A DNA stretch of 33,138 bases from Nitrospirota bacterium (GCA_016213945.1 JACQZF010000098.1:1-33138), one strand, 5' to 3'; shown: positions 1-33,138, counted from the stretch's first letter. Notes: generated from the sequence alone by a model not told the origin. Translations and numbers: made by a program.

Positions 1-292
1 AAACGATGACCTTCTTCTTTTCTTTTATTTTTTTGATTTCTTCATATATTTCCTGAGACGGCGCCACGGCGCCGCCGGGACTGTCTATCCTGAGGACTAT
101 AGCTTTTACGGAACTGTCTTTTGAATGCTCCTTTAATTCCTCGATAACATCCGTTGAATCAATGATCACGCCGGTTACGCGCACCAGTGCGACTTTATCT
201 CCCAACGGGACCTTGCGCGAAACAGTCATCACAAGGCTCAGGATTAAAATAAGGATAAAAATGACAGCGAAAAAAATCAGGACCTTCTTCAA
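1..292 (-). CDS. sppA: Signal peptide peptidase SppA, N-terminal part (cut by window edge)
   Basis: My translation from a TTG at 290-292 gives 97 residues that run off the left edge. A basic start (MKKV) and a hydrophobic segment at about residues 4-24 form a membrane anchor or signal. A beta strand and the S49-family hallmark IVLRIDSPGGAV follow at about residues 65-76, then a helix QEIYEEIKKIK. The family is a membrane-anchored serine protease that degrades cleaved signal peptides. The catalytic Ser and Lys lie beyond the window. TTG is chosen because GGAG sits 8 nt upstream and no ATG or GTG lies between it and the stop of rpsA, 21 nt upstream. It is probably the last or a late gene of the cmk-plsC-ispH-rpsA operon. 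Confidence 0.88.
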   Translation of the reverse strand, partial: MKKVLIFFAVIFILILILSLVMTVSRKVPLGDKVALVRVTGVIIDSTDVIEELKEHSKDSSVKAIVLRIDSPGGAVAPSQEIYEEIKKIKEKKKVIV

Positions 293-313
293 CTTAATAA
301 CTCCAACCCCGGT

Positions 314-1891
314 TTAGCCGATCATTGTTTTCATCGTGAGGTCTATCTTCCTCTCAGCGGGATTAACGTTAAGGACCCTTGCGGTCAATTCGGTCCCTTT
401 CTTGAACAGGTCTTCCATCTTCTCGTCGGGTTTTTTATCGAGTTCGGATTTGTGTATCAAGCCTTCCACCCCGTCTTCAAGCTCTGCAAAGACACCGAAA
501 TCCGTTACGCTTACAACCTTCACATTTACGGTATCGCCAAGTTTGTATTTATTTGGGATCTCAGTGGTCCAGGGATCAGGCGTAAGCTCCTTGAGCCCTA
601 CCGAAATACGTTCCTTCTCAGGCTCAATATTTAAAACAACAACTTCAATCTGCTGCCCTTTCTTGAGGACGTCCGATGGATGTTTTACACGCTTCACCCA
701 TGATATATCTGAAATATGGAGCAGCGCGTCAACCCCCTCATCAAGAGCGATAAACGCCCCGAAATCAGCAAAGCTTTTCACCTTGCCTGAAATCTTTTGC
801 CCGACGGTGTATTTGCTTCTAACAACATCCCACGGGTTTGGCTTGAGTTGTTTTATGCTGAGGGATATCTTCTTTTCTTCCTTGTTGACTTTCAGTATGG
901 CTGCCTCGACCCTGTCTCCAACGGTAAAAAACTTTGAAGGCTTTATGGACTTTTCCACCCAGTCAAGCTCTGATACATGAATAAGTCCTTCCACTCCTTC
1001 TTCAAGCTCGACAAATACTCCGTAATCAGTAGTTGTAATGACCTTACCGAGGACCTTCTGTCCGGCCGGATATTTTTCATCTACTAAATTCCATGGATCA
1101 GACCGTTTCTGTTTATAACCGAGTGTGACCTTTTCAGTCTCAGGGTTAAATGTAAGGATCACAACTTCAACAGTGTCTCCAACAGTGAACAGTTCTCCGG
1201 GGTGGCTGATCCTGCCCCAGGACATATCGGATATGTGCAGAAGTCCGTCCACTCCCCCGAGGTCTATAAAGGCCCCGTAATCCGTGAGGTTTTTAACAGT
1301 CCCTTTTACAATCGCGCCTTCTTTTAAAACGGTCAGCGTTTCTCCCCTGAGTTTGTTCCTTTCCTCTTCAAGCAGGGCGCGTCTTGATACGATAACATTT
1401 GAACCTTTGTGAGTAAGATTAATTATCTTGAACGCGCAGCTCTTTCCAATAAGCTCATCCGTGTTCTTGGGGGCCTTCAAATCAATCTGCGAGCCGGGGA
1501 GAAATGCGCTTATCCCGCCGATAGACACAGTCAGACCTCCTTTTACCTTTCCTGTGATCTTGCCGTCAACGGGCACCCCTTTGTGAAAAGCGTCCTCAAG
1601 CATGTCCCATGTCCTGATACCCTGGGCCTTGAGCCTTGAAAGTTTTACAAAGCCGTCCGAATCATGAAGGTTCTCAACAAACACCTCCACATCGTCTCCG
1701 GGTTTCAGGCGGGTCAGTTCATTTTCCAGCAATTCACTGAGAGGGATGAAGCCTTCGCACTTGGTCCCAACATCAACAATAACTCCGTCGGGCTTGACCT
1801 TTAAAACATTGCCCTTTACTATCGCCCTCTCCTTCAATCCCTTGAAGGTGTTCGCATAAAGTTTTTCAAAATCTTCCACTTGTGGTTCCAT
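314..1891 (-). CDS. rpsA: 30S ribosomal protein S1
   Basis: This 525-residue protein consists of about six S1 (OB-fold) repeats. The recurrent signature, glycine-rich VxxxxDYGxFVxLxxGVEGLIHxSEL, is visible around residues 194-230, 280-315, 365-400 and 455-490. The two N-terminal repeats are more diverged. S1 binds mRNA upstream of start codons and brings it to the 30S subunit. The length is slightly under the 557 residues of E. coli S1 but has the full repeat number. The gene starts 14 nt after the stop of ispH, in the cmk-plsC-ispH-rpsA order found in several phyla. No nuclease or IspH fusion is present. Confidence 0.97.
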   Translation of the reverse strand: MEPQVEDFEKLYANTFKGLKERAIVKGNVLKVKPDGVIVDVGTKCEGFIPLSELLENELTRLKPGDDVEVFVENLHDSDGFVKLSRLKAQGIRTWDMLEDAFHKGVPVDGKITGKVKGGLTVSIGGISAFLPGSQIDLKAPKNTDELIGKSCAFKIINLTHKGSNVIVSRRALLEEERNKLRGETLTVLKEGAIVKGTVKNLTDYGAFIDLGGVDGLLHISDMSWGRISHPGELFTVGDTVEVVILTFNPETEKVTLGYKQKRSDPWNLVDEKYPAGQKVLGKVITTTDYGVFVELEEGVEGLIHVSELDWVEKSIKPSKFFTVGDRVEAAILKVNKEEKKISLSIKQLKPNPWDVVRSKYTVGQKISGKVKSFADFGAFIALDEGVDALLHISDISWVKRVKHPSDVLKKGQQIEVVVLNIEPEKERISVGLKELTPDPWTTEIPNKYKLGDTVNVKVVSVTDFGVFAELEDGVEGLIHKSELDKKPDEKMEDLFKKGTELTARVLNVNPAERKIDLTMKTMIG

Positions 1892-1905
1892 TGTTATCTA
1901 TTATA

Positions 1906-2745
1906 TTACCTCCTGACAGAAATTTCTCTAATTTTCTTTACAACACCGTCTATGATCCATTGAGGCGTTGAAGCGCCTCCCGATATGCCAACCTTGTCCA
2001 CCCCTTTAAACCACTTCTTAAGTATCTCTTCCGCTGTTTCTATGTGGTATACTTTAGCACAAACCTCATTGGAAAGTTTAACAAGCTGGTTTGTGTTGGC
2101 GCTGTTCTTGCCCCCGACTATAATCATCATGTCCACCTTTTTCGCGAGCTCTTTTGTCTCCTTGACCCTCTGGGCCGTAGAATCGCAGATGGTATTATAT
2201 ATTTTTACCTCTCTTGCTGTCTCTATGACCCGCAGTACAATTTTCCTGAACGTCTCAAAAGGCTGTGTTGTCTGAACAATTATGCCGACCTTCTTTTTTA
2301 CATCCGGCAAATTCTCCACGTCATCAGCTACTATCACGTCGTCTCCGGCAAAACCTATCAACCCCTGCACTTCGGGATGCTGCTTATCTCCGATTATCAG
2401 CACCTGATAACCCTCGTCCTTGAGTATCTTTGTAAAACGCTGGGCCTTCTTTACAAACGGGCATGTAGCGTCAATAACATTATATCCCATTTTAGAGGTC
2501 CCGGAATAAACATCCGGCGACACGCCGTGGGTCCTGATAATGAGGGTTTTTATGTCAGACGAATAAAGATCATTGGTAGTATTCACACCCTTGCGTTTGA
2601 GCTCCCCGACCACCTGGGGATTGTGGATCAAAGGCCCATAGGTAAACACTCCTTTCTTCGATTCCTTTGCGAGATCAAAGGTGATGTCAATGGCGCGTTT
2701 GACCCCGAAACAGAAGCCCGCTTTCTTCGCTACCATTATCTTCAT
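1906..2745 (-). CDS. ispH: 4-hydroxy-3-methylbut-2-enyl diphosphate reductase (IspH/LytB)
   Basis: IspH catalyses the last step of the MEP isoprenoid pathway, reducing HMBPP to IPP and DMAPP with a [4Fe-4S] cluster. The three cluster cysteines are at Cys12 (AGFCFGV), Cys95 (DATCPFV) and Cys187 (NTICDST). The conserved histidines and the TTQ/SxxTxxR-type substrate motifs are also seen (THGV at 72-75, QTTQPF at 158-163). The 279 residues match the short bacterial form. Its start overlaps the 3' end of the acyltransferase gene by 4 nt, indicating translational coupling, and rpsA follows after 14 nt. The iron-sulfur enzyme is oxygen-sensitive, which fits an anaerobic or microaerobic host. Confidence 0.97.
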   Translation of the reverse strand: MKIMVAKKAGFCFGVKRAIDITFDLAKESKKGVFTYGPLIHNPQVVGELKRKGVNTTNDLYSSDIKTLIIRTHGVSPDVYSGTSKMGYNVIDATCPFVKKAQRFTKILKDEGYQVLIIGDKQHPEVQGLIGFAGDDVIVADDVENLPDVKKKVGIIVQTTQPFETFRKIVLRVIETAREVKIYNTICDSTAQRVKETKELAKKVDMMIIVGGKNSANTNQLVKLSNEVCAKVYHIETAEEILKKWFKGVDKVGISGGASTPQWIIDGVVKKIREISVRR

Positions 2746-3365
2746 AACGTTTTCTTCAAATCACTTATTGCAGTCATGACTTTTTCGCTTATCTCTTCAT
2801 GTAAACGATCGTCGCGTGTGCCCTTCTCCAACGCTGTAGGAGTATAATATATCGGCTTGCCAAATACTACTGTAATTTTCCCCCTTCTCAGCCACTTCGC
2901 GTCAACGGGCAATACGTCTTCAGAGCCTGCTATCAAAGTTGGGACCACGGGGACTTTACTGAGACTGACTATCATGCCTACTCCGCGCTTTGCCTTCATC
3001 ATTTCTCCGCTCTCGCTTCGTCTGCCTTCAGGGAAAATAGCTATAAGCTCTCCGCCCTTCAATCTCCTGATCGTCTCTTTTATTGTCGAGGGCTGCGTTC
3101 TTTCCCTGTTGACGGGAATTGCATAATGCTTTATGAACCAGTTTAACCAGAGAAGCTCGAAGAGGCCTTTTCTCGCCATGAACGTCGCCCTCCTCGGGGT
3201 CACTGCGCCTAACAAAGGGGGATCGATATAGCTTACATGATTGGCAGCTATGATCGCCCCTCCTTTTAACGGCACGTTCTCCAGGCCTTTTATTTCTATC
3301 CCTCCATTGATGCGAAGGATCACCCTGATCAAAAATGCGGTAAACCTGTATAAAAGTTCGTACAC
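2742..3365 (-). CDS. plsC: 1-acyl-sn-glycerol-3-phosphate acyltransferase (PlsC family)
   Basis: The PlsC family transfers an acyl chain to lysophosphatidic acid in phospholipid synthesis at the inner membrane. The catalytic H-x4-D motif is NHVSYID at about residues 42-48, and the glycerolphosphate-binding motif FPEGRRS is at about 115-121. A hydrophobic N-terminus (about residues 5-20) precedes them. At 207 residues it is a minimal single-domain member. It lies between cmk (13 nt upstream) and ispH (4-nt overlap) in one operon. The exact substrate cannot be told from sequence, because other lysophospholipid acyltransferases share these motifs. Confidence 0.92.
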   Translation of the reverse strand: MYELLYRFTAFLIRVILRINGGIEIKGLENVPLKGGAIIAANHVSYIDPPLLGAVTPRRATFMARKGLFELLWLNWFIKHYAIPVNRERTQPSTIKETIRRLKGGELIAIFPEGRRSESGEMMKAKRGVGMIVSLSKVPVVPTLIAGSEDVLPVDAKWLRRGKITVVFGKPIYYTPTALEKGTRDDRLHEEISEKVMTAISDLKKTL

Positions 3366-3377
3366 TGATCGCCCCTT

Positions 3378-4025
3378 TTACTTTTTAAGACTCTTCATTA
3401 TTTTCTCCACAACCTCGTCAATGCTCAAGCTGGTTGAATCTATATAAACCATATCTTCCGTTCGTGTCAGGGGAGAGTTCTCTCTTGTTGAATCTCTTTC
3501 ATCCCTCTTCCTGATATCTTCAAGTGTCTGCCCGATTGTAATTCCGGGGCCTTTTAATTTCAATTCCTCGAATCTTCTCCGTGCTCTTTCATTGAGGCCT
3601 GCGTCAAGGAAGAATTTATTTTCCGCCTCAGGGAAGATAGTTGTCCCGGTGTCCCTGCCCTCAATCACTACTTTACCCTGAAGGCATAAGTTCCTCTGTA
3701 TGGAAAAAAGGCCTGCGCGCACAACAGGTATTGCCGAGACCTGCGAACTCAACTCGCCGATCTCTGCTGTCCTGATTTCAGAGGTGACATCCGTGCCATC
3801 AACCGAGATCCTGTTGCTATCAAGTTCGATTCGTATATTTTCCAATAAATTTCTGAGGGCATTTTCATCATCGAGATTAATATTGTCCTCTCTCACCTTC
3901 CACGCAACCGCCCTGTACAATGCCCCGGTGTCAAGATATCTATAGCCGAGCCGATTGGCCAATAATTTTGATATCGTTCCCTTGCCTGAGCCGGAAGGCC
4001 CGTCTATTGTGATTACGTTTTTCAT
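3378..4025 (-). CDS. cmk: Cytidylate kinase
   Basis: This enzyme phosphorylates CMP and dCMP with ATP. The P-loop GPSGSGKGT is at residues 9-17. The CMP-binding region includes DTGALYRAVAWK (about 32-43) and the EGRDTGTTIFP motif (about 122-132). The LID region is R-rich (KRDERDSTRENSPL, about 173-186). Its 215 residues are within the usual size. It is the first gene of the cmk-plsC-ispH-rpsA run. About 320 bp of non-coding, repeat-containing DNA lies upstream, including a candidate promoter. Confidence 0.96.
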   Translation of the reverse strand: MKNVITIDGPSGSGKGTISKLLANRLGYRYLDTGALYRAVAWKVREDNINLDDENALRNLLENIRIELDSNRISVDGTDVTSEIRTAEIGELSSQVSAIPVVRAGLFSIQRNLCLQGKVVIEGRDTGTTIFPEAENKFFLDAGLNERARRRFEELKLKGPGITIGQTLEDIRKRDERDSTRENSPLTRTEDMVYIDSTSLSIDEVVEKIMKSLKK

Positions 4026-4044
4026 ATGAAAATATTTATTTATA

Positions 4045-4172
4045 AAATCTCCCCTGCCCCCTCTTTGCTAAAGATGGGAGCACGCCCCTTAATCCACTCT
4101 TAACAGAGGTGACTTTGAAAAAGGTCTCATCGTTGTCTCCCCCTTTGGAAAAGGGGAATGAAGAGGGATTTT
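4045..4172. repeat. Degenerate C-rich dispersed repeat (copy 1)
   Basis: The unit begins AAATCTCCCCTGCCCC and continues CTCTTTGCTAAAGA. It ends with CTCCCCCTTTGGAAAAGGGG and GAGGGATTTT. Closely related strings occur at 11641-11716 and 13964-13997. The core is a hairpin of CCCCTCTTT pairing with AAAGAGGGG, decayed in this copy. It is probably a small non-autonomous dispersed element. Confidence 0.6.
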
Positions 4173-4182
4173 CAAAACGCAG

Positions 4183-4211
4183 AGTATAATAACAAAATCC
4201 GAAATTCTTAA
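4183..4211 (-). promoter_or_regulatory. Candidate promoter for the cmk operon
   Basis: On the minus strand, TTAAGA (4206-4211) and TATACT (4183-4188) are separated by exactly 17 bp. They resemble sigma-70 -35 (4 of 6) and -10 (5 of 6) boxes. It would give a leader of about 150 nt that reads through the degenerate repeat before cmk. The region is AT-rich, so a chance match is possible. Confidence 0.35.
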
Positions 4212-4341
4212 TCTATGGGGAAATTTCCACGTTCTACTCTTGCACTTAGGCGCTGTTCTTTTCTTATCGTCTAACTGTTGATTGGATAAAGTTAAGCGGA
4301 GTAATTGGAGTACAAAAACATATATTCCGGCCCGCGTTCTT

Positions 4342-4998
4342 TTAAATTGAAAAAGGGCCTTTCAATTTCTTCAAAACCTCTGCTGCAAGCTTCCCAACGG
4401 TTTTTTGTTTTAGCTCGCCTTCTTCGTAAAAATCGATGCTGCTGTTATCGTCTCTCAACGCTTCCAGATCATCGATGACTTCTGTTGCTCCCATTTCACC
4501 AAGCGCCCATACAGCATAGCCGCAAAGCGTTTTGTCAGAGCTATAAATATATGAACGGATAATGGGAACCGCATACTCAACCGTTTCGGTGTTGATCTTC
4601 CCGATCCTGCCCATTGCCCAGATAACACCGCTTCTCAGCATTATTTCATCGTGTGAAGACGCTATTATCGGCGCGAGGTCCGAACACAACCCGGGGTTGT
4701 TCCTCACTATTTCGCCAAGGATCTGTGGTGCACTCCAGGGTATCCCGCCGGATTCATCACGCATCATCCACAACAGGCGGTTCGCGATATTCCTCACAAC
4801 GTCAGGATGCGATTTTGATATTTCTTTTGCGGCTAAACCAATGGCCTCTATGGCCCGCCACGATACCTGGCTCTTTTTTTCATAAGAAAGTGAGATTAGT
4901 TTACTGATGACTTTTCTGTCATTACAGGAGAAGTTCGATATAACGTCAAAGGCCTTTATATCCAGAAGGGAAATTATTTCATTTTTTGAAGGTGGCAC
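4342..4998 (-). CDS. HEAT-repeat protein, DVU0298-like
   Basis: An alpha-helical repeat protein of about 218 residues. Repeated helix pairs carry SWRAIEAIGLAA, WSAPQILGEIV, RSGVIWAMGRIG and CGYAVWALGEMGA, which is the HEAT pattern. The stretch LLWMMRDESGGIPWSAPQ resembles what I recall of the Desulfovibrio DVU0298 type. No catalytic motif is seen, so a scaffold or partner role is an inference. The start is uncertain. An ATG at 5058 would overlap the upstream NifU-like gene by 47 nt. A GTG at 4998, 13 nt after that gene's stop, gives an N-terminus matching the family better and is preferred. It is cotranscribed with the NifU-like gene. Confidence 0.8.
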   Translation of the reverse strand: MPPSKNEIISLLDIKAFDVISNFSCNDRKVISKLISLSYEKKSQVSWRAIEAIGLAAKEISKSHPDVVRNIANRLLWMMRDESGGIPWSAPQILGEIVRNNPGLCSDLAPIIASSHDEIMLRSGVIWAMGRIGKINTETVEYAVPIIRSYIYSSDKTLCGYAVWALGEMGATEVIDDLEALRDDNSSIDFYEEGELKQKTVGKLAAEVLKKLKGPFSI

Positions 4999-5011
4999 CT
5001 GATTTACCTGT

Positions 5012-5218
5012 TTACTGCAGGACAAGCTTAATGTCTGGCATGCGTTCCTGGAAAGCAACTTTCACGCAGTTGGACTCGCATTCGGCGCAAAACCCTACAC
5101 ATTTTATTATCACCTTCTTGCCTTTTATCTCAATCAATTCCGCAGAACTCTCATGAGCTTCAAGAAGCCAGTTTAAATTGTGTAAGACCTCGTGTACCCT
5201 TTTCTCGATCTCTTGCAT
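5012..5218 (-). CDS. Small NifU C-terminal-like cysteine protein
   Basis: A 68-residue protein. The second half, VIIKCVGFCAECESNC, follows the NifU C-terminal (Nfu) pattern of a beta strand, then G-x-C-x2-C, then a helix, ending in the typical MPDIKLV. Four cysteines are present (Cys40, 44, 47, 51); the CxxC at 44-47 is the usual [4Fe-4S]-carrying pair in Nfu proteins. The charged first 25 residues replace the usual LxxDGG motif with AHESSAELIEI, so the domain is divergent. Cluster carrier or redox function is inferred. A TATACT box lies only about 11 nt before the ATG and there is no Shine-Dalgarno, so the transcript may be nearly leaderless. The HEAT gene follows. Confidence 0.75.
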   Translation of the reverse strand: MQEIEKRVHEVLHNLNWLLEAHESSAELIEIKGKKVIIKCVGFCAECESNCVKVAFQERMPDIKLVLQ

Positions 5219-5318
5219 ACTTTTTATAGAGTATACCTCTGATATTAGTTAATGAGAAACCACAATCATCTTACGGCTTGCACAAGAAAACAATGGAAAT
5301 ATTTTAACATATATTCCC

Positions 5319-6533
5319 TTAAAATTTTCCATGATACTCCTTTACCTTTTTAGCAAACTCCCTTGCAAACTCATAACACTTCCTGTTCTCTTCAGTGGAA
5401 GGTTTGTAAAGCACCTGTAACCCCGGTTCAACGGCTTCCAGTTTCATTCTCTTAAATTCTTCATACGCCTCTTTTACTGCGCCGCCGCCCCATCCGTAGC
5501 TTCCAAACGCGCCCATGATACGGTTCTTGGGACGTAATCCCCTCAAATGGGTCAGAAATTCCGCAACAGAAGGAAACAATATATTGTTCAGCGTCGGGCT
5601 TCCGATAAGACATCCCCTTGATTTCCAGAATTCCTTTATAGCGACGCTCATCGGCGTAGCGCGCAGCTTTATTACCTTGCAGTCAATGCCCTCATCTTTT
5701 ATGCCGTGCATCAGGGGAAGAGTCATAAGCTCTGTGCTGTGCCACATGGTATCGTAAATAACGGCTATGCTTAAAGACGTCTTTCCGTGTGCAAGATCGA
5801 GATATTTCTGTATGATGTTGCCTGCCTCCTGTCTCCAGATTATGCCGTGATCAGGCGCAATCATGTCTATCTCAAGCCCGAGTTTAGTTATTTCAGCAAT
5901 CTTATTTTTAATTAACTCCCCGAAAGGCATAAGTATATTTGCATAGTAATCAACAACAGAATCTTCAAGGTCTGAATGCGAAGCGCACTCAATGAATTCA
6001 TCGTCAAACCTTGAAGATGTTGCAATGTGCTGTCCGAAAGCGTCCTGTGAAATAAGCAGCTTTGCCTCTTTCACATAGGTCATCATTGAATCGGGCCAAT
6101 GAAGCATGGGGGTTTCGATAAAGAGCAGATTGTACTTTCCGGTGTTAATGACATCCCCTGTCTTTACAATCCTGAACTTCCATTTAGAAGTATCGAAGTG
6201 CCTGTCAAGTCCTTTCTTTCCCTTTTCGGTGATATAAATAGTTGCATCAGGCGCAAGCGACATTATCTTGTCAACGCTGCTTGCGTGATCAGGCTCAATA
6301 TGGTTTATCACAAGGTTAACAATTCTTGAAGGGTCTGTCAGTTCTTTTATGTTGTTTGTAGTGACTCGTGAGAAATCATGTTTCACTGTATCTACGAGGG
6401 TAATCTGCTCGTCCATTATAAGATAATTGTTATACGTCGTTCCTTTTGGCGTCATATAGCCGTGAAAATCTCTTACGGCCCAATCAATTGCCCCCACCCA
6501 GAAAATGTCAGGTTTTATTTCTATTGTCTTCAC
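5319..6533 (-). CDS. fprA: Flavodiiron protein (FprA type A, O2/NO reductase)
   Basis: This 404-residue protein has a metallo-beta-lactamase-like domain (about residues 1-250) and a flavodoxin-like FMN domain (about 253-400). Di-iron ligands are visible as H78-x-E80-x-D82-H83, H145 (LHWPDS), D164 (SQDAFG) and H229 (PDHG). The FMN phosphate loop is YDTMWHST (260-267). Family members reduce O2 to water or NO to N2O in the cytoplasm of anaerobes, fed by rubredoxin or an NADH oxidoreductase. No fused rubredoxin or flavin reductase domain is present, so the electron donor must be encoded elsewhere. Whether it prefers O2 or NO cannot be decided from the sequence. It is divergent from acyP and about 100 bp upstream of the NifU-like gene. 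Confidence 0.94.
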   Translation of the reverse strand: MKTIEIKPDIFWVGAIDWAVRDFHGYMTPKGTTYNNYLIMDEQITLVDTVKHDFSRVTTNNIKELTDPSRIVNLVINHIEPDHASSVDKIMSLAPDATIYITEKGKKGLDRHFDTSKWKFRIVKTGDVINTGKYNLLFIETPMLHWPDSMMTYVKEAKLLISQDAFGQHIATSSRFDDEFIECASHSDLEDSVVDYYANILMPFGELIKNKIAEITKLGLEIDMIAPDHGIIWRQEAGNIIQKYLDLAHGKTSLSIAVIYDTMWHSTELMTLPLMHGIKDEGIDCKVIKLRATPMSVAIKEFWKSRGCLIGSPTLNNILFPSVAEFLTHLRGLRPKNRIMGAFGSYGWGGGAVKEAYEEFKRMKLEAVEPGLQVLYKPSTEENRKCYEFAREFAKKVKEYHGKF

Positions 6534-6578
6534 ACTGTCCTCCGAGAATATTTAGAAAGAGTTTCGCATTAAGCCTAA

Positions 6579-6607
6579 AAGACATGAAACTTTGTTTTAT
6601 GTATAAT
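6579..6607 (+). promoter_or_regulatory. Candidate promoter of acyP
   Basis: AAGACA (6579-6584) and a perfect TATAAT (6602-6607) are separated by 17 bp. The -10 box ends only 14 nt before the ATG of acyP, and no Shine-Dalgarno is seen between them. The mRNA would therefore have a leader of about 7-9 nt or be leaderless. Confidence 0.5.
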
Positions 6608-6621
6608 TTATAACACACCAA

Positions 6622-6906
6622 ATGGAAAATGGGAAGGTGCATGTAATTATTTCCGGTTTAGTCCAGGGCGTTTTCTTCCGCGCAAGCACACGGGATATGG
6701 CTGTAACTCTCGGACTCAAAGGTTGGGTCAGAAACTTGCCTGACGGAAATGTTGAAGCAGTTTTTGAAGGCCCGGTGGAAAAACTCAAACAAGCTGTTCA
6801 ATGGTGTCGTAAAGGCCCTTCAGGTGCGAGTGTTATAAAAGTAGAAGAGAAATGGCAGGAGTATTCCGGCAAGTTTAGAGGTTTTGATATCAGGTATGGA
6901 TATTGA
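6622..6906 (+). CDS. acyP: Acylphosphatase
   Basis: A 94-residue single-domain acylphosphatase that hydrolyses carboxyl-phosphate bonds. The family signature GLVQGVFFRAST (residues 12-23) contains the catalytic Arg at 20, and the catalytic Asn is in GWVRNLPDG (about 34-42). The remaining fold, EAVFEGPVEKL and a C-terminal FDIRYGY, matches the usual ending. It is monocistronic, divergent from fprA and followed by the leader of the cold-shock gene. The physiological substrate is not defined for this family. Confidence 0.95.
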   Translation: MENGKVHVIISGLVQGVFFRASTRDMAVTLGLKGWVRNLPDGNVEAVFEGPVEKLKQAVQWCRKGPSGASVIKVEEKWQEYSGKFRGFDIRYGY

Positions 6907-6949
6907 ATGAATTGGCGTATATTTTTTCACATTTTTGTGTATTTTTTTA

Positions 6950-6982
6950 TTGACATTTATTCATGAAAGATGACATTATAAT
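6950..6982 (+). promoter_or_regulatory. Candidate promoter of the cold-shock gene
   Basis: A perfect TTGACA (6950-6955) and a perfect TATAAT (6977-6982) are present, but the spacer is 21 bp, longer than the optimal 17. Either the spacing is suboptimal or a different -35 is used. It would give a 5' leader of about 110 nt. Confidence 0.45.
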
Positions 6983-7013
6983 TTCGCTGATAAATAATTC
7001 TTTATGTATTTGG

Positions 7014-7045
7014 AAGGCTGCAAAAATTCTTTTTCTTGCAACCTT
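7014..7045 (+). promoter_or_regulatory. Hairpin in the 5' leader of the cold-shock gene
   Basis: AAGG-C-TGCAA (7014-7022) can pair with TTGCA-A-CCTT (7036-7045), with one C/A mismatch and an AU-rich loop of about 13 nt. It lies between the candidate promoter and the ribosome binding site. Structured long leaders are typical of cspA-like mRNAs, where they control translation and stability with temperature. This specific role here is inferred. Confidence 0.4.
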
Positions 7046-7101
7046 TTTAAGAGAAGCAAATGTATTTTTTTGCTTTAGTTTTAATAAGGAGGTACATGAA
7101 G

Positions 7102-7302
7102 TTGGCTGAAGGAAAAGTGAAGTGGTTCAATGAAGCCAAAGGTTACGGCTTTATAACAAGCGAAGAAAGCGGCGACATATTCGTTCACTATTCTTCCATT
7201 CAGGGCAACGGATTCAAGACCCTTGCCGAAGGCCAGGCCGTCAGCTTCGATGTTGAACAGGGACCCAAAGGCCCCAAGGCTGTAAACGTAAACAAGATCT
7301 AA
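7102..7302 (+). CDS. Cold-shock domain protein (CspA family)
   Basis: A protein of about 66 residues with one cold-shock (OB) domain. The RNA-binding motifs are KGYGFIT (RNP1-like) and DIFVHYSSI (RNP2-like), after the typical EGKVKWFN start. Such proteins act as RNA chaperones. Two starts are possible. An ATG at 7096 is only 3 nt from the GGAGG at 7089-7093, whereas the TTG at 7102 has a 9-nt spacing and gives the usual family N-terminus, so TTG is preferred. A strong terminator follows. The long AT-rich leader fits a cold-regulated single-gene unit. Confidence 0.95.
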
Positions 7303-7316
7303 TTACCTTTAACGTT

Positions 7317-7350
7317 CCCCCTGATATGCTCTCATATCAGGGGGATTTTT
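7317..7350 (+). terminator. Rho-independent terminator of the cold-shock gene
   Basis: A perfect 12-bp stem, CCCCCTGATATG (7317-7328) with CATATCAGGGGG (7333-7344), closes a CTCT loop and is followed by ATTTTTTATT. It begins 14 nt after the stop codon and is the clearest terminator in the window. It also faces the 3' end of the leftward methyltransferase gene. Confidence 0.93.
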
Positions 7351-7368
7351 TATTCCCGGTCTTTTCTA

Positions 7369-8931
7369 TCACGATACGTATAAAGCAAGGCGCGCAATTT
7401 TATTTAGAGTGGCCTCCAGTCCTTCTCTTAACAGCTCAATGGCTTTCTGCCTGTCCTGTACAAGTTCACCATTCACTTGTAAATCTGCGCTGCCCGACTC
7501 GACCAGAGCGGCCAACTCGTTTAATAAGTCCTCTCTGTCCCTGGTGCCGTCCATAAGCATCAACAAACGCCTCTCCAGTGGGCTTTCCATCTGCACGCTC
7601 ATGTGGTGCAGGCTTGTGACACGGTTATCATTCTTCAGTTGTAAACGCACTAATGGACTGACAACAGGACGTTCGCTGACATTTAACGTGAATTTTGGAG
7701 GACCAATATGAAGCTCTGACAATCCCGCGGCAAAGGTCCATAAAATAATTTTGCACAACGCAAGCACATCTTCTTCTGATGCGGTTTCATTTCCAGAAGG
7801 CCCGCTGCTCAAACGGTTTCGCACTTTTAAAAGCAGGTCGTTGAAATGCAATGACCCCGGCCATGCATCTGCCAGTTCAGCGATAACGGCCTTTGCGAGC
7901 GGATGGCCTGTCTTCATGGACGCACCCTGAGAATTCCGGAATTCCTCCTCAGCCTCAGACGCAATATCGGGTTTTTGAGATACGGGCTGGGCAGATGAAG
8001 CAATATAATAATTCATCATCTGCTCAGGCTGCGGCGTCCGCTCCAGTTTGACATCCATATGGCATAAGATAGTGCGCCGGAACCTCCTGCATCTAAAAAA
8101 ATCCATATATTGTTCCTTGAGTATGGTCCGGCCCTTTGAAAGGGCCTGTAAAATATTTGTGATATCCGAGGGGAACGCCTCCTGCATGTCATGAAAATTC
8201 GCATCAGACAAATACTGCAGCCCGTGCTTTTCGGCAAGCTCCATGAACTGGTAGAAATAAAGCGGCAGATTGACCTCAGCCAGCTCGTCATGGTAAATGC
8301 TCTCGTCACACCTCTCTGATAATTCTTTCACAGTGTCCCTGAGGAATATGCTGTAATTAGTTTCAGGCAGCGACTCTGAAAGAAACTTAACAAAGCTTAA
8401 GGCCTGGCTGATCTGCTCCTTAGGCTCATCATACTGAGCGGCGTGAAAGCGCATCATCCCGCGCACCATACCCTGAAGGTGGTAACCTGGATGAGTATTG
8501 TAACTCACATAGGCAACCCCATTCGGAGAAAGGTGGTCTTTGCAAATGGCCATGATCTTTTCCTGAACCTCAGGCGGGACCCATGAAAACAGACCATGGG
8601 CGATGATGTAATCGAATTGTCCGAAATCAGAAGAGACCTCCATAATGTCCATTTGCCGAAGCGTGATGTTCTTAAGTCCAAGCTCATCTATTGTGGCCTG
8701 TCCCTGCTCGATCGGACTTTTCGCAAGGTCAATGCCTGCAAACTCACTGTGCGGCAACACCAGCGCCATTGGGACAATATTGCCCCCTCTGCTGCAGCCG
8801 AGCTCAAGCACCCGGCAGTTTTCTACAGGCGCAGGCTTCATGCCGAACAGAGTGGCTAATGTCGCGAGGTGCTCAGGATGCGTCTGCGGGTACGCGTAAC
8901 TGGGGTAAAGGAATTTATCGTAAGGATTCAT
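7369..8931 (-). CDS. PKMT-type SAM-dependent methyltransferase with regulatory domain
   Basis: A 520-residue protein. A class I methyltransferase domain fills about residues 1-200, with the SAM-binding motif VLELGCSRGG (41-50), an acidic GIDL loop and DYIIAHGLFSWVP in the catalytic region. A methyltransferase regulatory domain (PF10119-like, about 215-310) and a C-terminal helical/winged part follow. This order is that of the Rickettsia outer-membrane-protein lysine methyltransferases PKMT1/2 and of many uncharacterised bacterial homologues. A protein substrate is therefore likely but unproven. No Shine-Dalgarno precedes the ATG. A promoter-like pair sits only 9 nt upstream. The gene abuts a truncated DJ-1 gene and looks inserted there. 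Confidence 0.85.
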   Translation of the reverse strand: MNPYDKFLYPSYAYPQTHPEHLATLATLFGMKPAPVENCRVLELGCSRGGNIVPMALVLPHSEFAGIDLAKSPIEQGQATIDELGLKNITLRQMDIMEVSSDFGQFDYIIAHGLFSWVPPEVQEKIMAICKDHLSPNGVAYVSYNTHPGYHLQGMVRGMMRFHAAQYDEPKEQISQALSFVKFLSESLPETNYSIFLRDTVKELSERCDESIYHDELAEVNLPLYFYQFMELAEKHGLQYLSDANFHDMQEAFPSDITNILQALSKGRTILKEQYMDFFRCRRFRRTILCHMDVKLERTPQPEQMMNYYIASSAQPVSQKPDIASEAEEEFRNSQGASMKTGHPLAKAVIAELADAWPGSLHFNDLLLKVRNRLSSGPSGNETASEEDVLALCKIILWTFAAGLSELHIGPPKFTLNVSERPVVSPLVRLQLKNDNRVTSLHHMSVQMESPLERRLLMLMDGTRDREDLLNELAALVESGSADLQVNGELVQDRQKAIELLREGLEATLNKIARLALYVS

Positions 8932-8940
8932 TCTGCATTA

Positions 8941-8970
8941 AAAATACTCAGAACCCAAAGAGGATGTCAA
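8941..8970 (-). promoter_or_regulatory. Candidate promoter of the methyltransferase gene
   Basis: On the minus strand, TTGACA (8965-8970) and TATTTT (8941-8946) are separated by 18 bp and end 9 nt before the ATG at 8931. The -35 box overlaps the last codons of the truncated DJ-1 frame, so it would lie at the fusion point. Confidence 0.35.
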
Positions 8971-9281
8971 GCAATGTGTAAATAATTAACTTCGTCCCAA
9001 TGTCTGCTTTTACAAGTAGAATTAATCACACTCCTGCTTTCCGCATTGAGATTGTCAGAGCCGGGCTGTCCCCCGGGCAGAACGATCATGTCAAAGTCAT
9101 CAGCCTTCACATTATCAATCACCGTGTCAGGAATGACCTTCACCTTTCTTGCGCTTAAGACTTGGCCGTCGTGCAGGCCTGTAACTGCCACGTCGATTTC
9201 CGCCCTTCTTAAAACATCAATTATCGCCATCGCCTCGACTTCTTCAAAACCGTCAGCGAGTATTACTGCGACCTTCGGCAT
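8967..9281 (-). pseudogene. DJ-1/PfpI family protein, truncated after about residue 85
   Basis: The 104-residue frame starts like a DJ-1/PfpI protein (VAVILADGFEEVEAMA, then IVLPGGQPGSDNLNAE) with the conserved Glu at 13-14 of the active site. Full-length members have about 180 residues and a nucleophile cysteine in a GAICAAP-like elbow just after the point reached here. In this window the similarity stops after NLNAESRS. About 20 unrelated residues (including SRHWDEVNYLHIA) and a stop follow. The nucleophile and the second half of the fold are missing, so it is most likely non-functional. It is 16 nt downstream of prmA and would be cotranscribed with it. The lost 3' half coincides with the promoter region of the methyltransferase gene. 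Confidence 0.85.
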
Positions 9282-9297
9282 ATCGGTCCTCCTCTGA

Positions 9298-10143
9298 TTA
9301 TGTTTGTTGGAATATTAATGTCACCCATTTATCGTCAAACATTTTTTCTTCAAGTACGAGACCCGCGCTTTCCGCTGCCTTTAAAACATTCTCCTCGTCT
9401 CCGGCAATCATCCCTGAAAAAACAGCGATGCCCCCGCGATTCAGCATGGATGCAACTTCATGGGCGATCTCAATAAGCGTTTTGGCGATGAGATTAGCAA
9501 TGATGCCATCAAATGTACCCTGGACCGATGAAATGCTTCCTTCCTTTATTTCCACATTCTTCAGGTTGTTCAGTTCAACATTTCTTCGGGCTGCGTCAAC
9601 TGCAAGCGGGTCGTTATCAACTCCAACTATATGCGTAAATCCTAACATGGATGCCCCGATTGCAAGAATGCCCGTTCCGGTCCCGATATCAAGAAGGCTT
9701 TTCCTCCCGCCTTCTTTTGAAATTCTTTCAATATGCGCAAGGCAGGTCCTTGTGGTCTCGTGATGTCCTGTGCCAAACGCCATCCCAGAATCTATAAGGA
9801 TGTTGATACGTCCGGCGTGTTCCTTTTCCCACGGGGGAATGATCGTGATATTTTCTCCTGCAAGTATAGGAGTGATATTCTTTTTCCATTCGGCATTCCA
9901 GTCTTTATCAGGAAGAAGGACATGGCGGAAAGAAAGCGCTGATCCAAGGCCGGAAGCTTCGAGTACCAGCTTAAACCGGGACAGCTCGTCACAGAGCAGT
10001 GCGATATCTTTTTGCCATTCGAAGTAGGCAGTGATCTGCCCGTCATTTTCAATAAAACCAAGACACCCCATATCATTCAATTTATTCATGACTGCTTCCC
10101 TTGATTCATCCGGAGCTATGACAGTAAATTCGTAGTATTGCAT
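9298..10143 (-). CDS. prmA: Ribosomal protein L11 methyltransferase
   Basis: A 281-residue protein. The N-terminal substrate-recognition domain starts YYEFTVIAPDESREAVMNKL. After it come the linker (PDKDWNAEWKKNITPI) and the catalytic domain, with GMAFGTGHHETT (about 122-133), SAM motif DIGTGTGILAIGA (about 151-163), GVDNDPLAV and the NLIAKTLI strand. PrmA trimethylates L11. A TACAAT hexamer lies only 6 nt upstream of the ATG and there is no clear Shine-Dalgarno, which suggests a leaderless mRNA. The DJ-1 remnant follows. Confidence 0.95.
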   Translation of the reverse strand: MQYYEFTVIAPDESREAVMNKLNDMGCLGFIENDGQITAYFEWQKDIALLCDELSRFKLVLEASGLGSALSFRHVLLPDKDWNAEWKKNITPILAGENITIIPPWEKEHAGRINILIDSGMAFGTGHHETTRTCLAHIERISKEGGRKSLLDIGTGTGILAIGASMLGFTHIVGVDNDPLAVDAARRNVELNNLKNVEIKEGSISSVQGTFDGIIANLIAKTLIEIAHEVASMLNRGGIAVFSGMIAGDEENVLKAAESAGLVLEEKMFDDKWVTLIFQQT

Positions 10144-10243
10144 CGAATAATTGTATCAGGTTTTTCTATATTTTTTGTATTGACACAACCCTGCATCGAA
10201 TGATACGTTATTTACTAACTGTATAATCAAACGGGGACTAATA

Positions 10244-10639
10244 ATGAATATCAGATACACTTTCATAGGAATTATAGCTGTCCTTGCGGGGGTATGGCTT
10301 TATGCCGCTTTGTCTGCCCTTGAAGTAGAGGAAGGCTCATTTCCCAAAAAGGTAATAATAAAAGAAGGCATCATACGATCAGAGGAAGATGTTGCAAGGG
10401 TCCTTTCCGATGAAAAAGGCTTTGACCTTGAGGGCGCATACAAGACGGGATTTTCACCTTTGGATGTAATTGATTATTTATCGAAAGAACCTCACAAATA
10501 TCCGGTCACTTTATATGATGGAAAGTTTTACGAAGGCAGACAGACCGTGGTCCACCTCATACCTCTCTCAGTATGCATCCTTCTGATTGCAGGCGGAATA
10601 CTACTGATCATTTTAAAAGGAAGAGCAAAAAAATCTTGA
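10244..10639 (+). CDS. Small two-pass membrane protein of unknown function
   Basis: A 131-residue protein I do not recognise. A hydrophobic segment at about residues 6-25 and another at about 101-123 flank a hydrophilic, acidic loop of about 75 residues. The end is basic (KGRAKKS). With both ends likely cytoplasmic, the loop would be periplasmic. A perfect TATAAT (10222-10227) lies 16 nt upstream of the ATG. It is divergent from prmA and separated from the next gene by a repeat region, so it appears monocistronic. No function is proposed. Confidence 0.7.
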   Translation: MNIRYTFIGIIAVLAGVWLYAALSALEVEEGSFPKKVIIKEGIIRSEEDVARVLSDEKGFDLEGAYKTGFSPLDVIDYLSKEPHKYPVTLYDGKFYEGRQTVVHLIPLSVCILLIAGGILLIILKGRAKKS

Positions 10640-10904
10640 GTTGTTCTATCTGCCTGTCCATAAATTGCTATTTTTTATTTTTGTCATGCCCGAAGTCTTT
10701 AATCGGGCATCCAGAACTTATTTAAAAGACTGGATTCCCGCTCAACAGACTGCGGGAATGACAGGTCAATATTTTAGTTTATGGACAAACACTATATAGT
10801 TTCAATGTATCAGTCATTCCCGGCATGACACCTCTCCTCACTGAGCTTTAAATAATTCTTTTGATCAACCAGGTTCCCAATTTAAAGATGTTATAATTAT
10901 CTCC
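10640..10904. other. Intergenic region with REP-like palindromes, no gene seen
   Basis: The 265-bp stretch holds the REP-like element at 10683-10762 and a degenerate second piece at 10813-10829 (GTCATTCCCGGCATGAC). The rest is AT-rich. No coding frame is convincing. The ABC gene start at 10905 is preceded by TTATAATTATCTCC but by no good Shine-Dalgarno. Confidence 0.55.
10683..10762. repeat. REP-like palindromic element (copy 1)
   Basis: The element starts GTCATGCCCG, ends GCGGGAATGAC and contains inner hairpins (GCCCGA with TCGGGC, and ATTCCCGC with GCGGGAAT). The same layout occurs at 23655-23713 and 28671-28728. It is a small dispersed palindrome, possibly mobilised by a RAYT-like transposase not seen here. 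Confidence 0.75.
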
Positions 10905-11636
10905 ATGAATATAGTTACTTCAAAACGTCTGACAAAATACTACAACTCCCTGTGCGCGCTGAACGGCATAGACTTTGAGATCATTAAAGGCGAATGTTTC
11001 GGTTTCCTCGGGCCTAACGGCGCGGGCAAAACTACCGCTATGAGCATAATCCACTGCTTCATGCCGCCTACATCCGGGGAAGTAAAAGTGTTCGGCATGG
11101 ACGTTATAAAAAATCCATCAGAGATAAAGGCAAGGTTAGGCGTAATGCCCCAGGACAACAACCTCGATCCCGACCTTTCCGTTCTTGAGAACCTTATTGT
11201 CTACGCGAGATATTTTGATATCCCTGAAAAAGATTCTGTCCGGCGCTCAAAAGAACTGCTGAGTTTTGCTGAAATGAGCGAGAAATCCAGCGTAAAAATA
11301 ACAAGCCTCTCAGGAGGCATGAAGCGCAGGCTGCTCCTTGCAAGGGCGCTTATAAACAATCCCGAACTAATGATACTGGACGAACCCACGACCGGGCTTG
11401 ATCCCCACAACAGGCATTCCGTTTGGGACCAGCTTAATCAATTGAAGGCGAAAGGCATAACTTTCATACTTACGACACACTACATGGAAGAGGCTGAAAA
11501 ACTCTGCGATAGAGTGGCGATCATGGATTCAGGACGGATTGTTACGATAGATTCTCCATCAAATCTTACAGCCGTTCACGGCGGAGATCTGGAAGAAATT
11601 TATTTGAAATTAACGGGGAGGAGTCTTGAGGGATAG
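10905..11636 (+). CDS. ABC transporter ATP-binding protein (NodI/DrrA-like)
   Basis: This 243-residue ABC ATPase has Walker A GPNGAGKT (about 36-43), a Q-loop in GVMPQDNN, the signature LSGGMKRRL, Walker B LMILDEPTTGLDP and the H-loop TTHYMEEAE. The closest family type is the exporter ATPase of ABC-2 systems such as NodI. It lacks the extended C-terminal domain of DrrA. Its partner permease starts 105 bp downstream, with a C-rich repeat between them. The substrate is unknown. Drug, polysaccharide or lipid export are all compatible with the family. Confidence 0.93.
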   Translation: MNIVTSKRLTKYYNSLCALNGIDFEIIKGECFGFLGPNGAGKTTAMSIIHCFMPPTSGEVKVFGMDVIKNPSEIKARLGVMPQDNNLDPDLSVLENLIVYARYFDIPEKDSVRRSKELLSFAEMSEKSSVKITSLSGGMKRRLLLARALINNPELMILDEPTTGLDPHNRHSVWDQLNQLKAKGITFILTTHYMEEAEKLCDRVAIMDSGRIVTIDSPSNLTAVHGGDLEEIYLKLTGRSLEG

Positions 11637-11640
11637 TATG

Positions 11641-11716
11641 AAAATCCCCCTACATCCCCCTTTTTCAAAGGGGGACTTATTCCCCTCTTTAGCAAAGAGG
11701 GGCGAGTGGAGATTTT
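11641..11716. repeat. C-rich dispersed repeat (copy 2) between the ABC genes
   Basis: Two consecutive hairpins are present: CCCCC-TTT pairing with AAA-GGGGG, and CCCCTCTTT-AGC-AAAGAGGGG. They are framed by AAAATCCCCC and GGAGATTTT. The element is inserted between two genes that are expected to be cotranscribed. It resembles the elements at 4045-4172 and 13964-13997. Confidence 0.75.
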
Positions 11717-11741
11717 GGAAAAACCATGAGGGTAATAACCA

Positions 11742-12497
11742 TTGAAAATTAAAAGGGCATTCAGGATCTGGCAGAGAAATTTCACGGTTTACAAAAAGCT
11801 CTATCTGTCGAGTATAGCTTTTAATTTTGTCGAACCGGTGCTTTACCTTGTTGCGATGGGGCTTGGGCTTGGAGGCCTCGTAAAGGATGTAAACGGCGTG
11901 CCCTATATAAAATTCATTGCCCCGGGGCTGATCGCTTCCTCAGCAATGTTTGCCACAGCCTCCGAATGCACTTACGGCACTTATATCAGAATGGCGCACC
12001 AGAAAACATTTGACGCTATACTTGCCACGCCGGTAAGTATTGACGACCTAACAGCCGGAGAGATGATTTGGGGCGCGACAAAAAGCGTTTTCTACGGCTC
12101 AATAATAACCCTTGTGATCTTCTTATTCGGACTCGTTGATTCGCCGGTGATCATTCTTGCCATACCCGTGCTTTTTATCAGCGGAATGATCTTCGCGGAA
12201 ATCTCAATAATAACTACCGCTGTTGTGCCGGGCATCGACTTTTTCAGTTATTTCTTTACCGTCCTGTTAACGCCGAGTTTTCTCTTCTCCGGGATTTTTT
12301 TCCCGCTCGATACGCTGCCCCCGGTTGTTACGAAGATAGCTTTTTTTACTCCACTTTATCATCTCGTGAATATCTGCAGGGCGTTTTCAGCAGGCTCATT
12401 ATACTCCGTGAGATGGGACATAGCGTGGCTGATCGTCGTGGTTGGACTGCTTGCGCCCTACCCCTTCAGGCTCATGCGTAGAAGGATGATAAAATAA
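11742..12497 (+). CDS. ABC-2 type transporter permease (NodJ-like)
   Basis: This 251-residue protein has about six membrane segments and the ABC-2 permease pattern. The stretch FIAPGLIASSAMFATASECTYGTYIRM, the coupling-helix stretch TFDAILATPVS and the later SGIFFPLDTLP loop all match NodJ-type permeases. The start is the TTG at 11742, since no ATG fits. The protein begins MKIKRAFRIWQRN, a normal amphipathic N-terminus. It forms a transporter with the preceding ATPase. Its stop at 12497 is 2 nt from the stop of the convergent sigma-54 activator gene. Confidence 0.93.
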   Translation: MKIKRAFRIWQRNFTVYKKLYLSSIAFNFVEPVLYLVAMGLGLGGLVKDVNGVPYIKFIAPGLIASSAMFATASECTYGTYIRMAHQKTFDAILATPVSIDDLTAGEMIWGATKSVFYGSIITLVIFLFGLVDSPVIILAIPVLFISGMIFAEISIITTAVVPGIDFFSYFFTVLLTPSFLFSGIFFPLDTLPPVVTKIAFFTPLYHLVNICRAFSAGSLYSVRWDIAWLIVVVGLLAPYPFRLMRRRMIK

Positions 12498-12499
12498 TT

Positions 12500-13918
12500 T
12501 CATTTCTCAATTGCCTCTTTACGTTTTATACGTTTATTCAGCGCCTGACGGGTGAGGCCCAGAAGTGACGCGGCTATGCCCTGATTGCCATTCGCACGTT
12601 TCAAGGCCTCGGATATCAGAAGGTCTTCCGCCTCTTCCAGAGTAGGTAAGCGTTCGTTGTCCTTGGTGATGGAAAAATTCTCATTAAGGTGCGGGGTAGC
12701 ATTGGTTTTCACATTCAAGCCTTTGTGTTTCATGAACTGCTTAAAACTATTCAGTGAAAGTATCCCGGAATTATGCTGAGCAACGGCGTCAAAAACCATT
12801 GCCTGCAACTCACGCACGTTTCCGGGGAAGGAATAATTCAACAGCATGGTGGTCAGCTCTTGCGGGTATGAAGGTTTTTTCTTTGCAAGTGAACTTGCCG
12901 CAGCCTCGAGAAAATGTTCAAGCAATAGCTGGATATCTTCCGTCCTTTCCCTGAGCGGCGGGATGTATATCGAATGCGCGCAGAGACGATAATACAGGTC
13001 CTTGCGGAATTTTCCCGCTGCAATTTGGGCCTCTACATCCTTGTTTGTGGTGGCGATAATGCGGACATCGCTTCTTTCCGCGGTGTCCGAGCCAAGAGGA
13101 TAATACTTTTGTTCTTCAAGAAGGCGCAGGAGCTTGATCTGGGAAGACTCATTGAGGTCTCCGAACTCATCAAGAAGCAGCACCCCGCCGGACGCCTTTG
13201 CAACCAAACCTTTTCTGTCCTGGTCCGCGCCGGTAAAAGCGCCCTTCTTGTGGCCGAACAATGTGTCGGAAAACATTGTGTCGTCAAGCCCGGCAACATT
13301 CACAGGCACAAACTCTCCATTGAGTCCGCTTACGGTATATACAATGCTTGCAAGCAGCTCCTTGCCCACTCCTGTTTCGCCGCAGATACAAACGGGCCTT
13401 TTAGTTTCTGCAATTGCCTCGATATACCGGAAGATAGCGTGTATCTTTTTACTGTTCGTGAGATAAGATGAAAAGGCCTCCCTGTTTTTCAGAGAATCGC
13501 TGAGCAATTGTTTTTTTAACGATGTTATCTCGTCCTTTAATTCTCTCAGCTCCAGCGCCTTTTGTACGCTTGATACGAACCTGCTCTTCTCGACGGGTTT
13601 TACAAGATAATCAAAAGCGCCTGCCTTCATGCAGTCAACCGCCATCTCCAGTTCATTAGTCGCGGTCATTACGATGACTGGAATATGCGGGTAATCATGG
13701 GTAATTTTTTTGAGCAGCTCCGTTCCCGAAACATACGGCATAACCAGATCCATTACAACTGCCGCAACCTCCTGGCGGTTTAAAAGATCAATGACCTGCC
13801 GGCTGTCATTTGACGTTAAAACATCTCCCATTGCTGATGTCCGCAGGATAAGACTGTAACTCAATAATATCTGTTCTTCATCATCTACCAGAAGAATGGG
13901 GCGCTTGCTGTTGCTCAT
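12500..13918 (-). CDS. Sigma-54-dependent response regulator (NtrC family)
   Basis: A 472-residue protein in three parts. The receiver domain (about 5-120) has the acidic pair D12-D13, the phospho-acceptor D57 (VVMDLVMP) and the K of YLVKP. The AAA+ domain (about 155-385) has Walker A GETGVGKE, the sigma-54 contact loop GAFTGA, Walker B GVLLLDEFGDL and the arginine-finger region. The Fis-type helix-turn-helix is at the C-terminus (GNQGIAASLLGLTRQALNKRI). It activates sigma-54 promoters when phosphorylated. Its likely partner is the PAS histidine kinase at 14768-16990, on the same strand with only the PEP-CTERM gene between. The layout recalls PrsK/PrsR control of PEP-CTERM genes, but the kinase is not PrsK-like. 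Confidence 0.95.
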   Translation of the reverse strand: MSNSKRPILLVDDEEQILLSYSLILRTSAMGDVLTSNDSRQVIDLLNRQEVAAVVMDLVMPYVSGTELLKKITHDYPHIPVIVMTATNELEMAVDCMKAGAFDYLVKPVEKSRFVSSVQKALELRELKDEITSLKKQLLSDSLKNREAFSSYLTNSKKIHAIFRYIEAIAETKRPVCICGETGVGKELLASIVYTVSGLNGEFVPVNVAGLDDTMFSDTLFGHKKGAFTGADQDRKGLVAKASGGVLLLDEFGDLNESSQIKLLRLLEEQKYYPLGSDTAERSDVRIIATTNKDVEAQIAAGKFRKDLYYRLCAHSIYIPPLRERTEDIQLLLEHFLEAAASSLAKKKPSYPQELTTMLLNYSFPGNVRELQAMVFDAVAQHNSGILSLNSFKQFMKHKGLNVKTNATPHLNENFSITKDNERLPTLEEAEDLLISEALKRANGNQGIAASLLGLTRQALNKRIKRKEAIEK

Positions 13919-13963
13919 TAAAGACCTTTCTTTTTAATGCTGTTTCTAATGCAAATATCTCAA

Positions 13964-13997
13964 CCCCTCTTTGAAAAAGAGGGGCAGGGGAGATTTT
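13964..13997. repeat. C-rich dispersed repeat (copy 3)
   Basis: A perfect 9-bp hairpin CCCCTCTTT (13964-13972) with AAAGAGGGG (13976-13984) is followed by CAGGGGAGATTTT. It is closely related to copies 1 and 2 and lies between the PEP-CTERM gene and the response regulator. On the plus strand it is followed by a T-run (from 13993), so it could act as a bidirectional attenuator, which is inference. Confidence 0.75.
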
Positions 13998-14047
13998 TTG
14001 ATAATATTTTTTTATGTACTTTTGCACTTCTGTACTTTTGTACCCGC

Positions 14048-14704
14048 TTACACTCTTCCGCGCTTCAGCAATCTTCTCCCTGCCAGCGTCGCCCCGCCTA
14101 TAACAAAAAGGATAGAGCTTATCGGCTCTGGGGCAACGGCAGAGGTTGAGTATGTGAGTGAACTGGAACCACCATGCTGAGTTTGACTTGTGCTTAAATA
14201 AACACTTATTGTATCTCCAAGAGATGTATTGATATTTAAGGTTCCATTCTCTGACAAATTTATAGTCCTGTCGTAAAGGGTTAGCCCACTTGTAGTATCT
14301 TTGATGGTAATTACAGCCGAATTAGAGATACTGCTTTCAGTATAATTATAGTCAAGAAGGAAAAATGGCTGTGTAACTATAAAACTCCCGCTGAAGATAG
14401 CTGTAGCCCTCAACCACTCATCACTAATAGTAATGCCAGAAAAGAGAGTGCTCGCATCTGGAATAGAGGCCGATGCATTTATCGAGGGATCTATTGGAAT
14501 TGCTGCACTAACTTCTATTGGGAGGGGTGGGCCTGTCCTTGTATACCAGATCGGTTGTTTATCCCCATTCTCGTCGATATACGCAGTTTGCGCAGCTACT
14601 TCATAATATGTTGAACTCCAAGTAACCGATTCTGCCGCTGCAACTAAAGGACAAACGAATAAAGAAACAATAACTCCAAACACTAAAATACTTTTGAGTC
14701 TCAT
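14048..14704 (-). CDS. PEP-CTERM sorting-signal protein
   Basis: A 218-residue secreted protein. A signal peptide (about residues 1-24, basic MRLK, hydrophobic core, cleavage after VAAAES) is followed by a Ser/Thr/Ile-rich beta domain without recognised catalytic motifs. The C-terminus is a PEP-CTERM signal: APEP at 191-194, a hydrophobic helix ISSILFVIGGATLAG and a basic tail RRLLKRGRV. Exosortase/EpsH cleaves such tails so that proteins are exported to the surface, often with exopolysaccharide. No exosortase or EPS genes are in the window. A GAGGGGG ribosome binding site precedes the ATG. It is located between a kinase and a sigma-54 activator, suggesting they control it. Confidence 0.92.
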   Translation of the reverse strand: MRLKSILVFGVIVSLFVCPLVAAAESVTWSSTYYEVAAQTAYIDENGDKQPIWYTRTGPPLPIEVSAAIPIDPSINASASIPDASTLFSGITISDEWLRATAIFSGSFIVTQPFFLLDYNYTESSISNSAVITIKDTTSGLTLYDRTINLSENGTLNINTSLGDTISVYLSTSQTQHGGSSSLTYSTSAVAPEPISSILFVIGGATLAGRRLLKRGRV

Positions 14705-14735
14705 AACACTACCCCCTCTTATATATTTAAGATAT

Positions 14736-14750
14736 AACCGCTACGCGGTT
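14736..14750 (-). other. Short hairpin downstream of the histidine kinase
   Basis: AACCGC and GCGGTT form a 6-bp stem with a 3-nt loop, 18 nt after the kinase stop and 32 nt before the PEP-CTERM start. There is no T-run after it on the minus strand, so it is at best a weak terminator or an mRNA stabiliser. Confidence 0.3.
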
Positions 14751-14767
14751 AGAAAACATAACGATGA

Positions 14768-16990
14768 CTATGCTTCTTGATACACCGGAAGTTTCATTGA
14801 TACCGTTGTGCCTTTGCCCTGTTTTGATTGAAAATCAAGAACGCCTTTATGCTCTTTAACGATCGAGTATGATATGGAAAGTCCAAGCCCTGTGCCGCCG
14901 CAGTCAAGCTTTGTGGTAAAGAACGGCTCTGTTATCCGCTCAAGGATATCTTCAGGTATTCCCGCTCCTTCGTCTTTCACCTCAATTACCGCGTAACCCG
15001 ATTTTTTGTCATACAAAGTTGAAACCCTGACGCCGCTTGCTTTATTGGGCAGCGCCTGCAGCGAGTTCATCATAAGGTTAATTACCACCTGTTCCAACTG
15101 TTGTGAGTTTCCCTTCACACACGGCATGTCCTCCGCATAAACAATCTGGAAATGGTCGGTACATTTTTTGATATGCGGTTCGAGGATCGCAGCGGCGGTG
15201 TTGACTATATTATTTACGTCTATCTTTCCCTTATTCGCAGCGCTGTCCGGTCTGGCAAAATTCTTCAAATTGTCTACGATGTTATTGATCCTTGCAGTGC
15301 CATCGGTTATGCCGCCTAACAGCTTGGGAACGATGCTGTTGAGTTCCGAGAAATTTATTCCGCCTAACATGAAATCCCCGTTTTGGCGATACTGCTCCGA
15401 CAGGAGACGGAAGGCGTCATTCCATATCTCACTGAACAGATAAGCATTAGACATGATATAACTGTTTGGATTGTTTATCTCGTGAGCTACGCCGGAGACA
15501 AGCGTGCCGAGGGAGGTCATCTTATTTGCGTGGACCAGTTTTGCCTGGATAAATTTTGCCTCTTCTTCCATGCGGACTTTGACGGTTATGTCTCTTGCAA
15601 GCTCCAAAACATTTCTTGCCTTTCCGGCTTCATCCTTTAAAGGAAACGCCCTGATGTCCCATACCCTCCCGTCCGGAGTTGTTATCTCAGCGGCTTCTTC
15701 TCTCCCTGTGCGGAAGCTTTTAATTAATGGATATTTATCGTTTAGAGGGAAAACGTTATAATATTGTCCAACAAGCTTAGTGGTGTCATTCTCCCATTGC
15801 GCAACTGCGGCCTTATTGCCCCACATCACCGTCATATCCGAGGAAAGCAGGACCAGGCTGTCAGGGATTGCGTCGAGCAGAACGTTGAATTCCTGAGAGA
15901 GTTTTTTGAATTTGCTTTCGCTTTCACGCAGCGCCTTTTCCGCCTGCTTCTCCCTCGTGACGTCAACAATAGAAAATAATATCCTTGAATATCCACCCTG
16001 ATACTGCTGGGGTATCTGCCACTTTACAGAAATATTATTGGGCTCACCGTCAAATTTTAAAGTAACAGCCTCGCCTTCGCGTTTACCCATGCCTTCGGCA
16101 ACGTAAATACACTCCTGCATAAAACAGTCCCATGTCTCTTCGCAGAATATCTTGTATATGTTGTTCATGAAATCCGGCTTGTCTTTCGCGCGGTAATTTT
16201 TGACTGTGGTCTCGTTGACATCGGTCACTTTTATCAGCGTGGCGCAATGCTCAAGGGCCTCGCGGTGCTCTTTAAAATATTTCGTGAAATCCGTTATCCC
16301 TTTTTCCTTCCTCAGGCGTTCCGTGTATTCTCTGATCCCGGAGTAATCTTTATCCCAGAGGGAAATCGGAGACTCCTCAAACCTTATCCGGTAGAGTTCT
16401 TCACTCTCTTTTAACGCCTCCTCCGCTTTTTTTCTTTCAATGATCTCGTTCTTTAATTCCGAATTTGATCTTTCCAGTTCGAGAGTATGTATCTTCACGC
16501 GCATCTGGAGCTCATCATGTGCTTTCTTTAACGCCTCCCCGGCGCTTTTATGCTCCGTAATATCACGCGCTACCGCGTACATCAACCCTTCCTGTTTGTC
16601 TGCATTAAAGTTCCAGCCGATCCATTTCTGAGAGCCGTCCTTGCACAATAAACGATTTTCAAAATATGGACTCCCCTTGCCCTCCTGTATTTCCTGGACT
16701 TTGGTTAAAGTCGCGCAATTGTCGTCCTGATGGACAAGTTTATAAAAAGGATGGGAGAAAAGTTCTTCGTCTGAATACCCGAGAATTTTCTTGAACGCGG
16801 GGTTTACCTGCTTAAAATAACCGGCCAGGTCAGTAATGCACAACATGTCATTTGAGAGGTCGAACAAATGTTCGAGGTTATTACCTGAATGCTGATAAAA
16901 AGTTTTTGGCTTCTCCACCTGCGAGACACGGCTGTGTTTTTTTGCAAACTCGCTTATGGACTGTATCTTTGATTTGTCCTCATCTTTCAT
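14768..16990 (-). CDS. Soluble multi-PAS sensor histidine kinase
   Basis: A 740-residue protein with no membrane segment. PAS1 covers about 40-150 (SNDMLCITDLAGYFKQVNPAF). A coiled coil runs about 150-195, a diverged PAS2 about 198-350 (carrying KVTDVNETT), and PAS3 about 362-470 (DAIPDSLVLLSSD). The dimerisation helix has the phosphorylatable His503 (VAHEINNPNSY). The HATPase domain is about 590-736, with N-box VINLMMNSLQAL, DEGAGIP and GGTGLGLSI. The VAHEINNP type is common in kinases paired with NtrC-like regulators. A strong ribosome binding site GAGGTGA lies 4 nt before the ATG. The likely partner is the sigma-54 activator two genes downstream. The signal is unknown; no heme or flavin ligands stand out. 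Confidence 0.94.
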   Translation of the reverse strand: MKDEDKSKIQSISEFAKKHSRVSQVEKPKTFYQHSGNNLEHLFDLSNDMLCITDLAGYFKQVNPAFKKILGYSDEELFSHPFYKLVHQDDNCATLTKVQEIQEGKGSPYFENRLLCKDGSQKWIGWNFNADKQEGLMYAVARDITEHKSAGEALKKAHDELQMRVKIHTLELERSNSELKNEIIERKKAEEALKESEELYRIRFEESPISLWDKDYSGIREYTERLRKEKGITDFTKYFKEHREALEHCATLIKVTDVNETTVKNYRAKDKPDFMNNIYKIFCEETWDCFMQECIYVAEGMGKREGEAVTLKFDGEPNNISVKWQIPQQYQGGYSRILFSIVDVTREKQAEKALRESESKFKKLSQEFNVLLDAIPDSLVLLSSDMTVMWGNKAAVAQWENDTTKLVGQYYNVFPLNDKYPLIKSFRTGREEAAEITTPDGRVWDIRAFPLKDEAGKARNVLELARDITVKVRMEEEAKFIQAKLVHANKMTSLGTLVSGVAHEINNPNSYIMSNAYLFSEIWNDAFRLLSEQYRQNGDFMLGGINFSELNSIVPKLLGGITDGTARINNIVDNLKNFARPDSAANKGKIDVNNIVNTAAAILEPHIKKCTDHFQIVYAEDMPCVKGNSQQLEQVVINLMMNSLQALPNKASGVRVSTLYDKKSGYAVIEVKDEGAGIPEDILERITEPFFTTKLDCGGTGLGLSISYSIVKEHKGVLDFQSKQGKGTTVSMKLPVYQEA

Positions 16991-17437
16991 AGATCACCTC
17001 ATCAATAAAGATAAATTTTCCGGAGCACAAAGGAGTTATTTATTTTACTACTTTCAAACGCCCTCTGTGGAATATATTTCACATGCCTATTCCCCAACCT
17101 CTCAACTTCAACCATGCTCCCCCCTCTCCCGCCCAGCGGCCCTTTCCGATATACGCATGACTTAAGAGTGCCACTGTTTATTTTGATAATGCACTTTAAG
17201 AAAAGCAAAAATCAGGCTAAGAAATGAGTTTCAATAGAAATCAATAATTAACATTGTTAATCAGGTAGATAGCAGGTGGAGTACTATATTTAGTGGCAAA
17301 CCAAAGGGATGCGACGGAAATTGACAGAAGTTTCAGGGAAATCGTGATATCTTTATATAAACTCAGGCTTTTTTATGGGTGCAACTTATGTCTCATCAGC
17401 AAGTAATGTCGCGCCCATTTAGCTCATGCGATAACCC
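16991..17437. other. Intergenic region, about 450 bp, no gene or RNA recognised
   Basis: Apart from the kinase ribosome binding site at its left end, I can assign nothing firmly. It is AT-rich with a C-rich patch at about 17120-17147. A frame of 68 codons on the minus strand (17002-17208) has no recognisable protein features. A GTGCCA at 17168-17173 is discussed among the rejected items, as is a string resembling part of a c-di-GMP riboswitch at about 17295. Confidence 0.5.
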
Positions 17438-18172
17438 TCATTCAACTTTGACGATTATATCCTGTGGAAGCCTGCGCAATAAGTCATCTACTGCTTTGCT
17501 AAGAGACCCTTCAGATTTGGATTCGGCTGTTATCAAGACCCTGTATTCCTTCGCTCCGGTAATTGGATATGAACCGAATGCGACGCCTGAATGTTCCGCG
17601 ACAACTACATTCAAACGTTCCGCGATCTCTGATTCGTAAGTGTTCAGATAAATCTTTTTCAGATAGAATGACGAAGAACGGAAGCGTTCTTTAATTAATG
17701 AGAACTTGTTCTGCAGGTAATCCGGGATGCCGGGAAAGACAAAAATGTTCTTGAATGAAACAACGGGGAAGCGCATGTTCTGCTCGCAAATAATTTCGGC
17801 ACCCTCCGGCAGTTCCGTCATTTTCAGGAGTGCGCTGTTTACATTGTTCTTGAACCTTAAAGTTAATAGCTTCTCAATTTCAGGATGCTGTACAAGCTTC
17901 ACGCCAAAACCTTTTGCTATACCCGCCATTGTCACATCGTCATGTGTAGGCCCTACTCCGCCTGATGTGAAAACGTAATCATAATTTCTCGAAAACTCCT
18001 CTGCTTCCGTGCCGATTATATCTATCTCGTCAGGTATAACGGATATCCGCCTGACATCCACTCCCAGGTTCCTCAACTCACAAACAAGAAAATGAGAATT
18101 AATGTCACACACCTTGCCCGAAAGTATTTCATTTCCGATAATTATTATCCCGGCAGTCGTTGCGTTCTTCAT
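17438..18172 (-). CDS. CinA-like molybdopterin-binding domain protein
   Basis: About 244 residues of the MoCF_biosynth (COG1058) type. The signatures are IIIIGNEILSGKV, DINSHFL, FTSGGVGPTHDDVTM (about 67-81) and VFPGIPDYLQ. It is the N-terminal half of CinA, without the C-terminal amidase (PncC) domain, and so belongs to the short CinA-like group. Related archaeal and bacterial proteins hydrolyse ADP-ribose or related pyrophosphates, or simply bind nucleotide, so a specific reaction is not assigned. A TTG at 18187 would add five residues. ATG at 18172 is preferred because the conserved strand begins shortly after it. It seems to be a single gene. Confidence 0.87.
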   Translation of the reverse strand: MKNATTAGIIIIGNEILSGKVCDINSHFLVCELRNLGVDVRRISVIPDEIDIIGTEAEEFSRNYDYVFTSGGVGPTHDDVTMAGIAKGFGVKLVQHPEIEKLLTLRFKNNVNSALLKMTELPEGAEIICEQNMRFPVVSFKNIFVFPGIPDYLQNKFSLIKERFRSSSFYLKKIYLNTYESEIAERLNVVVAEHSGVAFGSYPITGAKEYRVLITAESKSEGSLSKAVDDLLRRLPQDIIVKVE

Positions 18173-18359
18173 ATGATAATTTATCAAAAATCAGGTCATT
18201 ATGTCTCTCCCGTATAAGATCATAATACCCATTTATAGGGTTATTAAGGTTTTGTCCTATAATGCCGAATAGTATTGCATATGGACATATGTTCATTAGA
18301 TGACATCTTTTTACTATACAAAATTACAAATTAGTTAACTTGATTCAAAGAATATACCT
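18173..18359. promoter_or_regulatory. Divergent upstream region of cinA-like and YeiH-like genes
   Basis: A TATAAT (18258-18263) faces the transporter gene, 96 nt before its GTG. It overlaps an inverted repeat TATAGG...CCTATA (about 18235-18262) and is followed by a double CATATG (about 18279-18292). No good -35 is seen. The inverted repeat over the -10 box could be an operator, which is inference. Confidence 0.3.
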
Positions 18360-19394
18360 GTGAATAAAAATGGCTTTTATAGACAATTGCAAGATATACG
18401 TCCAGGTTTACTGCTGGCTGTTTTGATCGGATTGGCTGGTTATGGCCTGACGAATGTACTGAAGTCTTCACTGCTTGACCCCCTGATTATTGCCTTGGTA
18501 TTGGGAATTGTCGTTAAATCTTCGTTGAAGAAAAGCAAAAGATTTGAATCAGGGGTCATCCTTGCATCTTCAATATTCCTTCCTGCCGGTATCATCTTTT
18601 ACGGCCTACAGAACCTGAATTTTGCAAAACTTAACGAAGTAGATCCGACCATACTACTTCTCATGCTGGTGGTCATGTCAGTCTACTTTGCAGTAATACT
18701 TCTGCTGGGCAAAGTATTGGGACAGAAAAAACAAATAACCTATCTCACCGCTTCTGGCTCAGCTATTTGCGGCGCTTCCGCTATCGCCGTTACGTCCCCA
18801 GCCGTAGATGCAGAACCCGACGACGTCTCGATCTCACTATTGTCCGTAACCATAGCAGCATTTGTAGGTTTTGCGCTTTTTATTCCATTCCTTGCCTCAT
18901 TGTTCAACCTTACAAGCAGGAATTACTGCTTCCTGACAGGGACCACTCTTCAATTTACAGGACTCGTGGCAGTTGCCGCCCAATACACGCCATTTTTAAA
19001 AAATGATATGCCTGTCAAAGAAATGCTCTCACTTGCGCTTACAGTGAAAGCGGTTAGATATCTTGCCTTGCTGGTCGCCGTTCCTCTTTTCTCGAGTCTC
19101 ATAAAAAAGAAGCTGTCCATCCCGTGGTTTCTATGGGCCTTCATTGCAGCAGGTCTATTCGGCACCTGGATCTATTCAGCGCATGGAAGCGCTTCCCACT
19201 CTGTTTTGGCACGATACATTAAACCGGTCCACACTATTTCGTGGTCCATAGCCATGTCGGCAATCGGGCTTAACGCGGAGGTGAAAGAACTGTTAAGCAA
19301 TAACGGTTCGAAGTCATTGATAATGGCTTTTGCTGGATTTATTGCGGCAACAATAACTTTCCTTGCCGGACTATATTTTATCAACTATATCTAA
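18360..19394 (+). CDS. YeiH/UPF0324 family membrane transporter (putative sulfate exporter family)
   Basis: A 344-residue membrane protein with about ten hydrophobic segments. The family signature GSAICGASAIAV is at about residues 137-148, preceded by the KKQITYL helix and followed by the DVSISLLSV and TLQFTGLVAVAAQY segments. Members are called putative sulfate exporters, but the substrate is experimentally weak, so anion export is only an inference. The start is a GTG with no clear Shine-Dalgarno (AAGAATATACCT before it). The stop is 2 nt before the ATG of the HAMP-PAS sensor, so the two are translationally coupled. Confidence 0.9.
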   Translation: MNKNGFYRQLQDIRPGLLLAVLIGLAGYGLTNVLKSSLLDPLIIALVLGIVVKSSLKKSKRFESGVILASSIFLPAGIIFYGLQNLNFAKLNEVDPTILLLMLVVMSVYFAVILLLGKVLGQKKQITYLTASGSAICGASAIAVTSPAVDAEPDDVSISLLSVTIAAFVGFALFIPFLASLFNLTSRNYCFLTGTTLQFTGLVAVAAQYTPFLKNDMPVKEMLSLALTVKAVRYLALLVAVPLFSSLIKKKLSIPWFLWAFIAAGLFGTWIYSAHGSASHSVLARYIKPVHTISWSIAMSAIGLNAEVKELLSNNGSKSLIMAFAGFIAATITFLAGLYFINYI

Positions 19395-19396
19395 CG

Positions 19397-21112
19397 ATGA
19401 GCACTAACACTGAATATAAAATCAGTTCTTCAAAGACAAGTATAAGAAACAATATCCTCCTGTCTTTCTTTTTTGTTTTAACTATCGGGGGAATCGCACT
19501 TAATATCATATTTCAAAATGTCATTCAAAAGACTTTATTTCATGAGGGAGTTGATAAAATAATTATTGAAAATATCAGCAGGCACTTTACGGTCATTGGA
19601 TCAGGGATCACTATCACGGGCATTCTCATTATTATGTTTATCGCCTTTTTCATGTCTGAAAGAATCACGAGGCCCATTAAAAAATTAACAAACGGAATGC
19701 TTGAGATAGCGCAGGGTAAGTGGGACACACGGATAAAGCTTAAGACTCATGATGAATTAGGTCAGCTTGCAGAGGGCTTTAATTTTATGATTGAGCGCAT
19801 TGAGAAGGCTTTGAGAGATCTGAAGACGGCAAAAGATTACACTGACAACATAGTGTTATCCGTCCCTTCAATCCTGATCGTATTAAGCAACAAATCAAAT
19901 ATACTTTCTGTCAATATGGCATTTGAAAGGCTGCATGAACAGTTTCCCTCAATTGCCATTGATCATTTTATTAAGCCGCTTGAAGATGAGCTCAACAAAA
20001 ATCTGCAGACCGGAAAAACCGTTAAAAAAGAATTCGTCCTTATTCCTGAAGGTTCTGATATTAGCCTGATTTTTTCCGGAATGCTATCCAGTATAGGAAA
20101 CGGAAAAGCAGATTATGATAGTGAAGAAAGAGCCAGTGTCCTTTTAACCATAACAGATATAACAGAGCGGACTAAAATGAAAGAGCTTGTTATGCAATCC
20201 AGACAGGATTGGGAGGATACATTCAATCTCATGCCCGACATGATCACAATCCATGATAAGGACTTTAATATCATACAGGCGAACAAAGCGGCACAGGAGA
20301 TACTCAAACTGCCCTTCCTGTCACCGGACAAGATAAACAAGTGCAGTAAGTATTACCATGGCACGGAAGCTCCTCCAGAAGGTTGTCCGAGCTGTGACTG
20401 TATGAACACAAAAAAGCCCGCAACGTTCGAAGTATTTGAGCCTCATCTGGAAAGGTATATTGAGATAAGGGCCATACCGAGAATTAATGCCGATAATGAA
20501 TTAATTGGGCTGATACACATTGTCAGGGACATAACTCAACGCAAACAGATAGAAGATGAACACAATCAACTCCTTAAAGTTGTAACACGTGCCAAGATAG
20601 AATGGGAAGTGACGTTCGACACGGTTAATGAATTCATCATACTGATAGACAAAAAATTCAATATTAAGAGATGCAACAGCAGCTTTGCCCAATATGCCGG
20701 ATTGCCGGCAAACGGGATCGTCAACCATAAATGCTATGACTATTTTATGCCCCACACCGAAAGTGATTTCAGTCATTGCCAGATGCTCATAGAAAATGAA
20801 GAGCCCATGGAAAGAGTGGAGATTAGGACCAGGGACGATCACTGGTTTTATGTAAGCCAGCGCCCCATACGGGACAAAAACGGCAAATATCTGCACACGG
20901 TCATTATAGCCACTGATATTACAAATCTTAAGAATGCCCAGCAAATGCTTAAAAAATCCGAACAGAACCTCAAGAAGCAGGTAGAAGACCTTGAAAAGTT
21001 TTATGAGATGGCTGTGGGCAGAGAGCTGAAAATGAAAGAACTGAAGAAAGAAATAAAAAAATTAAATTCCGAGCTTGCTACGTATAAAGAAAATGAATTC
21101 ATTAAAAAGTAA
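19397..21112 (+). CDS. Membrane HAMP-PAS-PAS-PAS sensor without output domain
   Basis: A 571-residue protein. TM1 is about 20-40, a short extracytoplasmic loop follows, TM2 is about 66-86 and HAMP about 88-140 (RITRPIKKLTNGM...DELGQLAEGFN). PAS1 is about 150-257, PAS2 about 270-382 and PAS3 about 402-510. A strongly charged coiled coil at about 512-571 ends in KKEIKKLNSEL. No kinase, GGDEF, EAL, HD-GYP or methyl-accepting domain is present. PAS2 holds a cysteine cluster, Cys316-x13-Cys330-x2-Cys333-x-Cys335 (HGTEAPPEGCPSC), a motif often seen in PAS domains of anaerobes. The end overlaps the start of the PAS-HD-GYP gene by 20 nt, so the coiled coil probably passes a signal to that protein. 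Confidence 0.9.
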   Translation: MSTNTEYKISSSKTSIRNNILLSFFFVLTIGGIALNIIFQNVIQKTLFHEGVDKIIIENISRHFTVIGSGITITGILIIMFIAFFMSERITRPIKKLTNGMLEIAQGKWDTRIKLKTHDELGQLAEGFNFMIERIEKALRDLKTAKDYTDNIVLSVPSILIVLSNKSNILSVNMAFERLHEQFPSIAIDHFIKPLEDELNKNLQTGKTVKKEFVLIPEGSDISLIFSGMLSSIGNGKADYDSEERASVLLTITDITERTKMKELVMQSRQDWEDTFNLMPDMITIHDKDFNIIQANKAAQEILKLPFLSPDKINKCSKYYHGTEAPPEGCPSCDCMNTKKPATFEVFEPHLERYIEIRAIPRINADNELIGLIHIVRDITQRKQIEDEHNQLLKVVTRAKIEWEVTFDTVNEFIILIDKKFNIKRCNSSFAQYAGLPANGIVNHKCYDYFMPHTESDFSHCQMLIENEEPMERVEIRTRDDHWFYVSQRPIRDKNGKYLHTVIIATDITNLKNAQQMLKKSEQNLKKQVEDLEKFYEMAVGRELKMKELKKEIKKLNSELATYKENEFIKK

Positions 21113-22196
21113 AACGGAAACACAGAGCGGCCTTGACCGGTATGTAAGGGACAACTTGAAGCTGATGGACTCCCTGCCCCACTCCGTATTCATAACGGAT
21201 ACCGATTTCAACATTGTATTTTCAAACACTGCCATGCAAAACCTTTTTGGCAATAACGGCAATTTTCATTCTGCAAAATGTCATCAATGGTTTCACCATT
21301 CAGATATCCCTGCAGAAGACCGCGCGATTTTGGTCCCGGACGGAAAGATGAAGGATGAACAAAGGAAAATATATGATGCCGGCCTTAATAAACATCTGCA
21401 GATAAATTCCTCTCCGCTTGTCCGCGATGAGAATTTAATTGGCATAATTCATTCCGTCACGGACATTTCCGAAATTAAAAGATCGGAAGAGGGGCATAAG
21501 GAATTGATTGAGATTTACGCAAGCGCAATTAACGACATAAAAAAACGGCAGATTAAGGCACAAACAGGGAGAGAGGCCTTTTTCAATATGCTTGAGGACC
21601 TCAATGAATCATTCAAAGAGCTTGAAGATTTATTCCTGAAACTTGTGCGTGTAATGGTCAACGCCCTTGACGCAAAAAGCCCGTGGACAAAAGGGCATTC
21701 AGAAAGGGTGTCGATGTATGCCGGACAGATCGCAAAGGAAATGATGCTTGACGACGATGAAATAAAGAACATCAGGCTTGCCGGCCTGCTTCATGATATC
21801 GGGAAAATCGGGACAGATGATTTTCTCCTTGACAAACCGGGCGCGCTAACAAGGGAGGAATTTGAAGTTGTCAGAAAGCATCCCGCCCAGGGCGCGGAAA
21901 TACTTAAAGGCATCAAGCAATTAAAGGACATTGTCCCTCTGATAAAACATCACCACGAAAAGCTTGACGGCACAGGATATCCTGACAGACTTAATGACGG
22001 ACAAATTCCGCTTGGCGCAAAAATCCTTCATGTGGCTGACTCATTTGATTCAATGACGTCTGACAGGCCGTACAGGCCTGCGCCGGGGACTGAATATGCA
22101 TTGTCTGAATTGCACAAATATAAAGGGAAACAGTTTGATCCGGCAGTGGTCGAGGCGTTCTTGAGAGTGCTTGAAAAACGACGGGGGAATAATTAA
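21093..22196 (+). CDS. PAS-HD-GYP c-di-GMP phosphodiesterase
   Basis: A 367-residue protein. A PAS domain spans about 20-130 (SVFITDTDFNIVFSNTAMQN), a linker helix about 130-190, and HD-GYP about 190-362. Catalytic motifs are complete: GHSERV, LLHDIGKIG (His234-Asp235), RKHPAQGAEIL, IKHHHEKLDGTGYP (GYP at 295-297), and HVADSFDSMTSDRPYR. Such proteins hydrolyse c-di-GMP to pGpG or GMP. A TTG at 21075 lies in frame, but the ATG at 21093 is preferred. The gene overlaps the sensor upstream by 20 nt. The PAS keeps the first part of the cysteine motif (AKCHQWFHHSDIPAED) but not the later cysteines. Its stop is 1 nt from that of the convergent dehydrogenase. Confidence 0.93.
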   Translation: MNSLKSKTETQSGLDRYVRDNLKLMDSLPHSVFITDTDFNIVFSNTAMQNLFGNNGNFHSAKCHQWFHHSDIPAEDRAILVPDGKMKDEQRKIYDAGLNKHLQINSSPLVRDENLIGIIHSVTDISEIKRSEEGHKELIEIYASAINDIKKRQIKAQTGREAFFNMLEDLNESFKELEDLFLKLVRVMVNALDAKSPWTKGHSERVSMYAGQIAKEMMLDDDEIKNIRLAGLLHDIGKIGTDDFLLDKPGALTREEFEVVRKHPAQGAEILKGIKQLKDIVPLIKHHHEKLDGTGYPDRLNDGQIPLGAKILHVADSFDSMTSDRPYRPAPGTEYALSELHKYKGKQFDPAVVEAFLRVLEKRRGNN

Positions 22197-22197
22197 G

Positions 22198-23211
22198 TCA
22201 TATTATCCTCAGTAGGACCTTTAACACACCTTTCCGTGCCGCGTATTCAAAAGCCTTCACGCCGTCTTCCAAAGAGAATATATTGCTTATTAGAGGAGAA
22301 AGTTTGACCTTCTTTTCCGCTATTGCTTTTATCGCGGTTGGGAAAGGGCCGCAGCGTGACCCGATAATGGTGATCTCACCGACCACGATCTGATTTAAAT
22401 TTATTGCGGCACTTTCAGCAATAGTAGTCTTGAGAATGATCTTGCCTCTGGATTTTACAATTTGCAGCGCTTTTTGAATACCCGACGATGAGCCCGTGCA
22501 GTCTACAACATGATCGAATTCATTTGGACCAAAGAATCCCCCTTTATCACCCATTGTAGGGGCAGGTTTAAAACCTGCCCCTACGGGATTAATTGACTCA
22601 ATTTCTTCAGTTTTAATTCCCATCTCCTCAAGGATTTTGAGTTTCTCTCTGTGCTTGCCGGCAACAACAAGATTACAGCCAGTCGTTGAAAGCACCTGTC
22701 CGGCAAGCAGACCTAATTTCCCGTCTCCCAAAACGCAGACTTTATCGGCTGGTAATATTTTTACCTGCTGGAGAATCTCAAAGGCTGCGGCCAGAGGTTC
22801 AACAAATACCGCTTCCTCATCTGATATTGAATCAGGTATTAAATGGAGGTTGCTTACAGGCAGGGTCAGAAATTCGGCGAATGCTCCTTCTTTATTCAGG
22901 ATGCCTGACACCGAGCGGTTTGGGCAGTGGTTTTGCATATGGTTTTGGCAGTAGGAGCATGTGCCGCAGCCGATGTTGATCTCTCCTGCAACCCGCTTCC
23001 CTATCAAACTCTTTTCATTGCATTTCTCAACGACCCCGACAAACTCATGCCCTAATACACCCTGAAATCCCATGTATCCCTTTGTGATCTCGAGATCGGT
23101 ATTGCAAACCCCGGCAAGTGTGACCCGTATTAATGCCTCATCCTGTTTCGGTGTTGGAACCGGGTGATCTGTTAGATAGTGAAGTCCGTTATTGAAAACA
23201 AGCGCTCTCAA
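22198..23211 (-). CDS. Zinc-dependent alcohol dehydrogenase (MDR family) with repeat-derived insertion
   Basis: A 337-residue medium-chain dehydrogenase. The N-terminal GroES-like part has the catalytic zinc Cys in GVCNTDLE, His in GHEFVG, and the structural-zinc cysteines GCGTCSYCQ-x6-C. The Rossmann part has GDGKLGLLAGQVL and FDHVVDCTGSSSGIQ. The substrate is unknown. Residues about 206-227 (NPVGAGFKPAPTMGDKGG) have no counterpart in the family. They are encoded by a perfect 29-bp palindrome plus flanks, so an in-frame element insertion lies between the NAD-domain strands. The gene is at the end of its strand, convergent with HD-GYP; queD lies about 50 nt upstream. Confidence 0.9.
   Translation of the reverse strand: MRALVFNNGLHYLTDHPVPTPKQDEALIRVTLAGVCNTDLEITKGYMGFQGVLGHEFVGVVEKCNEKSLIGKRVAGEINIGCGTCSYCQNHMQNHCPNRSVSGILNKEGAFAEFLTLPVSNLHLIPDSISDEEAVFVEPLAAAFEILQQVKILPADKVCVLGDGKLGLLAGQVLSTTGCNLVVAGKHREKLKILEEMGIKTEEIESINPVGAGFKPAPTMGDKGGFFGPNEFDHVVDCTGSSSGIQKALQIVKSRGKIILKTTIAESAAINLNQIVVGEITIIGSRCGPFPTAIKAIAEKKVKLSPLISNIFSLEDGVKAFEYAARKGVLKVLLRII
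22556..22584. repeat. Perfect palindrome inside the dehydrogenase gene
   Basis: Fourteen-base arms (GTAGGGGCAGGTTT and AAACCTGCCCCTAC) flank a single A. It is read in frame as VGAGFKPAPT. The same peptide is, to my knowledge, common in many unrelated predicted proteins of environmental bacteria, where it reports a dispersed palindromic element. Confidence 0.9.
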
Positions 23212-23265
23212 AAATCCCTCTTACTTCCTTCTCCAGCAAGGAATGAAATCTTTCTCTTTAAACCA

Positions 23266-23634
23266 TCACTCGTAATACGTTGCGGAGGCCGTATCGTTTT
23301 CCCACACGGTGACGGAGGAGACGCTGCAATTTGTTTTCAGCAGTTTCTTCTTTAATGAATCGTAAATCCACTTTGTGATATTTTCGGAGGAGGGATTTAT
23401 TTCAGTGAAGGGGAATACGTTATTGAGAAACGAATGATCGAGAGAAGCAACCACCTCAATGGTGATTGCCTTTAGTTCATGAAAATCTATTGCTATCCCT
23501 ATATCATTGAGTTTATCTGAGGAAACAATTACCTGCACGCGCCAGTTGTGCCCGTGCAGCTCTTCGCATTTGCCTTTATATCCCCTGAGCTGATGCGCAG
23601 AAGAAAAAGTCGTCTCGATCATTAGTTCGTACAT
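23266..23634 (-). CDS. queD: 6-carboxytetrahydropterin synthase
   Basis: A 122-residue member of the PTPS/QueD family that makes 6-carboxytetrahydropterin from dihydroneopterin triphosphate, the second step of queuosine/7-deazaguanine synthesis. Zinc ligands are His14 (SSAHQL), His28 and His30 (LHGHNW). The catalytic Cys23 is in GKCEELHGHN. Downstream DFHELK and LDHSFLN match the family, and the WEN motif is in VTVWENDTAS. No queC, queE or folE is in the window. It is the distal gene of the livH-to-queD block, with a REP-like element separating it from the ftsB-like gene. Confidence 0.95.
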   Translation of the reverse strand: MYELMIETTFSSAHQLRGYKGKCEELHGHNWRVQVIVSSDKLNDIGIAIDFHELKAITIEVVASLDHSFLNNVFPFTEINPSSENITKWIYDSLKKKLLKTNCSVSSVTVWENDTASATYYE

Positions 23635-23654
23635 TTGTAGGTTATCCTATGTTT

Positions 23655-23713
23655 GTCATTCCCGCCAAGTCGGGAATCCTTCTTAAAAAAGATTCCGGAC
23701 AAGCCGGAATGAC
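23655..23713. repeat. REP-like palindromic element (copy 2)
   Basis: It starts GTCATTCCCGCC and ends GCCGGAATGAC. Inner arms TTCCCG-x-CGGGAA and ATTCCGG-x-CCGGAAT form two stacked hairpins. It lies in the 108-bp gap between the ftsB-like gene and queD and matches copies at 10683-10762 and 28671-28728. Confidence 0.85.
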
Positions 23714-23742
23714 ATTTGAGGGTTAATAACTTTAAAAGTTAA

Positions 23743-24063
23743 TCACTTTTTGTCTTCAAACTTGAAAATCAGTTCGCCGTCTCTTGTAAGCCCGTATTTT
23801 CTGGCGTGCTCTTCCATCTGATCGGGGTTCTTTTCCATCGTATCTATTTCCGTTTTGATGTCTTCAACCTGTTTTTTAAAGATCCTCGATTCCGCTAAAA
23901 GCTTGTCCCTTTTGGAACTTAGTTCAAGGTATTTTAATAATCCGTTTTCGCCTGAAATCAGATTGAAAGTCAGATAAACAAAAAGCAGGATCCCGACCGT
24001 CAAAAAGACAAGCTGCCTCTTCTTCTTATTGTGTTCAACCTGTTTCCGTCTTTTGTTACGCAT
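23743..24063 (-). CDS. ftsB: FtsB/DivIC-family septum formation initiator
   Basis: A 106-residue bitopic membrane protein. A basic cytoplasmic start (RNKRRKQVEHNKKKRQ) precedes one membrane helix (about 18-37), then a coiled coil (about 45-80) and the conserved end, MEEHARKYGLTRDGELIF. This pattern is that of FtsB/DivIC, which bridge FtsQ and FtsL at the divisome. Location directly after eno is a common arrangement for ftsB. The symbol is used on that basis; DivIC would be an equally valid name. Confidence 0.88.
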   Translation of the reverse strand: MRNKRRKQVEHNKKKRQLVFLTVGILLFVYLTFNLISGENGLLKYLELSSKRDKLLAESRIFKKQVEDIKTEIDTMEKNPDQMEEHARKYGLTRDGELIFKFEDKK

Positions 24064-24106
24064 AAGTTAATTATGCAGGGGCTGGATCACCCGCCGCTGC
24101 GTTTAA

Positions 24107-27847
<3,741 letters not shown>

Positions 27848-27852
27848 AGAAT

Positions 27853-27881
27853 ACTTTACAATAGTTGTTTTTTTAGTTCAA
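27853..27881 (-). promoter_or_regulatory. Possible internal promoter before kdsB
   Basis: On the minus strand, TTGAAC (27876-27881) and TAAAGT (27853-27858) have a 17-bp spacer, and the -10-like box ends 5 nt before the kdsB ATG. It would give a leaderless mRNA and make kdsB-pyrG-eno partly independent of livHMG. The -10 match is only 4 of 6. Confidence 0.25.
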
Positions 27882-28651
27882 GAGAGAAGATCAACTTCCT
27901 CTTTGCCTAAATACGCCTCTATCACGTAAGGGTTGTTCTGGATCTCATTCGGGGTGCCTTCCGCTATCTTCACTCCGTGGTCAAGGACAATGATCCAGTC
28001 TGAAATACCCATGACGACCTTCATGTCATGCTCGATTATTATTACAGTCTTGCCCCACTCCCGGATCTTTTTAATAAGCTCCATCAGCGCCATTGTCTCC
28101 TGAGGGTTCATGCCGGCGGCAGGCTCATCAAGGAGTAATAATTCCGGCTCCGTTGCCAGCGCGCGTGCAATCTCAAGCCGCTTCTGGTCTCCGTACGGAA
28201 GGTTCTCTGCGAGTGTGGCGGCGTAATCCTGGATGCCCGTGAATTCCAGGTACTCAAGGGCCTTTGATCTTATCTCATCTTCTTCCCTCTGAAATTTTTT
28301 TGTGCCTAATACCGCGGTCAGCAGTCCCTCTCTTGAACGCGAATGCTGGCCGATCATTACGTTTTCCAGCACGGTCATTGAATTGAACACCCTGATATTC
28401 TGAAACGTGCGCGCGATGCCCTTTTCAGTTATTTCGTACGGCCTTCTTTGAGTGATGTCTTCATCCTCAAACAGCACATGCCCTTTTGTCGATGGCAGCA
28501 CACCGGTCAGGCAGTTGAACAGAGTGGTTTTGCCTGCGCCATTCGGCCCGATTATGCTGAGGATGATCCCGCGCTTGACCTTAAAGCTGATTTCTTCAAT
28601 CGCCTTGAGCCCGCCGAATATTTTTGTTAAATCTCTGACCTCTAATATCAT
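27878..28651 (-). CDS. livG: Branched-chain amino acid ABC transporter ATP-binding protein LivG
   Basis: About 257 residues. Walker A GPNGAGKTTL (about 37-46), RTFQNIRVFNSMTVLENVMIG (the LivG-specific region), signature NLPYGDQKRLEIARAL, Walker B LLLLDEPAAGMNPQE and H-loop IIEHDMK are visible. The open frame begins 22 codons further upstream, but those codons are translated REP element (residues such as RNDSEQVGMT). The ATG at 28651, with GAGGAA 9 nt before it, is the real start. It works with LivH and LivM upstream. No LivF partner is found in the window. Confidence 0.95.
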   Translation of the reverse strand: MILEVRDLTKIFGGLKAIEEISFKVKRGIILSIIGPNGAGKTTLFNCLTGVLPSTKGHVLFEDEDITQRRPYEITEKGIARTFQNIRVFNSMTVLENVMIGQHSRSREGLLTAVLGTKKFQREEDEIRSKALEYLEFTGIQDYAATLAENLPYGDQKRLEIARALATEPELLLLDEPAAGMNPQETMALMELIKKIREWGKTVIIIEHDMKVVMGISDWIIVLDHGVKIAEGTPNEIQNNPYVIEAYLGKEEVDLLS

Positions 28652-28670
28652 TATTTGTATTTCCTCTTCT

Positions 28671-28728
28671 GTCATTCCGACTTGTTCGGAATCGTTCCTC
28701 AGAAAGATTCCCGGCAAGCGGGAATGAC
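28671..28728. repeat. REP-like palindromic element (copy 3)
   Basis: GTCATTCCGA at one end and GCGGGAATGAC at the other, with inner arms TTCCGA-x-TCGGAA and TTCCCGG-x-GCGGGAA. It lies between livM and livG and its right half is translated if the longest livG frame is used. Confidence 0.85.
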
Positions 28729-28747
28729 ACCTAAGTTACTCTTGTCC

Positions 28748-28777
28748 CTATAGGGCGAGGCGCCGCCTCGTCTCTAC
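28748..28777. repeat. GC-rich palindrome between livM and livG
   Basis: CGAGGCG-C-CGCCTCG is a perfect 7-bp-arm palindrome with AGGG and TCTCT-like flanks. The following 35 bp are tandem AATTCCTAATTCTTAATT-type low-complexity DNA reaching the livM stop. Both are repeat debris of the sort seen elsewhere in this window. Confidence 0.65.
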
Positions 28778-28806
28778 CTAAATTCCTAATTCTTAATTTT
28801 CAATTC

Positions 28807-29868
28807 CTAATTCTTTCGTATCAGCCCCTGAGGCCTGAAGATCATCATCAACACGAGACCTACGCCGAGAGCGAGCATTCTGTACAACTGAAAATCCCTC
28901 AGCACCTCCGGCAAGAGAACGAGTATCAGTGAACCTAAAATAACTCCGGGTATGCTTCCAAGCCCGCCAAGGATTATCATGCAGACAACGAAGACCGATT
29001 CCATAAATGAAAAACTCTCAGGTGACACAAAGTGCATCTTGCTTGCGAACAGAGCGCCTGCGAGCCCGGCCCAGAAGGCGCCGAATGACAGTGCCATGAA
29101 TTTGTATTTTCTTGTATTGATTCCCATCGCCTCTGCCGCTGTTTCGTCTTCACGGATCGACAGCCACGCCCTTCCGGTCCTTGAATGGTAGACCCGTTTC
29201 ACGATAAATGCCGCTATCAGCACGAACCCCAAAACAAGATAGTAGTAATACATCAGATTGCTGATCTCAAAACCGAGTATGAAAGGAGAAGGGATATTCG
29301 ATATGCCGTTCGGTCCGCGCGTCACGCTGTCCCAGTTATTCAGCACGAGACGGATTATCTCTCCAAAGCCCAGAGTGACAATTGCCAGATAATCTCCCTT
29401 GAGCCTCAAGGCCGGGAATGCGAGAAGCAGCCCTGCCATAGATGTAAAAAGCAATGTCAATGGCAGCGCGCTCCAGAAACCGAGCCCGAAATGTGTCGTC
29501 AGCAGGGCGTTTGAATACGCGCCGATCCCGTAGAATGCCGCGAAGCCTAAATGCAAAAGCCCGCTGAAGCCGACAACAATATTTACGCCAAGGGCGAGGA
29601 TTATATAGATGCAAACCAGGATCGCGACATCCGTGTAATAATCTTTGATGAGAAATGGCAGGATAAAAGCGAATGCGATGAATGCCGTCGAAAGCAATTT
29701 TGTATTAACAGGTATGGCCGGTTTTTTTATCTTGCCGAACAAATGCGCCAGAAGTACGTAAACACCGTATGAAACGCAGATGCCGACAAAGAGATACGCG
29801 CCGCCTTTGATCCCCATAAAAGGCATGGAAAGCAAGGCACACCAGAACATGAAGAGGACCTTCTTCAC
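28807..29868 (-). CDS. livM: Branched-chain amino acid ABC transporter permease LivM
   Basis: A 353-residue permease with about ten hydrophobic segments. LivM signatures are LALGVNIVVGFSGLLHLGFAAFYGIGAY, LRLKGDYLAIVTLGFGEI, the cytoplasmic coupling region RTGRAWLSIREDETAAEAMGI and the ending GGLGSIPGVILGS...RPQGLI. An N-terminal extension with two extra hydrophobic helices (residues about 1-45) is typical of the longer LivM proteins. Its start overlaps livH by 4 nt. Confidence 0.95.
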   Translation of the reverse strand: MKKVLFMFWCALLSMPFMGIKGGAYLFVGICVSYGVYVLLAHLFGKIKKPAIPVNTKLLSTAFIAFAFILPFLIKDYYTDVAILVCIYIILALGVNIVVGFSGLLHLGFAAFYGIGAYSNALLTTHFGLGFWSALPLTLLFTSMAGLLLAFPALRLKGDYLAIVTLGFGEIIRLVLNNWDSVTRGPNGISNIPSPFILGFEISNLMYYYYLVLGFVLIAAFIVKRVYHSRTGRAWLSIREDETAAEAMGINTRKYKFMALSFGAFWAGLAGALFASKMHFVSPESFSFMESVFVVCMIILGGLGSIPGVILGSLILVLLPEVLRDFQLYRMLALGVGLVLMMIFRPQGLIRKN

Positions 29869-30767
29869 GGCCTGTTCTCCCCGGATTTCCCAAGCAGTCC
29901 TGTCGGCTTCACAAGGAGGATCAGGATCAAAACAATGAACGCGTACGCGTCCTTGTACTCACTCGATAAATAGCTTGCGCCAAGGCTTTCAATAAGGCCG
30001 AGCACTAATCCCCCGACCATCGCGCCGGGGATGCTCCCGATCCCTCCAAGCACCGCCGCGGTGAACGCCTTGATGCCCGCTATGTATCCAATTGAATAAT
30101 TCACAAGGCCGTAATACATGGCGACCATCAGCCCTGCAACAGCCGCAAGCCCTGAGCCGACAATAAATGTCACGGAGATTATCCTGTCGATATTTATTCC
30201 CAGAAGCGACGCCATAGTTTTGTCCTGCGCCACCGCCCTCATTGCCTTTCCAGTTTTTGTCTTCATTATAAAAAGGTGCAATCCCGCCATGAGAAGCAGG
30301 GAGGCGATGATGATGAAGATCTGCAGCGATGTCATTGTCACGTTAAGAAACTCAACCGTTGTGACCGGTATGACATGCGGGAACACCTTGTCCGTTGCCC
30401 CCTGCGTGAGCATCACGTAATTCTGGAGAAAGATGGAAACGCCGATCGCGCTTATCAGTGGGTTCAGCCTCGGCGCGTTCCTCAATGGCTTGTACGCGAG
30501 TTTCTCAACGGTGAATCCGTAAGCTGAGCAAACGATAACAGACATGACAAATGTTAAAAACAGCGATAAGAACAAACTGTACTGCGTGAGTCCCGCCGCC
30601 GTGAATATTCCAAGAAAAATAATTCCAAGATACGCGCCGATCATGTAGATCTCGCCGTGCGCGAAATTTATCAACTCAAGTATTCCATAGACAAGCGTAT
30701 ACCCCAGCGCAATAAGGGCGTACACACCGCCGACCGTCAGACCATTGATTATCTGCTGAAGAAACAT
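29865..30767 (-). CDS. livH: Branched-chain amino acid ABC transporter permease LivH
   Basis: A 300-residue membrane protein with about eight helices. Signatures are QQIINGLTVGGVYALIALGYTLVYGILELINFAHGE and the coupling region GKAMRAVAQDKTMASLLGI, then GGIGSIPGAMVGGLVLGLIES. It is first in the livHMG set and lies 72 bp from the 3' end of hepT. A TAAAAT box ends 9 nt before the ATG, with no clear Shine-Dalgarno. The periplasmic binding protein (LivK/LivJ) and LivF are absent from the window. Confidence 0.95.
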   Translation of the reverse strand: MFLQQIINGLTVGGVYALIALGYTLVYGILELINFAHGEIYMIGAYLGIIFLGIFTAAGLTQYSLFLSLFLTFVMSVIVCSAYGFTVEKLAYKPLRNAPRLNPLISAIGVSIFLQNYVMLTQGATDKVFPHVIPVTTVEFLNVTMTSLQIFIIIASLLLMAGLHLFIMKTKTGKAMRAVAQDKTMASLLGINIDRIISVTFIVGSGLAAVAGLMVAMYYGLVNYSIGYIAGIKAFTAAVLGGIGSIPGAMVGGLVLGLIESLGASYLSSEYKDAYAFIVLILILLVKPTGLLGKSGENRP

Positions 30768-30839
30768 AGCGGAGAAATTTTAACAAATTAAAGCGGAGAA
30801 TTGTATAAAAGAGCAGATGGTGGGCTTCAGGCTGAGAAT

Positions 30840-31262
30840 TTACTTCTCTTTTAAAAACTCACGAATGCTGCTTATAAATTTCCTGAAATCTTCGAGGCGT
30901 GTTTTGTATATTCCGTAGGTGATGGAGTCGTCGACCCCTTCATAAGCGTGGATCAGGATATTCCTGAACCGGACCATCGACTGATAAGTACCGGCTACTT
31001 CTTCAGTGATGACATTGCCTTCTTTCAGGATTTCAAAACACTCAGAGTAAGTCTCAGGCTCTCTAAGATTCAAGGCGCTGACAATGTGCTTGCATGTATC
31101 AACCATTTGTTCAATTGAGAGCTCAATATTCCTTTCGATAAACCTCTTGCGAATTACGTCCGCTTTAAATTCATCAAAACTGGCCACTTGTACGGCATCA
31201 AGTTCCCTGAGGAAATCCTCAATCCTGCGGAGCTTTTTCTCTATCAGGTTTTTATCAATCAT
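30840..31262 (-). CDS. hepT: HepT-type HEPN toxin (DUF86)
   Basis: A 140-residue all-helical HEPN protein. The RNase motif R-x4-H-x-Y is complete as RNILIHAY (R100, H105, Y107). The family signature SFDEFKADVIRKRFIERNIELSIEQMVD is at the N-terminal half. In the Shewanella system the antitoxin MntA oligo-AMPylates the equivalent tyrosine of HepT; conservation of Y107 suggests the same chemistry. Its start overlaps the mntA stop by 8 nt. Toxin activity is inferred from family. Confidence 0.92.
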   Translation of the reverse strand: MIDKNLIEKKLRRIEDFLRELDAVQVASFDEFKADVIRKRFIERNIELSIEQMVDTCKHIVSALNLREPETYSECFEILKEGNVITEEVAGTYQSMVRFRNILIHAYEGVDDSITYGIYKTRLEDFRKFISSIREFLKEK

Positions 31263-31632
31263 ATTTGTTCATCCCCGCCACATATTTATATTCATCATAA
31301 TCGGAGATGGTTTTCTCTCTGAACTTTATGTAAGCAGGCCTGTCTTTAATTATCAACTGTACTCCGGTTTTCATGACCTGATGTCGGAGAAACGCAGATG
31401 CCTTGTTTAAAACTACAAGGTCAACATCCCTGCCGGCTATATCGGAAAGTTTGTTTATGAGATTAAGCGAATCAATTCCTTCCGGCACGACGGTAAAATA
31501 GATCGCCACATCAATGTCCCTTGCCTTTTCCTGCCTGCCATTCGCGTATGAACCAAAGACAATCGCAAAGCTGACATGCAGATCGCCGGACAGAAATTCC
31601 TTCAGCATATTCAATCTTGAATCTTCAATCAT
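31255..31632 (-). CDS. mntA: MntA-type minimal nucleotidyltransferase antitoxin
   Basis: A 125-residue nucleotidyltransferase. The fold signature is GSYANGRQEKARDIDVAI (Gly27-Ser28 with Asp39 and Asp41), and a third acidic strand is RDVDLVVLN. Such MNT proteins pair with HEPN toxins and inactivate them by AMP transfer. The toxin gene overlaps downstream. A repeat-free 39-bp gap separates it from the parE-like gene. Confidence 0.92.
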   Translation of the reverse strand: MIEDSRLNMLKEFLSGDLHVSFAIVFGSYANGRQEKARDIDVAIYFTVVPEGIDSLNLINKLSDIAGRDVDLVVLNKASAFLRHQVMKTGVQLIIKDRPAYIKFREKTISDYDEYKYVAGMNKYD

Positions 31633-31671
31633 GTTGAAAACATCCTCTGCCTATTGGCATTGTCTGTTTTT

Positions 31672-31977
31672 TTATAATTCTTCATGTTTAAGGCGTAATT
31701 TCCATGTTTGTGGTTCTCGACTCAGATGCATTACTGCGACAATGAATAAAGTTTCATCTCTAACCTGATAGATAACACCATATGGAAATTTATTTGTTCT
31801 GCAACGACGGGTACGTTCCGAAAGTTTGGCCCAGGCTGCGGGATACTGAATAATTCGTTGAATCGTTCTATTGACTTCCGCAGCAAATTCATATCCAAGC
31901 CCCTCGCTCTGCGTATTGTAGTATGAAACGGCATCCAGAAATTCAGCTTCTGCGGGAGCAAAAAATCTGATTTTCAT
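31672..31977 (-). CDS. RelE/ParE-family toxin
   Basis: A 101-residue protein with the RelE/ParE fold. It starts KIRFFAPAEAEFLDAVSYYNTQSEGLG and has the helix AAEVNRTIQRII. The beta-hairpin ends in FPYGVIYQVRDETLFIVAVMHLSREP. The basic patch RTRRCRTNKF and HLSREPQTWK are typical of members paired with the TIGR02574 type of antitoxin. Its ATG overlaps the antitoxin stop by 1 nt. Whether it is an mRNA interferase or a gyrase inhibitor cannot be decided. Confidence 0.9.
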   Translation of the reverse strand: MKIRFFAPAEAEFLDAVSYYNTQSEGLGYEFAAEVNRTIQRIIQYPAAWAKLSERTRRCRTNKFPYGVIYQVRDETLFIVAVMHLSREPQTWKLRLKHEEL

Positions 31978-32207
31978 TATCCTTTAAGTTTTTCTATTTT
32001 TTCGAATACTTCTTCTGCTGGAATTGCCGTTATCTCGCCACGCTCGAATGCATCAATACGGCTTTCAACTTCCTGTGCCCACAAATCGTCAATAATTTTT
32101 CGGGAAGGGAACTCAAAGCTGAAAAAAAGATTTTCAATTAGTTCTGCCCGCTCCACCGGTGGCAATTTCAAGGCTTCCGCAAGAATCTGTTCTCCAACCT
32201 TAGACAT
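31977..32207 (-). CDS. Addiction module antitoxin (PF09720 type)
   Basis: A 76-residue protein. LAEALKLPPVERAELIENLFFSF is the helical N-terminus, followed by DDLWAQEVESRIDAFERGEI and PAEEVFEKI, which match the Unstab_antitox (TIGR02574) family. It is the antitoxin for the RelE/ParE-like toxin immediately downstream. The ATG lies inside the truncated hicB-like frame, whose stop overlaps it by 8 nt, so its translation is probably coupled to that remnant's ribosome binding site. Confidence 0.9.
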   Translation of the reverse strand: MSKVGEQILAEALKLPPVERAELIENLFFSFEFPSRKIIDDLWAQEVESRIDAFERGEITAIPAEEVFEKIEKLKG

Positions 32208-32331
32208 AATAATATCCTCTTCTATATCTTGATAATTTATAGTTTAGCATATCAATAGTAAGTTCAGAACAAAGCACAAAATAACCATCACTGTCTTTTT
32301 CAATCACCACTGAAAATTTGTATGTATTCAT
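32200..32331 (-). pseudogene. Truncated HicB-like antitoxin frame used as leader peptide
   Basis: A 43-codon frame starts MNTYKFSVVIEKDSDGYFVLCSEL, the N-terminal strand-helix pattern of HicB antitoxins. After about 24 residues the similarity stops (TIDMLNYKLSRYRRG), and the remaining HicB domain and its DNA-binding part are missing. The ATG has a strong GGGAGGA ribosome binding site 4 nt upstream. The stop falls 5 nt inside the downstream antitoxin start, so its translation could set that gene's expression. No hicA gene is in the window. Confidence 0.75.
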
Positions 32332-32358
32332 ATTTCCTCCCCTCTCATTGATATCTGA

Positions 32359-32364
32359 ATTATA
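32359..32364 (-). promoter_or_regulatory. -10 box of the toxin-antitoxin cluster
   Basis: A perfect TATAAT on the minus strand lies 27 nt upstream of the HicB-like ATG. The sequence before it is TTAACC with a 19-bp spacer, so the -35 is uncertain. Confidence 0.35.
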
Positions 32365-32407
32365 ACAAATAAAAGTCTCTGATGGTTAAGGAGGGATTTA
32401 CTTTAAA

Positions 32408-32556
32408 TTAATTTTTAATCCACAGATTATATTTGTCCCGTATCTCTTTGAAAACTTCATCTCCCGGAATTGTTTTAACTTTACCTGTCCTAATGTCTTC
32501 AACTCTTTTTTCTGCTTCTGCCGCCCATAATTCATCGATCTCTTTCTTAATTTGTT
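32408..32556 (-). pseudogene. Truncated second Unstab_antitox gene, 5' end missing
   Basis: Reading the minus strand from about 32556 gives IKKEIDELWAAEAEKRVEDI, then RTGKVKTIPGDEVFKEIRDK, then a stop at 32408. This is the C-terminal half of an antitoxin like the one at 31977-32207 (about 48 of 75 residues). The N-terminus and start codon are absent. The frame is cut exactly where the unrelated gene at 32555 ends. No partner toxin is seen. Confidence 0.75.
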
Positions 32557-33025
32557 AGGGCCATTTCGCAACCGTTATTGACTGTCTAATTTGCTCTATG
32601 ACCGGCTTCCATAAAGCCGTCTCTGATTCTCGATAGGAGAGATTTACACCAATTGTCTGGCTCTCGGTGAATATTTGGTTAACTTGTACGATCACCGGAC
32701 CTTTTGGCCCAGAACGGCGATACTCCGTAACAATTACCGGGTAGCCGCTGATACGATCCTTCCGAACTCTATAGAACTGCAGAAGCTGGACGCCTTGTAA
32801 TGGCAGCGCCTTCTCCACGTTCATGCGCATCGCATTTTCTATATCTTTGAGGTCTGCAACGATTGCTGCAGCCACGTTGCCTGGACTCTCGTATGGTGGA
32901 ATAGTTGAATCTACTCGAACTGCAGCGTATGTAGTTCGAGGCATTGAATTTGCCGCGATCAAATTGGTGTCATGACCTTTATACACGCCGATCCCAGATT
33001 GAGGTGGACCCCAAAAATCGGACAA
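32555..33025 (-). pseudogene. Protein of unknown function, 5' end cut by the IS element
   Basis: The open frame has 156 residues, but the first nine codons (MSDFWGPPQ) are read from the end of the IS element and start at a TTG inside it. The native part begins about SGIGVYKGHDTN. It continues with ESPGNVAAAIVADLKDIE, then VQLLQFYRVRKDRISGYPVIV, then IFTESQTIGVNLSYRES. I do not recognise the family. The alternating beta strands with one long helix recall small periplasmic DcrB/PsbP-like folds, but this is only an impression. A signal peptide, if any, is beyond the IS. It is broken in this genome. Confidence 0.7.
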
Positions 33026-33138
33026 TCGTGTAAAGTGTAAAACGACACGAAAGACGAAGGAGGTCAGACCGAGATGAGCAAGACGAAAAGGAATCGATAT
33101 TCAGGGGAGTTCAAGGCGAAGGTAGCGCTTGAAGCAAT
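33000..33138 (+). mobile_element. IS3-family insertion sequence, left end
   Basis: The terminal inverted repeat begins TGAGGTGGACCCC at 33000, and CAAAAATCGGACA follows. An orfA start with a strong ribosome binding site comes 74 nt later. The sequence left of it belongs to the interrupted gene. The right end, the second repeat and the target duplication lie beyond the window. Confidence 0.85.
33074..33138 (+). CDS. IS3-family transposase OrfA, first 21 codons
   Basis: The start is MSKTKRNRYSGEFKAKVALE, the typical helix-turn-helix entry of IS3-family OrfA proteins. AGGAGGT (33058-33064) lies 9 nt before the ATG. The rest, including OrfB, is outside the window. Its function is DNA binding in transposition. 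Confidence 0.9.
   Translation, partial: MSKTKRNRYSGEFKAKVALEA

Follow-up and report, generated by a model that had tools for sequence, protein, structure and literature searches.

An output-less membrane sensor and a predicted HD-GYP phosphodiesterase as the core of a Nitrospirota gene module with an optional UPF0324 transporter

The window, the whole stretch of 33,138 nucleotides analyzed here, is part of a 3.5-Mb Nitrospirota draft genome and encodes, in direct succession, a UPF0324 transporter, a membrane sensor without an output domain and a predicted HD-GYP c-di-GMP phosphodiesterase. The core of this module is the sensor together with the HD-GYP protein; UPF0324 is optional, and in its clade it always precedes a HAMP sensor. 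We lean towards a chain in which the transporter is a facultative input, the sensor the relay, and a contact in trans between the C-terminal tail of the sensor and the linker of the HD-GYP protein the output, and consider this chain as a whole rather likelier to hold than to fail. An earlier note on this DNA had read the three genes as one coupled trio, which stands in part, as the modules differ in weight.

The features of the locus, with the evidence for each in brackets, are the following.

18360..19394, + strand: UPF0324/PF03601 (PSE, YeiH-like) transporter, 344 aa (Pfam PF03601; TIGR00698 score; core motif)
19397..21112, + strand: membrane sensor without output, 571 aa, TM1-27 aa loop-TM2-HAMP-PAS-PAS-PAS-tail (Pfam, alignment, hydropathy)
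19454..19648, + strand: TM1, short periplasmic loop (27 aa) and TM2 of the sensor (hydropathy)
19652..19804, + strand: HAMP domain of the sensor (Pfam PF00672, E 6.4e-14)
20183..20572, + strand: sensor PAS2 with Cys316/Cys330/Cys333/Cys335 (KC..YHG..GCPSC.C; alignment of 8 trios)
20936..21109, + strand: sensor C-terminal tail (AQQMLKKSEQNLKKQVEDLEKFYEMAVGRELKMKELKKEIKKLNSEL...), proposed output helix (conservation, recurrence in other proteins)
21093..21112, + strand: sensor/HD-GYP gene overlap, 20 nt (coordinates; comparable overlaps in relatives)
21093..22196, + strand: PAS-linker-HD-GYP c-di-GMP phosphodiesterase (predicted), 367 aa (Pfam HD_5, E 1.4e-41; PDB relatives 4mcw, 5z7c)
21552..21647, + strand: linker IKAQTGREAFFNMLEDLNESFKELEDLFLKLV, proposed receiver helix for the tail (motif comparison of HD-GYPs)
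21648..22148, + strand: HD-GYP catalytic domain (Pfam; motifs)
14768..16990, - strand: soluble PAS histidine kinase, a neighbour (profile matches; patchy presence in relatives)
12500-13918, - strand: NtrC-type regulator belonging to the neighbour kinase (beside kinase 14768..16990)

Between the end of the UPF0324 stop at 19394 and the sensor ATG at 19397 lie 2 nt, and the HD-GYP ATG at 21093 lies within the sensor gene, whose stop ends at 21112; a longer HD-GYP reading from a TTG at 21075 is less likely. The span, the gap and the overlap given in the earlier note proved exact on recheck, and its domain calls (UPF0324; HAMP-PAS without output; PAS-HD-GYP) were borne out by Pfam. Overlaps akin to that of 20 nt are also found in relatives. 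Comparison of the window with plasmid records gave no match.

Pfam identifies HAMP and PAS domains in the sensor but none of the kinase, GGDEF, EAL, HD or REC type; neither HisKA/HATPase nor another kinase domain, by which a two-component sensor kinase would be recognized, was found. Its two TM helices enclose a loop of 27 aa, near the approximately 25 aa expected of intramembrane-sensing (BceS-like) proteins, followed by HAMP and PAS domains rather than a kinase. BceS has a very short extracytoplasmic loop, comparable to that of the window sensor. The best conserved sensory domain in the alignment of eight trios is PAS2 with its four cysteines. The tail comprises the last 58 residues, charged and heptad-like with the core ELEKFYEMAVGRELKMKELKKEI, and is 59-93% conserved among trio orthologs. 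Other output-less proteins, of PAS, REC-PAS, GAF and HAMP type, bear it too, and in nearly all tail proteins found it lies at or close to the protein end; a literature search with tail motif strings matched no paper.

The HD-GYP gene product carries an HD_5/HD-GYP domain and a weak PAS domain by Pfam, with the catalytic motifs (HDxGK, HHE, DGxGYP) intact as HDIGK, HHHE and DGTGYP, and is thus predicted to be a c-di-GMP phosphodiesterase, one of 16 HD_5 matches above cut-off in its genome. Before the HD-GYP domain lies a linker motif, GREAFxNMLEDxxESYxELE, that matches the sensor tail, and tail-partnered HD-GYPs have in common a linker GREAFFNMLEDLNESYKELE directly ahead of the catalytic domain.

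The same trio, in the same order, is present in seven other genomes, five of the same genus (G001, G004, G005, G007 and G009) and two of the family (G011 and G023). The gene order, which the earlier note had proposed to look for elsewhere, is therefore not chance. At least 25 family genomes have the sensor and HD-GYP genes side by side; besides the trio genomes, at least 17 of the family carry the pair without UPF0324, nearly always adjoining the same divergent CinA-like gene; as the genomes are drafts, absences at contig ends were treated with care. In one genome (G008), UPF0324 survives as a remnant with an internal deletion and the sensor is read in two frames, while the HD-GYP gene is intact. 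On the sensor tree, presence of UPF0324 changes state (gain or loss) at least six times, and given the G008 remnant and the single trio clade in the UPF0324 tree, repeated loss rather than gain is the simplest reading. Genus g2 (L161, L162) keeps the pair with a soluble sensor that has lost its membrane part, and in genus g5 (L256, L257) the sensor is lost at the locus while the HD-GYP gene remains. This nested dispensability, of the transporter, then the sensor, then the enzyme, is as expected for input, relay and output. Decay of the sensor TM region after loss of UPF0324 was not seen, TM and HAMP being no less conserved there. The neighbourhood of the three genes in relatives thus holds for the sensor and HD-GYP genes and only partly for UPF0324. 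As the CinA-like and ADH genes around the locus are also syntenic in the family, synteny within the family counts for little by itself.

Tail and linker are found together at other loci as well. Ten tail genes that are not orthologous to the window sensor, carrying REC, GAF, PAS or TM inputs, lie directly 5' of an HD-GYP gene (L046, L179, L180, L183, L186, L187, L188, L207, L232 and L235), a number to be set against only 16 HD_5 matches above cut-off in the whole of the window's own genome. The linker motif is present in 10 of 11 tail-partnered HD-GYPs (L046 weakly) compared with 1 of about 33 unpartnered ones. Across 61 genomes, a tail gene lies at most 1.5 kb upstream of 48 of the 61 linker-bearing HD-GYPs but of only 1 of the 58 linker-less HD-GYPs, counts that are phylogenetically linked and so do not represent independent events. 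Tail and linker are similarly paired in families f8, f11 and f18 of the class (L302, L306, L308, L310 and L313), with a tail also beside L311. Since the tail-partnered HD-GYPs mostly form one clade in the catalytic-domain tree, the linkage is old, with sensors exchanged, rather than the product of many independent inventions. The tail has other uses too, as no linker HD-GYP follows downstream of 78 of 126 tail genes, and unrelated genes adjoin some of them.

A natural fusion joins the two halves. In G042, from the same order as the window genome, L254 is a single chain of 975 aa with TM-HAMP-PAS domains followed by linker-HD-GYP; it aligns collinearly with residues 238-537 of the window sensor (47% identity) and residues 119-361 of the window HD-GYP protein (63% identity), and it does not have the tail. 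The split form is encoded in G040, of the same family as G042, where L183 is a 791-aa sensor with the tail whose gene overlaps that of the HD-GYP protein by 4 nt. L255 is a further single chain, TM-PAS-PAS-linker-HD-GYP. Three partner HD-GYPs (L040, L179 and L187) are without any PAS domain of their own, so their input must come from another protein. From the tail-less fusion and these PAS-less partners we infer that the tail replaces, in trans, the continuous helix of the fused form. Together with the co-occurrence of tail and linker, they leave the proposal of the earlier note, that the sensor controls the HD-GYP protein through a coiled coil, as a well supported prediction.

Under the preferred chain, the HD-GYP phosphodiesterase and its dedicated membrane sensor would be two halves of one receptor-enzyme. 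The HAMP and PAS domains would set the state of the helical tail, which would pair in trans with the matching linker ahead of the HD-GYP domain and thereby switch c-di-GMP hydrolysis, and the gene overlap would provide for coupled, near-stoichiometric synthesis of the two proteins. UPF0324, as a facultative upstream input beside the two TM helices of the sensor, would report occupancy or flux to a sensor that itself has no periplasmic domain, much as the transporters do for the kinases in BceAB-BceS and DctA-DcuS. We infer four points of this chain: that tail and linker make contact, that UPF0324 acts as input, what it transports and in which direction the response goes.

UPF0324 matches PF03601 with 164 bits (gathering cut-off 24.5, E 4.6e-48), consistent with membership in UPF0324/PSE. 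With TIGR00698, the model for the YeiH sulfate/sulfite exporter, it scores 144.7 bits, below the cut-off of 232.6. It retains the GSAICGASAI core motif, present in all 40 homologs compared, as well as K230, R233 and G303, and because the core motif is kept it probably still works as a transporter. YeiH guards Salmonella from sulfite (PMC12880088), and the YeiH/SuyZ relatives, which have the PF03601 domain with the CGASAI core as in the window, are putative sulfate-sulfite exporters of the PSE family, TC 2.A.98 (PMC12880088, PMC11582611). However, YeiH goes with the LysR regulator YeiE, whereas the window UPF0324 goes with a membrane sensor. As it scores below the YeiH cut-off, a sulfur oxyanion is a guess; a sulfite-like or other small anion is our best guess for the substrate. 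Comparison of the sequence with the PDB gave no match, the AlphaFold model (four sequences) was poor (mean pLDDT 51), and its Foldseek matches to bile-acid symporter and Na+/H+ antiporter folds (E > 0.05) were set aside.

In the UPF0324 tree, the trio clade is nested in a clade of 14 members, including one Omnitrophota locus, and a HAMP sensor directly follows UPF0324 in all 14. The outputs behind these sensors vary: a kinase (L043, L047, L048), a kinase with REC-PAS-GGDEF (L042), tail-tail-HD-GYP (L046), a tail with a REC-like protein as read from sequence (L036), and tail-HD-GYP in the trios. UPF0324-kinase-REC is the arrangement in a second clade, where a GAF-HD-GYP from another lineage often comes next, and in total at least three HD-GYP lineages and one GGDEF enzyme occur at UPF0324 loci; the more canonical UPF0324s (L087-L093) have no sensor neighbour. 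The conserved gene pair upstream of the kinase-type loci was considered as sulfur enzymes but, as read from sequence, encodes DivIVA and HisS, providing no functional hint. By hydropathy estimate, the extracytoplasmic loop is 16-37 aa in 26 of 29 UPF0324-linked sensors, compared with at most 40 aa in 1 of 29 other HAMP proteins of the window's own genome, nearly all of which have at least 113 aa (Fisher test, rows not independent). As the linked sensors are loop-only and UPF0324 always adjoins them, the transporter may supply the missing sensory part. The earlier note had the sensor read a ligand of the transporter. That idea is favored by the constant place of the clade's UPF0324 beside a HAMP sensor, usually one without a periplasmic domain. 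As a requirement it does not fit, since in most family relatives the pair persists without UPF0324, the membrane part of the sensor being no less conserved.

Those same relatives are what commends a narrower account, in which sensor and HD-GYP protein cooperate, the sensor reads cytoplasmic cues, such as redox or a metabolite through the PAS2 cysteines, and UPF0324 is only co-transcribed cargo, a client or a bystander, for example a sulfite/anion exporter needed under the same conditions. The soluble sensors of genus g2 and the conservation of PAS2 with its four cysteines above other parts agree with it. However, in two phyla and whatever the output, UPF0324 of this clade always comes first, before a HAMP sensor. 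Nearly all of the paired sensors are without a periplasmic domain, a preference for loop-only sensors that one would not expect of mere cargo. We therefore regard this account as unlikely, if by no means negligible.

Greater difficulties face a role for the sensor as a degenerate form or co-receptor of a histidine kinase such as that at 14768..16990, with the HD-GYP protein regulated by its own PAS domain. The earlier note would have given up its reading for a conserved kinase partner elsewhere, and some relatives do have a kinase with an NtrC-type regulator beyond the CinA-like gene; N-termini of the same sensor type also bear kinases at L043, L047 and L048. But the closest relative, G004, keeps the trio and has lost most of both kinase and regulator, and the kinase was not found beside the trios of G005, G009 and G011. 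It already has its own regulator, and the fusion L254 joins the sensor PAS domains to an HD-GYP domain, not to a kinase. Given this inconsistent presence, the neighbour kinase is not considered part of the module, and such a partnership seems very improbable. The synteny of the CinA-like and ADH genes could also point to a plain operon neighbourhood, three unrelated genes held together by slow rearrangement. The gene overlaps, the co-occurrence of tail and linker at unrelated loci, the fusion and the UPF0324-sensor pairs in other families and phyla speak against it, and given the fusion and the out-of-family pairs it is strongly disfavored, with hardly any probability left to it.

For the preferred chain there are partial parallels. 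In NspS-MbaA, a periplasmic binding protein acts on a GGDEF-EAL enzyme that is a single chain, and neither a transporter nor a split linker is known to take part, unlike in the window. This polyamine receptor, which controls c-di-GMP in Vibrio (PMC8967002), resembles the window in linking a ligand to c-di-GMP at the membrane. Flux sensing or co-sensing is described for transporter-coupled kinases such as BceAB-BceS and DctA/DcuB-DcuS (review PMC6978683). Like the window, these have a transporter gene beside a two-TM sensor, with the transporter proposed as the sensory part; the window trio differs in having no kinase, a predicted c-di-GMP phosphodiesterase as output and a PF03601 transporter whose interaction with the sensor is putative. 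A precedent for the proposed tail-linker switch is RsbT, which acts on the RsbU linker and drives a coiled coil (PMC12143880), as a separate protein would here switch an enzyme through its linker; the authors propose that this is a toolkit of exchangeable parts, with diguanylate cyclases and kinases also among its users (PMC12143880). In the window, by comparison, an HD-GYP protein takes the place of RsbU, and the part that would contact it is the conserved C-terminal tail of a membrane sensor. SoxT1B-SoxR (PMC11582611) similarly uses a transporter-like membrane protein for signal transduction, in sulfur metabolism, but its target is a transcriptional repressor. In a limited literature search no described transporter-c-di-GMP co-sensor was found, and one review of c-di-GMP inputs names transporters a single time.

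Enzymes of c-di-GMP metabolism are usually controlled either by a sensor within their own polypeptide or by phosphorylation through a REC domain. A wider reading, in which tail and HD-GYP linker are a general Nitrospirota plug-and-socket pair, with interchangeable membrane, REC, GAF and PAS sensors driving HD-GYPs in trans without phosphorylation, and UPF0324 in addition feeds anion flux directly into c-di-GMP, is possible, although taken jointly we hold it tentatively and would sooner doubt than assert it. If true, the conserved pair of tail and linker would add a third way of wiring, with separate sensor and HD-GYP proteins that recombine, and the many output-less PAS proteins that bear the tail would gain a role open to test. 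To our knowledge, almost nothing is known of c-di-GMP inputs in environmental bacteria; the UPF0324 link, if true, would tie a family of anion transporters connected to sulfite stress to the control of biofilm and motility in such organisms.

Across other Nitrospirota families, loci L053, L097, L102, L106, L107 and L112 hold operons in which UPF0324 is followed by a HAMP/PAS/GAF kinase, a REC protein and an HD-GYP protein, some of them adjoined by DivIVA/HisS-like genes. These operons are a phosphorelay version of a UPF0324-c-di-GMP module. At another related locus (L042:8803-13336), UPF0324 precedes a HAMP HisKA_2 kinase and then a REC-PAS-PAS-PAS-GGDEF protein, a diguanylate cyclase linked to the transporter. 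In the related genome G008 (L052:6092-9162), UPF0324 carries an internal deletion, the sensor lies in two frames and the HD-GYP gene is intact, a state reflecting either decay of the input side or, in part, an assembly error.

Within the window, the sensor's second PAS domain and the neighbouring kinase-regulator genes are as follows.

12500-16990, - strand: NtrC-type regulator, small protein and soluble PAS histidine kinase
14048-14704, - strand: small protein with a PEP-CTERM-like anchor at its end
20183-20572: PAS2 of the sensor, with four conserved cysteines (KC-x13-C-x2-C-x-C)

The PAS2 cysteines are a possible redox or metal site, and four further sites in the same genome hold PAS domains similar to PAS2 (47-60% identity). 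The NtrC-type regulator matches the PEP-CTERM response-regulator model with a score below the cut-off, and in the closest relative, G004, the 12500-16990 group is mostly missing by deletion.

At L046:3857-8404, L195 and L266:432-4408, the HD-GYP protein or kinase is preceded by two successive proteins carrying the sensor's C-terminal tail. As the L266 kinase contains a weak form of the linker, the tail/linker pair may extend beyond HD-GYP. A GREL(K/R)M variant of the tail ends a CheB-CheR-PAS protein (L201:467-4267) and likewise terminates other large chains; related tails therefore have a wider range than HD-GYP control.
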